NCBI GenBank assembly: GCA_947476325.1
Contig: CANJPZ010000002.1
Coordinates: 62,001-126,000 of the forward strand
Length of the DNA: 64,000 nucleotides
Source: Caulobacteraceae bacterium
GTDB lineage: Bacteria > Pseudomonadota > Alphaproteobacteria > Caulobacterales > Caulobacteraceae
Reading direction: 5' to 3'
Under the pieces are notes generated by a model. That model was not told where the DNA came from. It searched no databases and saw only the letters and a list, made by a program, of their open reading frames with translations. Shown here piece after piece: positions 1 to 64,000 of this stretch. The translations under genes and the position numbers were made by a program. The stretch's first letter is position 1, and the number at the start of each line of letters is the position of its first letter.

Positions 1-1361
1 GGAACGGTTCCGGTGATATTGGGCAGGGGGTAGTAGGTGTCGACGACTTCCAGTTCCGGATTGATCAGCCCAAGCGTGCTGTTCGAGCGAAAGTGAATGT
101 CGCTGGCGTCATAGGATGCGCCGAACGAGAGCGTGTTCTTGCGGCCGAAAAGGGGGTTATCGCTCGACACCTGAACCGAGGTGCCGGTGGTTTTGCTGTT
201 GGTCCAGGTGCGATCCAGGGTGCCGTAAGGGACGCGCGGACCGTCAAGGCTGTTTATCTGATTGCGGCAGCCATCGGTGTCGACCGTCGAGACAGGGCAG
301 GGGATCGGCGTCCCTGACGACGTCAGGACCTGAAACTCTGAGGCGGAAATCGACGATGGAAAGCCATCGCTCTGCAGGCAAAGCGTATTGGCCAGCGGTC
401 CGGTGGACGCACAGCGCTCGAAGTCCGAGTCGTTGCCGTCCAGGTGCGCCTGCGTGAACCGGCGGGTGTGCAGGCCGCCCTGCAACGACCAGCCGCCGCC
501 GATGTCGAAGCGGCCGTTCAGGGCCGCGAACTGGGCCTGGTTGTGGCTGGTCTGGGGGAAGGTGAATATGGCCCGAGGATCGGCGTCCAGCAGGTCGACC
601 GGGGTGGGGCCAATTACGCCGACGCGGCTGTCGCTGGATCCGGCGACGAGGTGGAACTCACCGCCCATGGCCTTCATGCCCAGGTCGCCAAAAGCCCGGG
701 ACGCCGACGAGCCTGAGTTCGGTCGCCAGCCGGCGACTTCGCCGCCATCGATCACGCCATAGGCGCTGAAGCTCCCGTTTTCCCAGCCGCCCTGCAGCGC
801 GCCAGTGCGTGTTCCAAAGGCGCCGCTTTCGGCGTTGGCTTCAACCCCTTGCCAGGTGAAGCCGTCGCGAGTGCGCAAGGCCAGGGCGCCGCCCAGGGCA
901 TTAAGGCCGAAAGCCGGATTGCTGGTGACCAGATCGATGCGCGTGATGGCGGCCTTGGGGATCAGGTCCCAGTTCATGGTGTCGCCGAACGCCTCGTTCA
1001 GCCTCTGGCCGTTGAGGTAGACTGCCAGGCCCTGGGGCAGGCCCTGCAGCGGCGAGGCGCTGAAGCCGCGGTAGTTGACGTCGCTGGTGAACGGGTTGCC
1101 TTGCGTGTCAGCGACGTTCACGCCGGCGACGCTCTGTTGCAGGGCCTCGGTGACCGACAGAGACCCGGTTTTGGCCAGGTCCTCGGCGCCGACGCTGCTG
1201 ATGGTCTGGCCCAGGCGGTTGAGCGAGACGCCGCCGCCCAGGGGGGCGGGCGCCACGACGATCAGTTCGTCCACCGTGGTTACGTCGCCGTCCGCCGCAT
1301 GGGCGGTGATGGGGGCTGCGAAGGCTGAAGCCAACAGGACAAGCACGAGAACGCGTTTCAT
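1..1361 (-). CDS. TonB-dependent outer-membrane receptor (5' part, runs off left edge)
   Basis: The reverse strand reads open from an ATG at 1361 to the window edge, giving about 453 residues without a stop. The N-terminus (MKRVLVLVLLASAFAAPITA) is a signal peptide ending near the Ala-rich AHA site. It is followed by a TonB-box-like stretch (VDELIVV) and a plug domain (around residues 45-160) with the usual run 'GVNVADTQGN...NYRGFSASPLQG...VYLNGQRLNEAFGD'. The aromatic-rich beta-strand pattern of the barrel begins after that. Receptors of this family import iron chelates, cobalamin or sugars across the outer membrane using TonB-ExbBD energy; the substrate cannot be read from this part. It is divergent from a histidine kinase gene, with a 17-bp palindrome between them, so the two-component system may control it. 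The C-terminal barrel is missing only because the window ends. Confidence 0.88.
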   Translation of the reverse strand, partial: MKRVLVLVLLASAFAAPITAHAADGDVTTVDELIVVAPAPLGGGVSLNRLGQTISSVGAEDLAKTGSLSVTEALQQSVAGVNVADTQGNPFTSDVNYRGFSASPLQGLPQGLAVYLNGQRLNEAFGDTMNWDLIPKAAITRIDLVTSNPAFGLNALGGALALRTRDGFTWQGVEANAESGAFGTRTGALQGGWENGSFSAYGVIDGGEVAGWRPNSGSSASRAFGDLGMKAMGGEFHLVAGSSDSRVGVIGPTPVDLLDADPRAIFTFPQTSHNQAQFAALNGRFDIGGGWSLQGGLHTRRFTQAHLDGNDSDFERCASTGPLANTLCLQSDGFPSSISASEFQVLTSSGTPIPCPVSTVDTDGCRNQINSLDGPRVPYGTLDRTWTNSKTTGTSVQVSSDNPLFGRKNTLSFGASYDASDIHFRSNSTLGLINPELEVVDTYYPLPNITGTV

Positions 1362-1440
1362 TGAAGAGAGCCTTTTCCCCACGGTCCGGTCGCAATGCCG
1401 GGCGCCATTTGACCGGGTGATTAGCCGAACGCCCTGGCCG

Positions 1441-1457
1441 GCGCTTTGCAAAAGCGC
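1441..1457. promoter_or_regulatory. 17-bp perfect inverted repeat between divergent receptor and kinase genes
   Basis: GCGCTTT-gca-AAAGCGC is a perfect 7-bp inverted repeat with a 3-nt centre. It lies 80 bp upstream of the TonB receptor start and about 50 bp upstream of the kinase start. Its position in the only intergenic space between two divergent genes makes it a candidate operator. No regulator can be assigned from sequence. Confidence 0.4.
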
Positions 1458-1505
1458 AAACCGGCAATCATTCACCCCGTTGCCGCACTTTTTGCAGAGG
1501 TAGAC

Positions 1506-2867
1506 TTGAACGCCGCGCGGCGTCATCTGTGCGGGGTGCTGATCCCGATCCGTCTTCGCCTGATCCTTGCCCCGGCCCTGGTGGTGCTGGCCAGTCTGGC
1601 TGCGCTTGCCGCCTCCGAGATCGGTGATGCACGCTCGCGGGTGAAGGCTGAAACCGAGTCCGGCCTGCAACTGGCCCGCCTGTTGATCGACAGCGCCCTG
1701 GCCCGCACGGCCGAGGGGGGCGATCCGGCCCTGGCCATGGCCCAGCTGGAGCGCGAATTACCGCCGGTCGTTCGCCACGTCACGATCCGGGTTGAGGGGC
1801 CCCAGGGACGCACTCTGGCGGAGCCAAGCGTACAAACACCGACAGCGCCCGACTGGTTCACGCGAATGATCACCGTGCCGCCGGTGATCACACGCTTTCC
1901 AATCCGCATCGCCGATATGCCCTATGGCCAGGTCGTGCTGTCCGCCGCGCCGCGCGACGAGATCGAGGAGGCCTGGGTCAACTGGCGCGACGAGATGATC
2001 GTGCTGACCCTGGTTTCGGCCGCCGTCATCGCCGTGATCCTGATCGCCCTGAGCCTGGCCCTGCGGCCCCTGGCCAAACTTTCCGAGGCGCTGGGGCGGC
2101 TGGAAGAGGGTGATTTCACCGCCCGGGTTTCAAGTTCGACCGACCCTCAGCTTCGGCACCTGGCCGGCCGGTTCAACCAGCTGGCCGGGTCACTGGAGCA
2201 GGTTGGGGCCGACAACCGGCTGCTGATCGACCGGTTGATGTCGGTGCAGGAAGGTGAGCGGCGGCAGATCGCCTCGGAACTGCACGATGAAATCGGCCCG
2301 TCGCTGTTTTCAATCCGCGCCGACCTGGGCGCCATTTCCCGCCTGACCCGCAAGCTGAGCGATGATCCGGCCGAAATCCGCGACCGTCTGACCTCGATCT
2401 CGGAGATGATCACCCAGATCCAGCGGATCAATGCGCGGTTGCTGGAGCAGTTGCGGCCGGTGATCCTGGACCAGCTGCCGCTCGCCCAGGCATTGCAGAA
2501 GCTGATCGAGGGCTGGCGCGGGCGCTATGGCGAGATGACCTGGGCCGCTGAGGTTGGGCAAGGTCCCGAGCTGTCGGACATTCGCAATCAGGCCCTCTAT
2601 CGCAGCGCCCAGGAAGCCTTGACCAACATCGTGCGGCACGCCGGCGCCAAGCGCGTCAAGCTGGCCCTCAGGCGCGGCGGCGGCCTGGTCACCCTGGCCG
2701 TTGAAGACGACGGCGCAGGCTTCCCCGAAGGCTATCGGCTCGGCATCGGCCTCCTGGGGATGCAGGAGCGGGCGCGGGCGCTGGGCGGTCGGCTGGAGCT
2801 GGGCAAGAGCCTGTCCGGCGGCGCACTGGTCACCATCGGGATTCCCGAAGCGGAGGCGGGCGAATGA
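1506..2867 (+). CDS. Membrane sensor histidine kinase (NarX/UhpB type, HisKA_3)
   Basis: Autophosphorylating sensor kinase of about 453 aa. It has one membrane segment near residues 16-36, a periplasmic sensor of about 125 aa, a second membrane segment near 165-187, a HAMP linker (RPLAKLSEALGRLEEGDF), a HisKA_3 dimerisation/phospho-acceptor box (ERRQIASELHDEIG, His about 260) and an HATPase domain with the N box 'QEALTNIVRHA' and G boxes 'EDDGAGF' and 'GIGLLGM'. The H box with HDE is typical of kinases that pair with NarL-type regulators, and one follows directly, overlapping by 4 bp (ATGA). The start is uncertain. TTG 1506 has AGAGGT about 5 nt upstream and is preferred; TTG 1446 lies inside the upstream palindrome, and GTG 1536 is also possible. 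The ligand is unknown; the nearby TonB receptor suggests an envelope or nutrient signal. Confidence 0.85.
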   Translation: MNAARRHLCGVLIPIRLRLILAPALVVLASLAALAASEIGDARSRVKAETESGLQLARLLIDSALARTAEGGDPALAMAQLERELPPVVRHVTIRVEGPQGRTLAEPSVQTPTAPDWFTRMITVPPVITRFPIRIADMPYGQVVLSAAPRDEIEEAWVNWRDEMIVLTLVSAAVIAVILIALSLALRPLAKLSEALGRLEEGDFTARVSSSTDPQLRHLAGRFNQLAGSLEQVGADNRLLIDRLMSVQEGERRQIASELHDEIGPSLFSIRADLGAISRLTRKLSDDPAEIRDRLTSISEMITQIQRINARLLEQLRPVILDQLPLAQALQKLIEGWRGRYGEMTWAAEVGQGPELSDIRNQALYRSAQEALTNIVRHAGAKRVKLALRRGGGLVTLAVEDDGAGFPEGYRLGIGLLGMQERARALGGRLELGKSLSGGALVTIGIPEAEAGE

Positions 2868-3484
2868 AGCTGCTGCTGATCGACGACCATCCGATCGTTC
2901 GTGCGGGCTGCCTGAGGGTGCTGCAGCAGCGCGAGGGCTTGGAGGTGCGAGAGGCGGACACCGCTGCAAAGGGGCTGGCCCTGGCCGACGAATTCCGCCC
3001 TGACATTGTCATTCTTGACCTCAACCTGCCTGATCGGCGGGGACTTGATGTTCTGGCCGATCTGCGGGCCCGCCATCCGGCCAGCGCCGTGATTGTGCTG
3101 TCAATGTATGAGGAGATCGCCTTTGTAACCTCGGCCATGGAGGCGGGCGCGCGAGGCTATGTGACCAAGAACGATGATCCTGAATGTCTGTTCGAGGCCA
3201 TCGATACGGTGATGGCGGGCAGGATCTATCTGTCGCGGATCGTCGAACAGCGTCTGGCCCGGGCCCGTATCGCCGAAGAGACGGACCCCATGGCCGGGAT
3301 GACAGTGCGCGAACGGCGTCTGCTGGGCCTGCTGGCCCAGGGCAAGGCCCTGGCCGAGGCCGCCGCCGAACTGGATGTCAGCTATCGCACTACGGCCGAG
3401 GAGGCCGCCCGTCTGCGCGTGCGCCTGCGGCTGCGCACCAACGCGGCGCTGATCAAGTTCGCGGTCGAGCACACGGTCAGTTAG
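2864..3484 (+). CDS. NarL/LuxR-family response regulator with divergent HTH
   Basis: 206-aa response regulator, partner of the kinase it overlaps. The receiver domain (residues 1-120) has the acidic pair in 'LLLIDDHP', the phospho-acceptor Asp52 in 'VILDLNLPD', the conserved Ser in 'VIVLSMYEE' and the Lys in 'GYVTKNDD'. The C-terminal part (about 145-206) begins like a LuxR HTH ('MTVRERRLLGLLAQGKA'). The usual recognition-helix signature (T-V-K-x-H) is replaced by 'SYRTTAEEAARLRVRL', so DNA contacts may be altered. The downstream lipoprotein starts 7 bp after the stop, making a three-gene operon. The receiver assignment is firm; the DNA-binding role is inferred from family and context. Confidence 0.85.
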   Translation: MKLLLIDDHPIVRAGCLRVLQQREGLEVREADTAAKGLALADEFRPDIVILDLNLPDRRGLDVLADLRARHPASAVIVLSMYEEIAFVTSAMEAGARGYVTKNDDPECLFEAIDTVMAGRIYLSRIVEQRLARARIAEETDPMAGMTVRERRLLGLLAQGKALAEAAAELDVSYRTTAEEAARLRVRLRLRTNAALIKFAVEHTVS

Positions 3485-3491
3485 CGGTCAG

Positions 3492-4520
3492 ATGGCGCAC
3501 GGGACTCAAAGGATTGGTCTGGTTCTGGCGCTTCTGCTGACCGCGTGCCGGCAGGAGCCCATCACCTTTGACGGCAAGGATTTTGAGGCTCACGGGCTCA
3601 AGGGCGCCAGGCCGGCGGCGGGCTGGGAAAAGGTCTTCGCCGTCTATGCCAGCGCCGAGCCGGGCGCGCCGCCTCTGACCGGGACCTATGTCCGCCACGG
3701 CGGCACGCTGGTGTTCAAGCCGGCCCTCGTTCCGGCCTCGGGCGCCCCGGTGCGCGCTGTATTGCATCAGGCCGACGGGTCGATCACCAGCGCGGTTTTC
3801 ACGACTCCGGCTTCGGCCGCGGCCCGCTCTGCAGCCACGGTCAGCGCAATCTTTCCGACCGCCACGGAATGGCCGGCCAACGCGCACAAATTTGACATCG
3901 AGTTCTCGGCCCCCATGACGCGCGGGGTGGCGCTGGCCCACATCCGCCTGCTCGACGACACAGGCGAGCCGGTGAATGGGCCATTTGTCGAAACCGGACC
4001 GGAGGGTTGGAGCCCGGACATGAGGCGGCTCACAGTTTTGTTCAATCCGGCCCGGGAAGGTCCGGCGCTGGTCTCGGGCAAGCGCTACACCTTGTTGATC
4101 GACCAAAGCTGGCCCGCCGCCAATGGTCAGCCGCTGGCGAGTGAATTTCGTAAGGACATCACCGCGGTAGCCGCAGTGCGCCTGCCCGCCGATCCGGCCG
4201 CCTGGAAGATCGGACCGCCGGCAGGGCGCCGTTCTGACCTGGTTGTGGAGTTTCCCCGGCCCATGAACCAGGCCCTGGCGCTGCGGGCGATCACCGTCGA
4301 AGGCGTGGCAGGCAAGGCGCGGCTCGAAAATCACGAGACCCGTTGGATATTCACGCCGGACAAGTCGTGGACCCGGGGCAAGCATGTGCTGCGCATCGAC
4401 CATGCGCTGGAAGATCTGGCCGGAAATCGTCTGCACCAGCTGTTCGATGCGGACGGATCCGGCGGCGTCCAGCCACAGCCGCCAGCGACCTTTGACCGGA
4501 TCAGTTTTACGGTCGACTGA
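3492..4520 (+). CDS. Lipoprotein with two Ig-like (Big_5/SbsA type) repeats
   Basis: 342-aa protein with a lipoprotein signal (hydrophobic run ending LLLTAC, lipidated Cys19). Two related segments of about 100 aa (around 112-225 and 240-340) each carry the pattern 'hydrophobic-F-x-x-PM': 'DIEFSAPMTRG' and 'VVEFPRPMNQA'. This pattern is typical of bacterial Ig-like domains of the SbsA/Big_5 type, where a beta sandwich mediates surface or protein-protein contacts. It follows the response regulator by 7 bp and is probably co-transcribed with the two-component system. Its 3' end overlaps the convergent downstream gene by 14 bp. It could be an envelope accessory factor for the sensor or receptor; the function is not known. 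Confidence 0.6.
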   Translation: MAHGTQRIGLVLALLLTACRQEPITFDGKDFEAHGLKGARPAAGWEKVFAVYASAEPGAPPLTGTYVRHGGTLVFKPALVPASGAPVRAVLHQADGSITSAVFTTPASAAARSAATVSAIFPTATEWPANAHKFDIEFSAPMTRGVALAHIRLLDDTGEPVNGPFVETGPEGWSPDMRRLTVLFNPAREGPALVSGKRYTLLIDQSWPAANGQPLASEFRKDITAVAAVRLPADPAAWKIGPPAGRRSDLVVEFPRPMNQALALRAITVEGVAGKARLENHETRWIFTPDKSWTRGKHVLRIDHALEDLAGNRLHQLFDADGSGGVQPQPPATFDRISFTVD

Positions 4521-4917
4521 GCAGCTTGATCTGTTTGCGCGGGAAGCGGGCGGAAACCTCGGCCGCGGACAGCGTGAGCACGATCTCACCGGCCTGGGGG
4601 GTCACGTCGGCCGGATCGAGCAGGGCCAGGTCATCGCCAAAGTCCCCGTCCAGCCGCACATGCAGCTTGCCGTCGGACAGGCCGCCGGAACATTGGCCGA
4701 TGGAAATCCAGCCGACGGTCGCGCCGTCGCGGGTGAGAACCTGTTCACCGAGCCTATGGGCGTTGCCGCCCAGGTCGCGGAAACAGACCATTTCGGTGAC
4801 GCGGCCGGCGGCTGACAGGGGTGGGGTCTGGGCCTGAGCCGTTGCTGCGACGAGCGCGGCCAGCAAGGGCAGGGCGCCTGGGAGGCGGCGGCGGAATCCG
4901 TGGATCTGTGATTTCAT
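4507..4917 (-). CDS. Small exported hypothetical protein
   Basis: About 136 aa from ATG 4917 (a GTG 12 bp upstream is the alternative). A basic N-terminus (MKSQIHGFRRR) is followed by a hydrophobic stretch and a signal-peptidase site near AQAQ, so the product is probably periplasmic. The mature part has two cysteines ('EMVCFRD' and 'GQCSGG') that could form a disulfide. A segment 'HRLGEQVLTRDGATVGWI' is vaguely like a PRC-barrel strand pattern, which is not enough to assign the fold. It is convergent with the Ig-like lipoprotein, overlapping by 14 bp, and lies upstream of nothing on its own strand, so it is probably monocistronic. Confidence 0.55.
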   Translation of the reverse strand: MKSQIHGFRRRLPGALPLLAALVAATAQAQTPPLSAAGRVTEMVCFRDLGGNAHRLGEQVLTRDGATVGWISIGQCSGGLSDGKLHVRLDGDFGDDLALLDPADVTPQAGEIVLTLSAAEVSARFPRKQIKLLSRP

Positions 4918-5031
4918 GGCTACGCTCACAACGGGTCAGGCAGACGCCTGTTCCCGTTAGGGCTCAGATAGCGTGGCCATAAGGCCAATCAAGGGCAGGA
5001 ATGTTTCGAAAACCTCGCCAGGCCCGAAGGC

Positions 5032-5107
<76 letters not shown>

Positions 5108-5148
5108 TTGAACACCGGGGCCGAATGGCCCCTGCGGCAAGGCGGCGG

Positions 5149-5176
5149 AACATAGTCTATTCTTTCCGCATGGCAA
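5149..5176 (-). promoter_or_regulatory. Candidate promoter of tRNA-Lys
   Basis: Read on the reverse strand, TTGCCAT, 13 nt, then ACTATGTT resembles the Caulobacter housekeeping consensus (TTGACGS, 10-14 nt, GCTANAWC). It ends about 40 nt before the tRNA. A small GGGGCC-gaat-GGCCCC hairpin (5117-5132) lies in the leader that would be removed on maturation. The -10 match is partial. Confidence 0.4.
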
Positions 5177-5197
5177 GCGAGTCGGGAGCCCTTTTGC

Positions 5198-5539
5198 ATG
5201 GCAATGCGTAGCCTTACCGGCGCGGTCGATTTTGGCTATCTGGAAACCTACGCCGGGGGCGACCTTTCCCTTGTGGAAGAAGTGCTTGGGCTGTTCCGGC
5301 AGCAGACGGAAATCTGGGGCCCGATGCTGGATCCCGGATCGGAAGCCTGGCGCGACGCCGTCCACACGGTGAAGGGTGCGGCGCGGGGGATCGGGGCCAA
5401 TGCCCTGGCGGCGGCTTGCGAACATGTTGAAGATGCCGGCTCGGGCGCCCTGCCGACCGTGCATGCCGAGATCAACGCCGCCCTGGCCGATGTGGCGGCC
5501 TATCTGCACGAACTGGCGCTACGGTCCTTGCGTTCCTGA
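5198..5539 (+). CDS. Orphan histidine phosphotransfer (HPt) domain protein
   Basis: A 113-aa single-domain protein. Residues about 8-105 form the four-helix HPt fold with the phosphorylatable His56 in 'AVHTVKGAARGIGA', which matches the family pattern (H-x-h-K-G-x-A-x-x-h-G). HPt proteins relay phosphate between hybrid kinases and response regulators in the cytoplasm. No kinase or regulator gene is adjacent, so partners are unlinked. The start is ATG 5198, preceded by GGGAG. The 3' end overlaps the convergent chorismate mutase gene by 21 bp. Confidence 0.82.
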   Translation: MAMRSLTGAVDFGYLETYAGGDLSLVEEVLGLFRQQTEIWGPMLDPGSEAWRDAVHTVKGAARGIGANALAAACEHVEDAGSGALPTVHAEINAALADVAAYLHELALRSLRS

Positions 5540-5845
5540 CCGCAGCTGGTCCCAGCGTTCGAACTCATAGGCGATGCTGCGGTCGATCAGGGTGCGCCAG
5601 ACGGGCTCGGCGATGGATTCGGCAAGGCCTGCCGCGCGCGCCGAGACCTTCACCCGGGTGATGACCTCTTCGACGCGCACGTCGTCGCGCACATGGGCGC
5701 GATCGGACTTGATGCGGGCGGCGGCGTCCATATAGCCCTGCCGGCGGGCCAGAAGGGCCACAAGCTCGCGGTCCAGGGCGTCGACGCCGGCCCGGACCTG
5801 GGCCATGGATTCACAGGCCTGAGGGGCCGGAACAGCGTCAGTCAA
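5519..5845 (-). CDS. Chorismate mutase, AroQ class (type II)
   Basis: All-helical chorismate mutase of about 108 aa that converts chorismate to prephenate for Phe/Tyr synthesis. Family features are the Arg-rich helix 'VRAGVDALDRELVALLARRQ' (with the usual 'R..ID.LD..L..LL..R' pattern), 'AARIKSDR' with the substrate-binding Lys, 'RVEEVITRV', and the C-terminal 'IDRSIAYEFERWDQL'. The same layout is found in isochorismate-pyruvate lyases, but the general AroQ label is safer. The start is a TTG: 5845 is preferred because it has AGGA about 10 nt upstream and lies 4 bp after the stop of the LysR gene. TTG 5866 and ATG 5806 are alternatives. It is probably co-transcribed with the LysR gene. Confidence 0.8.
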   Translation of the reverse strand: MTDAVPAPQACESMAQVRAGVDALDRELVALLARRQGYMDAAARIKSDRAHVRDDVRVEEVITRVKVSARAAGLAESIAEPVWRTLIDRSIAYEFERWDQLRSGTQGP

Positions 5846-5849
5846 TATT

Positions 5850-6794
5850 CTAGATTCCTGCGCCAATATCGAGTCTTGAAAGAAAATCCTCGTGCATTTT
5901 TACTTCATCGGTTAGCCAGGTCACGAAGGCCTTTACCTGGGGCAGGCGGCCCTTGGCCTTGGGATAGACCAGGTGATAGGCGAAATCGACGTCGGTCGAA
6001 ATCTCGAACGGCGTCACCAACCGTTCGGCGTCAAGGTCGGCCTGGGCCAGGGTGCGTTTGGCCAGAGCTATACCACGACCCTGGACGGCGGCCTCGATAA
6101 CCAGGCTGGACTGGTTGAAGCGCGGACCGCGCTGTCCGTCGATGTCCTTGACCCCGCGCGCGGCCAGCCACATCGACCAGTCCGGGCAGCTTTCGTCAGC
6201 GTCGGGCGAGCCGTCATGCAGGAGCACGTGGTGTTTCAGATCTTCGAGGGTGTTCAAGGCGTTAGATGCCATCATCTCCGGACTTGCGACGGCGATCACG
6301 GATTCCCGCATCAGCCGGTGAACCTCCAGTCCCGGATAGCGGCCGCCGCCGTAGCGGATGGCCACATCCACCTCACCATTGGCGAAATCGACCAGTTCCA
6401 TGCCGGCTGACACCCAGACGTCGACCTGGGGGTGTGCGGTTTCGAATCGCCCAAGGCGCGGAACCAGCCACTTGGCGGCGAAGGAGGGGGCCACCGAGAC
6501 CGTCAGACGCCGGCCATCGACGGCGGCGGTCAGCATGGAAGCGGCTTCCCCAAGCCGGTCAAAGGCCTCACGCAGGGCGGGCAGGGCGATCTGGGCGGCG
6601 TCGGTTAACAAAAGGCCCTTGGGGGTGCGCTTGAACAGGGCCGCGCCGATGTAGTCTTCCAGATTCTGGATCTGCTGGCTGACGGCGCCGGGGGTAACCG
6701 ACAGCTCGTCGGCGGCGCGGGAGAAATTCAGGTGGCGCGCGGCCGCCTCGAAGGCCCGCAGGGCGTTCAGGGGCGGCAGGCGGCGGCGGTCCAT
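5850..6794 (-). CDS. LysR-family transcriptional regulator (GcvA-like)
   Basis: 314 aa from ATG 6794. An N-terminal winged HTH (residues 4-62) has 'LNALRAFEAAARHLNFSRAA' and 'VTPGAVSQQIQNLE', diagnostic of the GcvA-like branch. A periplasmic-binding-protein-like effector domain follows (about 90-300), with 'LTVSVAPSFAAKWLVPRL' and 'VDVAIRYGGG'. An open frame extends 63 bp further upstream, but that extension lacks family similarity. The gene is divergent from the sirohaem/sulfite reduction operon, with 110 bp between starts, so by the usual LysR arrangement it may control that operon; this is inference. It is followed by chorismate mutase after 4 bp. Confidence 0.85.
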   Translation of the reverse strand: MDRRRLPPLNALRAFEAAARHLNFSRAADELSVTPGAVSQQIQNLEDYIGAALFKRTPKGLLLTDAAQIALPALREAFDRLGEAASMLTAAVDGRRLTVSVAPSFAAKWLVPRLGRFETAHPQVDVWVSAGMELVDFANGEVDVAIRYGGGRYPGLEVHRLMRESVIAVASPEMMASNALNTLEDLKHHVLLHDGSPDADESCPDWSMWLAARGVKDIDGQRGPRFNQSSLVIEAAVQGRGIALAKRTLAQADLDAERLVTPFEISTDVDFAYHLVYPKAKGRLPQVKAFVTWLTDEVKMHEDFLSRLDIGAGI

Positions 6795-6904
6795 GACAAG
6801 TTTTCCTAAACGGTCCGGCAGGAGTTCTTGTTTGCGAATTGGAGCCCCAGCGCCCATTTTGCAAGCGTCCCGGTATATAGACTGTCTTTAGAGGACCTGA
6901 AAGC

Positions 6905-7735
6905 GTGAGTTCGGCCACTGGCCACCCAAAACCTCGTTTGACCGCCCTTTCCGGGGTGCGCAAAGGGCGCGTGGGTGAAGTGTGGCTGGTGGGCGCCGGT
7001 CCCGGCGACCCAGAACTTCTAACAGTCAAGGCGCTTCGCCTGCTTCAGGCCGCCGACGTCGTGGTCCATGACCGCCTGACGCCGCAGGCCATTCTGGATC
7101 TGGCCGGCCCGTCGGCGACCCTGATCGATGTGGGCAAGCGCAAGTCACGCCACACCCTGCCGCAGGACGACATCAACGCCCTGCTGGTGGCCCTGGGACT
7201 GGACGGCAAGCGGGTGGTCCGTTTGAAAGGCGGCGATCCCTTCGTGTTCGGCCGTGGCGGCGAGGAGCTTGCCGCCCTGCGCGCCGCCGGCGTTCCAGCC
7301 ACCGTGGTCCCCGGAGTCACCGCAGCTTTCGCGGCAGCCGCCTCCGCCGGCGCGCCCCTGACTCATCGGGGTCTGGCCCAGGCCGTCACCTTCGTCACCG
7401 GCCATGCCGCGAAGGGCGAGACGCCTGATCTGGACTGGGCGGCGCTGGGCCGCGGCAACGAGACCGTCGTTGTCTACATGGGCCTGTCCACTGCCGCGGT
7501 GATCGCCGCGCGGCTGATCGAGGCCGGCCGGGCGGCGTCAACGCCGGTGCTGGTCGTCGAGAGCGCCAGCCTGGCGGGCGAGCGCCGGATTCTCAGCACC
7601 CTGGCCGGTCTGGACGCGGCGCTCGCCGGTCTGGACGGGCCCGCCATCCTGATCATCGGCGAGGTCGCGGCCATGGCCGATACGTCCAGCCCGGCCGATC
7701 TTGTCGCCCCAATGGAATCGAGACTCGCCCGATGA
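6905..7735 (+). CDS. cobA: Uroporphyrinogen-III C-methyltransferase (SUMT)
   Basis: 276-aa single-domain SAM-dependent methylase making precorrin-2 from uroporphyrinogen III, the first step towards sirohaem and cobalamin. The family signatures are clear: 'VWLVGAGPGDPELLTVKA', 'DVVVHDRL', 'RLKGGDPFVFGRGGEE', 'VVPGVTAAFAAAASAGAPLTHR', 'VTGHA' and 'VVYMG'. It lacks the N-terminal dehydrogenase/ferrochelatase half of CysG, so those steps must be encoded elsewhere. The GTG start at 6905 follows AGAGGA. It opens the sulfur operon and shares an ATGA overlap with the next gene, which fits supply of sirohaem for the sulfite reductase encoded 360 bp on. Confidence 0.92.
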   Translation: MSSATGHPKPRLTALSGVRKGRVGEVWLVGAGPGDPELLTVKALRLLQAADVVVHDRLTPQAILDLAGPSATLIDVGKRKSRHTLPQDDINALLVALGLDGKRVVRLKGGDPFVFGRGGEELAALRAAGVPATVVPGVTAAFAAAASAGAPLTHRGLAQAVTFVTGHAAKGETPDLDWAALGRGNETVVVYMGLSTAAVIAARLIEAGRAASTPVLVVESASLAGERRILSTLAGLDAALAGLDGPAILIIGEVAAMADTSSPADLVAPMESRLAR

Positions 7736-8091
7736 AAGCCATCGTCGCCAATACGCTGATCGACGGCGAGGTCGTCTACTGGAACGCCGGCGTCTGGGTA
7801 ACCCGGTTCGGTCAGGCCCAGTTGTTCGCCGAGGACGAGGTCGCCGAGTCAGCCCTGGCCAAGGCCAACCAGCCCACGAGCGTCGTCGACTGCTATGTAA
7901 TCGACGTGGCCGAGGAAGAAGACGGCTATGCGCCCACCGCCTATCGCGAGCGCATCAAGGCCCTGGGCCCGCAGAACCACCCGCAGCACGGCAAGCAGGC
8001 CGACGGCGGCCACGACATCGATCTCATCAAACAGGCCCATGGCATCGCCCGCTCGGCGGGACGTCATGCGCTGATCAAGCTGAAGAAGTAG
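7732..8091 (+). CDS. DUF2849 family protein
   Basis: 119-aa protein with 'VVYWNAGVWVTRFGQAQLF' near the N-terminus and 'YRERIKAL' followed by a His-rich linker in the middle. This is the DUF2849 pattern, a small domain known almost only from alphaproteobacterial sulfite/nitrite reductase operons. It overlaps the sirohaem methylase by 4 bp and precedes the reductase by 3 bp, so it is tightly coupled to both. No catalytic residues are evident. A role in assembling or stabilising the haem-protein reductase is possible but unproven. Confidence 0.75.
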   Translation: MKAIVANTLIDGEVVYWNAGVWVTRFGQAQLFAEDEVAESALAKANQPTSVVDCYVIDVAEEEDGYAPTAYRERIKALGPQNHPQHGKQADGGHDIDLIKQAHGIARSAGRHALIKLKK

Positions 8092-8094
8092 GCC

Positions 8095-9753
8095 ATGTAC
8101 CGGTACGATTACATCGACAGGGCCTTCGTCGAAGACCGCGCAGCCGAGTTTCGTGGCCAGGTCGCCCGGCGTCTGGCCGGCGAGATCACCGAGGACCAGT
8201 TCAAGCCCCTGCGGCTGATGAACGGTCTTTATCTGCAGCTGCACGCCTACATGTTGAGGGTCTCGATCCCCTACGGCACGCTGACGCCGAACCAGTTGCG
8301 CAAGCTGGCCTGGATCGCGCGGACCTATGACAAGGGCTATGGTCACTTTACGACGCGCCAGAATATCCAGTTTCACTGGATCAAGCTGAAGGACGTTCCC
8401 GACATTCTGGGCCATCTGGCCGATGTCGAGATGCATGCCCTGCAGACCAGCGGCAACTGTATCCGCAACGTCACCTCCGATCCGCGGGCCGGCGCCTCGG
8501 CCGACGAGATCGAGGATCCGCGTATCTGGTCCGAGATCATCCGCCAGTGGGCGGCGATCCACCCCGAGTTCTCGTTCCTGCCGCGCAAGTTCAAGATTGC
8601 CGTCACCGCCACAGCTCACGACCGCACCGCTGCGCGCCTGCACGACATAGGCCTGTTGATGCGCAAGGGCCGTGACGGCGGCGTGGGCTTTGAGGTCATC
8701 GTCGGCGGCGGCATGGGCCGCACGCCCTATGTCGGCCCGACCATCCGCGACGTCCTGCCGGCCGAGCACCTGCTGTCCTATCTGGAAGCTGTTTTGCGGG
8801 TTTACAATCGCCACGGCCGCCGCGACAACATCTACAAGGCGCGGATCAAGATCCTGGTCGCCCAGCTGGGGGCTGAGGAATTCGCTCGTCAGGTCGAGGC
8901 CGAATGGGCCCAGATCGATCATCCGGCCATCGACGCGCCTCAAGCCGAAGTCGATCGCGTGCGCGCCGCGTTCGCCCCGCCTGCCTTTGAAGCGGTGACC
9001 GGCCGCTCGGACGCCTTCGAAGCCGCCAAGGCCGCAAGTTCGTCCTTGGCCCGCTTTGCGCGCAACAACGTTCATCTGCACAAGCAGCCGGGCTATGCCA
9101 TCGTCGACATTTCGCTGAAGGCGCCGGGCGAGACGCCGGGGGATGCGACCGCCGAACAGATGGAACTGGTCGCCGATCTGGCTGAGCGGTTCAGCCTGGG
9201 TGAGCTGAGGGTGACGCACGAACAGAACCTGGTCCTGCCCCATGTGAAGCTGGACGATGTCGCCGCCGTTCACGCCGCGCTTGCGGGCGCCGGGCTGGCC
9301 AGCGCCAACATCAACCTGGTCAGCGATATCATCGCCTGCCCGGGCCTGGACTACTGCGCCCTGGCCAACGCCCGGGCCATCCCGATCGCCCAGGACATCG
9401 CCCTGCGCTTTGCGGCGGCAGATCAGGCCGAAAACATCGGCGAGCTGAAGATCAAGATTTCAGGCTGCATCAACGCCTGCGGCCACCACCACGTCGGCCA
9501 CATCGGCATCCTGGGCGTCGACAAGAAGGGCGAGGAATTCTACCAGCTGTCCCTGGGCGGCTCGGCCGCCGAGGACGCCGAAGTCGGCAAGATCCTGGGA
9601 CCCGCTATCCCGGCCGACAAGGTGACCGACGCCGTAGATCATCTCGTCGGGGTTTACCTGCGCGAGCGTCACGCCGGCGAGCGCTTCATCGACACCTACC
9701 GCCGCGTCGGCCTGGTCCCGTTCAAGGAGGCCGTCTATGCCGAAGCTCATTAA
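8095..9753 (+). CDS. cysI: Sirohaem/[4Fe-4S] assimilatory sulfite (nitrite) reductase
   Basis: 552-aa haemoprotein that reduces sulfite to sulfide with six electrons. It shows the duplicated ferredoxin-like/sirohaem-binding architecture: 'RLMNGLYLQLHAYMLRVSIPYG', 'GHFTTRQNIQFHW' and 'TSGNCIRNVT' in the first half. In the second half the cluster-sirohaem ligands are C-X5-C (CPGLDYC) and C-X3-C (SGCINACGHH). The neighbouring cysH and sirohaem methylase support sulfite rather than nitrite as substrate. It lies between two DUF genes and overlaps the following DUF934 gene by 17 bp. The electron donor may be a ferredoxin fed by the downstream reductase; no flavoprotein cysJ is present. Confidence 0.9.
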   Translation: MYRYDYIDRAFVEDRAAEFRGQVARRLAGEITEDQFKPLRLMNGLYLQLHAYMLRVSIPYGTLTPNQLRKLAWIARTYDKGYGHFTTRQNIQFHWIKLKDVPDILGHLADVEMHALQTSGNCIRNVTSDPRAGASADEIEDPRIWSEIIRQWAAIHPEFSFLPRKFKIAVTATAHDRTAARLHDIGLLMRKGRDGGVGFEVIVGGGMGRTPYVGPTIRDVLPAEHLLSYLEAVLRVYNRHGRRDNIYKARIKILVAQLGAEEFARQVEAEWAQIDHPAIDAPQAEVDRVRAAFAPPAFEAVTGRSDAFEAAKAASSSLARFARNNVHLHKQPGYAIVDISLKAPGETPGDATAEQMELVADLAERFSLGELRVTHEQNLVLPHVKLDDVAAVHAALAGAGLASANINLVSDIIACPGLDYCALANARAIPIAQDIALRFAAADQAENIGELKIKISGCINACGHHHVGHIGILGVDKKGEEFYQLSLGGSAAEDAEVGKILGPAIPADKVTDAVDHLVGVYLRERHAGERFIDTYRRVGLVPFKEAVYAEAH

Positions 9754-10240
9754 GCTGCACGACGGCCACGCCGCCTTCGCCAACGACGCCTATATGACGG
9801 TGACGGATGAGGATGCCACCCCGGCGAGCGGCGGCGTCATCCTGCCACTGGCTCGCTACCGAATCGAAGGCGCGGCATTGCTCGACGAGGGCCGCAATGT
9901 CGGGGTGCTGTTGCAGCCCGATGAGGCCATCGAGGAGTTGTCGGATGATCTGACGCGGCTGTCGGTCGTGGCGCTGAGCTTTCCCAAGTTCCGCGACGGC
10001 CGGGCCTATACCTCGGCCCGCCTGCTGCGTGAGCGGTTCGGCTTTGGCGGCGAGATCCGCGCCGTGGGCGATGTTCTGCGCGAACAGGCCAGTTTCTTTA
10101 TCCGTTGCGGATTTGATGCGTTCGAGCCTGCCGACGGATCGACCCCTGAACAGTGGATGGCGGCGGCCAACCGCTTCCGTCATGTCTATCAACGCGGCGC
10201 CGACGACCGCAAACCGGCTTTCGTCGAGAGGATTTCATGA
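9737..10240 (+). CDS. DUF934 family protein (sulfite reduction accessory)
   Basis: 167 aa. The C-terminal half has the DUF934 signature: 'SFPKFRDGRAYTSARLLRERFGF', 'RAVGDVLREQASFFIRCGFDAF' and a closing 'FRHVYQ'. The domain is typically encoded next to cysI and cysH in proteobacteria and is presumed to help sulfite reduction; no activity is established that I know of. The start overlaps cysI by 17 bp and the stop overlaps the cysH start (ATGA), indicating translational coupling throughout. An N-terminal beta-rich segment, about residues 1-60, is less conserved. Confidence 0.82.
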   Translation: MPKLIKLHDGHAAFANDAYMTVTDEDATPASGGVILPLARYRIEGAALLDEGRNVGVLLQPDEAIEELSDDLTRLSVVALSFPKFRDGRAYTSARLLRERFGFGGEIRAVGDVLREQASFFIRCGFDAFEPADGSTPEQWMAAANRFRHVYQRGADDRKPAFVERIS

Positions 10241-10980
10241 TGGCTTACGATCAGGCCGCCGAGCGCGACATCGCGCTTGAGCTGGACGAACGGCTGAGGG
10301 ATGCCTCCCCGCTGGAGATCTTGCGCGCCGCCTACGAGACCTTTGGCGACAAGCTGGCGCTGGTTTCGTCCTTCGGGGCTGAATCTGCGGTGCTTCTGTA
10401 CATGGCCTCGCAGGTCAACAAGTCGATCGCGGTGCTGTTCCTGGATACCGGCATGCTGTTCGGCCAGACGCTGGACTATCGCCAGCAGCTGGCGACAAGG
10501 CTTGGCCTGACCGGCGTTCGTGACCTGCGGCCGGCCTACGCCGACCTTGCCGTCCAGGACCCGTCAGCCAACCTGTGGAAGACCAGCGTCGATGACTGCT
10601 GCAACATCCGCAAGGTGCTGCCGCTTGACCGGGCGCTTGGCGAGTTTGACGCCTGGATAACGGGCCGCAAGCGCTTTCAGGGCGGTGACCGGCTGCGTTT
10701 GCCGGTGGTCGAGCGCTCGTCGGACGGCAAGATCAAGATCAATCCGCTGGCCAATATGAGCAAGGCGGACCTGGACAATTACGCCACCGAACACGACTTG
10801 CCGGCGCATCCCCTGGTGGCCCAGGGGTTCCCCTCGATCGGTTGCTGGCCCTGCACCAAGCCGGTAGAGGAGGGCGCTGACATCCGCTCCGGCCGTTGGG
10901 CAGGGCAGGACAAGAGCGAGTGCGGCATCCACGTTGAACGCGCCACGCCGCCATCTCTGGAAGTTGGCGGCGATATCTAA
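10237..10980 (+). CDS. cysH: Assimilatory APS/PAPS reductase with Fe-S-type Cys motifs
   Basis: 247 aa. It reduces (phospho)adenylylsulfate to sulfite using thioredoxin or glutathione-type thiols. The PP-loop-like 'SSFGAESAVLLYMAS', 'LDTGMLF', 'WITGRKRFQ' and the catalytic 'SECGIH' near the C-terminus are all present. The paired motifs 'DDCCNIRKVLPL' and 'GCWPCTKP' are those that bind a [4Fe-4S] cluster in APS-type enzymes, so APS is the more likely substrate. ATG 10237 is chosen because GAGAGGA lies just upstream and it overlaps the previous stop. It supplies sulfite to the reductase encoded two genes upstream. Confidence 0.92.
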   Translation: MMAYDQAAERDIALELDERLRDASPLEILRAAYETFGDKLALVSSFGAESAVLLYMASQVNKSIAVLFLDTGMLFGQTLDYRQQLATRLGLTGVRDLRPAYADLAVQDPSANLWKTSVDDCCNIRKVLPLDRALGEFDAWITGRKRFQGGDRLRLPVVERSSDGKIKINPLANMSKADLDNYATEHDLPAHPLVAQGFPSIGCWPCTKPVEEGADIRSGRWAGQDKSECGIHVERATPPSLEVGGDI

Positions 10981-11008
10981 GCGAAGCAAATAGACAGGCT
11001 GGTACATA

Positions 11009-11824
11009 ATGTCCGATGCGACAACCGCCGCGCCTGCCGTCAAGGCAGGGGGCGCCTTTCTGGTCGAGAAGGTGACGTGGGTTCAGCACTGGACCGACCG
11101 CCTGTTCTCGTTCCGCACTACCCGTGATCCGGCGTTCCGCTTCGAGAACGGGCAGTTCGTCATGCTTGGCCTGCCCAAAGAGGACGGCAAACCCCTGTTG
11201 CGCGCCTATTCCATAGCCTCACCCAACTGGGCCGAGGAGCTGGAGTTCTATTCCATCAAGGTTGAGGACGGCCCCCTGACCTCGCGCCTGCAGAAGATCA
11301 AGGTGGGTGATGATCTGCTGATCGGCCGCAAGCCCACCGGAACCCTGGTGCTGGACGCCCTGAAGCCGGGACGGACGCTTTATATGCTGGGGACCGGTAC
11401 GGGCCTTGCGCCGTGGCTGTCGCTTGCGCGCGATCCGGAAGTCTACGAGCGATTCGATACGGTGGTGGTGACCCATACGGTGCGCCAGGTCGCTGATCTG
11501 AACTATCGTCAGGAATTGTCCCACGACTGGCCAAACGATCCCGATCTGGGCGAAATGATCAGCCCCAAATTGCGCTACTATCCGACGGTGACCCGAGAGA
11601 ATTTCCCGACCCGGGGGCGCATCACCAACCTGATCGCCGCGGGCCAGATGTTCACGGACCTGAGATTGCCGCTGTTCGATCCGTCTGTTGACCGGGTGAT
11701 GATGTGCGGCGGGCCGTCCGTGCTGGCGGACCTGAAGGCGCTGATGGCAGAGCGCGGGTTCGTGGAAGGCTCTATCTCCAAGCCCGGCGACTTTGTGCTG
11801 GAACGGGCCTTCGTTGAAACCTGA
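11009..11824 (+). CDS. fpr: Ferredoxin-NADP(+) reductase
   Basis: 271-aa FAD enzyme. The FAD-binding barrel (about 15-110) has 'FENGQFVMLGL' and 'RAYSIASP' (R-x-Y-S). The NADP domain has 'LYMLGTGTGLAPWLSLARD' and 'VMMCGGPSVLADLK', and the C-terminus ends in the family-typical aromatic/acidic tail. It exchanges electrons between NADPH and ferredoxin. Placement 28 bp after cysH suggests it provides reduced ferredoxin to the sulfite reductase, which lacks a CysJ partner here; that is inference. Fpr genes in other bacteria also serve oxidative-stress responses. Confidence 0.9.
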   Translation: MSDATTAAPAVKAGGAFLVEKVTWVQHWTDRLFSFRTTRDPAFRFENGQFVMLGLPKEDGKPLLRAYSIASPNWAEELEFYSIKVEDGPLTSRLQKIKVGDDLLIGRKPTGTLVLDALKPGRTLYMLGTGTGLAPWLSLARDPEVYERFDTVVVTHTVRQVADLNYRQELSHDWPNDPDLGEMISPKLRYYPTVTRENFPTRGRITNLIAAGQMFTDLRLPLFDPSVDRVMMCGGPSVLADLKALMAERGFVEGSISKPGDFVLERAFVET

Positions 11825-12278
11825 TCCGCAATTGCGGTTCGGCGCGACTGAGCCTAGCTTAGCCTACATTGAACGACAGGCCGCTTTTGGAATTGTCGAA
11901 CTTGATGGCCAGATTGCGATCGCCGCGATTACGGTCAATCCGGGCGACGCACCGGTGTTCGATCTGCCGGGTGGCGGGATCGACCCTGGAGAGACCGAGA
12001 CCGAAGCTCTGGTTCGTGAATTCGGCGAAGAAACAGGCCTGCAGGTTGCCGCCGAGCATCTGCTGGTGCGCGCCACCCAGACCTTTATCAATCCCAACGG
12101 CCGGCCCGTGAACAATCACGGCGCCTTCTACGCAGCAACGCTGACCGGCGAGGATCCCGAACTCAAGATCGAAGCCGATCACGAACTGGTCTGGATGACC
12201 CCGCAGGACTTTGTCCGCCGGGCGCGTCACGAGGCCCAGGCCTGGGCCGTGGTTGTGTGGCTGCGGCGCCGCGTTTGA
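11814..12278 (+). CDS. NUDIX hydrolase
   Basis: About 154 aa with a complete Nudix box: G-X5-E-X7-REFGEETGL within the segment beginning 'LPGGGIDPGETETEALV', around residues 42-68. The Glu cluster binds the metal that hydrolyses nucleoside diphosphate-linked substrates. The TTG start at 11814 overlaps the fpr gene by 11 bp; another TTG at 11793 is possible. The substrate is not predictable. It may clear oxidised nucleotides or a cofactor related to the upstream redox genes, but position alone does not show this. Confidence 0.8.
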   Translation: MKPDPQLRFGATEPSLAYIERQAAFGIVELDGQIAIAAITVNPGDAPVFDLPGGGIDPGETETEALVREFGEETGLQVAAEHLLVRATQTFINPNGRPVNNHGAFYAATLTGEDPELKIEADHELVWMTPQDFVRRARHEAQAWAVVVWLRRRV

Positions 12279-12368
12279 GGGTTTACAAGTCTGGCGACTT
12301 GGCAACCTTTGCCGCACCGTGCACGTTGCCTTGCAGCAGTTGCGTCAGAGGGGGCGTTTTCACCGTCC

Positions 12369-13481
12369 ATGGAAACCCAGGCTGACTTCCGGATCGACGA
12401 TGAAGGTCAGACCCGCGGCGTCGTACTGACCGGCGACTGGAGCGCGATCTGCCTGGGCGATGCCGCCACGCGCCTGACCCAGGAACTCAAAGCCGGCCCG
12501 GCGAAGATCGATCTGGCCCAGGTCGGCCGGTTCGACACGGCCGGGGCTCTGGCGCTCATCGCTGCCGCCGGCGGCGATCTGAAAACGCAGGAAATCGCCG
12601 GACGGCCGGAGACGCTGCGCCTGCTGGACCGGGTGGTCGAGGCGATACACACCGAGACCCCGACCGTCCGTCGGCCGCTATCGATCAACGCGATGATGAA
12701 TCGCATGGGCAAGGGTATCGTCGTAATCATCGCCGAGGGCGGTGAAAGCCTGAGCTTTATCGGCCGCATGCTGGTCACGCTGGGCAAGGCTTTCATCAAC
12801 CCAACGCGCGTGCGCTGGGCGACGGTGATCAACGTCATGGAGCGCGCCGGTATCGACGCCATCCCGATTGTGGTCATCACAAACTTTTTCATCGGCGCCG
12901 TCATCGCCTTTCTGGCGGCCAGCATGCTGGCGGATTTTGGAGCGCAGATCTTTTCGGTCGAAACCGTCGGCTTCGGCGTGTTGCGCGAATTTGGCGTGGT
13001 GATCACCGCCATCCTGCTGGCCGGCCGTTCGGCTTCAAGCTTTGCGGCTGAAATCGGCGCCATGAAAATGCAGCAGGAAATCGACGCCATGCGCACAATG
13101 GGAGTCGATCCGTTCGAAGCCATCGTCCTGCCGCGCTTCATCGCCCTGGTGTTCATGGTTTTTCTGCTGACGTTTCTGGGCGCCCTTGCCGGCCTGTTTG
13201 GCGGTGCGCTGGTGCTGTGGGCGAACCTGGATCTTTCTCCGGTTTTCTTCATCCAGAAAATCCAGGAGAACGTCGGGGTCGATCAATTCTACCTGTCGCT
13301 CTACAAGGCGCCGGTCATGGCCACGGTCGTCGCCGCCATCGGTTGCCGGCAGGGCATGATGGTTGGCGGTGACGTTGAGTCTCTCGGCCGCAGGGTGACG
13401 ACCGCCGTTGTCCATTCCATCTTCGCCATCATCGTCATCGATGCCATCTTCGCCCTGATTTACCTGGAGCTCGATCTGTGA
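12369..13481 (+). CDS. mlaE: MlaE-type ABC permease with N-terminal STAS domain
   Basis: 370 aa. Residues about 1-95 form a STAS/MlaB-like domain ('LTGDWSAICLGDAA', 'IDLAQVGRFDTAGALALIAA'). The rest is a MlaE/YrbE permease with five to six membrane helices and family motifs 'FIGAVIAFLA', 'LREFGVVITAILLAGRSASSFAAEIGAM', 'EIDAMRTMGVDP' and 'LPRFIAL'. MlaE permeases move phospholipids between inner and outer membrane. Here the small STAS partner MlaB is fused to the permease. ATG 12369 is chosen; the frame is open 60 bp further up. GTGA overlap with the ATPase gene. The 90-bp gap upstream should hold the operon promoter, but I cannot assign boxes. Confidence 0.88.
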   Translation: METQADFRIDDEGQTRGVVLTGDWSAICLGDAATRLTQELKAGPAKIDLAQVGRFDTAGALALIAAAGGDLKTQEIAGRPETLRLLDRVVEAIHTETPTVRRPLSINAMMNRMGKGIVVIIAEGGESLSFIGRMLVTLGKAFINPTRVRWATVINVMERAGIDAIPIVVITNFFIGAVIAFLAASMLADFGAQIFSVETVGFGVLREFGVVITAILLAGRSASSFAAEIGAMKMQQEIDAMRTMGVDPFEAIVLPRFIALVFMVFLLTFLGALAGLFGGALVLWANLDLSPVFFIQKIQENVGVDQFYLSLYKAPVMATVVAAIGCRQGMMVGGDVESLGRRVTTAVVHSIFAIIVIDAIFALIYLELDL

Positions 13482-14347
13482 GCGTCGATGTCGAACTTCG
13501 CGAAGACCAGGGACTCGACGAAGGCGCGCCGCCCATCGAGGTGCGTGGCCTGGTGTCCAAATTCGAGGACAAGGTCATTCACGAGAACCTGGATCTTACC
13601 GTTCGGCGAGGCGAAATCCTGGGTGTGGTGGGCGGATCTGGGGCCGGCAAGTCGGTGTTGATGAATACCCTCATCGGGTTGAAGGAAGCCGACGGGGGAA
13701 CGGTCCGGTTGTTTGGCCGCGACCTGCAGCGCGCAACCGGTCGCCAGTGGGGCGAGATGGAGCGCCGTTGGGGGGTGCTGTTTCAGTCGAGCGCGCTGTT
13801 CTCCAATCTTACGGTCCGGGAAAATGTCGCCGCCCCGATGATCGAGCACACCCAGTTGTCGAAGGCCGAGATTCGCAAGCTCGCTGACGTCAAGATCGCG
13901 CTGGTTGGTCTTCCGCCCGATGCCGCCAACAAAAAACCATCTGAATTGTCAGGTGGCATGAAGAAGCGCGCTGGTCTGGCCAGGGCTCTGGCGCTCGACC
14001 CCGAACTGCTGTTTCTGGATGAGCCGACTTCAGGTCTGGATCCTGTCGGCGCAGCGGCGTTCGACGAACTGATTGCGGATCTTTCAGACAGTCTGGGCCT
14101 TACGGTGTTCATGATCACCCACGACATCGACAGTCTGTATGCTATTTGTGATCGTGTTGCGGTTCTCGCAGACAAGAAGATCGTGGCCATTGCGCCCGTC
14201 CAGGTGCTGGAGCACTCCAAACACCCGTGGATTCAGGAGTATTTCATGGGGCCACGTGGCCGGGCGGCGGAACGGGCGGAAGGCGGACCTGGTTTGGCAG
14301 GCCGCAAGGCCAAGCGCGGCGGTGCGGGGAAATCTCATGGAGCGTAA
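13478..14347 (+). CDS. mlaF: MlaF-type ABC transporter ATPase
   Basis: 289-aa ATP-binding subunit of the lipid transporter. Walker A 'GGSGAGKSVLMNTLIG', Q-loop 'VLFQSSALFSNLTVRENV', signature 'LSGGMKKRAGLARALA', Walker B 'PELLFLDEPTSGLDP' and the switch His in 'MITHDID' are intact. The short 'MKKR' after the signature is characteristic of MCE-system ATPases. A C-terminal tail of about 35 residues rich in Gly, Arg and Lys extends past the usual end. It overlaps mlaE by 4 bp and mlaD by 11 bp. Confidence 0.92.
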   Translation: MSVDVELREDQGLDEGAPPIEVRGLVSKFEDKVIHENLDLTVRRGEILGVVGGSGAGKSVLMNTLIGLKEADGGTVRLFGRDLQRATGRQWGEMERRWGVLFQSSALFSNLTVRENVAAPMIEHTQLSKAEIRKLADVKIALVGLPPDAANKKPSELSGGMKKRAGLARALALDPELLFLDEPTSGLDPVGAAAFDELIADLSDSLGLTVFMITHDIDSLYAICDRVAVLADKKIVAIAPVQVLEHSKHPWIQEYFMGPRGRAAERAEGGPGLAGRKAKRGGAGKSHGA

Positions 14348-15275
14348 CGCCAACTATACTTTGGTCGGCTTTGTCGCCCTGATCCTGATGATCGGCATGA
14401 TCGCCTTTATCGTCTGGCTTGGACGGTTCCAGTTCAACAAGGAACACGACATCTACGACATCGTTTTTGTCGGCTCCGTCAGCGGTTTGACCGAGGGAGG
14501 AGAGGTTCAGTTCAATGGCATCAAGGTCGGTGAGGTGACGCGCCTGTCGCTGGACAGGGCCGATCCTAACCGCGTGATCGCCCGCGCCCGTGTAGGATCC
14601 GAAGTGCCTGTGCGTACGGACAGCTATGCGACTCTGGAGCCGCTGGGCATTACCGGCGTCAATGTTGTGCAACTCACCGCTGGAACTGCGAGCAATCCCC
14701 TGCTCAAGGCGGTGACTCCAGCTGGCACGGTGCCGGTGATCCGCACCCAGAACGGCGTCCTGCAGGATTTGCTCAAGGGTGGCGGAACGGTGCTGGCCCG
14801 CGCCGTCGAAGCGCTCGACAAAATCAGTTCAGTTTTGTCCAAGGAGAATATCGCCAACTTCTCAGGCATACTGGAGGACCTTAATCTGGTCGTCGCCGCT
14901 GCTCGCGAGAACACTCAGCTGTTCCAGAATGCCGATGGCGCCATCAAGAGTCTCGACCAGGCCGCCAAGGACATCTCGAGCCTCAGCAATTCAGCCAAAG
15001 GGGTTGTTGAGAACCAGGCGCCGGCGGCGCTCGCCCATGTCGGCGAAGCGGCGGACGAACTGAAGTCCGCAGCCGCTGAAATTCGGGCCACTGTAAACAG
15101 TCTGCGCGGTCCGGCGACGGACTTTGCGACCAATACCCTGCCTCAGATTCAGGGCACGGTGACCAGCCTGCAGTCGGCGGCCGATTCTCTGGATCGCCTT
15201 GCCAATGAGATCGAGCGGGATCCCCGCGGCCTAATCACCAAGGAACCGGGACGGCAGATACAGGTGGCTCCATGA
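14337..15275 (+). CDS. mlaD: MlaD-type MCE-domain protein
   Basis: 312-aa periplasmic lipid-binding subunit anchored by one N-terminal helix ('TLVGFVALILMIGMIAFIVWL'). The MCE domain (about 38-118) has 'VSGLTEGGEVQFNGIKVGEV' and 'TLEPLGITGVNVVQL'. A long helical region follows (about 150-300), expected to form a tunnel or barrel in the hexamer. It is longer than the enteric MlaD (about 180 aa), as is usual in alphaproteobacteria. The ATG at 14337 lies inside the end of mlaF and the stop overlaps the next gene (ATGA). Confidence 0.9.
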   Translation: MERNANYTLVGFVALILMIGMIAFIVWLGRFQFNKEHDIYDIVFVGSVSGLTEGGEVQFNGIKVGEVTRLSLDRADPNRVIARARVGSEVPVRTDSYATLEPLGITGVNVVQLTAGTASNPLLKAVTPAGTVPVIRTQNGVLQDLLKGGGTVLARAVEALDKISSVLSKENIANFSGILEDLNLVVAAARENTQLFQNADGAIKSLDQAAKDISSLSNSAKGVVENQAPAALAHVGEAADELKSAAAEIRATVNSLRGPATDFATNTLPQIQGTVTSLQSAADSLDRLANEIERDPRGLITKEPGRQIQVAP

Positions 15276-15919
15276 TTATCCGACCTTTCGCGGCTGCTGT
15301 CCTGGCCTGCGCCCTGCTCGGGGGGTGCGTTACGCTGTTGCCCAAGGCGACTCCTTCGACGCTTTACAAGTTGTCTATCGAGACCCGTCCGATCGAGCGT
15401 CCGGCAGGGGCTCCGGTGATCAATGTGCTGCGGGCGCCGACTTCCTTTTCGCGGATGTCGTCCGGGGACCAGATCATTACGGTGACGGGCGCGGAAACGG
15501 CATCTATCGCCAGCGCGCGCTGGGTGGCGCCGGCCCAGACCATGTTCGACGAATCGATGGCCAGCGCCTTTGACGCCTCGCCCACCATACGACTTTCGAC
15601 CCGTGGCAGCGCCACGCCGCCCGATCGCATCCTGCGGGTCGAGGTGCGAACCTTTGAAGCGCGCTATCTGGCCGGTCAGAAGGCTGCGCCGACGGTCATG
15701 GTCGAAATGAAGGCGATTTTGACCTATCCGACCGCTTCTCCCGACGTGAAGGAGCACATTTTCCGCGCACAGTCCGTTGCTCGCGACAACAGGGTCAGCG
15801 CCATCGTCGAGGCCTATGGCGTGGCAACCTCAACGGTGCTCAATGACCTGGTCGGCTGGACAGATTCAGCGGCCGTGGGGCCGGTCAGCCCAGTCCCGCC
15901 AGCCGTTTCGCCGCGGTGA
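15272..15919 (+). CDS. ABC-type transport auxiliary lipoprotein (PqiC/DUF330-like)
   Basis: 215 aa with a lipoprotein signal (ALLGGC, lipidated Cys19) and the 'LYKL'...'[11 protein letters not shown]' opening typical of the transport auxiliary lipoprotein family. Mid-protein features are '[20 protein letters not shown]' and '[15 protein letters not shown]'. These lipoproteins sit at the outer membrane and work with MCE transporters. Here it takes the place of MlaA/MlaC as fourth gene of the operon. Its 3' end overlaps the convergent folD by 35 bp. Confidence 0.8.
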
Positions 15920-16763
15920 CCGTATTGTCCAGCAGGCAGGCGACGGTCATGGGGCCGACGCCGCCGGGCACGGGCGTGATGGCGCCAGCGATGGCTTCGG
16001 CCTCATCGAACGCGACATCGCCCACCAGCCGCGTCTTGCCGGGGTTCTTGATGGAGGGCACGCGGTTCATGCCGACATCAATCACGACCGCGCCCGGTTT
16101 AACCCAATCGCCCTTGACCATCTCGGGCTGGCCGACCGCCGCCACCAGGATGTCGGCCTGACGGCACAGGGCAGGCAGGTCGCGCGTGCGCGAATGGGCG
16201 ATTGTGACGGTGCAGTTTTCGGCCAGCAGCAACTGGGCGATGGGCTTGCCCACCAGATTGGAGCGACCGACCACGACGGCGTATTGACCCGACAGGTTTT
16301 CGCCCAGCACGTCCTTGATCAGCATGATGCAGCCGGACGGGGTGCAGGGCACCAGACCGGTCAGGCCGCTGGCCAGACGTCCGGCGTTGACCACGGTCAG
16401 ACCGTCGACGTCCTTGTCAGGACTGATGGCGGCCACGACGTCCGCCTGGCGGATGTGTGGCGGGACTGGAAACTGCACCAGGATGCCATGGATCGCCGGG
16501 TCGGCGTTGAGGGTGGACACCAGTTTCAACAGGTCGTGCTGACTGGTCCCGGCCGGCAGCCGGTGAGTGACCGACAGCATACCGGCCGCCTCGGTCTGTT
16601 CGCCCTTGTTGCGCACATAGACCTGGCTGCCGGGGTCATCGCCCACCAGAACCACTGCCAGACCCGGTTGCAGGCCGTGTTCGGCCTTGAGCCGCGATAC
16701 CTCGGCCGTCACCCGCTGCCGCAGGCCCTCGGCGAACGCCTTGCCGTCGATCAATCTTGCCAT
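15885..16763 (-). CDS. folD: Methylenetetrahydrofolate dehydrogenase/cyclohydrolase
   Basis: 292-aa bifunctional enzyme interconverting 5,10-methylene-, methenyl- and 10-formyl-tetrahydrofolate in the cytosol. Signatures are '[17 protein letters not shown]' with the catalytic Lys, 'GILVQFPVP', 'PDKDVDGL', 'VPCTPSGC', the NADP loop '[11 protein letters not shown]', and the C-terminal '[15 protein letters not shown]'. Length is normal. It is divergent from an acyl-CoA dehydrogenase, with 113 bp between starts, and the end runs 35 bp into the lipoprotein gene on the other strand. Confidence 0.96.
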
Positions 16764-16812
16764 GTCGGGCTTATGGAAGCGGCGAAGAGTCGATGCAAGT
16801 CCATCGCCGCGC

Positions 16813-16841
16813 TTGCCCCTGGACGGCGCCGGCGCTATCCC
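16813..16841 (+). promoter_or_regulatory. Candidate promoter of the acyl-CoA dehydrogenase gene
   Basis: TTGCCCC, 14 nt, GCTATCCC resembles the Caulobacter housekeeping consensus. It ends 35 bp before the ATG and is directly followed by a perfect 18-bp palindrome at the expected transcription start, an arrangement typical for a repressor. Confidence 0.4.
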
Positions 16842-16843
16842 GC

Positions 16844-16861
16844 GTCAAACGACCGTTTGAC
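16844..16861. promoter_or_regulatory. PsrA-like palindromic operator
   Basis: GTCAAACG-ac-CGTTTGAC is a perfect 8-bp inverted repeat with a 2-nt centre. It contains CAAAC-N4-GTTTG, which fits the published binding consensus of PsrA, a TetR-family regulator of fatty-acid beta-oxidation. It lies 15 bp before the acyl-CoA dehydrogenase start. Acyl-CoA-responsive repression of this gene is therefore a plausible inference; the regulator gene is not in the window. Confidence 0.6.
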
Positions 16862-16876
16862 CTTAAAGGGCCCACG

Positions 16877-18097
16877 ATGAGCGATCTTGACGCCTTCCGC
16901 ACCGAAGTCCGTGACTGGCTGGCCGCCAACTATCCGGCCGAGCTGAAGGACCCAAAGGCGAATCTTGATGAAGAGGCCGTCTGGGGTGGGCGCAAGTACC
17001 TGACCTCGCAGGACCCCATCAAGGTCTGGATGAACCGTATGGCGCAAAAGGGCTGGACGGCCCCGACCTGGCCCACGGAATACGGCGGCGGCGGACTGTC
17101 TCACGGGCAGGCCAAGGTCCTGGCCTCCGAGATGGCCAAGGGCGGCTATCGTACGCCTCTGGCATCGTTCGGGCTCTGGATGCTGGGCCCGGTGCTGCTC
17201 GAGTACGCCAACGAGGATCAAAAGAAGCATTTTCTGCCGCTGATCTGCCGTGGCGAAATCCGCTGGTGCCAGGGCTATTCCGAGCCGGGCGCCGGTTCCG
17301 ACCTGGCTGGCCTGCAGACCCGCTGCGAGGACAAGGGAGACCACTGGCTGGTCAATGGCCAGAAGGTCTGGACGTCCTACGCCGACAAGGCCGACTGGAT
17401 CTTCGCCCTGGTCCGCACCGACACCACCAAGAAGCACGAGGGCGTAAGCTTCCTGCTCATCGACATGAAGACGCCGGGTGTCGAGCCCAAGCCGATCCGG
17501 CTGATCTCGGGCTCGTCGCCGTTCTGCGAGACCTTCTTCACCGACGTGAAGGTTCCCAAGGATCAGCTGGTCGGCAAGATCGGCGGCGGCTGGGAAATCG
17601 CCAAACGGCTGCTGCAGTACGAGCGCCAGAACATTTCCGGCAGCATGGTGGCCTCGGGCCCCGGCGGCGGTGGCGGCATGGGCTCATCGGCAGGTTCGCT
17701 GGAGGATATCGCCCGACAGTATGTCGGACTTGGTCCCGACGGCCGTCTGCTGGACGGCGATCTGCGCGCGCGGATCACGGCCAACAAGATGGGCAGTCAC
17801 GCTTTCATGCTGACCCAGCGCCGTCTGGGCGAGGAAGCCAGGAGCGGCGGCCCGTCGGCGGCGACCTCGATCATCAAATACGCCGGCGCCACCCTGGGCA
17901 TGGAGCGCAATGAGCTGCTGGTCGAGGCCATGGGCCTGCAGGGCCTGGGCTGGGAAGGCGAGGGGTTCACCCAGCGCGAGACCGATCAGACGAAGGCCTG
18001 GCTGCGCTCGAAGGGCAATTCGATCGAGGGCGGAACGTCCGAGGTCAATCTCAACGTCGTCGCCAAGCGGGTTCTGGGGCTGCTGGACCACCAGTAG
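16877..18097 (+). CDS. Acyl-CoA dehydrogenase
   Basis: 406-aa flavoenzyme that introduces an alpha-beta double bond in acyl-CoA. Family motifs are 'GWTAPTWPTEYGGGG', 'RWCQGYSEPGAGSDLAGLQTR' (FAD contact), 'GQKVWTSYADKADWIFALVR', 'GVSFLLIDMKTPGV', and the C-terminal 'SIEGGTSEVNLNVVAKRVLGL'. A Gly-rich insertion, 'ASGPGGGGGMGSS', around residue 258-270 is also seen in long-chain or branched-acid members. ATG 16877 is chosen although the frame is open further upstream, because the palindrome and promoter candidate lie in that part. Substrate chain length is not predictable. It appears monocistronic, followed by tRNA-Val. Confidence 0.9.
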   Translation: MSDLDAFRTEVRDWLAANYPAELKDPKANLDEEAVWGGRKYLTSQDPIKVWMNRMAQKGWTAPTWPTEYGGGGLSHGQAKVLASEMAKGGYRTPLASFGLWMLGPVLLEYANEDQKKHFLPLICRGEIRWCQGYSEPGAGSDLAGLQTRCEDKGDHWLVNGQKVWTSYADKADWIFALVRTDTTKKHEGVSFLLIDMKTPGVEPKPIRLISGSSPFCETFFTDVKVPKDQLVGKIGGGWEIAKRLLQYERQNISGSMVASGPGGGGGMGSSAGSLEDIARQYVGLGPDGRLLDGDLRARITANKMGSHAFMLTQRRLGEEARSGGPSAATSIIKYAGATLGMERNELLVEAMGLQGLGWEGEGFTQRETDQTKAWLRSKGNSIEGGTSEVNLNVVAKRVLGLLDHQ

Positions 18098-18099
18098 GC

Positions 18100-18128
18100 T
18101 TGCCCCGGGCGGGGGCGGGCGATATAGG
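18100..18128 (+). promoter_or_regulatory. Weak candidate promoter of tRNA-Val(CAC)
   Basis: TTGCCC at 18100 and GATATAGG at 18121 are separated by 15 nt and end 19 bp before the tRNA. The -10 element fits a generic TATA-like box better than the Caulobacter consensus. Confidence 0.35.
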
Positions 18129-18147
18129 CCGCCCCTCCACTGGAGAC

Positions 18148-18222
18148 GGATGCGTAGCTCAGCGGGAGAGCACCTCGTTCACACCGAGGGGGTCACAGGT
18201 TCAATCCCTGTCGCATCCACCA
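18148..18222 (+). tRNA. tRNA-Val(CAC)
   Basis: Complete cloverleaf: GGATGCG pairs with CGCATCC, D-arm GCTCAGCGGGAGAGC, anticodon stem CCTCG/CGAGG around TTCACAC (anticodon CAC, decodes GTG), T-loop TTCAATC, encoded CCA. A second valine tRNA with anticodon TAC lies at 52352 and shares the same anticodon stem. Confidence 0.95.
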
Positions 18223-18271
18223 GCCTTCACTTCCGAATCGGCGCAAAGCTTCGCTGGCAGGAGCCGGTGAT

Positions 18272-19576
18272 TTGACCTCGGAAATTCCCGAAGACGCGAC
18301 GCCCGCCGACGAGGCCGACATCGATCCCGAAGTCGCCTACGAGGCCTTCGTCTGGAAGAACCTGCGCCGCAATTATCTGGGCCACTACCTGCACGGCATG
18401 CTGGGCATGACAGGGTTCCGGGTCCTGGCCGCGCCGACCCTGTTGCCGGCCTATCTGGCGACCTTGTCTGGATCGTCGGCCTTCGTCGGCCTGGGGCTGT
18501 CGTTGCAGCAGGTGGGTCAGATCATCTCGCCGGTGATCGGCGCCAATCTGATCGAGCATCGCAAGGTGGTGCTGCCGGCCGCCACGGTGATGGGCAGCCT
18601 GATGCGGGCCTCCATCGCCCTTATGGCCCTGGCCGCCTGGACCCTGCACGGCCGCTGGCTGGCGGCGGCGATCCTTTTCCTGCTCGCCGCCTATGGATTT
18701 TTCAGCGGCGCCCAGCGGGTGGTGTTCCAACTGCTGCTGGCCAAGGTCATTCCCATCGCCCGTCGCGGCCGGCTGCAGGCCTTCCGCAACCTGACCGGCG
18801 GGCTGATCGCCGCGGTCCTGGCCTGGGCGGCAGGGCATTTTCTCATTCAGCACAATGTGCTGGGCAATGGCTATGCGGTGACCTTTGTCATCGTCTTCAT
18901 CCTGACCAGCCTGGGGCTGACGGCTCTTCGCCTGTTGATGGTCGAGCCCCAGCCGCCCACCTTGCGGCCCCGCACGCGCCTTCGCGAACGGCTGGGCGAC
19001 TTCAACGTGCTGATTTCGGCGGACAAGGATTACCGCAACTTTCTGGTCGCCCAGGCCCTGGCGGTGGGCGGGCGAATGGCTTTGCCGCTTTACATCCTGC
19101 ACGCTAGCGAACGGATCGGCATAACCGGCGCGTCACTGGGTCTGCTGAGCCTGGTCTATCTGGGCGGCGACACGCTCTCGAACCTTGCCTGGGGGCATAT
19201 GGGCGACCGCTCCGGGTTCCGGTCGAATTTCGTCGCCGCAATGGCCATTGGCGCGGTCTCGCTGGGCGTCCTGATCCTGGCCCATTCGACGCCGGTGTTC
19301 CTGATCGCCTTCGCCGGACTGGGCATCTCCAACTCGGGCTACACCATGGCCGCCCAGACCATGATCCTGGAGTTCGGTGAACGGCACGACATCGCCATGC
19401 GCCTGGGTATCTCGGCGACGGTCGAGGGGACCATCGCCTCGATCAGTCCGCTGCTGGGCGGCGTGCTGGGCGCGGTGACCGGATATCCGCCCGTGTTCGG
19501 GATCGCCATGGGTCTGCAGCTGGCGGCCTTGATCCTGCTGATTTTTGGTGTGCGCGAGCCGCGCGGCCGGACTTGA
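18272..19576 (+). CDS. MFS transporter
   Basis: 434-aa inner-membrane protein with about 12 predicted helices in two halves. The N-terminus carries an acidic cytoplasmic tail of about 30 residues (EIPEDATPADEADIDPE) before helix 1. The loop 'AKVIPIARRGRLQAFRN' between helices 4 and 5 and the equivalent 'GHMGDRSGFRSNFV' in the second half (family motif A-like G-x-x-x-D-R) support a major facilitator. The TTG start at 18272 has GGCAGGAG about 9 nt upstream. No substrate is evident. Gene begins 49 bp after tRNA-Val. Confidence 0.75.
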   Translation: MTSEIPEDATPADEADIDPEVAYEAFVWKNLRRNYLGHYLHGMLGMTGFRVLAAPTLLPAYLATLSGSSAFVGLGLSLQQVGQIISPVIGANLIEHRKVVLPAATVMGSLMRASIALMALAAWTLHGRWLAAAILFLLAAYGFFSGAQRVVFQLLLAKVIPIARRGRLQAFRNLTGGLIAAVLAWAAGHFLIQHNVLGNGYAVTFVIVFILTSLGLTALRLLMVEPQPPTLRPRTRLRERLGDFNVLISADKDYRNFLVAQALAVGGRMALPLYILHASERIGITGASLGLLSLVYLGGDTLSNLAWGHMGDRSGFRSNFVAAMAIGAVSLGVLILAHSTPVFLIAFAGLGISNSGYTMAAQTMILEFGERHDIAMRLGISATVEGTIASISPLLGGVLGAVTGYPPVFGIAMGLQLAALILLIFGVREPRGRT

Positions 19577-19643
19577 TCCAGGCCATTCCCTAGCGGCCCG
19601 GTCGGCGCCACAGTGCGGACTGTTGCTTAGGGAAGGACCGACC

Positions 19644-19862
19644 ATGACCCCGACCGATTATCTGGCCATGCTCAAACAGATGCGGTGGCGGGATATCCAC
19701 CTGCTGTCGAGTTCGCGATCGGGCTCAACGGTTCAACAGCGTCTGTTGACCACTCAGTCCAAGATCGAGGCCATCGAAGCGGCCCTGGCCGACGGCGCGC
19801 CGGAAGTGCGCTGGACGACGGATCCGGACGGTTATCCCCTGCAACTGCCGGTCGAGGACTAG
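19644..19862 (+). CDS. Hypothetical small protein (72 aa)
   Basis: 72 aa from ATG 19644, with a good ribosome site (AGGGAAGGA) 8-16 nt upstream. Residues are soluble and mostly helical in the first half ('TPTDYLAMLKQMRWRDIHLL', 'STVQQRLLTTQSKIEAIEAALA') with a short beta-like end ('VRWTTDPDGYPLQLP'). I do not recognise a family. Its TAG stop lies inside the first 8 bp of the intergenic repeat that follows. It is 67 bp after the MFS gene and could share its transcript. Confidence 0.6.
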   Translation: MTPTDYLAMLKQMRWRDIHLLSSSRSGSTVQQRLLTTQSKIEAIEAALADGAPEVRWTTDPDGYPLQLPVED

Positions 19863-19963
19863 AGCGGGTTGCGATCTGATGGAATCAGATCGCCGCTCCA
19901 AGTTTTTGTTTTTACGCGCATTTATTCCGAAAACCGGTTCCCACTTTTCGGAATGCGCTCTAG
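19859..19963. repeat. 105-bp intergenic repeat with terminal inverted repeats and two hairpins
   Basis: The element is bounded by perfect 8-bp inverted ends, CTAGAGCG and CGCTCTAG. Inside are two perfect hairpins: GCGATCTGAT-gga-ATCAGATCGC (10 bp) and TTCCGAAAA-11 nt-TTTTCGGAA (9 bp). From memory it resembles an intergenic repeat common in alphaproteobacterial genomes ('AACCGGTTCCCACTTTTCGG'). The CTAG at each end provides the stop codon of the gene on that side: TAG 19860-19862 for the 72-aa gene and the reverse-strand TAG at 19962-19960 for gph. It probably also acts as a bidirectional terminator. Confidence 0.85.
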
Positions 19964-20646
19964 GCGGCAGTCCGGGCGGCGATCCAGGCGGGCAGGTCGT
20001 TGAAGTGCGCCAGGATTACGTCGGCGCCCAGCTCTTCGCGGGGCACATCCGAATAGCCGAACGCCATGACCGCCACCGGTATGCCGGCGTTGCGGGCGCC
20101 GTTCACATCGGTGCGGCTGTCGCCGACCATCAGGGCCATGTCGGGATCGCCATCGGCTTCCTCGACGGCGAACAGCAGGTGGCGGCCATCGGGCTTGGCG
20201 GCGGGCGCGACGTCGGCGCCGACGATGGCGGCGAAATGGCGGGTCATGTCGAGCGCGTCCAGCAGGGCTGTGGCAAGATCGGTGCGCTTGTTGGTGCAGA
20301 CCACCAGGGTTGCGCCAGCATCGGCCAACAATTCCAGAGTGTCGACACAGCCCTCGAACGGCACGCTCTCGTCGGCGATGCGGTTGCGATAGACGGCGAT
20401 GAATCGCTCGACCAGGGCCGGGGACTGGTCCGGCGCCAACGGCAGGCCGGTGGCCGCATAGCCCTGTTCGATCAATGCCTTGGCGCCGCGTCCAACCATG
20501 TCGCGGGCGGCTTCGAACGGTACCGGCGCAAGGCCCCGCTCGGCCAGGACCGCGTTGAGCGCGCCAACCAGATCAGGCGCGGTGTCGACAAGCGTGCCGT
20601 CGAGGTCGAAGGCGATGGTCCAGCCAGTGAGGTCAAGGTCGGTCAA
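19960..20646 (-). CDS. gph: Phosphoglycolate phosphatase (HAD superfamily)
   Basis: 228-aa cytosolic HAD phosphatase. Motif I is 'IAFDLDGTLVDTAPD', motif II 'LVVCTNKR', the lysine of motif III lies in 'AAKPDGRHL', and motif IV is 'MVGDSRTDVNGARNAG', all intact, with a helical C1 cap between motifs I and II. This is the Gph pattern, removing 2-phosphoglycolate. The TTG start at 20646 has AGGA 8 nt upstream. The stop codon is provided by the end of the intergenic repeat. Divergent from glmU, with 85 bp between starts. Confidence 0.9.
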   Translation of the reverse strand: MTDLDLTGWTIAFDLDGTLVDTAPDLVGALNAVLAERGLAPVPFEAARDMVGRGAKALIEQGYAATGLPLAPDQSPALVERFIAVYRNRIADESVPFEGCVDTLELLADAGATLVVCTNKRTDLATALLDALDMTRHFAAIVGADVAPAAKPDGRHLLFAVEEADGDPDMALMVGDSRTDVNGARNAGIPVAVMAFGYSDVPREELGADVILAHFNDLPAWIAARTAA

Positions 20647-20731
20647 GGCGGTGTTCCTGATCGTAACGGCGGGCCGTTTGGGCTAGATCGGTTGTCAGCG
20701 CAATGACCGATTCCGGAGGCGGAAGCTATCG

Positions 20732-22063
20732 ATGACAAAGCGGGCCGCCATCATCCTGGCCGCGGGGCAGGGAACGCGGATGAAATCCCCCGTCCCCAAG
20801 GTGCTGCACAAGGTCGCCGGACGAACCCTGCTGGACCGGGCCATCGACGCCGCCCAAAGCCTCGGTTGCGAAAAGATTGTTGTCGTGGTCGGCGCCCACA
20901 GTCCGGCGGTCGGCGAGCATGCCCGCAAGCGCCTGGGTGAAAGCGCTGTCGCCATTCAGGACCCGCCGCTCGGCACCGGGCACGCGGTTCTCGCGGCGAA
21001 GGACGCCATGGCCGGATTTGACGGCGATGTGCTGGTCAGCTTCGCCGACACGCCGTTGATGGACGCCGCCGCGATCACGCCCCTGTTCAACCTTGAAGCC
21101 GATGTCGCGGTGCTGGGATTCATGGCCGCCGATCCGTTCGGTTATGGCCGCCTGATCCAGCAGGGCGATCAGCTGAGCGCCATCGTCGAGGAAAAAGAGG
21201 CCACCGAGGCCCAGCGGGCGATCCGGGCCTGCAATTCCGGCGTCATCGCCGCCCGGTCAGGCCTGCTGTTTGATCTGCTGGCGCGGGTTCGCAACGACAA
21301 TTCCAAGGGCGAGTACTACCTGACCGATGTGGTCGGTCTCGCCAACCAGGCGGGCCTTACGGTCCATGCGGCATTCGCAGCCGAGGAGGCGACAATGGGC
21401 GTGAACTCTCAGGCGCAGCTCGCCCAGGCCGAGGCGGCCTGGCAGTACGGCGCGCGCACGAAGCTAATGGATGGGGGCGTGTCCATGACCGCGCCGGACA
21501 CTGTGCACCTGTCCCACGACACCCGCATTGAAGGCGGGGCGGTGATCGAGCCCTATGTCGTGTTCGGGCCTGGCGTGGTCGTGGAGGCCGGCGCCACCAT
21601 CCGCGCCTTCAGCCATCTGGAGGGTTGCGTGGTGCGTTCAGGCGCCATCGTCGGGCCCTATGCGCGGCTTCGGCCCGGCGCCGACATCGGCGAGAACGCC
21701 CACATCGGCAATTTCGTCGAGGTCAAGAAGGTCAAGGTCGGCAAGGGCGCCAAGGCCAACCATCTGGCCTACCTGGGCGATGGCACGGTGGGCGCCGGGG
21801 CCAACATCGGGGCTGGCACGATCTTTTGTAACTATGACGGCTTCGACAAGTACGAGACGCACATCGGCGAGAACGCCTTTATCGGCTCGGATACCGCTCT
21901 GGTCGCGCCGGTGAGGGTCGGCGACGGGGCCATGACCGGTTCTGGCTCGGTGATCACCCACGACGTCCCGGACGACGCCCTGGCTCTGGCGCGCGGCAAT
22001 CAGGTGGACAAGCACGGCTGGGCCGAGAAGTTCCGTCATCGGAAAAGGGCGGCCAGGGGATGA
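20732..22063 (+). CDS. glmU: Bifunctional UDP-GlcNAc pyrophosphorylase / GlcN-1-P N-acetyltransferase
   Basis: 443 aa making UDP-GlcNAc for peptidoglycan and lipopolysaccharide. The N-terminal uridylyltransferase half has '[19 protein letters not shown]', '[13 protein letters not shown]', 'SFADTPLM' and '[10 protein letters not shown]'. The C-terminal left-handed beta-helix half (from about residue 240) has '[13 protein letters not shown]', '[20 protein letters not shown]' and '[19 protein letters not shown]' with acetyltransferase residues. Length is close to the family norm of about 455. ATGA overlap with rpiA. Confidence 0.97.
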
Positions 22064-22743
22064 GCGCCGACGATCAGAAACGCATCGCGGGCGAAGCCGC
22101 TGCACGGCTTGTCGAGACCGGCATGATCGTCGGTCTGGGCACCGGCTCGACCGCCGCCTGGTTCGTCAAGGCGCTGGCGGCGCGGGGGCTGGATATCCGG
22201 GGCGTGCCAACATCCGAGGCGACAGCGGCGCTGGCCGCCTCGCTGGGCATGAAACTGGCGACTCTGGATGAAGTGAAATCCATCGATCTGACCGTTGACG
22301 GCGCCGATGAGATCGGCCCCGGTCTGTCGCTGATCAAGGGCGGCGGCGCGGCCCTGCTGCGCGAGAAACTGGTCTGGGAAGCGTCAAAGCGTTGTGTGGT
22401 TATCGCCGATGCGGCCAAGGTGGTGGATGTGCTGGGCGCTTTCGCCCTGCCGATCGAGGTGGTCAAGTTCGGCCACAACCACACTCAGGCCCGGATCTGC
22501 GACGCCCTGTCGCTGTGCGACATCGACGTCGTGGCGCGATGGCGAAAAAAGGACGGGGTCCCTGTGGAAACTGACGGCGGCGCCTATGTCTATGACGCCG
22601 CCTGTGGGGCGATTCCCGACCCCGCCATGCTGGCCGAGGCGCTGAAGACCGTCACGGGCGTTATCGATCACGGGTTGTTCCTTGACCTGGCGGACGAGGC
22701 GATCATCGGAACGGATGCGGGCGTCAAGCGCCTGCTTCCCTGA
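22060..22743 (+). CDS. rpiA: Ribose-5-phosphate isomerase A
   Basis: 227-aa cytosolic isomerase of ribose-5-phosphate and ribulose-5-phosphate. The phosphate loop '[16 protein letters not shown]', the catalytic '[24 protein letters not shown]' region and '[10 protein letters not shown]' are typical. The start overlaps the glmU stop (ATGA), so the two are co-translated, and gor follows after 17 bp. Confidence 0.96.
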
Positions 22744-22760
22744 ATACGGAAAGCACTGGC

Positions 22761-24143
22761 ATGGCCTACGACTACGATCTGTTCGTGATTGGCGCAGGCT
22801 CGGGCGGGGTGCGGGCCGCAAGGCTGGCGGCGATGACCGGCGCGCGCGTCGCTGTGGCCGAGGCCGACCGGGTCGGCGGCACCTGTGTGATCCGCGGCTG
22901 CGTGCCCAAGAAGTTCATGGTCTACGCCTCTGAGTTCAGTCACAGCTTTGCCGACGCCCGAGGTTTCGGCTGGGATTTGGCCGAGCCGGTCTTTGACTGG
23001 ACCAAGTTCCTCGCCCGCAAGGACGACGAGATCGCCCGGCTGTCGGGCATCTATACGACCAACCTGGCCAAGGCCGGCGCCGATCTGATCCACGGCTATG
23101 CCCAGTTCGTGGACGCTCACACCCTGAAGGTGTCCGGTCCGGAAGGCTCGAAGACCATCACTGCGGCGAAGATCCTCGTCGCCGCCGGCGGTCACGTACA
23201 CAGACCCGACGTCGAGGGCATCGAGCACGCCATCACCTCGGACGAGGCGTTTCATCTCAAGGCCCTGCCGAAATCGATCCTGATCGTCGGCGGTGGTTAT
23301 ATCGCGGTCGAGTTCGCGGGAATCTTCGCGGGCCTGGGCGTGCGGACGACGCTGGCCTACCGCGGCGACAACATCCTGCGCGGCTTTGATGATGACGTAA
23401 GGGTTCATCTGGCCAGCGAGATGGAAAAGCGCGGCGTTCGCATCATCCTGGGCGCAGCCCACAGCAAGATCGAGAAGACCGATGCTGGCCTCGTCAGCCA
23501 TTTCGGCGTCACCCACGGCTCCTGCACTGACGAAATGATCATGTTCGCGACGGGCCGCCGCGCTTCAACCGGCGGACTGAACCTGAAGGCCGCAGGGGTG
23601 ACGACCAACGCCGACGAGACGGTCATCGTTGACAAGTTCTCCCAGACCGCCGTTCCGCACATCTGGGCTATCGGCGATGTCACCGGGCGCTTGAACCTGA
23701 CCCCGGTCGCCATCCGTGAGGCCGTGGCGTTTGTCGAGACGGTCTACCACGACCGCCCGACCGCCTTTGATCACGAGAATGTCCCGACGGCGGTGTTCTC
23801 CCAGCCGCCGGTTGGCACGGTGGGCCTGTCCGAGGCCGAGGCCCGACACAAGGTCGGCAAGGTCGATATCTACCGCGCGCGCTTCAGGCCCATGAAGGTG
23901 ACGTTCGTGGCCGGCCACGAGCAGACCCTGATGAAGATTGTGGTCGACGCCAAAACGCAAAGGCTGCTCGGCGTCCACATCGTCGGACCCGATGCGCCGG
24001 AGATGATCCAGCTGGCCGCTGTCGCGGTGAAGATGGGCTGCACCAAGGCCCAGTGGGACGACACCTGCGCCCTGCACCCCACGGCGGCCGAGGAACTGGT
24101 CACCATGCGCGAGAAGTATGTGCCGAACGAAGTGGCGGGGTAG
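22761..24143 (+). CDS. gor: Glutathione-disulfide reductase
   Basis: 460-aa FAD/NADPH pyridine nucleotide-disulfide oxidoreductase that keeps glutathione reduced. It has the FAD fold 'LFVIGAGSGGVRAARLAA', the redox pair in 'GGTCVIRGCVPKK', the NADPH fold 'ILIVGGGYIAVEFAGIFAGLG', 'HIWAIGDVTGRLNLTPVAIREA', and the dimer-interface active site 'HPTAAEEL' near the C-terminus. The glutathione-type spacing in GGTCVIRGCVPKK, and absence of a lipoyl dehydrogenase C-terminus, favour Gor. It is third in an apparent glmU-rpiA-gor operon. Confidence 0.93.
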   Translation: MAYDYDLFVIGAGSGGVRAARLAAMTGARVAVAEADRVGGTCVIRGCVPKKFMVYASEFSHSFADARGFGWDLAEPVFDWTKFLARKDDEIARLSGIYTTNLAKAGADLIHGYAQFVDAHTLKVSGPEGSKTITAAKILVAAGGHVHRPDVEGIEHAITSDEAFHLKALPKSILIVGGGYIAVEFAGIFAGLGVRTTLAYRGDNILRGFDDDVRVHLASEMEKRGVRIILGAAHSKIEKTDAGLVSHFGVTHGSCTDEMIMFATGRRASTGGLNLKAAGVTTNADETVIVDKFSQTAVPHIWAIGDVTGRLNLTPVAIREAVAFVETVYHDRPTAFDHENVPTAVFSQPPVGTVGLSEAEARHKVGKVDIYRARFRPMKVTFVAGHEQTLMKIVVDAKTQRLLGVHIVGPDAPEMIQLAAVAVKMGCTKAQWDDTCALHPTAAEELVTMREKYVPNEVAG

Positions 24144-24154
24144 TTTCGGGCGGC

Positions 24155-25159
24155 ATGATCCAGACCAGCCGCCTGCTCTCCATCCAGTACCTGCGCGCCT
24201 TCGCCGCCGTGATGGTGGTGATCTATCACGCCATGCGATGGACAAAGCCGTCGTTTGAGATCGGGGCGGCGGGGGTGGATGTGTTCTTCATCATCTCCGG
24301 CTTCATCCTGTGGACCATCTCGCGCGAGCGGCCGATCGGGCCCAGGGCCTTTCTGGTCCATCGCTGGAAGCGGGTGGCTCCGCTCTACTGGGTTCTGACC
24401 CTGGTGGCGGCCGCGATCGCCTGGCCGTGGCCCAAGCTGATCTGGGACGCCCATGTCACCGTTGGGCACCTGCTGTTGTCCCTGGCCTTTATCCAGCACC
24501 TCAACCCGGTGGGCGAGCCGTTCCCGGTGATCACCGCCGGCTGGTCGCTGAACTACGAGGCGGTGTTCTATCTGATCTTCGCCGGCGCCCTGCTTGCGCC
24601 GGAGCGGCTGCGTCTACGGGTGCTAACGTTGGGTCTGCTGGCCGTGCCGCTGTTCGGGATCATCGTTCGTCCGGCCTATTTCCTGGGGGCCAACATGATG
24701 TTCCTGCAGTTCATCGCCGGGATCTGGCTGGCCGAGGCGCGGCTGGCCGGCAAGTTGCCGAAGGGCGGGGAGGGGTGGATCATGGCGGCGCTGGCTCTCA
24801 TGGCGTTTGCCGCCCTGATCCCCTTCGATCTCTATGACAAGCTGTGGCGACCAATCCTGTGGGGCGCGCCGGCCCTGTTGCTGGTCGCCGGGGTCGTCAG
24901 CCTGGAAGGCCGCAAGCCGTTTCCCGACATCGGCTGGCTTAAGCTGTTGGGCGATGCGTCCTATTCGATCTACCTGACCCACGTCGTGGTCATCCAGCTG
25001 ATGAGCCACGTTCTGCGCGACAGTCACCTGACATTCGCCGCGGTCACGATCCCGCTGTCGATCGCTGCAGGCCTGGCGGTGTATTTCGCCATCGAACGGC
25101 CCCTGATGGCGGCGCTGCGCTCGCGCAAGTCCGCCGCTTTGCCTTCCCCGTCCGTTTGA
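24155..25159 (+). CDS. Membrane acyltransferase (acyltransferase 3 family)
   Basis: 334 aa with about ten membrane helices. The N-terminal signature is '[22 protein letters not shown]', with the conserved R and H of acyltransferase 3 proteins. '[13 protein letters not shown]' and 'RFL-like' positively charged loop '[11 protein letters not shown]' follow, and the end has '[17 protein letters not shown]'. These proteins transfer acetyl or other acyl groups to cell-surface sugars. It starts 11 bp after gor; acceptor and biological role are unknown. Confidence 0.88.
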
Positions 25160-25194
25160 GCTACAAGCCGCGCCTTATTTTTCAGGCAGGACAA

Positions 25195-26568
25195 ATGACC
25201 GAGCGTTGGAGTCCCTCATCGTGGAGGGCGAAACCGGCCAAGCATATTCCGGAGGATTATCCCGATCCTGCGGCGCTTGCGGCTGTGGAACAAACCCTTC
25301 GCAAGATGCCGCCGCTGGTGTTTGCAGGCGAGGCGCGGCGTCTGAAATCGCTGCTGGCCGATGTGTCGGAAGGCAAGGCCTTCCTGCTGCAGGGCGGCGA
25401 CTGCGCCGAAAGCTTTCGTGACTTTTCCGCGGACAACATCCGCGACACCTTCCGCCTGATCCTGCAGATGGCGGTCGTCCTGACCTTTGCCGGCGGCAAG
25501 CCGGTGGTGAAGGTCGGCCGCGTGGCCGGCCAGTTCGCCAAGCCGCGCTCGAGCCCCATCGAGACCCAGAACGGCGTCACCCTGCCTTCCTATCGCGGCG
25601 ACAACATCAACGGCATGGATTTCACGGCCGAGTCGCGCACGCCCGATCCCCAGCGCCTGCTGCAGGCCTATAACCAGTCGGCGGCGACCCTGAACCTGCT
25701 GCGCGCCTTTGCCAGCGGCGGTTACGCCGACCTGCACAACGTGCACCGCTGGACGCTTGGCTTCGTCGCCAAGAGCCCGCTGGGCCAGCGCTATCGCAAG
25801 CTGTCGGACAAGATCAGCGAGACGCTGGACTTCATGGCCGCCGTGGGCGTCAACTCCAACACCTTCCCGGCCATGCACCAGGTCGAGTTCTTCACCAGTC
25901 ACGAAGCCCTGCTGCTTGGCTATGAGGAAGCGATGACCCGCGTCGATTCCACCTCGGGTGACTGGTACGACACCTCGGCCCACCTGGTGTGGATCGGCGA
26001 GCGCACCCGCCAGCTGGACGGCGCCCACATCGAGTACTTCAAGGGCATCAAGAACCCGATCGGTCTGAAGGTCGGTCCGACTGTCGAGCCAGACGAGCTT
26101 CTTACCCTGGTCGACACGCTCAATCCGCAGAACGAGGCCGGCCGCCTGACGCTCTATGGCCGCTTCGGCTCGGACAAGATCGCCGCGCGACTGCCGGCCC
26201 TGATGGCCGCCACAAAAAGGGCGGGCAAGAAGGTCGTCTGGGCGTCGGATCCGATGCACGGCAACGTCATCACCGCCGCCAATGGCTACAAGACCCGCCC
26301 GTTCGAGCGGATCCTGTCCGAGGTGAAGACCTTTGTCGAAGTCGCCGAAGCCGAGGGCGTTCACGCCGGCGGGGTTCACCTGGAGATGACCGGCCAGAAC
26401 GTCACCGAATGCCTGGGCGGCGCCAAGGAGCTGACCGAGACCGATCTGGCCGACCGCTATCACACCCACTGCGACCCAAGGCTCAATGCCGACCAGTCGC
26501 TGGAGCTGGCGTTCCTGATCGCCGAACGCCTTCGCGATTCCCGTAACGAGCTGGCCGCCGCGAGCTGA
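25195..26568 (+). CDS. Class II DAHP synthase (3-deoxy-7-phosphoheptulonate synthase)
   Basis: 457 aa catalysing PEP + erythrose-4-phosphate to DAHP, the first shikimate step. It belongs to the class II (plant-like) family: '[20 protein letters not shown]', '[11 protein letters not shown]' with the metal/PEP region, '[16 protein letters not shown]', '[11 protein letters not shown]', '[12 protein letters not shown]', 'WASDPMHGN' and '[18 protein letters not shown]'. ATG 25195 has AGGCAGGA upstream; an in-frame start at 25156 gives a non-conserved extension. It supplies the pathway in which the chorismate mutase at 5519 acts. Confidence 0.95.
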
Positions 26569-26647
26569 TCCGTATGACCTGATGGTGGGTTGCCAATGCC
26601 CGCGGCCTCCATCAAGGTCGCCGGCTTTTTTCCACCTCAGGACGACG

Positions 26648-28003
26648 ATGACTTCGGACGCTTCCATCGCCCAAAAGGCCCTCATCCGGCGTGATCTTTT
26701 CGCGCTGCTGAACCTTGCCTGGCCGGTGATCCTGTCGCGTCTGGGCATCATGGCCATGGGTGTGACTGACACGGTGGTCGTCGGCCGTTTTTCGCCTGTC
26801 GAGCTGGGCTATCAGACCCTTGGCTGGGCGCCGACCGGGGTGGTGATCATGACCGGCGCCGGCCTGCTGGCGGGTGTCCAGGTAATCACGGCGCGCCACA
26901 TTGGCGAAGGCCGGCCGGAAGCGACCGGCGGAGTTCTGCGGCGCGGACTTCTGTACGCCCTGTGGCTTGGTCTGGGCATTGGCCTGGCGCTTTATGCATT
27001 CGGTCCCTGGGTCATGGGGCACACGGGCCTTGCCCCCGATCTGGCGTTGGGCTCGGGCAAGGTGCTGCAGGTTCTGGCCCTGTCCCTGCCGTTCCATCTT
27101 ATCTCGACTTCAGCCACCTATTATCTGGAGGCGCTGTCGCGGCCCAAACCGGCGACGGTGGCCATGTGGTCCTGCAACCTCGTCAACCTGGCGATCAACC
27201 TGTTGCTGGTGCCGGGGATGCTCGGGATTAGCCCTATGGGCGCCGTGGGGGCCTGCTGGGCGACCGTGATTTCGCGCGCCGTGCTCAGCGCCTGGCTGCT
27301 GATCTACATCGTGCGGATGAAGGACGCCCGGGCCCTGGGCGTGTTCAAGGCTCCGGTCGATACCGTGCAGGATGCTATCGACCAGCGCCGTGTCGGTTAT
27401 GGCGGCGGCGCATCCTATTTCGTCGAGGCCGGCGCCTTTTCCAGCATGAACTTCATCGCCGGCTGGCTGGATGCGCTCGCTGTGGCCGGCTGGGGTATTG
27501 TGCTCAGTGTCACGGCCACGATCTTCATGGTTCCGCTGGGCCTGTCGGCGGCGACGGCGGTGCTGGTTGGCCAGGCCTATGGGGCCAGGGACAAGGCGGC
27601 TGTGGTCCGGGCCGGGATGACGGGCTTTGCCGTGTGTTTCGCGGTCCTGACCGTGATCGCTGTTGGCGTTCTGGCCGTCGCGCGCCACATCTCGGGGTTC
27701 TACAGCACCGATCCTGTGATGATCGAAATGGCAGGCGCGGCAATCAGCCTGGCCTGCCTCTATTTCGTGTTTGACGGACTGCAGGGCGTCGGCGCCCAGG
27801 CCTTGCGGGCGCGAGGCGACGTGCTGGCGCCAACCCTGACGCACATCTTCAGCTACGCCGCGGTCATGGTTCCGCTGGCCTGGGTGCTGGCGTTTCCGGC
27901 GGGCATGGGCCTGTCGGGCATTATCTGGGCGGTGATCATCGCCAGCATCTTTTCGGCCAGCCTGTTGCTGGGCCGGTTCTGGTGGCTGGCGAGACGGGCC
28001 TAG
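26648..28003 (+). CDS. MATE-family efflux transporter
   Basis: 451-aa multidrug/toxin extrusion protein with 12 predicted helices arranged as two six-helix bundles. The first bundle starts at 'LLNLAWPVILSRLGIMAMGVTDTVVVGRF' (shown in parts), a classic MatE opening. 'YLEALSRPKPA' and 'GLQGVGAQALRARGD'-like loops mark the ends of each half. ATG 26648 is chosen over an upstream in-frame start because similarity begins there. It uses Na+ or H+ gradients; drugs exported are not predictable. The TAG stop overlaps the convergent gene's stop in a shared CTAG. Confidence 0.87.
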   Translation: MTSDASIAQKALIRRDLFALLNLAWPVILSRLGIMAMGVTDTVVVGRFSPVELGYQTLGWAPTGVVIMTGAGLLAGVQVITARHIGEGRPEATGGVLRRGLLYALWLGLGIGLALYAFGPWVMGHTGLAPDLALGSGKVLQVLALSLPFHLISTSATYYLEALSRPKPATVAMWSCNLVNLAINLLLVPGMLGISPMGAVGACWATVISRAVLSAWLLIYIVRMKDARALGVFKAPVDTVQDAIDQRRVGYGGGASYFVEAGAFSSMNFIAGWLDALAVAGWGIVLSVTATIFMVPLGLSAATAVLVGQAYGARDKAAVVRAGMTGFAVCFAVLTVIAVGVLAVARHISGFYSTDPVMIEMAGAAISLACLYFVFDGLQGVGAQALRARGDVLAPTLTHIFSYAAVMVPLAWVLAFPAGMGLSGIIWAVIIASIFSASLLLGRFWWLARRA

Positions 28004-28896
28004 CAGCCCAGGATCCAGCCCTCTTCGCTCTCGACCACGCCCATCAGCTTTTCCGCCTTGGCGGTCTGCGGGCCAAAATCCCTGGCGAGTTTGTCGCTCT
28101 CGTCCAGGCGGGCAAGCTGTTCGCACAGCGACCGGACCTGGGCGCGATCGGTGACTTCGCCAGCGTCGGCCTTGGGTTCGGCCAGGGCCGTCGAGACTTC
28201 AGCAAACAGCACTTCGAGGCCTTCGAGATCGGCTTCGGTCAGCGCTTTCCAGCCGGTCTGGAACGGCCAGACCTTGGCCGCTTCGCCGCGCTCATCGATC
28301 AGGGCCTTCACATAGGGAATGCCCACGAGGGCGCTGCTCCCGACTGAGCCGGCGCCGAACAGCTGCCAGATGCTTTTGGCGCCCGCGCCGCCGCAAGCCT
28401 GGTCAGCGTGCCGCAGGGCAGGGGTCTCGCCGGGCCAGCCGTCGGGTTTGGTCACCGACAGCCAGGTCTGGGCGTCCTTGGCCGGGCAGCCCCAGAAGGG
28501 CAGAGCCTTGTCGGTCATCAGCCGGTTGATCTTGTTGGCGATGCCGAACCGGTTGTTGAGGTTGGTCGGCTTGTCGACCAGCTCCTTGGCCAGGAACGCC
28601 CACAGGCCTGACCAGTCGGCCTGCTTCAGTTTCAGCGCCTTTGCCGTGCCGCGAGGAAAGCCGAGTGGGAAGTCCACGCCCACCATCACCCGTTCGCCCT
28701 TGCGCTTGAGTTCGGCCAGCACGGTGTTCAGCAGCTTGGCCGCTTCAGCCCGCGTGGCCGGATTGTGCGCCTCGAACGCCAGCCGGAAGCGGACATCCTT
28801 TTTCAGGACGCCGATCCAGATGGAATCCTTGCCGGTCTTGGGAGCGGCCGAGGCGCTCCAGTTGACCATGACATAGGCGGAAAACAGACGGGGCAC
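28000..28896 (-). CDS. Hypothetical protein, DUF429-like RNase H-fold candidate
   Basis: 298 aa. The N-terminus has the pattern 'VMVNWSASAAPKTGKDSIWIG' (in parts), similar to the D/N-W-S-x-A...K-D-S-I-W motif of DUF429-like proteins, and a later 'VMVGVDFPLGFPRG' strand with an acidic residue is typical of an RNase H-like core. In databases such proteins are often labelled loosely with cobalamin-biosynthesis names; nothing here supports that role. The first motif has Asn where the relatives usually have Asp, so a metal ligand may be altered. Convergent with the MATE gene, sharing CTAG. Confidence 0.5.
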   Translation of the reverse strand: MPRLFSAYVMVNWSASAAPKTGKDSIWIGVLKKDVRFRLAFEAHNPATRAEAAKLLNTVLAELKRKGERVMVGVDFPLGFPRGTAKALKLKQADWSGLWAFLAKELVDKPTNLNNRFGIANKINRLMTDKALPFWGCPAKDAQTWLSVTKPDGWPGETPALRHADQACGGAGAKSIWQLFGAGSVGSSALVGIPYVKALIDERGEAAKVWPFQTGWKALTEADLEGLEVLFAEVSTALAEPKADAGEVTDRAQVRSLCEQLARLDESDKLARDFGPQTAKAEKLMGVVESEEGWILGC

Positions 28897-28917
28897 TGTG
28901 GGGATGGTCCTTTGGGG

Positions 28918-29916
28918 CTAGCTGAGTTTGACCAGCATCTTGCCGGTGTTTTCGCCGGTGAAGAGCTTGAGGAATGCGGTCACCGCGTTTTCGATGCCGT
29001 TTTCGATGGTTTCATTCCACTTGATCTGACCGCTGGAAATCCAGCCGACCATGTCCCGCTGGAAGTCGGCGCCGTACTGGGCGGCGTGGTTGGAGACGAT
29101 AAAGCCCTGCAGCCGGATCGACTTGCCCACGGCCATCATCAGATTGTTGACCGAAGCGCCTTCCGGATTGTTGTAGCCGGCGATCATGCCGCACAGGGCA
29201 AAGCGCGCGAACGGATTGGCCGCCGCCAGGGCTGCGTCCATGTGGGTTCCACCGACGTTTTCGAAATAGACGTCGATGCCTTCCGGAGCCGCCTTCAGCA
29301 GCGCCTTGGTCAGGTTGGACTCGGCGCGATAATCGATCACCTCGTCGACACCGATGGACTTCAGCCAGGCGCACTTCTCAGGTCCACCCGCCGAGGCGAT
29401 AACCTTGTGGCCCTTGAGCTTGGCGATCTGGCAGACGATCTGGCCAACGGCGCCCGCCGCAGCCGAGACAAACACCACGTCGCCGTCCTTGAGGCTGGCC
29501 ATGTGCAGCAGGCCGACATAGGCGGTCAGGCCCGGCATGCCGGCCACGCCCAGATAGGCCTGGGCGGGGATGGTCGCGCTGACTTTCTGGACGGTGGCAG
29601 CAGGCGCATTGAACACTTCGCGCCAGCCATTCATCGACTGAACCAGATCGCCGACCTGCAGCGTAGGATCGTTGGAGATCACCACTTCGCCTACCGCGCC
29701 ACCGGTCATGGCCGCATTCAGGGTAAAGGGCGCCGAATAGCTTTTCACGTCCCGCATGCGTCCGCGCATGTAGGGGTCGACCGACATCCAGCTATTGCGC
29801 ACCTGCACTTCGCCAGCGCCCGGCGCGGGGACGTCAACCGTCACCACCTGGAAATCCGAAGGCAACGGTGTGGCGTCAGGACGGTTTACGAGATGCACTT
29901 CGCGGGACTGGGTCAT
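28918..29916 (-). CDS. Zinc-independent MDR-family NADP-dependent oxidoreductase
   Basis: 332 aa from ATG 29916. This is the leukotriene B4 dehydrogenase/CurA type of medium-chain dehydrogenase: 'WMSVDPYMRGRM', 'GGAVGEVVIS', 'GMPGLTAYVGL', the NADP loop 'VSAAAGAVGQIVCQIAKLKG', 'VDVYFENVGGTHMDAAL' and C-terminal 'FTGENTGKMLVKL'. It lacks the zinc ligands of alcohol dehydrogenases. Such enzymes reduce alpha,beta-unsaturated ketones or aldehydes with NADPH. It is divergent from a Gfo/Idh gene, with 83 bp between starts. Confidence 0.88.
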   Translation of the reverse strand: MTQSREVHLVNRPDATPLPSDFQVVTVDVPAPGAGEVQVRNSWMSVDPYMRGRMRDVKSYSAPFTLNAAMTGGAVGEVVISNDPTLQVGDLVQSMNGWREVFNAPAATVQKVSATIPAQAYLGVAGMPGLTAYVGLLHMASLKDGDVVFVSAAAGAVGQIVCQIAKLKGHKVIASAGGPEKCAWLKSIGVDEVIDYRAESNLTKALLKAAPEGIDVYFENVGGTHMDAALAAANPFARFALCGMIAGYNNPEGASVNNLMMAVGKSIRLQGFIVSNHAAQYGADFQRDMVGWISSGQIKWNETIENGIENAVTAFLKLFTGENTGKMLVKLS

Positions 29917-29999
29917 GGCGTTTTTCCGTTTCTCTGTTATGGCCACGCGTCTTGCCGCAAAAGCCGCCTGCGCGCTATCTGAATTCCGGGGGAGATTCG

Positions 30000-30899
30000 A
30001 TGACCAAACTCGTGGCGGGCGTAATCGGCGCAGGGGTGTTCGGCGGTTTTCACGCCCGAAAGCTGGCTTCCATGCCCGATGTCGAGGTCAAGAGCATCTA
30101 TGACGCCGACCCCGAGGCGGCCAGGGCGCTGGCCCGGGAGGTCGGCGCCGCAGCGCTGACCCACCTGACCGGCGTCATCGCCTCGTCCGACATTGTCACC
30201 ATAGCCTCGCCCGCCATTCACCACGGCCGCGCGGCCCTGATGGCAGTTCAGGCCGGCTGCCACGTCTATGTCGAAAAGCCGCTGGCGACAGATCTGGAGA
30301 CCGCCGACAAGATCCTGACCGAAGCGGCCAAGCGCAAGCTGGTGGTCGCTGTCGGCCATCAGGAGCGGGCCGTGTTCAAGGCCATGGGCCTGCTGGATAT
30401 CTCCGAAGAACCGATCCGGCTGGAGGCCGTGCGGCTGGGTACGCCGTCGGAACGCAATCGTGACGTCTCGGCGACGCTCGATCTGATGGTTCATGACATT
30501 GACCTGGCCCTCAGCCTGGCCAAGAGCGATGTCCTGACCGTAGAGGGCGATGGCGACGACGACGCCGCCAAGGCGGAAATCACCTTCGAGTCCGGCTTCG
30601 TGGCCAATTTCCAGGTCAGCCGCGTGGCGGCCGAGCGCAAGCGCACCATGAAGGTTGTCTATCCCCTGGGCGTGGTCGAGATCGATTTCCTGACCCGCGA
30701 GTTCAAGAACTCGACGCCCTATGACCTCAACGCCAACTTCGCCGAAACCCCGGCGGGGAAGGACCCGCTCGGCGTCAGCGTCGGAGCATTCCTGGATGCC
30801 GTCCGTGGAACGACGACCCGTCCACTGGTGACCGGGGAAGAAGCGGCCCGGGCGCTGGATGTGACCCTGGCCGTGGAAGACGCCATCCGGACGGGATAG
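30000..30899 (+). CDS. Gfo/Idh/MocA-family oxidoreductase
   Basis: 299-aa NAD(P)-dependent sugar dehydrogenase-like protein. The Rossmann loop is 'AGVIGAGVFGGFHARKL', followed by 'VTIASPAIHHGRAALMAV' and the family's catalytic Lys in 'HVYVEKPLATDLE'. The C-terminal alpha/beta domain includes 'DLMVHDIDLAL' (the H-D-I/D metal-like motif common in the family). The substrate is unknown. ATG 30000 has a GGGGAGA site; ilvD follows after 60 bp. Confidence 0.87.
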   Translation: MTKLVAGVIGAGVFGGFHARKLASMPDVEVKSIYDADPEAARALAREVGAAALTHLTGVIASSDIVTIASPAIHHGRAALMAVQAGCHVYVEKPLATDLETADKILTEAAKRKLVVAVGHQERAVFKAMGLLDISEEPIRLEAVRLGTPSERNRDVSATLDLMVHDIDLALSLAKSDVLTVEGDGDDDAAKAEITFESGFVANFQVSRVAAERKRTMKVVYPLGVVEIDFLTREFKNSTPYDLNANFAETPAGKDPLGVSVGAFLDAVRGTTTRPLVTGEEAARALDVTLAVEDAIRTG

Positions 30900-30959
30900 G
30901 CCTTTGTCTTCCGCCCCGATCATGGGCTAAGAAGCGCGCCTCTTTGAGGAGCGTATCCG

Positions 30960-32693
30960 ATGCACAAACGACCCGATGGAAGCTGGGACAAGTCCAAACT
31001 GCCGAGCCGGCATGTGACCGAGGGTCCGAGCCGTGCGCCGCACCGCAGCTATCTGTACGCCATGGGTCTGGGCACCAAGGAGATCAACCAGCCTTTCGTT
31101 GGCGTGGCCTCCTGCTGGAACGAGGCTGCACCCTGCAACACCACCCTGATGCGCCAGGCCCATGCGGCCAGCGAAGGGGTCAAGAAGGCGGGCGGTACGC
31201 CGCGCGAGTTCTGCACCATCACCGTCACCGACGGCATCGCTATGGGCCACGAGGGCATGCGCTCGTCCCTGGTCAGCCGCGACGTCATCGCCGACTCCGT
31301 GGAGCTGACCATCCGCGGTCACTCGTACGACGCCCTGGTGGGTATCGCTGGCTGCGACAAGTCCCTGCCGGGCATGATGATGGCCATGTTGCGCCTCAAT
31401 GTGCCGTCCGTGTTCCTCTACGGCGGCTCGATCATGCCGGGCCGTCTCGACGGCAAGGACCTGACCGTCCAGGACGTGTTCGAGGCTGTCGGCCAGTATT
31501 CGGCCGGAACCATCACTGCCGAACGCCTGTGCCAGGTCGAACAGCACGCCTGCCCGGGCGACGGCGCCTGCGGCGGCCAGTTCACCGCCAATACCATGGC
31601 CTGCGTCTCCGAAGCCATCGGCCTGGCCCTGCCGCTGTCGAGCGCCTTGCCCGCGCCGTACCTTTCCCGCGATGCCTATGCGGTCGCTTCGGGCGAGGCG
31701 GTGATGCGCCTGATCGAACAGAACATCCGCCCGCGCGACATCTGCACCCGCAAGGCCTTCGAGAACGCCGCCGTCGTGGTGGCGGCCACGGGCGGGTCGA
31801 CCAACGGCGGGCTGCACCTGCCGGCCATGGCCCACGAGTGCGGCATCGAATTCACCCTGAAGGATGTCGCCGAAATCTTCGCCCGCACGCCCTATCTGGC
31901 TGATTTGAAGCCCGGTGGCCGGTTCGTGGCCAAGGACATGGGCGAGGCGGGCGGCGTGCCCATGCTGCTCAAGACCCTGCTGGAGGGTGGCTATCTGCAC
32001 GGCGACTGCATGACCGTCACCGGCAAGACCCTGGCCGAGAACCTGGCCGACGTGAAATGGCGTGATGATCAGGAAGTCATCCGCCCGATCTCCAACCCGC
32101 TGTCGCCGACCGGCGGCGTGGTCGGCCTGTGGGGCTCGCTGGCCCCGGAAGGCGCCATCGTCAAGGTCGCCGGCCTGCAGCACCTCAAGCACCGTGGCCC
32201 GGCCCGGGTGTTCAACGGTGAGGAGGCCTGTTTCGCGGCGGTCGAGAAGGAAGACTACCAGGACAACGACGTCATTGTGATCCGCTACGAGGGCCCCAAG
32301 GGCGGCCCCGGCATGCGCGAGATGCTGTCGACCACGGCGGCCCTGTATGGTCAGGGCCGGACCGACAAGCTGGCCCTGATCACCGATGGCCGGTTCTCGG
32401 GCGCGACGCGCGGCCTGTGCATCGGCCACGTCGGCCCCGAGGCCCAGGACGGCGGTCCCATAGGCCTGGTGCGCGACGGCGACATCATCTCGATTGACGC
32501 GGTGGCCGGCACCATTGAGCTGGAAGTCAGCGAAGAAGAACTGGCCGAGCGGCGCAAAAGCTGGAAGCCGCACGAGAGCGACTACGGTTCAGGCGCCCTG
32601 TGGAAGTTCGCCCAGATCGTCGGCCCGGCCCACCACGGCGCCGTGACCCACCCGGGCGGCAAGGGTGAGAAGAAGGTCTACGCCGACATCTGA
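30960..32693 (+). CDS. ilvD: Dihydroxy-acid dehydratase
   Basis: 577-aa Fe-S dehydratase of branched-chain amino-acid synthesis (dihydroxyisovalerate to ketoisovalerate). Cluster region: 'VASCWNEAAPCN', 'GIAGCDKSLPGMMMAM' and 'CPGDGACGGQFTANTMA'. The C-terminal domain has 'GRFSGATRGLCIGHVGPEA' and 'GPIGLVRDGD'. The IlvD/Edd family also includes sugar-acid dehydratases, but the N-terminal form 'EGPSRAPHRSYLYAMGL' matches the alphaproteobacterial IlvD branch. The GAGGAG ribosome site lies in a small CCTC-ttt-GAGG hairpin (30939-30950). Confidence 0.9.
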   Translation: MHKRPDGSWDKSKLPSRHVTEGPSRAPHRSYLYAMGLGTKEINQPFVGVASCWNEAAPCNTTLMRQAHAASEGVKKAGGTPREFCTITVTDGIAMGHEGMRSSLVSRDVIADSVELTIRGHSYDALVGIAGCDKSLPGMMMAMLRLNVPSVFLYGGSIMPGRLDGKDLTVQDVFEAVGQYSAGTITAERLCQVEQHACPGDGACGGQFTANTMACVSEAIGLALPLSSALPAPYLSRDAYAVASGEAVMRLIEQNIRPRDICTRKAFENAAVVVAATGGSTNGGLHLPAMAHECGIEFTLKDVAEIFARTPYLADLKPGGRFVAKDMGEAGGVPMLLKTLLEGGYLHGDCMTVTGKTLAENLADVKWRDDQEVIRPISNPLSPTGGVVGLWGSLAPEGAIVKVAGLQHLKHRGPARVFNGEEACFAAVEKEDYQDNDVIVIRYEGPKGGPGMREMLSTTAALYGQGRTDKLALITDGRFSGATRGLCIGHVGPEAQDGGPIGLVRDGDIISIDAVAGTIELEVSEEELAERRKSWKPHESDYGSGALWKFAQIVGPAHHGAVTHPGGKGEKKVYADI

Positions 32694-32706
32694 CGGGCCT
32701 GGCCGG

Positions 32707-32731
32707 CGGTCATTTCGAAATGGAATGACCG
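32707..32731. terminator. Hairpin at the convergent ends of ilvD and the pseudouridine synthase gene
   Basis: CGGTCATT-9 nt-AATGACCG is a perfect 8-bp inverted repeat, and CATTTCGAAATG inside it is itself palindromic. It begins 14 bp after the ilvD stop and overlaps the last codons of the convergent gene. There is no T-run, so it would at most be a weak or Rho-assisted bidirectional terminator. Confidence 0.35.
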
Positions 32732-33486
32732 ATCAGCTGGGTTCGTTCGTCCGGTGACATCGGCCTCCAGCGGCCTTCCGGGATTTCGCCCAGGGTCAGA
32801 GGCCCGATGCGAACGCGGAAGAGGTCGGCGACCTTTAGGTCGACCAGTTCGCACATTCGGCGGATTTGGCGGTTGCGGCCTTCTCGCAGAACGATGCGCA
32901 GGCGATGGTCGGCGATGACCTCGACCTGTGCAGGGCGCAGCTTGCGGCCGTCGAGTTCCAGACCGTGGCGCAGCAGGGCCAGCTTATCCTCGGTGATCTC
33001 GCCGATGACGAAGACCAGGTATTCCTTGTCCAGATCGGACTCCGGCCCGATCAGCGCCTTGGCCAGGACCCCGTCCTCGGACAGGATCAGCAGGCCGCGG
33101 GAGTCCATGTCGAGGCGCCCCAGGGCCGGCAGACTGGCGTCCTTGCGCGGAATGCTGGACCCGCGCGGGCCCCACAGCGCGTCATGGGTCAACAGGCGGG
33201 CCGCGGGTATCTGACCGGGCTCGGGCTGGGCCGAGACGATGCCGCGCGGCTTGTGAATTATGGCCGTGAAGGCGGAGCCCAGGGCCGTTTCCGCGCTGTC
33301 CGACAGGGTCAGGGTCTGGCCGTGGGTGATCTTGCGGCCGGCGTCCTCTACGGTTTCACCGTCGATGGAGACCAGGCCCTGACCGATGAGGGCCTCGGCT
33401 TCACGGCGCGAGCAGACCCCGCTCTGAGCCAGCCACTTGTTGATCCGTTGCGGTTCGGCGTCTTGGTAGGTGCGGGTCCAGGCCAT
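32710..33486 (-). CDS. rRNA pseudouridine synthase (RsuA/RluB family)
   Basis: 258-aa enzyme isomerising uridine in ribosomal RNA. An S4 RNA-binding domain (residues about 12-60, 'RINKWLAQSGVCSRREAEALI') precedes the catalytic domain with the active-site Asp in 'LGRLDMDSRGLLILSEDG'. Further family signatures are 'KEYLVFV' and 'EGRNRQIRRMCELV'. It could be RluB-, RluE-, RluF- or RsuA-like; the target uridine is not assigned. The start shares one base with the stop of the upstream gene (TGATG), placing it last in an operon with a hypothetical gene and xthA. Confidence 0.88.
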   Translation of the reverse strand: MAWTRTYQDAEPQRINKWLAQSGVCSRREAEALIGQGLVSIDGETVEDAGRKITHGQTLTLSDSAETALGSAFTAIIHKPRGIVSAQPEPGQIPAARLLTHDALWGPRGSSIPRKDASLPALGRLDMDSRGLLILSEDGVLAKALIGPESDLDKEYLVFVIGEITEDKLALLRHGLELDGRKLRPAQVEVIADHRLRIVLREGRNRQIRRMCELVDLKVADLFRVRIGPLTLGEIPEGRWRPMSPDERTQLIGHSISK

Positions 33487-34139
33487 CAGAAGGGCAATTC
33501 GCCCGATTCGTCGGTGAAGGGTTCATCCTCATCCGGTTCCGGCGGCCGAACTGGCTTTGGTTCCGGTGGCCGTGCCACCGCGGGGGCCGCTGCAGCCTGA
33601 ACGACCGGCCCGGCCCGGGGGCGGCGCAGGATCGCTTCGATGCGGGCCAGCCAGGCGCGGGCCTCCGTGATGGCGGGGCCGGGGCCCTTGTCGTCACGGC
33701 GACGGGCGTCAGTGGGCAGCCACAGGTCCAGTACGAACTCGGGATCGCGCGGATTATCGAACACCAGGCGCAAGGTGACCTGGCGGGCGTCCTTGTTGAT
33801 GGCGTCCAGCGCCCGGCGCGGTTCACCCCGCCAGGCGCGGGCCACGACCGTATCGTCGATGATAAGTTCACCGCCTTCCAGAGCATCGAGTCGATAGAGC
33901 AGGGCGTTGGCGCCACCATTCCACAGGACCAGGACCTGCTCGGTGTCGAAGCGCGCGGCGATGGCGGCCCCGCGTCCCGGCGAGATGATCGCCGCATCTG
34001 CCGCGCCGCCCAGCACCTTGCGGATCAGGCGGGCCAGCACCCGTTCATCATTGCCCCACCAGGTCCAGCCGGCGGCCATGACCGTCAGCGCCGCGCCGGC
34101 CAGCAGCAGGGCCAGGACAAGGCGCAGGGTCTCGGTCAC
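33486..34139 (-). CDS. Hypothetical membrane-anchored protein with Pro/acidic tail
   Basis: 217 aa. One N-terminal helix ('LRLVLALLLAGAALTVMAAG') is followed by a soluble domain of about 150 aa with 'LVLWNGGANALLYRLDALEGGELIIDD' (in parts) and 'VTLRLVFDNPRDPEFVLDLWLP', alternating beta pattern. It ends in a tail rich in Pro, Glu and Asp ('PPEPDEDEPFTDESGELPF'). I do not recognise the family. It overlaps xthA upstream by 4 bp (GTGA) and touches the pseudouridine synthase gene downstream, so it is translationally coupled to both. Confidence 0.6.
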   Translation of the reverse strand: MTETLRLVLALLLAGAALTVMAAGWTWWGNDERVLARLIRKVLGGAADAAIISPGRGAAIAARFDTEQVLVLWNGGANALLYRLDALEGGELIIDDTVVARAWRGEPRRALDAINKDARQVTLRLVFDNPRDPEFVLDLWLPTDARRRDDKGPGPAITEARAWLARIEAILRRPRAGPVVQAAAAPAVARPPEPKPVRPPEPDEDEPFTDESGELPF

Positions 34140-34915
34140 AGGTCGAGCTCGAAGACCACCGGCACGTGGTCGGAGGGCTTCTCGGTGGCGCGAACATCGC
34201 GGTGGATAGTGACGCTGCGCAAACGGTCGGCGGCCTGGGGCGAGAGCAGGGCGTGATCGATGCGGATGCCGTGGTTCCGCTGCCAGGCGCCGGCCTGGTA
34301 GTCCCAGAATGTGTAGCCGCCCGCGCGACCGTCGACCTGCTCATAGGCGTCGGTGAGGCCAAGGTTCTTGAGCGCCCGCCAGGCGGCGCGGCTTTCCGGC
34401 TGAAACAGGGCGTCGCCCAGCCAGTCTTCCGGCTTGTCGGCGTCTTCGGGACCAGGAATGGCATTGTAGTCGCCGACCAGGGCCAGGGGCTCTTCGAGGG
34501 CCAGCAGGCCCTGGGCGTGCTTTCGAAGGCGTGCGAACCAGGCCAGCTTGTAGGCGAACTTTTCCGTGCCGATGGGATTGCCGTTGGGCAGGTAGATGGA
34601 CGCGACCCGGCAGGGCGTCGTTCCGCCGGTCACGGCTTCGATGTAGCGGGCGTGGTCGTCGCCGTCGCCTTCGGGCAGGCCACGGGTCACATCCTCCATC
34701 GGTGTCTTCGACAGCAGGGCCACGCCATTGTAGGTTTTCTGGCCGTGCACGGCGACATTATAACCAAGCCGTTCAAAAGCTTCGGTCGGAAACTTCTCGT
34801 CAATGCACTTCAGTTCCTGCAGGGCCGCGACGTCTGGTGAGGCGGCCTCGAACCAGGCCAGCACATTTTCGAGCCGGGCGTTGATCGAGTTGACGTTCCA
34901 GGTCGCGATGCGCAT
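34136..34915 (-). CDS. xthA: Exodeoxyribonuclease III (AP endonuclease)
   Basis: 259-aa Mg-dependent endonuclease/exonuclease for base-excision repair. Motifs in order: 'RIATWNVNSINARLENV', 'VAALQELK' (catalytic Glu), 'YNGVALLSK', 'VGDYNAIPGPEDAD' (catalytic Asp/Asn), 'GGYTFWDYQAGAWQRNHGIRID' (in parts) and the final 'SDHVPVVFEL' with the catalytic Asp-His. Length is typical. First gene of a three-gene reverse-strand operon, 9 bp after the exported hydrolase gene ends. Confidence 0.96.
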   Translation of the reverse strand: MRIATWNVNSINARLENVLAWFEAASPDVAALQELKCIDEKFPTEAFERLGYNVAVHGQKTYNGVALLSKTPMEDVTRGLPEGDGDDHARYIEAVTGGTTPCRVASIYLPNGNPIGTEKFAYKLAWFARLRKHAQGLLALEEPLALVGDYNAIPGPEDADKPEDWLGDALFQPESRAAWRALKNLGLTDAYEQVDGRAGGYTFWDYQAGAWQRNHGIRIDHALLSPQAADRLRSVTIHRDVRATEKPSDHVPVVFELDL

Positions 34916-34924
34916 GCGCCCTGA

Positions 34925-36208
34925 TTAGCGCGGCGCAACGCTCGCGACAAACGTGGTGATGGCGTCCATCAGTCCGGTGGCAAGCGGCCGGGCGGGTTCG
35001 GCATAGGTTGCGGCATTTCCGGCCCGGTCCGTGGGCGCGATCTTCAGCACGTGGTTCATGCCCGGCACGATGACCAGCCGCGCATCAGGCCGGGCGGCGG
35101 CCAGCAGACGCGCATCCTGGACGGAGACCTGAATGTCATTGTCGCCCTGGAGGATCAGTACCGGCGTCTTGACGGCTGCGATGGCGGCCCGGGGGTCGAT
35201 GTTGAGTTCGGACGCCAGATACGGCTGTACGCTGGGGCGGAAAAGGGGGTCGGTGGCCGGGATTTCCGGAAACAGCTTGCCTGTCTTCAGGCCCGCCAGG
35301 ATCGCGCTTGCCTGATCGAGGGTGGCGGACGGCAGGTTCTGCGCCCGAAGCTGTTCCATCAGCACGACGTCAAAGGGCCGGCCCATGCCGGAGATCGAGA
35401 TGACGCCGCATGTGGGCGAGTCCTGGGCCGCCAGTGGGGCGATCAGGGCGCCTTCGGAATGGCCCAGGATGACCACGCAGCTGACGCCCGGCTGTGCGCC
35501 GAGATAGCGGGCCCAGGCGGCGGCATCGTCGACGTAGGTGGAGAACCGCAGGTTTGCTTCGGCGACCATGGCCGGCGAGCTTTTGGCGATGCCGCGCTTG
35601 TCGTAGCGCAGGCTGGTGACGCCCTTGTCGGCCAGGGCGGCGGCCATGAGCTTGAAGGTGTCGGGTGTTGTGCCGGGAACGGTCGAGTTTGAATCCCGGT
35701 CGGTCGGACCAGAGCCGGCGATGAACAGGACGGCAGGGCCGGGGCGCGGCTGGACCGGCGTGGTCAGGGCGCCGAACAGGGGCGCACGCCCGCCGTCGAT
35801 GGAGACTTCGCGGTCCCGGGCAAGGGGTGGCGTCGCCGTGGCGGCCAGGGACGCGCCAGCAGGCGGGACAGGTGCGCCCCTGGTGAAGGTGATCGGCCGG
35901 TGCGAGGCGTTTTGCTGAAAATCGCCGGAAAGCTGTTTGCCGTCGGCCGAAAGCGTCGCATCGATTTTCACGTTGAAGGCGGCGACTTCAACAATGATGT
36001 GGCCGCCGGTCTGCGTCAGGGTTGCCGGGTTGGGCGCGCCGCTCTGGGCCACACTGATCAGGCTCACGGTGTCGCCGATGCGCAGGATCAGCGGCAGTTG
36101 CGGGGTAAGTGCGCCGGTCCAGTCGCCTTTGAGATTGTCTGGACTTTGAGCGGCGGCGGTTGCGATGGTTGCCAGGGCGAGCAGTCCGCCCATGAGAATC
36201 TTGCGCAT
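34925..36208 (-). CDS. Exported alpha/beta hydrolase
   Basis: 427 aa with a signal peptide (MRKILMGGLLALATIATAAA, cut near AAAQ). An N-terminal beta-rich domain (about 25-115, 'GDWTGAL...LILRIGDTVSLISV') resembles the DUF3887/ lipocalin-like region seen before some hydrolases. The hydrolase domain has 'VLFIAGSGPTDRDSNS', 'SLRYDKRGIAKS', the nucleophile elbow 'VILGHSEGALIA' (Ser), 'VLILQGDNDIQV' (Asp) and 'IVPGMNHVLK' (His). It is probably a periplasmic esterase or peptidase-like enzyme; substrate unknown. It lies 8 bp downstream of erpA. Confidence 0.82.
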   Translation of the reverse strand: MRKILMGGLLALATIATAAAQSPDNLKGDWTGALTPQLPLILRIGDTVSLISVAQSGAPNPATLTQTGGHIIVEVAAFNVKIDATLSADGKQLSGDFQQNASHRPITFTRGAPVPPAGASLAATATPPLARDREVSIDGGRAPLFGALTTPVQPRPGPAVLFIAGSGPTDRDSNSTVPGTTPDTFKLMAAALADKGVTSLRYDKRGIAKSSPAMVAEANLRFSTYVDDAAAWARYLGAQPGVSCVVILGHSEGALIAPLAAQDSPTCGVISISGMGRPFDVVLMEQLRAQNLPSATLDQASAILAGLKTGKLFPEIPATDPLFRPSVQPYLASELNIDPRAAIAAVKTPVLILQGDNDIQVSVQDARLLAAARPDARLVIVPGMNHVLKIAPTDRAGNAATYAEPARPLATGLMDAITTFVASVAPR

Positions 36209-36216
36209 GCCTCCCC

Positions 36217-36549
36217 CTAGATCGAAAAACTGACCCCACAGCCGCAGCTGGACCTGGCGTTTGGATTGCGGACCTTGAACTCGGCGCCGGCCAGCTCGTC
36301 GATGAAATCGATTTCGCTGCCCTTGAGCAAAACCAGCGACATTTCGTCGACCAGGGCCGCCTGGCCGGCATTCTCGATACGGATGTCATCGTCATCCGCC
36401 GAATCGACCAGATCGAACCGGTACTGAAAGCCCGAGCAGCCGCCGCCATCGACGGCGACCCGGAGCAAAACCGGCTTGCCTTCAGAGGCAGACAGGGCCG
36501 CGAGGCGCGACGCGGCGGCGTCGCTGAGCGTTATGGGCGAGTTTAACAT
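36217..36549 (-). CDS. erpA: A-type iron-sulfur cluster carrier
   Basis: 110-aa Fe-S insertion protein. The three cluster cysteines are in '[13 protein letters not shown]' and the C-terminal 'SSCGCGVSF'. The spacing matches the IscA/ErpA/SufA group. ErpA is the best guess from the solo context and length; SufA or IscA cannot be excluded. It delivers clusters to apo-enzymes, and such enzymes are plentiful here (sulfite reductase, complex I, IlvD). Only 20 bp separate its start from that of divergent dgt. Confidence 0.85.
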
Positions 36550-36569
36550 CGTCCTCTATATGGGGCCGC

Positions 36570-37769
36570 ATGGTTCAGGCGCCAAGTTTTCATCCGCCCA
36601 TGAAGGCGCTGTTCGCGGAAGATCCCAAAAACTCGCGGGGGCGCCTGTATCCCGAACCGCAAAGCCGCACCCGCACGCCCTTCGCCCGTGACCGCGACCG
36701 CATCATTCATTGTCAGGCGTTCCGGCGCTTGAAGGAAAAGACCCAGGTCTTCGTGGCGCACGAGGGCGATCACTTCCGCACCCGGCTGACCCACAGCCTG
36801 GAAGTCGCCCAGATCGCCCGCTCCATCGCCTATGCCCTGGGGCTGGATTCGGACCTGGCCGAAACCATCGCCCTGGCCCACGACCTGGGGCATCCGCCCT
36901 TTGGCCACTCGGGTGAGGAGGAACTGTCGGTGCGGATGGCCCCGTTCGGCGGCTTTGATCACAACGTCCAGACCCTGCGCGTGGTGACCGAACTGGAGCG
37001 GCGCTATCCGGCTTTTGATGGGTTGAACCTGACCTGGGAAACCCTTGAGGGGATCGTCAAGCACAATGGCCCGGTGAAGGGTCGGCTCGGTGAACCGGCC
37101 TGGCGCGCCGTGGCCGAGTTCAACGGGCTCTATGATCTGCGGCTGGAGACCTGGGCCTCCGCCGAGGCCCAGGTCGCGGCGCTGGCCGATGACATCGCCT
37201 ACAATAATCACGACGTGGACGATGGCCTGCAGGCTGAACTGTTCGGGCTTGAGGACCTGGCGGGCGTGCCGCTGATCGGCCCGGTTATCGCCGGTGTGCG
37301 CGCCGAATGGCCGGGGCTGGAGGATCGGCTGCTGCGCCTTGAGGCGGTTCGCCGGATGATCGGCGAGATGGTCGAGGATGTGCTGGCCGAAACAGCACGA
37401 CGGGCGGCCGTCGCAAGGTCCAGCTCGTCCGACGACGTGCGCGGTCTGGACCGCGCCCTGGTCGCGTTCTCGCCGGACATGGCCGAAGACCTGGCGCGCC
37501 TTCGCATGTTCCTGCACGAGCGGATGTACCGGCACGAGCGGGTCAACCGCGTGCGAATTCAGGCCAAACGCCTGCTCGGTGAACTGTTCGACCTGTTCAT
37601 GCGCGAGCCCGGCGTTCTGCCGCCGGAATGGCGCGAGCGGCAGATGAACGTCGCTGAGCCGGGCAGGGCGCGGGTGATCTGCGACTACATCGCCGGCATG
37701 ACCGATCGCTTTGCCTTTGAGGAGTACCGCCGCCTGTTCCAGGCTGAACCGCCGATGGGTGAGGTCTGA
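36570..37769 (+). CDS. dgt: dGTP triphosphohydrolase-like HD protein
   Basis: 399-aa HD-domain enzyme that cleaves dNTPs to nucleoside and triphosphate. '[40 protein letters not shown]' (in parts) precedes the metal site: His in '[15 protein letters not shown]', His-Asp in '[16 protein letters not shown]', and the Asp in '[15 protein letters not shown]'. This is the short 'Dgt-like type 2' form of alphaproteobacteria. ATG 36600 (MKALFAEDP) is an alternative start. The divergent erpA start is 20 bp away, so promoter elements must overlap coding sequence. Confidence 0.92.
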
Positions 37770-37911
37770 TCCACCCGATTTCCGACTCAAACCTGTGGAA
37801 CAGTCTGCGCTCCGCTTCGGGCGCGCCCTGACCGGGGTTAGACTGGCCGGAATTCGGGAGTGATTCGCCCCATCGCTTCCGGCGGCCCTTGCGGGACAGG
37901 ATACTTCGCTG

Positions 37912-38721
37912 ATGAGTGACAACAATCGCGGCGCCTATACGCCCCAATCGGAAGCGCCCCTTGCTTTCGATGCGCGGCGCTCAAGCGGCTCGGGCGACCG
38001 GCCACGCTCCGGCGCCTTGCTGATCAGCGCTATTGTTCTGGTCGTCCTGATCATAGCCTTTGTGGTCTTTGCCCTCACCCGGGCCGGCGAAAAGAGCGGC
38101 GAAACGGCCCAGACCTTTGACGCCATCAAGACCGGGCCTGACGCCGTCGCTGCCGCGCCGCCGGCGCCTGAGCCGGCGACCACCTTGCCGGTGGATGCCG
38201 TCCAGACCCTGCCGCCCGGCGGCCAGCCGAACTTTACTGCGCCGCCCGAGCAACCCCAGACGCGCCCGCTCCCCGGCGCGACACCAGTCCCAGCCGCCCC
38301 CGCGCCCGCAGTCGCCGCAGCCCCCGCGCCTGCCGCGGTGACGACACCCGCCGCCAAGCCTGTGGAGGCCAAACCGGTCGCTGCTGCCAAGCCCGAACCT
38401 GCTGCGCCGGCCAAACCGGTCGCCGCCGCCGCCGCCAAGCCGACCACCACCCCCGCACCAAAGGCGTCTACCGCCTACAGTTCGGCCATGGTCCAGATCG
38501 GCGCCTTCGCTTCGTCAGCTCTGGCTGAACGCGAATGGAACGACATCGCCTTGGGAATTCCCGCCGAGATGGTCGGCAAGACCCGGCAGATCGAGCCCAT
38601 CGAGGTCAACGGCGCCACGCGCTACCGCGCCCTGATCGGCGGGTTTGGCTCGCGGGCCGACGCCGATGCGTTCTGTGACAAGCTGAAGGCGCGGGGCAGG
38701 GATTGCTTCGCGCGCAATTGA
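37912..38721 (+). CDS. SPOR-domain protein, FtsN-like
   Basis: 269-aa bitopic protein: a cytoplasmic tail of about 34 aa, one membrane helix (around 35-56, 'LLISAIVLVVLIIAFVVFAL'), a long Ala/Pro-rich periplasmic linker (about 75-190, with repeated 'KPVAAA'-type units), and a C-terminal SPOR domain (about 192-269, 'AMVQIGAFASSALAEREW', 'RYRALIGGFGSRADADAFCDKL'). SPOR domains bind denuded septal peptidoglycan. The architecture and place upstream of nagZ match the Caulobacter FtsN-like division protein, so a role in septation is likely. nagZ starts 6 bp later. Confidence 0.8.
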   Translation: MSDNNRGAYTPQSEAPLAFDARRSSGSGDRPRSGALLISAIVLVVLIIAFVVFALTRAGEKSGETAQTFDAIKTGPDAVAAAPPAPEPATTLPVDAVQTLPPGGQPNFTAPPEQPQTRPLPGATPVPAAPAPAVAAAPAPAAVTTPAAKPVEAKPVAAAKPEPAAPAKPVAAAAAKPTTTPAPKASTAYSSAMVQIGAFASSALAEREWNDIALGIPAEMVGKTRQIEPIEVNGATRYRALIGGFGSRADADAFCDKLKARGRDCFARN

Positions 38722-38727
38722 TCCGCC

Positions 38728-39732
38728 GTGACCAGCGCCTGCATCCTCGGCTGTGAAGGCCTGGTTTTGTCGCGCAAGGAGCGTGACTTCTTCCGCGATG
38801 TGAAGCCGTGGGGCTTTATTCTGTTCAAGCGCAACATTGAAAACCCCGAGCAGGTTCGCGCCCTGACCGAGGCGCTGCGCGAGACGATCGGCCGGGACGA
38901 TGCGCCGATCCTGATCGACCAGGAAGGGGGGCGTGTGCAGCGCATGGGCCCGCCGCACTGGCCCGCCTATCCGCCGGCCAGGACGATGGGTGATCTTGCC
39001 ACCAACGATCCTTTGGTGCGGCGCGAAATCGTGCGGCTCGGCGCGCGTTTGATGGCCCACGATCTGGCTGCCGTAGGGATCAATGTCGACTGCGTGCCGG
39101 TGCTGGACGTGCCCGCCGCCGACGGCCACGAGATCATTGGCGACCGGGCCTATGCCGCTGACGTCGAGGGGGTGGCCACACTCGGCCGTGCGGCCGCTGA
39201 AGGCCTGATTGCCGGAGGCGTTCTTCCGGTCATCAAGCACATTCCCGGCCACGGCCGCGCCAGGGGTGACAGCCATCTGGAACTTCCGGTCGTTGGTGCG
39301 ACGCGTGAAGAGCTCGAAGCCGTCGATTTTGCACCCTTCAAGGTGCTGTCGGACATGCCGATGGCGATGACGGCCCACGTTGTCTATTCGGCCATTGATC
39401 CGAAGCGTCCCGCCACCACCTCGCGCAAGGCGATCCGGCTGATCCGCGACGAGATTGGATTTGACGGCCTGCTGATGAGCGATGACCTGTCCATGAAGGC
39501 CCTTGGCGGTGACTTCGATGATCGGGCGCGCCAGGCGCTTAAGGCCGGTTGCGACGTCGTTCTCCATTGCAACGGCATGATGAGCGAGGTGAAGGCGGTG
39601 ATGGGCGGAACCGGGTCATTGTCAGGCAAGGCCGCCCGCAGGGCCCAGGCAGCGCTTGCCAGACTGGCCAAATCGCCGGAGCCTTTTGATCTTGAGGCTG
39701 GCCGGGCCAGGTTTGCGGCGGCGTTCGCATGA
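38728..39732 (+). CDS. nagZ: Beta-N-acetylhexosaminidase (peptidoglycan recycling)
   Basis: 334-aa GH3 enzyme that removes GlcNAc from anhydro-muropeptides in the cytosol. 'PWGFILFKRNIENPEQV' and 'LIDQEGGRVQRM' are typical, as is the catalytic His-Asp loop 'VIKHIPGHGRARGDSH'. The nucleophile Asp is in 'LLMSDDLSMKAL'. GTG start at 38728. It follows the SPOR gene by 6 bp and overlaps scpA by 4 bp. Confidence 0.95.
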   Translation: MTSACILGCEGLVLSRKERDFFRDVKPWGFILFKRNIENPEQVRALTEALRETIGRDDAPILIDQEGGRVQRMGPPHWPAYPPARTMGDLATNDPLVRREIVRLGARLMAHDLAAVGINVDCVPVLDVPAADGHEIIGDRAYAADVEGVATLGRAAAEGLIAGGVLPVIKHIPGHGRARGDSHLELPVVGATREELEAVDFAPFKVLSDMPMAMTAHVVYSAIDPKRPATTSRKAIRLIRDEIGFDGLLMSDDLSMKALGGDFDDRARQALKAGCDVVLHCNGMMSEVKAVMGGTGSLSGKAARRAQAALARLAKSPEPFDLEAGRARFAAAFA

Positions 39733-40532
39733 AGCGTGAAGACACAGAGCTCGATTTTACGGCCGCCGGAAACGCGGCCGAAGACGGCAATGCGCTGGTC
39801 GTCGACATCGATGGGTTTGAGGGCCCGCTGCATCTGTTGCTGGCCCTGGCGCGCAGCCAGAAAGTCGACCTGCTGAAACTGTCGGTGCTGAAACTGGCCG
39901 AGCAGTATCTGGCTTTTGTCCAGACGGCGCGGTCGCTGCGGTTTTCGCTGGCCGCCGACTATCTGGTGATGGCCGCGTGGCTGGCCTATCTGAAATCACG
40001 CCTGATGCTGCCCAAACCGCATAAGGATGAGGCCGGCGAGGCGCCCGCTGAAGAGATCGCCGCCCAGCTGGCCTTCCGCCTGGCCCGGCTGGACGCCATC
40101 CGCAAGGCCTCCGACGCCTTGCAGGACCGTCCCCGCCTGCAGCGCGACGTCTTCGTACGTGGTGATCCGCAGGCGGTGAAAGTCGTCTCGACGTCACGGT
40201 TTGAGGGCAATCTGTTTGCGCTGGTTCAGGCCTATTCCGGCCAGGTCAAACGTGAGGCCGCCCGGCACTATCAGCCAGCCACGCCGCGGGTTTATGCGCT
40301 GGACGACGCCCGTGAACAGCTTCGCGGCGTATTGCCGCGCCTGAAGAGCTGGACGGCGCTGGGCAAGCTTGCCCCCGGCGCCACCGACGGCAGCCCGACC
40401 CGGGCATCCTTCGTTGCGTCGACCCTGTCGGCGGGCCTTGAACTGGTCAAGGAAGGCTCGCTGGAAGCCCAGCAGATCGAACACTTCGCCGAGATCTATC
40501 TTCGCGCCCGCATGCTGGAGGCGGCCGAGTGA
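39729..40532 (+). CDS. scpA: Segregation and condensation protein A
   Basis: 267-aa kleisin of the SMC-ScpAB complex that organises and segregates the chromosome. The N-terminal SMC-neck-binding part has 'DGFEGPLHLLLALARSQKVD' and the helix 'YLVMAAWLAYLKSRLMLP'. A C-terminal winged helix (about 205-267) ends 'IYLRARMLE', where it binds the SMC head. Overlaps nagZ (ATGA) and scpB (GTGA). Confidence 0.94.
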   Translation: MKREDTELDFTAAGNAAEDGNALVVDIDGFEGPLHLLLALARSQKVDLLKLSVLKLAEQYLAFVQTARSLRFSLAADYLVMAAWLAYLKSRLMLPKPHKDEAGEAPAEEIAAQLAFRLARLDAIRKASDALQDRPRLQRDVFVRGDPQAVKVVSTSRFEGNLFALVQAYSGQVKREAARHYQPATPRVYALDDAREQLRGVLPRLKSWTALGKLAPGATDGSPTRASFVASTLSAGLELVKEGSLEAQQIEHFAEIYLRARMLEAAE

Positions 40533-41170
40533 CGCCGGACGCTGAACGCATGGTCGAGGCGCTGTTGTTCGCGGCGGCTGAACCCCTAAGCATTACTGAT
40601 CTCGCCCGCCGCTTGCCGGCCAACGCCGACGTGCTCGGCGCGATCGACTCCCTTCGTCACAGCTATGAGGGCAGGGGCGTTCAACTGGTTGAAGTCGCCG
40701 GCCGCTGGCGCTTCCAGACCGCAGAGGACCTGGCATTCCTGATGACGGTCGAGCGCGAGGAGCCGCGAAAGCTTTCCAAGGCCGCGCTCGAGACTCTGGC
40801 CATCGTCGCCTACCATCAGCCGGTCACGCGGGCCGAGATCGAGGCTGTGCGGGGCGTGCAGGCCAGCCGGGGCACGCTGGACACCCTGCTGGAACTGGAC
40901 CTGGTTAAGATGCGTGGCCGCCGCCGAACGCCCGGCCGGCCGGTGACGTTCGGGACGACGTACGCCTTCCTGGAGCACTACGGCCTTGCCTCGCTGGGCG
41001 ATCTGCCGGGCGCGTCGGAAATGAAGCAGCTTGGTCTGCTGGACATGGATCTGCCGGCCGGGTTCGCCTTGCCTGATCCGGCCAATCCGGACGGTTCAAA
41101 CGACGAAGATCCGCTCGAGCCCGGCGACGAGCGGGAATTCCATCAGGACTTTCTGCGGGAAGACCGTTAA
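40529..41170 (+). CDS. scpB: Segregation and condensation protein B
   Basis: 213-aa dimeric partner of ScpA with two winged helices: '[20 protein letters not shown]' and '[28 protein letters not shown]' (in parts), then '[25 protein letters not shown]'-like '[18 protein letters not shown]'. The last 45 residues are an acidic tail. The GTG start overlaps the end of scpA, so synthesis is coupled. Confidence 0.94.
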
Positions 41171-41180
41171 GCCGCCAGGA

Positions 41181-41213
41181 TTGTAACAATCCGGCCGTTG
41201 AATTTTGTAACAA
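41181..41213. promoter_or_regulatory. Two direct copies of TTGTAACAA before tatA
   Basis: TTGTAACAA occurs at 41181-41189 and 41205-41213, a centre-to-centre distance of 24 bp. Each copy is near-palindromic (ATTGTAACAAT in the first). They begin 11 bp after the scpB stop and lie about 100-130 bp before tatA. Two phased palindromes upstream of an operon suggest a dimeric regulator; none can be named. Confidence 0.4.
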
Positions 41214-41271
41214 CCCATTGTTGGCCCGGCGGAACGGAACCGCCTATAAAGGCCGCAATAATCGAAATTTT

Positions 41272-41289
41272 CCCACGGCGCGCCGTGGG
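41272..41289. promoter_or_regulatory. 18-bp perfect palindrome in the tatA leader
   Basis: CCCACGGCGCGCCGTGGG is perfectly self-complementary and lies 24 bp before the tatA ATG, just upstream of the ribosome site (GAGGAG). As DNA it could be an operator; in RNA a stem without a loop would need to open at the centre, making it a weaker hairpin. Confidence 0.4.
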
Positions 41290-41313
41290 TCGCGAGGAGT
41301 TCTAAAAACGATC

Positions 41314-41517
41314 ATGGGTAGTCTCAGCATCTGGCATTGGCTCATTCTGGGCCTTATCGTGGTGGTTCTGTTCGGCGGGCGCGGCAAGCTGTCCGGCATC
41401 ATGGGCGATGCAGCCAAGGGCATCAAAGCGTTCAAGGAAGGGCTGAAGGACGACGAAAAGCCGGCGGAAAAAGCCGACCCGGTCCTGCCGAGCACCGAAA
41501 AAGACAAAGAGAGCTAG
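41314..41517 (+). CDS. tatA: Twin-arginine translocase subunit TatA
   Basis: 67-aa pore-forming subunit of the Tat export system. One membrane helix ('[15 protein letters not shown]'), the conserved G-R-G hinge, and the amphipathic helix '[22 protein letters not shown]' are typical, ending in a charged tail. ATG 41314 is preferred over the longer open frame. First gene of tatABC; the upstream 143-bp gap contains repeated and palindromic motifs. Confidence 0.93.
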
Positions 41518-41582
41518 TCTTTCGCTCTTCGTAGAAGTCACGCCGGGCGCATGCCGTCCGGCTCAAAAGGCCTGCCCCTCAC

Positions 41583-42071
41583 ATGTTCCCTGATATCGGC
41601 GGAATGGAATACCTGGTCATCGCGGCCGTCGCGCTGATCGTGTTCAAGCCGCAAGACCTGCCGATGATCATGAAGAAGGTGGGCCAGTTCATGGGCAACG
41701 CCAAGCGGATGGCGGCCGACTTCCGCGCCAGTTTCGACGACATGGCACGGCAATCCGAACTGGACGACCTTCGCCGTGAGGTCGAGGCCATGCGCTCGAA
41801 GGCCGTTCAGATGACCACCGATCCTGTCTCCGGCCTTGCGGACGCCATGACCAATACGGCTGACGAGATCGGCGAGAGCCTTGGGCAGGCCCAGACGCTG
41901 GCTGACCTGCCGGAAAGCGCGTGGATGGGCCAGGACGTGTTCCCTGGCGTTGGCATGGAGCCACCAGTGGCGGAGGCGATCGTCTCCAAGGCCAAACCCG
42001 CCGCCAAAAAGGCCGCAATTAAAGGTGCCCGACCGAAGTCTGCTTCGGTCAAGAAGGGCGCTGCGACATGA
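41583..42071 (+). CDS. tatB: Twin-arginine translocase subunit TatB
   Basis: 162 aa. It has the TatB opening 'MFPDIGGMEYLVIAAVALIV' with the Glu in the short helix and Pro hinge ('KPQDLP'), an amphipathic helix 'VGQFMGNAKRMAADFRASFD', and a long variable tail that becomes Lys/Ala-rich. TatB with TatC binds the twin-arginine signal peptide. It lies 65 bp after tatA and overlaps tatC (ATGA). Confidence 0.92.
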   Translation: MFPDIGGMEYLVIAAVALIVFKPQDLPMIMKKVGQFMGNAKRMAADFRASFDDMARQSELDDLRREVEAMRSKAVQMTTDPVSGLADAMTNTADEIGESLGQAQTLADLPESAWMGQDVFPGVGMEPPVAEAIVSKAKPAAKKAAIKGARPKSASVKKGAAT

Positions 42072-42961
42072 GCAAGCCGGACGACGACGCCTACATCGAA
42101 CGCTCGCGCGCGCCGTTGCTGGAGCATCTGGTCGAGCTGCGTGGGCGCCTGTTCGTCTGCGTTTTGGCCCTTGTCGTCGGCTTTTTCATTTCCTTCTTCT
42201 TCGTCAACCCGATCCTGGAATTCTTGCTGCGGCCTCTGAAGGTGGCGCAGGGGCTGATCACCCTTCAGCATCTGGCCGGGCACAACAATCCGTTCAGCCT
42301 GACCATGCTCAAGGGCGTTCTGGGTCTGACGCCCCTGCCGCCGCCGGCTGCGGGTCAGGAGTTGTCGCCGATCGCGACGGCGATCCTCGAGACCTTCATC
42401 GTCAAGGTGAAGATTGCCGCCTTTGGCGCCATTGTCATCACCTTCCCGATCCTCGGCTGGCAGCTTTACCGGTTCGTGGCGCCGGGCCTTTACCGCAAGG
42501 AGCGGCTGGCCTTTGCGCCGTTCCTGATCGCCTCGCCGGTGCTGTTCGTCATGGGCGCGGCCCTTGTCTATTATTTGATGCTGCCGTTCGTCCTGTGGTT
42601 CAGCCTGAACCAGCAGCAACTCGGCGCCATGACCATCACCCTGACGCCCAAGGTGTCGGAATACCTGGCCATCGCCATCAAGCTGATCCTGGCCTTCGGA
42701 CTGTGTTTTCAGTTGCCGGTCGTTCTGGCCCTCGCGGGTCTGGCCGGGCTGGTGACCGCCAAACAGTTGCGCGCCTTCTGGCGCTTTGCCGTGGTCATCG
42801 TGTTTGTGATCGCGGCGATCTTTACGCCGCCCGATCCGATCAGCCAGCTGTCGCTCGCCCTGCCGCTGGTGCTGCTCTACGAGGTCTCGATCTGGGTCGT
42901 GAAGCTGATGGAGCTGCGACGCAAGAAGGCCGACGATGAGGTGAACGCCATCGTCACCTAG
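42068..42961 (+). CDS. tatC: Twin-arginine translocase subunit TatC
   Basis: 297-aa membrane protein with six helices, the signal-peptide receptor of the Tat system. The cytoplasmic N-terminus 'PLLEHLVELRGRLFVCVLAL' with conserved L-E-H-L-x-E-L-R and 'PILGWQLYRFVAPGLYRKE' are diagnostic. The periplasmic loop after helix 1 is long (about 50 aa). It is convergent with the DEAD-box gene 12 bp away. Confidence 0.95.
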   Translation: MSKPDDDAYIERSRAPLLEHLVELRGRLFVCVLALVVGFFISFFFVNPILEFLLRPLKVAQGLITLQHLAGHNNPFSLTMLKGVLGLTPLPPPAAGQELSPIATAILETFIVKVKIAAFGAIVITFPILGWQLYRFVAPGLYRKERLAFAPFLIASPVLFVMGAALVYYLMLPFVLWFSLNQQQLGAMTITLTPKVSEYLAIAIKLILAFGLCFQLPVVLALAGLAGLVTAKQLRAFWRFAVVIVFVIAAIFTPPDPISQLSLALPLVLLYEVSIWVVKLMELRRKKADDEVNAIVT

Positions 42962-42973
42962 CGGCGTGAGCCT

Positions 42974-44551
<1,578 letters not shown>

Positions 44552-44573
44552 GCCACGCTGATCAAAACTCGAA

Positions 44574-44601
44574 GCCGCCCGTGCTTGGGCGAGCGGGCGG
44601 C
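44574..44601. other. GC-rich hairpin in the leader of the DEAD-box gene
   Basis: GCCGCCCG and CGGGCGGC (8-bp stem, 12-nt loop) begin 22 bp upstream of the helicase start. The rest of the 259-bp interval between the helicase and tig shows no gene I can support. A leader structure could modulate helicase expression, as seen for some cold-inducible helicases; this is inference. Confidence 0.35.
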
Positions 44602-44810
44602 GCGGATTCGCCAGTCCTGCTCCGAGGTGGCCCCGTGAATAGGCAATACCGGCGTAAAGTCAATGAATGGCGGATTTCGCGGGGCCGGTTCCTTCGCGGC
44701 TGTTGCACGCAAAATCTGGGGGGCGAAACGACGCTCCGCCCTTGGAGTGGGGGGGCTCGCGTGACATAAGGGCGGTCAAATCAGCCGACCTCTTAGCGTA
44801 GAGAATTAAC

Positions 44811-46190
44811 ATGACCGCCCAAATCGTTGAAAAAACTGGCGAAGGCTTGAGCCGCGTCTATGACGTGACCATTCCCGCCAACGATCTGGCGCAGCAGCTG
44901 GACGCCAAGATCGCCGAACTTGCGCCGACGATGCAGATCAAGGGCTTCCGTCCGGGCAAGGTTCCGGCCGCTCACGTGCGTCGCATGTATGGCAAGGGCC
45001 TGATGGGCGACATCATCCAGGACACGCTCAACAAGACCAGCGAGAAGGTCCTCAACGACAATAATATCCGTCCGGCCGGCAATCCGGAATTCAAGGCCGT
45101 TTCGGACATGGAAGAGGTTCTGGCCGGCAAGGCGGACCTGACCTACGAACTGGCCGTCGAGGTGATGCCGGAATTCACCCTGATGGACGTCAGCAAGGTC
45201 AAGCTCAAGAAGCTGGTCTATGCGCCCACCGACAAGGACGTCGATGAAGCCATCGCCGATCTGGCCAAACAGAACCGCGACTTTGAGTCCCGCACAGGCA
45301 AGTCGGTGAAGGCAAAGGATGGCGATCAGGTGATCATCGACTTCATCGGCCGCATCGATGGCGAGGCCTTCAGCGGCGGCGCGGCCACTGACGCCAGCCT
45401 GGTGCTGGGCTCGGGCCAGTTCATCCCGGGCTTTGAAGAACAACTGGTGGGAACCAAGGCGGGCGACGCCAAGACGGTGAAGGTCACTTTCCCGGAGAAC
45501 TACCAGGCCGAAAATCTCAAGGGCAAAGACGCCGAGTTCGAAGTCACCGTCAAGGATGTCAAGGCTCCGGTCGATCGCGTGGTTGACGACACCCTGGCCA
45601 CCGCCCTGGGCATCGAGAGCCTCGACAAGCTGAAAGAGCTGATCCGCGAAAATCTGGCTCAACAGTATGAGCAGAGCTCCAACTTCAAGCTCAAGCGCGC
45701 CCTGCTGGACGAACTGGACGCGGGGCACGCTTTTGATCTGCCCCAGCGCATGGTCGATGGCGAGTTCGAAGGCATCTGGCGCCAGGTGCTGGAAGACGAG
45801 GCCCGCGAAGGCCGCGATGAGGAAGACAAGGGCAAGACCGAAGACCAGCTCAAGGCCGAATACCGCAAGATCGCCGAGCGCCGTGTGCGCCTGGGTCTCG
45901 TGCTCGCCGAGATGGGTCGCGACAAGGGTGTCCAGGTCACGGACCAGGAAGTCAATCAGGCCATGCAGAACGACGCCATGAACATGGCCCGTCAGTACGG
46001 CATGCAGCCCCAGGAAGTGTACGACCTGCTGCTCAAGAACCCGGACTATCCGTCCCAGGCCCGCGCGCCGATCTTCGAACAGAAGGTCGTCGAGTTGTTG
46101 TTCGGCCTGGCCAGCGTCACCGACAAGAAGGTGTCCAAGGAAGAACTGCTCAAGGACGATGACCTGCCGGCCGGTTACGGCGCCCAGTAG
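44811..46190 (+). CDS. tig: Trigger factor
   Basis: 459-aa ribosome-bound chaperone and peptidyl-prolyl isomerase. The ribosome-binding domain has the signature '[17 protein letters not shown]'. The FKBP-like domain (about 150-245) has '[20 protein letters not shown]' and '[15 protein letters not shown]', and the C-terminal domain forms long helical arms with an acidic end. It begins the tig-clpP-(cicA)-clpX-lon block, whose products handle nascent and damaged proteins. Confidence 0.97.
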
Positions 46191-46238
46191 GGCCCGTTAA
46201 CCCCTCGACGCGAATTAGGCCTTATCCCAGCCTTGTAA

Positions 46239-46254
46239 CCCCGCGCCCGCGGGG
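46239..46254. other. Small GC hairpin between tig and clpP
   Basis: CCCCGC-gccc-GCGGGG is a strong 6-bp stem 48 bp after the tig stop and 38 bp before clpP. No T-run follows, so it may only attenuate or mark the 3' end of the tig transcript. Confidence 0.35.
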
Positions 46255-46292
46255 CAATATCAAGGGAACGATTCCTCAAGAGGCCTAAGACG

Positions 46293-46943
46293 ATGCGCGA
46301 ACAGGACATGGCGATCCGCGAACACGACACGGGCTATGGCCTGGTGCCGATGGTGGTCGAGCAATCGAGCCGCGGCGAGCGCTCTTTCGATATCTTTTCG
46401 CGCCTGCTGCGCGAGCGGATCATCTTTCTGAACGGCCCCGTCGACGACAATGTCTCGGCTCTGGTGTGCGCCCAGCTTCTGTTTCTCGAGAGCGAGAACC
46501 CGAAGAAGGAAATCGCTATGTACATCAACTCGCCGGGTGGCGTGGTGACCAGTGGCCTGGCGATCTACGACACCATGCAATACATCAAGTCGCCGGTCTC
46601 GACCGTGTGCATGGGCATGGCCGCATCCATGGGCAGCCTGCTGCTCTGCGCCGGCGCGGCCGGTCACCGGATTGCCCTGCCCAACGCCCGCGTCATGGTC
46701 CACCAGCCGTCGGGCGGCTTCCGCGGTCAGGCCTCGGACATCGAGCGCCACGCCGAGGACATCATCAAGATCAAGCGCCGCCTGAACGAAATCTACGTCA
46801 AGCATTGCGGGCGGACGATGGAAGAGGTCGAGCGCACCCTGGACCGCGACCACTTCATGTCGGCCGAAGAGGCCAAGGCCTGGGGCATTGTCGACCACGT
46901 TTATGAAACGCGAGAAGCGGCTGAAGCGGCGGCGGCGACCTAG
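46293..46943 (+). CDS. clpP: ATP-dependent Clp protease proteolytic subunit
   Basis: 216-aa serine protease that forms a double heptamer and works with ClpX or ClpA. The catalytic Ser is in '[15 protein letters not shown]', the His in '[11 protein letters not shown]', and the Asp in the following '[11 protein letters not shown]' region. In Caulobacter relatives ClpXP degrades CtrA and other cell-cycle regulators and is essential. The stop overlaps the convergent cicA stop in a shared CTAG. Confidence 0.97.
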
Positions 46944-47599
46944 GCCGGTTTGCCGCTGAACACCCTGTAGCCGCGTTCATTGGCCAGGGTCAGCATCTCC
47001 CGATCACCTGGCGTGTCGCCGTAGGCGGCGGCCAGTTCGATATCCTCGCCGAAGATTTCCCGAAGCCGGCGCACCTTTTCCGGACCGCGACAGTTGGCGG
47101 TGACGAAGGTGCCGGTGACGCGGTCATTCGAATCGAACTCCAGTACGGTGCCGATCAGCTTGTGGGCCCCCAGCGAGCGGGCGAACGGCGCTACGGTGGT
47201 CTCGGGCGAGGCGGTGACGATCACCACGCGGGCGCCCTTGCCGCGCCAGTAGCGCCAGGTGCGCAAGGCGTCAGGTCGGAAGATCGACCAGTTGACCTCG
47301 CTGGCGTAAGCAGCTGCATCGCGCTCCAGATCTTCCTTCTTCACACCTGCCAGGAATTGCCGCGCTGCAGTGGCCTTGAGCCGTCCGCGATCACGGTGGA
47401 ACAAATAGTTCACGGCTGCGGGAAGCAGGCTCACCATGCCGAACCCATAGCCGATCAGGCCCGACCGCCAGCGCAGGAAAGCCAGAAAGCTGTCCTTGGT
47501 GGTCAGGGTGCCGTCGAAGTCAAAGGCGATAAGCACCGGGCCCTCGATGGGCTCGTCGCTCTCGGCCAACTGAATGGGAAGATTGTGAGGGGTGAACAT
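46940..47599 (-). CDS. cicA: CicA-type HAD phosphatase/phosphotransferase
   Basis: About 219 aa from ATG 47599. It is a HAD-superfamily protein of the phosphoserine-phosphatase-like group: motif I '[19 protein letters not shown]', motif II '[12 protein letters not shown]', motif IV '[16 protein letters not shown]'. A gene of this family between clpP and clpX, on the opposite strand, is the position of Caulobacter cicA, whose precise dosage affects growth and cell shape. Its substrate is uncertain. A longer open frame upstream (to 47755) looks non-coding. It is antisense to the clpP-clpX direction and shares its stop region with clpP. Confidence 0.82.
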
Positions 47600-47761
47600 C
47601 TTGCGAGGCTGACGAAGAATCGAATCGGTTCCGGTTAGCCAAGGCAGTTTATCTCGCAAATGGGGCGCGGTGTTCCTATTTGAGACAGGCAGCGATGTAT
47701 TTCGCGCAAATGACTGAGTCAGGCGGCAGGCAGATGTGCAGTTTAGGCTTGCCACGCTTGT

Positions 47762-47800
47762 GATCCTGCTCAGGATCGTGGATTGTCAAGGATTAGACAA
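47762..47800. promoter_or_regulatory. Two inverted repeats in the cicA-clpX intergenic region
   Basis: GATCCTG-ct-CAGGATC (47762-47777) is a perfect 7-bp palindrome, followed by TTGTC-8 nt-GACAA (47783-47800). They lie about 100-135 bp before clpX in the 298-bp divergent region that must hold promoters for clpX and cicA. A third small hairpin, AGGGC-cgaaa-GCCCT (47866-47880), lies 18 nt before the clpX start. Confidence 0.35.
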
Positions 47801-47897
47801 CCTGCGGCGCGTATCCTGCATGTTCAAGCGCGGGGAGCCTTCAGGAATGAGGGTGCTCTGCTGAAAGGGCCGAAAGCCCTCGAGAGTGGGAAGTGAT

Positions 47898-49160
47898 ATG
47901 ACGAAAGCCGCCGGCGGAGACGCCAAAAGCACGCTTTACTGTTCTTTCTGCGGAAAGAGCCAGCACGAGGTGCGCAAGCTTATCGCTGGCCCCACCGTGT
48001 TCATCTGTGATGAATGCGTTGAGCTTTGCATGGACATCATCCGTGAAGAGCAGAAGATTACTTTCGTCAAATCCAAGGACGGCGTTCCGACACCCAAAGA
48101 AATCCGCACTGTTCTTGATGACTATGTCATTGGACAGGATCACGCCAAGAAAGTGCTCTCCGTTGCGGTGCACAACCACTACAAACGGTTGAACCACGCC
48201 ACCAAGAACAATGACGTCGAACTGGCCAAATCCAACATCCTGCTGGTCGGCCCGACCGGCGTCGGCAAGACGCTGCTGGCCCAGACCCTGGCCCGAATCA
48301 TCGACGTTCCGTTCACGATGGCGGACGCCACGACCCTGACCGAAGCCGGTTATGTCGGCGAAGACGTCGAGAATATCATTCTAAAGCTGCTCCAGGCCGC
48401 CGACTACAATGTCGAGCGCGCGCAGCGCGGCATCGTCTACATCGACGAAATCGACAAGATCAGCCGAAAATCCGACAATCCGTCCATCACGCGCGATGTC
48501 TCGGGCGAAGGCGTGCAGCAGGCTTTGCTCAAAATCATGGAAGGCACTGTCGCGTCGGTTCCGCCCCAGGGCGGCCGCAAGCATCCCCAGCAGGAGTTCC
48601 TCCAGGTCGACACCGCCAACATGCTGTTCATCTGCGGCGGCGCTTTTTCCGGCCTGGAAAAGATCATTTCGGGCCGCGGGCAGGGCACCTCGATTGGCTT
48701 CGGTGCCAAGGTCACTGATCCGGACGAGCGGCGCACCGGCGAAATCCTGCGCAACGTCGAGCCCGACGATCTGCAGCGCTTTGGCCTGATCCCTGAATTC
48801 ATCGGCCGTCTGCCGGTCATCGCCACCCTAGAAGACCTCGACGAAGAGGCGCTGGTCAAGATCCTGACCGAGCCCAAGAACGCCCTGGTGAAACAGTACC
48901 AGCGCCTGTTCGAGATGGAGAACGTCGGCCTGACCTTTACCGACGACGCCATGGGCGCCGTGGCCCGCAAGGCCATCGCCCGCCGCACCGGTGCGCGTGG
49001 TCTGCGCTCGATCATGGAAGGTATCCTGCTGGAGACCATGTTCGAATTGCCGACCTTTGATGGCGTCGAGGAAGTGGTAGTCAATGCCGAGGTCGTCGAG
49101 GGACGGGCCCAGCCCCTGCTGATCTACGCCGAGAAGCAGAAAAAGGACGGCGCGGCATAG
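47898..49160 (+). CDS. clpX: ATP-dependent Clp protease ATP-binding subunit ClpX
   Basis: 420-aa AAA+ unfoldase. The N-terminal zinc domain has paired cysteines in 'YCSFCGKSQ' and 'CDECVELC'. The AAA+ core has Walker A '[16 protein letters not shown]', Walker B '[10 protein letters not shown]', the pore loop 'GYVGEDVEN', the ClpP-contacting 'IGF' loop in 'TSIGFGAKV', and sensor 2 '[10 protein letters not shown]'. ATG 47898 is chosen (GTG at 47886 possible). With ClpP it degrades tagged and adaptor-delivered proteins. Confidence 0.97.
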
Positions 49161-49276
49161 CGTCCAGCGCATACTTATTGCCTTAGCTGAATCCGCCGAC
49201 GTTACCTGAAGGGTAGCCGCTTTCCGATGGTGTGCGTTTCGGTCGCGCCCTTTCTGTGCATGGATTTCCCGCCCCG

Positions 49277-49306
49277 CTTGAATGGCGGGGCCGAAGCGCC
49301 ACATAT
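49277..49306 (+). promoter_or_regulatory. Candidate heat-shock (sigma-32 type) promoter of lon
   Basis: CTTGAA, 16 nt, CCACATAT differs from the heat-shock consensus (CTTGAA, CCCCATNT) at one -10 base. It ends 70 bp upstream of lon, a known heat-shock gene in many bacteria. The -35 falls in the loop of a 7-bp hairpin GCCCCGC-ttgaatg-GCGGGGC (49271-49291). Confidence 0.55.
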
Positions 49307-49376
49307 CTGGCAGGAATTCCCCGTTCGGGACGGGGAGCAGGGTGCGGCTCAAGCTAGCGCACCCAAGGAGTAGAGC

Positions 49377-51773
<2,397 letters not shown>

Positions 51774-51783
51774 GGCCAAACTG

Positions 51784-51847
51784 AAAGCTGTCGCATTATT
51801 GCAAAAAAAACTCGGGGAAACCGCAAATCCTTGGGCGCGACAGCTTT
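51784..51847. repeat. 11-bp perfect inverted repeat between lon and HU
   Basis: AAAGCTGTCGC (51784-51794) and GCGACAGCTTT (51837-51847) flank 42 nt that include an A8 tract. They begin 10 bp after the lon stop. In RNA they could close a long hairpin ending the lon transcript; in DNA they could be paired half-sites upstream of the HU gene. Confidence 0.5.
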
Positions 51848-51937
51848 ACGGAATGGCGTGGTAATGTCTTACTCACCTTGGCGAGCGGCGACGGTCCACA
51901 GATCACTGCCGCTAAATCAGGGTTGGGAGAAAGACAC

Positions 51938-52213
51938 ATGACAACGAAAGCCGAGTTGGTTGCTTCGATCGCCGAGAAGGCGGGTCTCAACAAGACCCAG
52001 GCCAAGGACGCCCTGGAAGCGTTCACCGCCTCAGTGACGGAATCACTCAAGAATGGCGAGGAGGTTCGTCTCGTTGGTTTCGGCAGTTTTGTGCCGGTGA
52101 ATCGGGCGGCCGGAACGGCGCGCAACCCCCGGACCGGCGAAACGGTCAATCGGGCAGCCTCGAAGACGGCGCGTTTCCGCGTTGGCGAAGGGCTCAAGAG
52201 CGCACTGAACTAG
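51938..52213 (+). CDS. hup: DNA-binding protein HU
   Basis: 91-aa histone-like protein. 'MTTKAELVASIAEKAGLNKTQAKDALEAF' (in parts) is the helical body; the beta-arm segment 'VRLVGFGSFVPVNRAAGTARNPRTGE' carries the conserved Gly-Phe-Gly and the Arg-Asn-Pro tip that bends DNA. ATG 51938 follows GGGAGA. The lon-HU order is common in proteobacteria. A hairpin plus T-rich terminator follows. Confidence 0.96.
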   Translation: MTTKAELVASIAEKAGLNKTQAKDALEAFTASVTESLKNGEEVRLVGFGSFVPVNRAAGTARNPRTGETVNRAASKTARFRVGEGLKSALN

Positions 52214-52243
52214 TCTTATATAATCCACATTATCGGTGATTTG

Positions 52244-52280
52244 GGGGTGGGCGCGCCAGCGCCTGCCCCTGTTTCATTTC
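52244..52280 (+). terminator. Rho-independent terminator after HU
   Basis: GGGGTGGGCGC-gcca-GCGCCTGCCCC forms an 11-position stem with two G-U or mismatched positions, followed by TGTTTCATTT. It lies 31 bp after the HU stop. Confidence 0.65.
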
Positions 52281-52309
52281 CGGTGTGTTGATCGGCAGTG
52301 TCTCGGACC

Positions 52310-52338
52310 TTGCGATCACCATGTCTCCGGGCTAGGCG
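52310..52338 (+). promoter_or_regulatory. Candidate promoter of tRNA-Val(TAC)
   Basis: TTGCGAT, 14 nt, GCTAGGCG resembles the Caulobacter consensus TTGACGS-N10-14-GCTANAWC and ends 13 bp before the tRNA. Confidence 0.45.
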
Positions 52339-52351
52339 TTCGCATGGCCCC

Positions 52352-52428
52352 GGGCGGCTAGCTCAGCTGGTTAGAGCACCTCGTTTACACCGAGGGGGTC
52401 GGGGGTTCGAATCCCTCGCCGCCCACCA
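52352..52428 (+). tRNA. tRNA-Val(TAC)
   Basis: Complete cloverleaf: GGGCGGC pairs with GCCGCCC, D-arm GCTCAGCTGGTTAGAGC, anticodon stem CCTCG/CGAGG with loop TTTACAC (anticodon TAC, reads GTA and wobble valine codons), T-loop TTCGAAT, encoded CCA. Confidence 0.95.
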
Positions 52429-52487
52429 GACTTCACGTGTTGCGTGGCGGTCTGGATGACTTGAGGGCCGGAACAGGGAGTTTGGGT

Positions 52488-52610
52488 GTGATTCGGCCGT
52501 TTCAATTCCTAATGTGCGTTTTCCGTGGCAAACACGACTGGACCAACAGCAAGGCCAGGAAAGGCTACATGAGCTGTCAACGTTGCAGGTTGCGCCGCCG
52601 CTGGCGTTAA
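52488..52610 (+). CDS. Candidate 40-aa CxxC microprotein
   Basis: The 427-bp gap between the valine and aspartate tRNAs holds one plausible short gene. GTG 52488, preceded by AGGGAG, opens a 40-codon frame; ATG 52512 would give 32 aa. The peptide has a basic composition (12 Arg/Lys), an 'H-D-W' motif ('RGKHDWTNSK'), and 'SCQRCRLRRR' with a C-x2-C pair, plus one more Cys near the start. This looks like half of a small zinc ribbon. It may be a real small RNA- or DNA-binding protein or a remnant; I do not recognise a family with certainty. The remainder of the gap shows no other gene. Confidence 0.4.
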   Translation: MIRPFQFLMCVFRGKHDWTNSKARKGYMSCQRCRLRRRWR

Positions 52611-52826
52611 AGCTGTCCTGCCGGTAGGGCAAATGGGAAATAAACCCTGATCCTGGAAACATTTTCAACCCTTCGCGTTCAGGATGCGGTGGTGGTTCAC
52701 CTTCCGCTGCAAACGGTGGCTGTATTGATATTGCTGGTGTTTTTCCGCTGTGTTGAGCTTGGCCACCAATTAGCCAACAGCCATTCGCGCGCTGGATACG
52801 TAACCTTCCGCCGTTGCCGGTTGCGC

Positions 52827-52853
52827 AAAAAAGGCGCCGATTTCGTAAAGGCG
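52827..52853 (-). terminator. Terminator after tRNA-Asp
   Basis: On the reverse strand, directly after the tRNA, CGCCTTT-acg-AAA-(2-nt bulge)-GGCG forms a 7-bp stem, and CC plus a T6 tract follows. This is a reasonable intrinsic terminator for the single tRNA transcript. Confidence 0.5.
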
Positions 52854-52855
52854 AA

Positions 52856-52932
<77 letters not shown>

Positions 52933-52964
52933 AACTGCGCCCGCAGGCGTTTCGCAAGGCGCGT

Positions 52965-52994
52965 GACATAGGGGGCGGGCGCCTGCCCTGTCAA
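52965..52994 (-). promoter_or_regulatory. Candidate promoter of tRNA-Asp
   Basis: On the reverse strand TTGACAG, 15 nt, CCTATGTC. The -35 is a near-perfect housekeeping-sigma element and the -10 matches GCTANAWC at six of eight positions. It ends 32 bp before the tRNA. Confidence 0.55.
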
Positions 52995-53016
52995 CCTCAA
53001 CCGGCGCTTACCGAAC

Positions 53017-53787
53017 TTATGTTTCGCCCGCGTACCAGGCCTCGCCTATCCAGGGCGCGGCCAGGGCGGGGCGATACCACTTGTTGCCGGTTCCCTCGCT
53101 GGCCTCTTCGGGCTTGGGCCGGCCATGGAAGACGACGATGCGCGTGTCGGTGGGGCAGGTAGGCGCCTTCCAGAAATTGAGCGGGAAGAGCGGCACACAG
53201 CGCTTCTTGTAGGACACCGCAAGATCGGCCGGCCAGTAGGCCAGGACGCCGAGGTCTTCCGCGGCCTGGGTCAGATATTCTTGCTCGTTACGGTGACGGC
53301 GGCGCGCACCTTCAAAGTCGGCGACGAAATTGCTGAGCACCTGGGTGTGGGCGCCGATATCGAAGCGGTAGACCGAGGAATTGCCGACCTTGCTGCCCGG
53401 ACGCTTGAAATCGCGCATGATGTAGAAGGGGGCCGGCAGTTCGAAGAACACGTCCAAGTTTCCCACGATGACCAGGTCCAGATCTAGGAACAGGGTCGTG
53501 CCCGACAGGTCGCCCAAAGTGGGACCAAAGGTCGCAAGCTTGAGCCAGCCGCGCTCGGGGCTGGGCGGCAGGCCCAGATCGGGCAGGGGGAAAACCTCGA
53601 CGCCCGGCAGGATGCCTGAGGCGTCTTCGGTGAAGCAAACGAATCGATGCGGGCGATTCAGATGCCGGGAAACCCCGCGAAACAGCCGGTTGACGTACTC
53701 GGGGCCATATTTCGTCCCCCACTTCATGCAGATGACGTTGACCACCGGCAGGGCGGATTTCGTTGCGATTTGAGCAGGTCTGGCCAT
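53017..53787 (-). CDS. Glycosyltransferase-like protein (nucleotide-sugar fold, DxD)
   Basis: About 256 aa from ATG 53787 (GTG 53799 is an alternative). The N-terminal part resembles a GT-A fold: '[20 protein letters not shown]', 'RFVCFTED', '[30 protein letters not shown]' (in parts) with the metal-binding D-x-D at 'LDLDLV'. A late '[11 protein letters not shown]' with His matches the end of GT8-like domains. It likely transfers a sugar to a surface polymer or protein. It is alone, between tRNA-Asp and the divergent nuo operon. Confidence 0.65.
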
Positions 53788-53890
53788 TGGCGCGGTCACA
53801 TCACAAATCCATGGCCCATGCTACCCGGGAAATGCTGGAAGGGGCGTTGCCGATGGTCTAGAAGGCCCCCGACTCTCCATTGGGATCGCC

Positions 53891-54268
53891 ATGACCGCCT
53901 TCCTGCTTCAGTACCTGCCGATCGTCATTTTCCTGGGCGTCGCGGTCGCCATCGGCCTGGTTTTCATGGTCGGGGCGCTTGTCGTGGCCCCGAGCGCGCC
54001 GGACGCCGAAAAGCTGTCGGCCTACGAATGCGGTTTCCCGGCCTTCGAAGATTCGCGGATGAAGTTCGACGTCCGCTTCTACCTGGTCTCGATCCTGTTC
54101 ATCATTTTCGACCTTGAGGTCGCCTTCCTGTTTCCCTGGGCGGTGACCTTGATGAAGATGCCGCATGGGGCGCAGATTTTCGCCTTTACCTCGATGATGG
54201 TGTTCCTCGCCGACCTGACCCTCGGATACGTCTATGTGTGGAAGAAGGGGGCCCTGGAATGGGAGTGA
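53891..54268 (+). CDS. nuoA: NADH-quinone oxidoreductase subunit A
   Basis: 125-aa membrane subunit with three helices. The conserved loop '[44 protein letters not shown]' (in parts), with its Cys and acidic residues, lies next to the quinone tunnel. First gene of the complex I operon; the 100-bp region upstream should hold its promoter but I could not assign boxes. The stop overlaps nuoB by 10 bp. Confidence 0.96.
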
Positions 54269-54822
54269 CCAAACCTGCCTACGGCGAGGCCGGCCGCACC
54301 TTGACGCAAGGTTACGACCCGGCCCTGCACGATCCCTATTTCGACGGCTTCAAGGATGAACTGGCCGACAAGGGCTTTGTTATCGCCGCCGCCGACGACC
54401 TGGTCACCTGGGCGCGCACCGGCTCGCTGATGTGGATGACCTTTGGCCTGGCCTGCTGCGCCGTCGAGATGATGCACTCGGCCATGCCGCGCTATGATCT
54501 GGAGCGCTACGGCTTTGCGCCTCGCGCCAGCCCGCGCCAGTCGGACGTGATGATCGTCGCCGGCACCCTGACCAACAAGATGGCTCCGGCCCTGCGCAAG
54601 GTCTACGACCAGATGCCGGAGCCGCGCTATGTGATCAGCATGGGCAGCTGCGCCAACGGCGGGGGCTATTACTATTTCAGCTACAGCGTCGTGCGTGGCT
54701 GCGACCGGATCGTGCCCGTCGACATCTATGTGCCGGGCTGCCCGCCGACCGCCGAGGCGCTGGTCTATGGCGTCCTGCAGCTGCAGAAAAAAATCCGCCG
54801 CACAGGGACAATTGAACGGTGA
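54259..54822 (+). CDS. nuoB: NADH-quinone oxidoreductase subunit B
   Basis: 187 aa carrying cluster N2, the last Fe-S centre before quinone. Ligands are in '[11 protein letters not shown]', '[13 protein letters not shown]' and '[11 protein letters not shown]'. ATG 54259 is chosen; an earlier in-frame start inside nuoA is unlikely. The GTGA overlap with nuoC couples translation. Confidence 0.97.
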
Positions 54823-55454
54823 TCTGGGCGGTTTCCGACAAGGACCTGAATGCGCTGGGGGCAAGGTGCGCCAAGCTCAAGGGCGTGAGCGGCTACTCGG
54901 TCGCGTTCGGCGAAGTGACGATCGAGGCCGAAGCCGGCGCGATCATCAGCGTCCTGACCCAACTGAAAGAAGGCGCGGCCTTCCAGTTCCAGCAGATGGT
55001 CGACCTTTGCGGCGCGGACTATCCGAACCGGCCCAAACGCTTCGACGTTGTCTATCACCTGCTGTCGATGACCAAGAACCGCCGCATCCGCGTCAAGATC
55101 CAGACCGATGAGGCGACTCCTGTGCCGTCGGTAATCCCGGTCTATCCGGTCGCCGAATGGTTCGAGCGCGAGGCCTTTGATATGTACGGCATCGCCTTCG
55201 CCGATCACCCCGACCTGCGCCGCTTGCTGACCGACTATGGCTTTGAAGGCTATCCGCTGCGCAAGGACTTCCCGATGAGCGGCCACGTCGAGGTTCGCTA
55301 CGACGATGAGCAAAAGCGCGTGGTCTACGAGCCGGTCAAGGCGGTGGAGTTCCGCAACTGGGACTTCCTCTCCCCCTGGGAAGGCGCCGAATACGCCAAG
55401 CCGGGCGAGGGCTATCCCTATGTCATCCCCGGCGATGAAAAGGCGGGCAAGTGA
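54819..55454 (+). CDS. nuoC: NADH-quinone oxidoreductase subunit C
   Basis: 211-aa 30-kDa peripheral-arm subunit. The signature is '[40 protein letters not shown]' (in parts), with '[21 protein letters not shown]' earlier. Unlike enteric bacteria, nuoC and nuoD are separate genes. GTG start; ends one base into nuoD. Confidence 0.96.
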
Positions 55455-56659
55455 TGGCTGACGACGCCCACCCCATCGCCGACGACTCCGGCAAGTTCAC
55501 CATCAACTTCGGGCCACAGCACCCGGCCGCCCACGGCGTGCTGCGCCTGGTGCTGGAGCTGGACGGCGAGATCGTCGACCGCGTCGATCCGCACATCGGA
55601 CTGCTGCATCGCGGCACCGAAAAGCTGATGGAGTATCGCCCGTACCTCCAGAACATCGGCTATTTCGACCGTCTGGATTACGTCGCCCCGATGAACCAGG
55701 AGCACGCCTATGTGCTGGCCATCGAAAAGCTGCTGAACTTGGAAGTGCCCAAGCGCGCCCAGATTATCCGGGTGCTCTATTCCGAAATCGGCCGCATCCT
55801 GAACCACCTGCTCAACGTCACCACCCAGGCGATGGACGTTGGCGCTCTGACTCCGCCGCTGTGGGGCTTTGAAGAGCGCGAAAAGCTGATGGTGTTCTAT
55901 GAGCGGGCCAGTGGCGCGCGCATGCACGCCAACTATTTCCGCCCGGGCGGCGTGCGCCAGGATTTGCCCTACGCCCTGATCAACGACATCGACGACTGGT
56001 GCAATTCGTTCCCGGCGATCCTGAACGACATCGAAGGCCTGATCACCGGCAACCGCATTTTCAAGCAGCGCAACGTCAACATCGGCATTGTCTCGAAACA
56101 GCAGGCGCTGGACTGGGCCTTCACCGGCGTGATGCTGCGCGGCTCAGGCGTGGCCTGGGACCTGCGCCGGAACCAGCCGTACGAGTGCTACAACGACTAT
56201 GAGTTCGACATTCCGCTGGGTCTGAACGGTGACTGCTACGACCGCTATCTGTGCCGCGTCCAAGAAATGCGCGAGAGCCTGAAGATCATGAAGCAGGCCT
56301 GCGAGGCGCTGCGCAAAACCCAGGGCGAACTGGTTCTGTCGGATGACCACAAGGTCACGCCGCCACGCCGGGGCGAGATGAAGCGCTCGATGGAAGCGCT
56401 GATCCACCACTTCAAGCTCTACACCGAAGGCTTTCACGCGCCTGCCGGCGAGGTCTATGCCTGCGTCGAGGCGCCCAAGGGCGAGTTCGGCGTCTATCTG
56501 GTCGCTGACGGCACTAACAAGCCGTATCGCTGCAAGATCCGCGCGCCGGGCTTCCCGCACCTGGCGGCCATGGACTGGATGAACCGCGGCCACCTGCTGG
56601 CCGACGTTTCGGCCATTCTCGGCTCGCTCGACATCGTGTTCGGGGAGATCGACCGGTGA
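55454..56659 (+). CDS. nuoD: NADH-quinone oxidoreductase subunit D
   Basis: 401-aa 49-kDa subunit forming the quinone site with NuoB. The opening '[25 protein letters not shown]' (in parts) carries the quinone-binding His; '[14 protein letters not shown]' and the C-terminal '[11 protein letters not shown]' are typical. ATG 55454 (TGATG with the nuoC stop) is preferred over GTG 55451. Followed by a GTGA overlap with a small membrane protein gene. Confidence 0.97.
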
Positions 56660-56985
56660 TCCTGGCGCTGCTCAGTGTGATTTTCAGTCTGGTGGCGATT
56701 GGAACCGGCCTGCTGCGCTGGCGTATGCACCGGATCTACTGGCACACCCATCCGGGAGGCAGCGAAGGCTATCGCAGGGATTGCCTGCTGCTGGCCGCGC
56801 CGCTGGTGTTCATCGCGATCGGGATCGCTGTGAGCATCGACCTGGCGTTCACGTTCGGCATCGGGGTGTTCATCTTTATCGCACCCTTTGCCGCGGCCGC
56901 CTTTCTGACGGCCTCCGTCCTGCCGCCGTTCCAGCGCGCCAGTCAGCGCCTGATCGACGCCCGCGCCCCTCTGGGAAAAGCCTGA
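56656..56985 (+). CDS. Small membrane protein inside the nuo operon (109 aa)
   Basis: 109 aa with about three hydrophobic segments (around 1-20, 45-65 and 66-88). A charged loop between the first two has '[22 protein letters not shown]'-like composition (in parts). It is not a canonical complex I subunit that I recognise. It overlaps nuoD by 4 bp (GTGA) and the next gene by one base (TGATG), so it is produced with complex I. It could be a local accessory or assembly protein; this is inference from position. Confidence 0.7.
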
Positions 56986-57320
56986 TGTCTGTAGAATCCA
57001 TCGCCCAGGCGCAACTCGACGCCTATAACGCCCAGGACCTGGACGCCTATTGCGCCTTCTTCACCGACGACGTGGTGGTGGCTGACCTGAACGGCGCGCC
57101 GAACCTGGAAGGCATCGATGCCTATCGCGCCCGCTATGAAGGCGCCTTTGCGAAGTTTCCGAAAAACCGCGCTGATCTTCTGGCCCGCATGGTCGTCGGT
57201 CAGACGGTGATCGACCATGAACGTGTCGACCGCGGCAATGGCGTTGATCCGGTTTTCGAGGTCGCGGCCATCTACACCTTCCGGGACGGCAAGATCGCCC
57301 GCGTGGATTTCGTCAAATGA
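56985..57320 (+). CDS. NTF2-like (SnoaL-type) protein inside the nuo operon
   Basis: 111 aa with the SnoaL/NTF2-like pattern: 'AQAQLDAYNAQDLDAYCAFFTDDVVVADL' (in parts), 'GIDAYRARYEGAFAKFP' and the closing strand 'AIYTFRDGKIARVDFV'. The cone-shaped fold binds small molecules and can be enzymatic. In other organisms such proteins are sometimes labelled steroid isomerase-like; no catalytic set is certain here. Both ends overlap neighbours (TGATG and ATGA), so it is locked into the nuo operon. Confidence 0.78.
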   Translation: MSVESIAQAQLDAYNAQDLDAYCAFFTDDVVVADLNGAPNLEGIDAYRARYEGAFAKFPKNRADLLARMVVGQTVIDHERVDRGNGVDPVFEVAAIYTFRDGKIARVDFVK

Positions 57321-57973
57321 GCGTCCGCCGCCTTGCCAAGGATCAGCCCAAGGGGTTCGCCTTCTCGAAAGAGACGATGAAGACGGCCCAGTGGTGGATC
57401 GCCAAGTACCCGCCTGAGCGCAAGCAATCGGCGGTGATCCCCATCCTGTGGCTGGTGCAGAAGCAGGAAGGCTGGGTTTGCGAGCCCGCCATCCGCGCCA
57501 TCGCCGCGCTGCTGGAAATGCCGGTGATCCGGGTGCTGGAGGTCGTGACCTTCTACACCATGTTCATGCTGGAGCCGGTCGGCAAGACGGCCCTGATCCA
57601 GGTTTGCGGCACGACGCCTTGCATGCTGCGCGGGGCAGGGGATTTGATGGCCGTCTGCAAGGACAAGATCGGGCCCAGGGACAAGCTTTCGGCCGATGGC
57701 AAGTTCACCTGGCAGGAAGTCGAATGCCTGGGTGCCTGCTGCAACGCGCCCATGGCCCAGATCAATGACTACTATTACGAGGACCTGACCCCGTTCGAGA
57801 TGGGCCGGATCATCGATGATTTCGCCGCCGGCAAGAAGCCCAAACCCGGGTCCTATGACGGGCGAAAATCGTCCGAGCCCAAGGACGCGGTCCACACCCT
57901 GAACGATCCGTCGCTCTATGACGGCTCGAAGGCCAAGAATCTGAAGCTGCCCAACACGGAGCCGGTGGGATGA
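57317..57973 (+). CDS. nuoE: NADH-quinone oxidoreductase subunit E
   Basis: 218-aa 24-kDa subunit. The [2Fe-2S] ligands are in 'VCGTTPCMLRG' and 'CLGACCNAP'. 'IPILWLVQKQEGWVCEPAI' and 'VVTFYTMFMLEPVGK' are conserved. It has a C-terminal extension of about 45 residues past the usual end ('KPGSYDGRKSSEPKDAV...'), as in mitochondrial-type and alphaproteobacterial proteins. ATGA overlaps on both sides. Confidence 0.95.
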   Translation: MSVRRLAKDQPKGFAFSKETMKTAQWWIAKYPPERKQSAVIPILWLVQKQEGWVCEPAIRAIAALLEMPVIRVLEVVTFYTMFMLEPVGKTALIQVCGTTPCMLRGAGDLMAVCKDKIGPRDKLSADGKFTWQEVECLGACCNAPMAQINDYYYEDLTPFEMGRIIDDFAAGKKPKPGSYDGRKSSEPKDAVHTLNDPSLYDGSKAKNLKLPNTEPVG

Positions 57974-58176
57974 CCCTGGCCGACCAGAAAAAGCGCATGG
58001 CCTTGATGTTTCTCATCAATGGCGTCTGCCTGCTTCTGGCGGCGGTCAGCGTCTTTGTGGCCATTCGCTACAAGGTCGATGCCCTGTGGTTTGTCTTCGT
58101 GGGTTTGCTGATCACCGGATTCGGCGCCCAGATATGGTTCATGCTGGGCTTCATGCGCGCCGGGAGGGTCGAATGA
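57970..58176 (+). CDS. Small two-helix membrane protein inside the nuo operon (68 aa)
   Basis: 68 aa. A short basic start (TLADQKKRMA) is followed by two membrane helices, around 11-32 and 38-62 ('LWFVFVGLLITGFGAQIWFML'). No family recognised. ATGA overlaps with nuoE upstream and with the next small gene downstream show tight coupling. Confidence 0.68.
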   Translation: MTLADQKKRMALMFLINGVCLLLAAVSVFVAIRYKVDALWFVFVGLLITGFGAQIWFMLGFMRAGRVE

Positions 58177-58439
58177 TCGACGATCCCGACTACATCAAGC
58201 GCCGCATCGCCTATGTCGACACCATCCGCACCATGCACAAGAACAAGCGCCTGATCGGTCTGGTCGGCTGCCTGATCGGCGTGCTGATCCTGGCTTGGGC
58301 GCGGTTCCGCGACGGGGCCCCGCAGTGGGAGCTGGCGGCAGGGCTGGTGGTGATCGGCTTCAGCTGGCTGCTTTTCGCCTATGTCATCTTCGCCCGGACG
58401 CGCTATGTCCGCGCCCATCCGTTTGAACCGGGTTCGTGA
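58173..58439 (+). CDS. Small two-helix membrane protein inside the nuo operon (88 aa)
   Basis: 88 aa. A charged amphipathic start ('[24 protein letters not shown]') precedes two helices, around 27-42 and 51-73, and the protein ends with a basic tail. No family recognised. It overlaps the previous small gene by 4 bp, and nuoF begins within 6 bp of its stop (a GTG at 58436 would even overlap). Confidence 0.68.
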
Positions 58440-58444
58440 GTCGT

Positions 58445-59761
58445 ATGGTCGGTATTCTGCAAGACAAGGACCGCATCTTTACCAACCTCTACGGGCTCCA
58501 TGACTGGGGTCTGGAAGGGGCGAAGACGCGCGGCTGCTGGAACGGCACGCGCGACATGCTCAAGATGGGCGGCCCGTGGATCATCGACCAGATGAAGAAC
58601 TCCGGTCTGCGCGGCCGCGGCGGCGCAGGGTTTGGCACCGGTCTGAAGTGGTCCTTCATGCCGAAAGAGGTCAAGGACCGCCCGCACTATCTGGTGGTCA
58701 ACGCCGATGAGTCCGAGCCGGGCACATGCAAGGACCGCGAGATCATGCGGCATGACCCGCATCTGCTGATCGAGGGTTGCCTGATCGCCTCCTTCGCCAT
58801 GCAGGCCCACGTTTGCTACATCTATATCCGGGGCGAATACGTCCGTGAGCGCGAAGTGCTCGAAGAGGCTATCAAGCAGGCCTATGAAGCCAAGCTGATC
58901 GGCAAGAACAACATCCACGGCTGGGACTTCGACTGTTACGTCCATCACGGGGCCGGCGCTTATATCTGCGGCGAGGAAACCGCCCTGCTGGAAAGCCTCG
59001 AAGGCAAGAAGGGCCAGCCTCGGCTGAAGCCGCCGTTTCCGGCTGGCGCGGGCGTTTATGGCTGCCCGACCACGGTCAACAACGTCGAATCCATCGCGGT
59101 GGCAGGCACCATCCTGCGGCGTGGCGCCCAGTGGTTTGCAGGCTTCGGCCGGCCCAACAACACCGGCACCAAACTGTTCTGCGTCTCGGGTCACGTGAAC
59201 CTGCCCTGCAACGTCGAAGAGACCATGAGCATCCCGTTCCGCCAGCTGATCGAGGATCACTGCGGTGGCATCCGTGGCGGCTGGGGAAACCTGAAGGCGG
59301 TCATCCCGGGCGGGTCGTCCGTGCCGATGATTCCGGCCGAACAGTGTGAAGACCTGCCGATGGACTTTGATGCCCTGCGCGAGCTGAAATCGGGCCTCGG
59401 CACGGCGGCCGTCATTGTCATGGACAAGTCCACCGACCTGGTCCGCGCCATTGCGCGGCTTTCGTATTTCTACAAGCATGAGAGCTGTGGCCAGTGCACG
59501 CCGTGCCGTGAAGGCACCGGCTGGATGTGGCGGGTGATGGAGCGCATGGCCACGGGCGAGGCCGAGATGCGCGAAATCGACCTGCTTCTCGACGTGACCA
59601 CCCAGGTCGAAGGTCACACCATCTGCGCGCTCGGCGACGCCGCCGCCTGGCCGATCCAGGGCCTGTTCCGCCACTTCCGCCACGAGGTGGAAGACCGGAT
59701 CACCAGCTACCGCGCCGGCAAACCTCACGTTCAGGGCGCGACCCTGATTGCGGCGGAGTAG
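58445..59761 (+). CDS. nuoF: NADH-quinone oxidoreductase subunit F
   Basis: 438-aa 51-kDa subunit that binds NADH, FMN and cluster N3. '[16 protein letters not shown]' binds NADH, '[20 protein letters not shown]' binds FMN, and the [4Fe-4S] ligands are in '[16 protein letters not shown]' plus a later Cys ('[13 protein letters not shown]'). ATG 58445 is chosen; GTG 58436 is the alternative. Confidence 0.97.
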
Positions 59762-59765
59762 GCCG

Positions 59766-61802
59766 ATGCCCATTGCGAAGGTCAACGGCAAGGAAGTCGA
59801 GTTCGAGCCCGGGATGACAGTCCTGCAGGTCGCCGAGATGGCCGGGGAAGAGATCCCGCGCTTCTGCTACCACGAGCGCCTGTCCATCGCCGGCAACTGC
59901 CGTATGTGTCTGGTCGAGGTAAAGCCCGGACCGCCCAAGCCCCAGGCGTCCTGCGCCCTGCCGGCCGCCGAAGGCCAGGAAATCTTCACCGACACGCCCA
60001 TGGTCCAGAAGGCCCGCAAGGGCGTGATGGAATTCCTGTTGATCAACCACCCGCTGGATTGCCCGATCTGCGATCAGGGCGGTGAGTGCGACCTGCAGGA
60101 CCAGGCCATGGGCTATGGCCGCGACGCGACCCGTTTCGTTGAGAACAAGCGCGCCGTCGAAGACAAGTACATGGGCCCGGTCATCAAGACCGTGATGAAC
60201 CGCTGCATTCAGTGCACCCGCTGCGTGCGCTTCATCACCGAAGTGGCCGGCGTGCCGGAAATCGGCCTGATCTCACGGGGTGAGGACGTCGAGATCACCA
60301 CCTATCTCGAAAATGCGGTGACCTCGGAATTGTCGGGCAATGTCAACGACCTGTGCCCGGTCGGCGCCCTGACCCACAAGCCCTGGGCGTTCAACTATCG
60401 GCCCTGGGAGCTCAAGCGCACCGAGAGCATCGATGTGATGGACGCGCTGGGCTCGGCGATTCGCGTCGACGCGCGCGGCAGCGAAGTCATGCGGGTCCTG
60501 CCGCGCACCCAGGAAGACATCAACGAGGAATGGCTGGACGACAAGGCGCGCTATGCCTGCGATGGTTTGCTGCGCCAGCGCCTCGACAAGCCCTACATCC
60601 GCGAGAACGGCAAGCTTAAGGCCGCCACCTGGGACGAGGCGCTCGCCGCCGTCGCCGCGAAGCTGTCGGCCAGCAATGCAGGCCGCATCGGCGTGATCGC
60701 GGGCGATCTGGCCGACGCCGAGTCCATGAAGGCGGCCCTGGACCTGTTCCGGGGCAAGCTGGGGATCGCCAGCCTCGACTGCCGCCAGGATGGCGCGCAG
60801 ATCGGCGGCGGTGCGCGGGAAGAGTATCTGTTCAATGCCACCATCGCCGGCATCGACGAGGCCGACGCCATCTTGCTGATCGGGACCAACCCGCGCCTCG
60901 AGGCGCCGGTGCTCAACGCCCGCATTCGCCGCGCCTGGGTCTCGCGCGGCGTCCCGGTCGCCATGATCGGCACAGCGGCGGACCTGACCTATCCGGTTGA
61001 GCATCTTGGCGACACAGCCGCGGCGATTGCCTCTTTATCGAAATCAAAGAAGGGCTTTGCCGAAAAACTTAAAGCGGCCAAAAGGCCGATGGTCATCGTC
61101 GGGTCCGGCGCCTTCGCCCGGGAAGATGGGGCCGCTATTCTGGCCGCCGCCGGAAAGTTCGCCACCGCAATCGGCGCGAGCTGGAACGTACTCCACACGG
61201 CTGCAAGCCGCGTCGGCGGCCTCGATCTGGGTTTCATCCCCACCGGGGGCGGCAAGAGCGCAACGGAACTTGCGTCAAAGGGCGGCGCCGACGTGCTGTT
61301 CCTGATGGGCGCCGACGAAATCGACCTGTCGAAGTCCAAGGCCTTTGTCGTCTACATGGGCACTCACGGCGACGCCGGCGCCCACCGCGCTGACGTCATC
61401 CTGCCCAGCGCCGCCTGGACCGAAAAGCGCGGCCTCTACGTCAACACCGAGGGCCGGGTTCAACACGGCGAGCGCGCCGTCTATCCCAAGGGCGAAGCCA
61501 AGGAAGACTGGGCGATCATTCGCGCGCTTTCGGACCGTCTGGGCGCGACCTTGCCGTACAATACCCAGGACCAGTTGCGCGAGGCGCTCTACGCCGACCA
61601 TTCGACCTTCGCCGGTCAGGGATTTCCCCCGGGCAAGTCCGACTTCAAGCCCGCATTCGCATCGAAAACGGGCGCGGGAGACGCCCCCCTGAAGAGCCGG
61701 ATTACAGACTTCTACATGACCAACCCGATTGCTCGCGCCAGCGTGACCATGTCGGAACTTTCCGCGCTGAAGTCAGGCGCCAAACTGATGGCGGCGGAGT
61801 AG
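59766..61802 (+). CDS. nuoG: NADH-quinone oxidoreductase subunit G
   Basis: 678-aa 75-kDa subunit. The N-terminal ferredoxin-like part holds cluster N1b ('RFCYHERLSIAGNCRMCLVEV' in parts), the His/Cys-ligated N5 ('INHPLDCPICDQGGECDLQD') and N4 ('NRCIQCTRCVRF'), passing electrons on to NuoI. The rest is a molybdopterin-oxidoreductase-like domain without cofactor. ATG 59766 is preferred over an upstream in-frame start. nuoH follows after 3 bp. Confidence 0.96.
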   Translation: MPIAKVNGKEVEFEPGMTVLQVAEMAGEEIPRFCYHERLSIAGNCRMCLVEVKPGPPKPQASCALPAAEGQEIFTDTPMVQKARKGVMEFLLINHPLDCPICDQGGECDLQDQAMGYGRDATRFVENKRAVEDKYMGPVIKTVMNRCIQCTRCVRFITEVAGVPEIGLISRGEDVEITTYLENAVTSELSGNVNDLCPVGALTHKPWAFNYRPWELKRTESIDVMDALGSAIRVDARGSEVMRVLPRTQEDINEEWLDDKARYACDGLLRQRLDKPYIRENGKLKAATWDEALAAVAAKLSASNAGRIGVIAGDLADAESMKAALDLFRGKLGIASLDCRQDGAQIGGGAREEYLFNATIAGIDEADAILLIGTNPRLEAPVLNARIRRAWVSRGVPVAMIGTAADLTYPVEHLGDTAAAIASLSKSKKGFAEKLKAAKRPMVIVGSGAFAREDGAAILAAAGKFATAIGASWNVLHTAASRVGGLDLGFIPTGGGKSATELASKGGADVLFLMGADEIDLSKSKAFVVYMGTHGDAGAHRADVILPSAAWTEKRGLYVNTEGRVQHGERAVYPKGEAKEDWAIIRALSDRLGATLPYNTQDQLREALYADHSTFAGQGFPPGKSDFKPAFASKTGAGDAPLKSRITDFYMTNPIARASVTMSELSALKSGAKLMAAE

Positions 61803-61805
61803 GGG

Positions 61806-62876
61806 ATGGATCCGACCCTGACCCCGATCGGCTGGTTCCTGTGGACCCTGCTTTACGTGCTCATCGTCCTGATGGGCGTGATGATCAGCCTGGCCTTCCT
61901 GCTCTGGGGCGATCGCAAGGTCTGGGCCGGCGTGCAGATGCGCAAGGGCCCCAATGTGGTCGGTCCATTCGGGCTGTTCCAGTCCTTCGCCGACTTCATC
62001 AAGTTCTTCGTCAAGGAAGTGATCATCCCGTCCAGCGCGGACAAGTTCGTCTTCCTGCTGGCGCCCCTGATCAGTTTCACCCTGGCCTTCGGGGCCTGGG
62101 CGGTAATCCCGTTCGCGCCCGGCTGGGTGGTCTCGAACATCAATGTGGGCGTGCTCTACTTGTTCGCCATCTCGTCCCTGGGTGTCTACGGCATCATCAT
62201 GGGCGGCTGGGCCTCGAACTCGAAGTACCCATTCCTCGGCGCCCTGCGGTCAGCGGCCCAGATGGTGTCCTACGAAGTCTCGATCGGCTTTGTGATCATC
62301 ACCGTGATCCTTCTGGCCGGCACCATGAACCTGACCGGCATTGTCGAGGCCCAGAATGGCGGCATCTGGCACTGGAACTTCCTCGGCGGCGGCGGCCTGA
62401 AGAACCTGCCGCTCGTCGTGATCATGGTCCCGATGACGGTGATCTTCTTCATCAGCTTCCTGGCCGAGACCAATCGTCCTCCGTTCGATCTGCCGGAGGC
62501 GGAGTCGGAACTGGTGGCCGGTTACCAGGTCGAATATTCCTCGACACCCTATCTGCTGTTCATGATCGGCGAGTACGCCAACATCGTCCTGATGTGCGCC
62601 CTGATCAATCTGCTGTTCCTTGGCGGATGGCACGCGCCCTGGCCGGAAGGCTTTACCGCCGGCTGGCCGGATCTGGCCCGCAACTTCTATTTCCTGCTGA
62701 TCTTCATCATCAAGATCGTCTTCATGTTCTTCATGGTCGCCATGGCCAAGGCGATCGTGCCTCGCTACCGCTATGACCAGCTGATGCGCCTGGGCTGGAA
62801 GGTGTTCCTGCCGATCAGCCTGGTTTCGGTCGTTGTCGTCGCCGCTTGGCGCGTCTTCGTGACGGGGGCCGTATGA
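61806..62876 (+). CDS. nuoH: NADH-quinone oxidoreductase subunit H
   Basis: 356-aa membrane subunit with eight helices, linking the peripheral arm to the proton-pumping arm. Conserved loops are '[36 protein letters not shown]' (in parts), '[23 protein letters not shown]' (in parts) and '[18 protein letters not shown]'. Ends with an ATGA overlap with a lipoprotein gene. Confidence 0.97.
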
Positions 62877-63085
62877 TCAGGATCGTTCTCATCCTTGGCG
62901 CCGCCGCCGTGCTGTCCGCGTGTGAGGACCTGCCGACCTATGAGGCGCCGATCTCGAATGGTGGGCGTTCTACGGCCCAGGTCAACCGGTCGGCCGCAGA
63001 GTCACGCTGTGGTCCGGCGGGCATCAATCAGAGGCCGGATTCGGACGGCACGTCCCCGGGCGACTACAGGTGCGGGAAAAACTGA
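62873..63085 (+). CDS. Small lipoprotein inside the nuo operon (70 aa)
   Basis: 70 aa with a clear lipobox: '[17 protein letters not shown]', lipidated Cys17, with Glu at +2. The mature part (about 54 aa) is polar and has two further cysteines ('ESRCGPAG' and 'DYRCGKN') that could pair in the periplasm. It overlaps nuoH by 4 bp and nuoI by one base. The function is unknown; it could be an envelope-side accessory of complex I or simply use the operon. Confidence 0.7.
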
Positions 63086-63576
63086 TGCTGGAACGTATCG
63101 TCCAGGCGGCGAAGGGTGCGGCTCTGCTGGATTTCGGCGGCGCCTTCATGCTGGGCATGAAGCACATGCTGCGGCCCAAGAAGACCATCCTCTATCCGAA
63201 TGAGCGCAACCCGCAGAGCCCGCGTTTCCGGGGCGAGCATGCGCTGCGTCGTTATCCAAACGGCGAGGAACGCTGCATCGCCTGCAAGCTGTGCGAAGCA
63301 GTCTGCCCGGCCCAGGCCATCACCATCGAGTCCGAACCGCGCGAAGACGGCTCGCGCCGCACCACGCGCTACGACATCGACATGGTCAAATGCATCTACT
63401 GCGGCCTGTGCCAGGAGGCCTGCCCGGTGGATGCCATTGTCGAGGGACCGAACATCGAGTTCGCCGTCGAGACGCGGGAAGAACTTTACTACGACAAGGC
63501 GCGGCTGCTTTCGAACGGCGACCGCTGGGAGCGAGAAATCGCGAGAAATCTGGAGTTGGACGCGCCCTACCGCTAA
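63085..63576 (+). CDS. nuoI: NADH-quinone oxidoreductase subunit I
   Basis: 163-aa 23-kDa ferredoxin-like subunit with clusters N6a and N6b: '[16 protein letters not shown]' and '[16 protein letters not shown]'. The start '[21 protein letters not shown]' (in parts) forms the membrane-proximal helix. ATG 63085 shares a base with the lipoprotein stop. A 10-codon ATG frame at 63586 (to 63616) lies before nuoJ but has no further support. Confidence 0.97.
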
Positions 63577-63618
63577 CAGGCGGATGGACGTGATTCCGAA
63601 AGGGGATCTGGGCTAGGG

Positions 63619-64000
63619 ATGATACAGGCGCTCGCCTTTTATGTGATGGCCGCAGTGACCGTCTTGGCGGCGCTCGCGGTCGTGGGCGCGCGCAATCCCG
63701 TGCACTCGGTGCTGTTCCTGATCACCGCCTTCTTCTCGGCGGCGGGCCTGTTCGTCCTGCTGGGGGCCGAGTTTCTCGCCATGCTTCTGGTCGTGGTCTA
63801 CGTCGGCGCGGTGGCGGTGCTGTTCCTGTTCGTCGTCATGATGCTCGACATCGATTTCGCCAAGCTGAAGGCCGGGTTTGCCCAGTACCTTCCGATCGGC
63901 GGGCTGGTTGGCGGCATACTGGCCACCGAGATGATCCTGGTGGCGCTGGCTGTCGGCCGCGAAGGCGCGGCGGCCAAGAACGCCTTACCGGACGCCAATG
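63619..64000 (+). CDS. nuoJ: NADH-quinone oxidoreductase subunit J (5' part, runs off right edge)
   Basis: 127 residues are visible of a multi-helix membrane subunit. The conserved helix '[28 protein letters not shown]' (in parts), with the pi-bulge region V-Y-V-G-A-V, is the signature of NuoJ. ATG 63619 follows AGGG. nuoK to nuoN presumably lie beyond the edge. Confidence 0.93.

Follow-up and report, generated by a model that had tools for sequence, protein, structure and literature searches.

The intergenic repeat at positions 19859–19963 of the window, that is, of the whole 64,000-nucleotide stretch of DNA analyzed here, very probably belongs to a family of non-autonomous mobile elements whose members insert at YTAR with duplication of TA, and do so silently in dual stop codons, most likely including a CTAG at the present locus. 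The observations that carry this reading are the copies of the repeat and their boundaries, the TA duplication, the filled and empty alleles in Rhizobium, the placement of the copies at stop codons, and, at the gene pair of another copy, a dual-stop CTAG that is empty in a sister species.

Structure of the Repeat and Its Flanking Genes

The repeat lies between two convergent genes, and the features of the region are the following:

19644–19862, plus strand: gene for a conserved small protein of 72 aa, with ATG at 19644, stop codon TAG at 19860–19862, and homologues in four other genomes
19860–19861: left TA, a copy of the duplicated target dinucleotide to judge from other copies
19862–19960: repeat proper (GAGCG...CGCTC, CIR/RIME/Bru-RS type, 99 bp), with eight copies in the genome and boundaries taken from 81 two-ended copies
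19862–19898: left arm hairpin, in which GAGCG (19862–19866) can pair with CGCTC (19894–19898), enclosing the stem 19871–19880/19884–19893
19882–19886, plus strand: GAATC, a GANTC (CcrM-type) site in the left arm loop
19916–19958: right arm hairpin, GCGCAT/ATGCGC plus the 10-bp stem 19924–19933/19945–19954
19961–19962: right TA, likewise a presumed copy of the duplicated target dinucleotide
19960–20646, minus strand: gene for a gph-like HAD phosphatase of 228 aa, whose stop codon TAG is the complement of 19962–19960

The initial annotation had described a 105-bp element with perfect 8-bp inverted ends and two perfect internal hairpins, which holds the TAG stop codons of both convergent genes within its CTAG ends, and this description was confirmed. 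The letters of the repeat read C-TA-[GAGCG...CGCTC, 99 bp]-TA-G, with the inverted ends CTAGAGCG (19859–19866) and CGCTCTAG (19956–19963), and both internal 10-bp stems listed above are perfect palindromes. The outermost letters are target DNA, and the element proper spans 19862–19960. Accordingly, the stop codon of the 72-aa gene consists of the target TA and the first G of the element, while that of gph, on the minus strand, consists of the target TA and the last C. The 8-bp ends alone say little, as the window contains 17 occurrences of GCGCTCTAG when at most one mismatch is allowed, as many as in shuffles; the core 22-mer of the repeat occurs once in the window and not at all in shuffles. 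The repeat strand folds much better than its shuffles (z of −4.05 and −6.75), with a predicted structure of two hairpin arms separated by a T-rich linker, and at least one compensated change was found in 16 of the 24 predicted pairs across 41 aligned copies.

Copies, Distribution, and Relation to Known Repeats

Further genomic copies, expected from the initial annotation, were found: the focal genome (2.65 Mb, 39 contigs) contains eight clear ones, six full-length and two without the left arm. Matches with an E value of 0.001 or better were present in 53 of the 148 genomes searched, the focal one included, and in 31 plasmid records belonging, by their names, to alphaproteobacterial genera, and a stricter right-arm pattern was found in 19 of 299 genomes of the order. 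One genome of the same order (G349) carried 35 matches to this pattern, far above its relatives, perhaps as a result of a burst of copying. The set of loci used below (n = 137) comprised all eight copies of the focal genome (G000), all 25 matches of the sister species (G001), 22 loci for 24 matches in G010, 26 for 43 in G051, 26 for 42 in G069, 6 for 9 in G041, and the best copy of each of 24 other genomes; the loci were picked by score, so that old copies are under-represented. Tandem copies joined at their CTAG ends also exist, as do half-elements that consist of only the right arm and frequently carry CTAG at their left end as well (L149, L155, L158, L162, L175, L008, and others). The left arm is itself bounded by CTAGAGCG/CGCTCTAG, and the family looks modular. 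The GANTC site was located at the left arm loop in 71 of 81 two-ended copies and was absent in 9 of the 41 aligned copies, including all three from the R. leguminosarum group; in the window as a whole, GANTC is depleted, with 114 occurrences observed and 287 expected.

The repeat is of the CIR/RIME/Bru-RS type and MITE-like, the likeness to CIR, Bru-RS, and RIME being one of description. CIR, the Caulobacter CcrM-associated intergenic repeats, were reportedly described by Chen and Shapiro in 2003. As described, CIR are elements of about 110 bp with TA termini and with two inverted-repeat arms that a linker joins, one of the arms bearing GANTC at its loop, and they are multicopy and intergenic in Caulobacter and other alphaproteobacteria (PMC2229807, PMC10969869). 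The review passages further list their terminal inverted repeats as "-" and their target-site duplication as "?", describe their mobility mechanism as unresolved, and state that they had not been found inside genes (PMC2229807). The focal repeat shares with CIR the two arms with a linker, the length of about 110 bp, the GANTC at the loop, and the occurrence in multiple copies in relatives of Caulobacter. Unlike CIR as reviewed, however, the focal family shows TA duplication, empty alleles, and placement at stop codons, and one copy in Bartonella lies in frame inside an annotated gene. Bru-RS1 and Bru-RS2 of Brucella and RIME of Rhizobium are, by their descriptions, likewise short palindromic repeats located between genes and about 105 bp long; the elements of the R. 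leguminosarum group align with the focal repeat across its length, and a match to the Brucella sRNA CI408 in Rfam was far below the cut-off (59.1 bits against 398, E = 6.8e-15). RUP, ERIC, and Correia elements, as described in Table 1 of the same review (PMC2229807), resemble the focal repeat in being non-autonomous, about 100–150 bp long, and ended by TA, but they have a single end-to-end stem instead of a two-arm fold. No statement of a stop-codon rule for these repeats was found in the titles and abstract openings searched, a range in which the original papers of 1993–2003 were mostly not included. The element belongs to an already known type of repeat; what is new is its stop-preserving insertion rule, for which we make no firm claim of its being unpublished.

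Target Site and TA Duplication

Among the 81 copies with both ends recognized, the ends of the element were nearly constant, whereas the outermost bases varied independently, being C or T on the left and G or A on the right, with others rare. The counts of these outer bases were C 75, T 17, and A 3 on the left and G 83, A 24, C 4, and T 1 on the right. The terminal letters point to GAGCG...CGCTC as the mobile unit, YTAR as the target, with CTAG as its commonest form, and TA as the duplication. A duplication of all four bases of CTAG was rejected, because the left and right tetramers differed in a manner that no 4-bp duplication can give in 21 of the 53 two-ended copies that have an intact TA at either junction, and because an empty TTAA site in the R. 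leguminosarum group has CTAA on its right when occupied. Filled and empty alleles were found in this group at three plasmid sites: CTAG, which is split by 102 bp when filled, CTAA beside the TenA gene, and TTAA at a 66-aa gene. At the TenA and 66-aa gene sites, the left flanks of the two alleles differ by a few bases.

The target-site duplication that was to be looked for is therefore TA within YTAR, as seen both in the copy ends and in the R. leguminosarum-group alleles, and the resemblance to a miniature inverted-repeat element suggested by the initial annotation is upheld by a multicopy repeat with this duplication and with filled and empty alleles at the three sites. The terminal inverted repeats GAGCG/CGCTC are short, reaching 8 bp when the target letters are included. 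Besides the three plasmid sites, copy L003 provides an empty and an occupied allele between sister species.

Stop Codons at the Insertion Site

Two convergent genes can end in a shared stretch of 4 bp, for which passages of PMC2174442 list CTAA, TTAA, CTAG, and TTAG; the same passages describe convergent overlaps as numerous in Caulobacter. The YTAR target set is identical to these four overlaps, and insertion into an existing stop codon or dual stop is consequently silent for the proteins. With the element starting in G and ending in C, the TA on both sides is completed to a TAG when read inwards, and insertion into a TAG or TAA stop codon keeps a stop, as TAG. The R. leguminosarum group agrees with this. 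The coding sequence of TenA measures 648 bp in both the filled and the empty state, with the same C-terminal residues, and that of the 66-aa gene measures 201 bp in both, again with identical C-terminal residues, while its stop codon is TAA when the site is empty and TAG when it is filled, as the insertion rule predicts.

The same arrangement recurs in other copies. Among 207 scored flanks from the 137 loci, 91 had a gene ending exactly at the terminal TAG, 47 a gene ending before it, and 2 a gene reading into the element, with 52 bordered by an outward gene and 15 by no gene. Considering only the 140 flanks with inward genes, the 91 exact ends and 2 readings into the element exclude the 1:2 ratio expected for random insertion at gene ends (p = 7e-41, for copies that are not fully independent). 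Gene ends at offset zero numbered 39 and 52, with a mean of 0.08 and 0.10 and a maximum of 2 at the other offsets from −60 to 60. Both stops were exact in 13 of 81 two-sided copies, and in five of the six full copies of the focal genome. Of 47 two-sided copies in the five GC-rich genomes, 36 were at a stop codon. The corresponding background in the flanks was 28 of 70 for non-internal CTAG sites (p = 1e-4) and 41 of 166 for YTAR sites (p = 2e-10). G051, a genome of lower GC, gave a weaker signal, with 7 of 24 two-sided copies compared with 11 of 95 background sites (p = 0.05). This background was drawn from the flanks of the elements and one window, and the enrichment could stem in part from selection against insertion into promoters. 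Genes were called with our own simple script based on an iterated codon-usage model, and sides without a terminal TAGAGC/GCTCTA within one mismatch (67 of 274) were left unscored. An earlier version of the caller, trained on the longest open reading frames, failed in the GC-rich G010 and gave the same picture (66 exact, 4 into the element, 38 before it, and 99 without an inward gene).

Of eight distinct annotated plasmid sites, five have a coding sequence that ends at the TAG of the element (TonB, a pilus gene, TenA, the 66-aa gene, and cydB), and the remaining three sites are off-stop, one inside an MFS coding sequence and two elsewhere. The first of these three is the copy at positions 1501–1604 of L248 (Bartonella sp. 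HY328 plasmid NZ_CP104884.1), which lies in frame in an annotated MFS transporter gene, contains no stop codon, and adds about 34 residues, reminiscent of the Rickettsia palindromic elements.

Unoccupied targets of the same kind were also identified. Within the window, the convergent pairs sharing CTAG at 28000–28003 and 46940–46943 are free of the element. The aminotransferase and carboxypeptidase genes on either side of copy L003 also form a pair in the sister species G001, there without an element and with stop codons that overlap by exactly CTAG; between the two species, the carboxypeptidases match as far as their final residue, and the ends of the aminotransferases are two codons apart. 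The gene pair at the half-length copy L008 has a 4-bp dual stop in 5 of 29 other loci and a 53-bp gap in G001. Separately, at the convergent pair at 42958–42977 of the window, 12 bases separate two CTAG at the gene ends (CTAGCGGCGTGAGCCTCTAG), perhaps as the remnant or footprint of a lost element.

Origin of the Focal Junction and Alternative Explanations

The surroundings of the two genes differ among relatives. In G001, the homologue of the 72-aa gene (71 aa) overlaps the stop codon of a convergent gene resembling alcohol dehydrogenase (ADH) by TTAG, and gph lies beyond this gene, its TGA stop codon overlapping the ADH start. The ADH-like gene, at 3181–4370 of the sister-species locus L108, is absent from 19644–20646 of the window; an ADH gene is also located near the 72-aa gene homologue in G002, and no ADH orthologue was found in the focal genome, where the best match had 34% identity. 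No empty allele of the junction between the 72-aa gene and gph was found. Most likely, the focal element entered a CTAG common to both genes after the loss of the ADH-like gene. The ADH-like gene would first have been lost, the stops of the 72-aa gene and gph would then have come to share CTAG in the inferred empty state, and the element would finally have split this dual stop. The main rival for the junction, between which and the preceding account the data do not choose, is a recombination between two copies situated on either side of the lost ADH, leaving one copy and a gph stop codon supplied by the element instead of an ancestral shared CTAG. The position of ADH in G001 and G002, its absence here, and the TGA of gph in G001 speak for such a deletion, which we nevertheless regard as improbable, given that it requires two copies plus a loss and that gph, with 228 aa compared with 227 (G001) and 225 (L042) in the nearest element-free relatives, shows no marked change of its C-terminus. 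That the insertion created new stop codons and thereby truncated or extended both proteins is very improbable. In one frame out of three, target TA plus G does yield an in-frame TAG, and truncation is possible in principle, but random insertion at gene ends predicts two read-throughs for each exact end, far from the ratio observed, and protein lengths are the same at filled and empty pairs, with gene ends similar within the genus. The proposal that the repeat redefined both C-termini thus finds no support at this locus, where the nearest element-free homologues end within one to three residues (71 aa in G001 and 70 aa in G002 for the 72-aa protein, with two remoter homologues of 80 and 77 aa), nor in the filled and empty comparisons elsewhere, which give the same end codon or one within two codons.

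Alternatively, the element might be maintained because it terminates transcription in both directions, or because it acts as a roadblock separating the convergent transcripts. The two strong hairpins with their compensated pairs and the enrichment at the stop codons of convergent genes would suit such a role, which we consider unlikely. A scan for intrinsic terminators, in which a T-run comes directly after a GC-rich stem, gave no hit on either strand within 19859–19963, and no T-run follows either hairpin, which runs against the bidirectional terminator with built-in stops put forward in the initial annotation; the stops, being target TA plus a base of the element, follow from the insertion rule and not from recruitment. 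Moreover, target choice together with selection against damage explains the placement, copies are also found beside outward genes (the 52 flanks mentioned above), and mobility can equally account for the maintenance of the palindromes.

Candidate Mobilizing Elements

According to the proposed mechanism, the element would insert at YTAR, most often CTAG, duplicating TA, and would be moved by a transposase acting in trans, with dual-stop YTAR sites accepting it without change to either protein. No transposases of the families PF13358, PF13340, and PF01609 were found in the focal genome or in G001, and no insertion sequence with GAGCG ends was found among 2 PF13358, 20 PF13340, and 9 PF01609 loci. 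One pairing among the PF01609 loci proved to be a CIR copy adjoining an insertion sequence with other ends. This insertion sequence, at about 1355–2281 of L335 (G051), has GGGGATTC ends, which do not match those of the repeat, and a PF01609/PF13340 transposase, and it is situated directly beside the copy, an arrangement similar to that of IS711 at Bru-RS in Brucella. IS870 of Agrobacterium needs CTAG to complete its own stop codon; both it and IS711 are autonomous, unlike the focal repeat. In passages of PMC2266754, IS711 appears to duplicate the TA of YTAR and prefers Bru-RS repeats. By analogy with this shared target, duplication, and preference, an insertion sequence of the IS711-like target type is a plausible mobilizer of the repeat.

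Implications for Compact Genomes

A more speculative possibility, which we offer tentatively, is that the family constitutes a safe-harbor system, in which the ends of the element are matched to YTAR so that insertion always rebuilds both stops, the roughly 100 bp of hairpin DNA may insulate the transcripts, and the placement has evolved instead of being only what selection left behind. The target duplication and mobility of CIR-type repeats, left open in the passages of the review (PMC2229807), are now supplied, and the harmless spread of such repeats between genes is explained. The coincidence of YTAR with the four dual-stop overlaps offers a simple rule by which small elements invade compact genomes, pulling overlapping genes apart, and it warns against taking a stop codon that lies within a repeat as evidence of a shortened protein.
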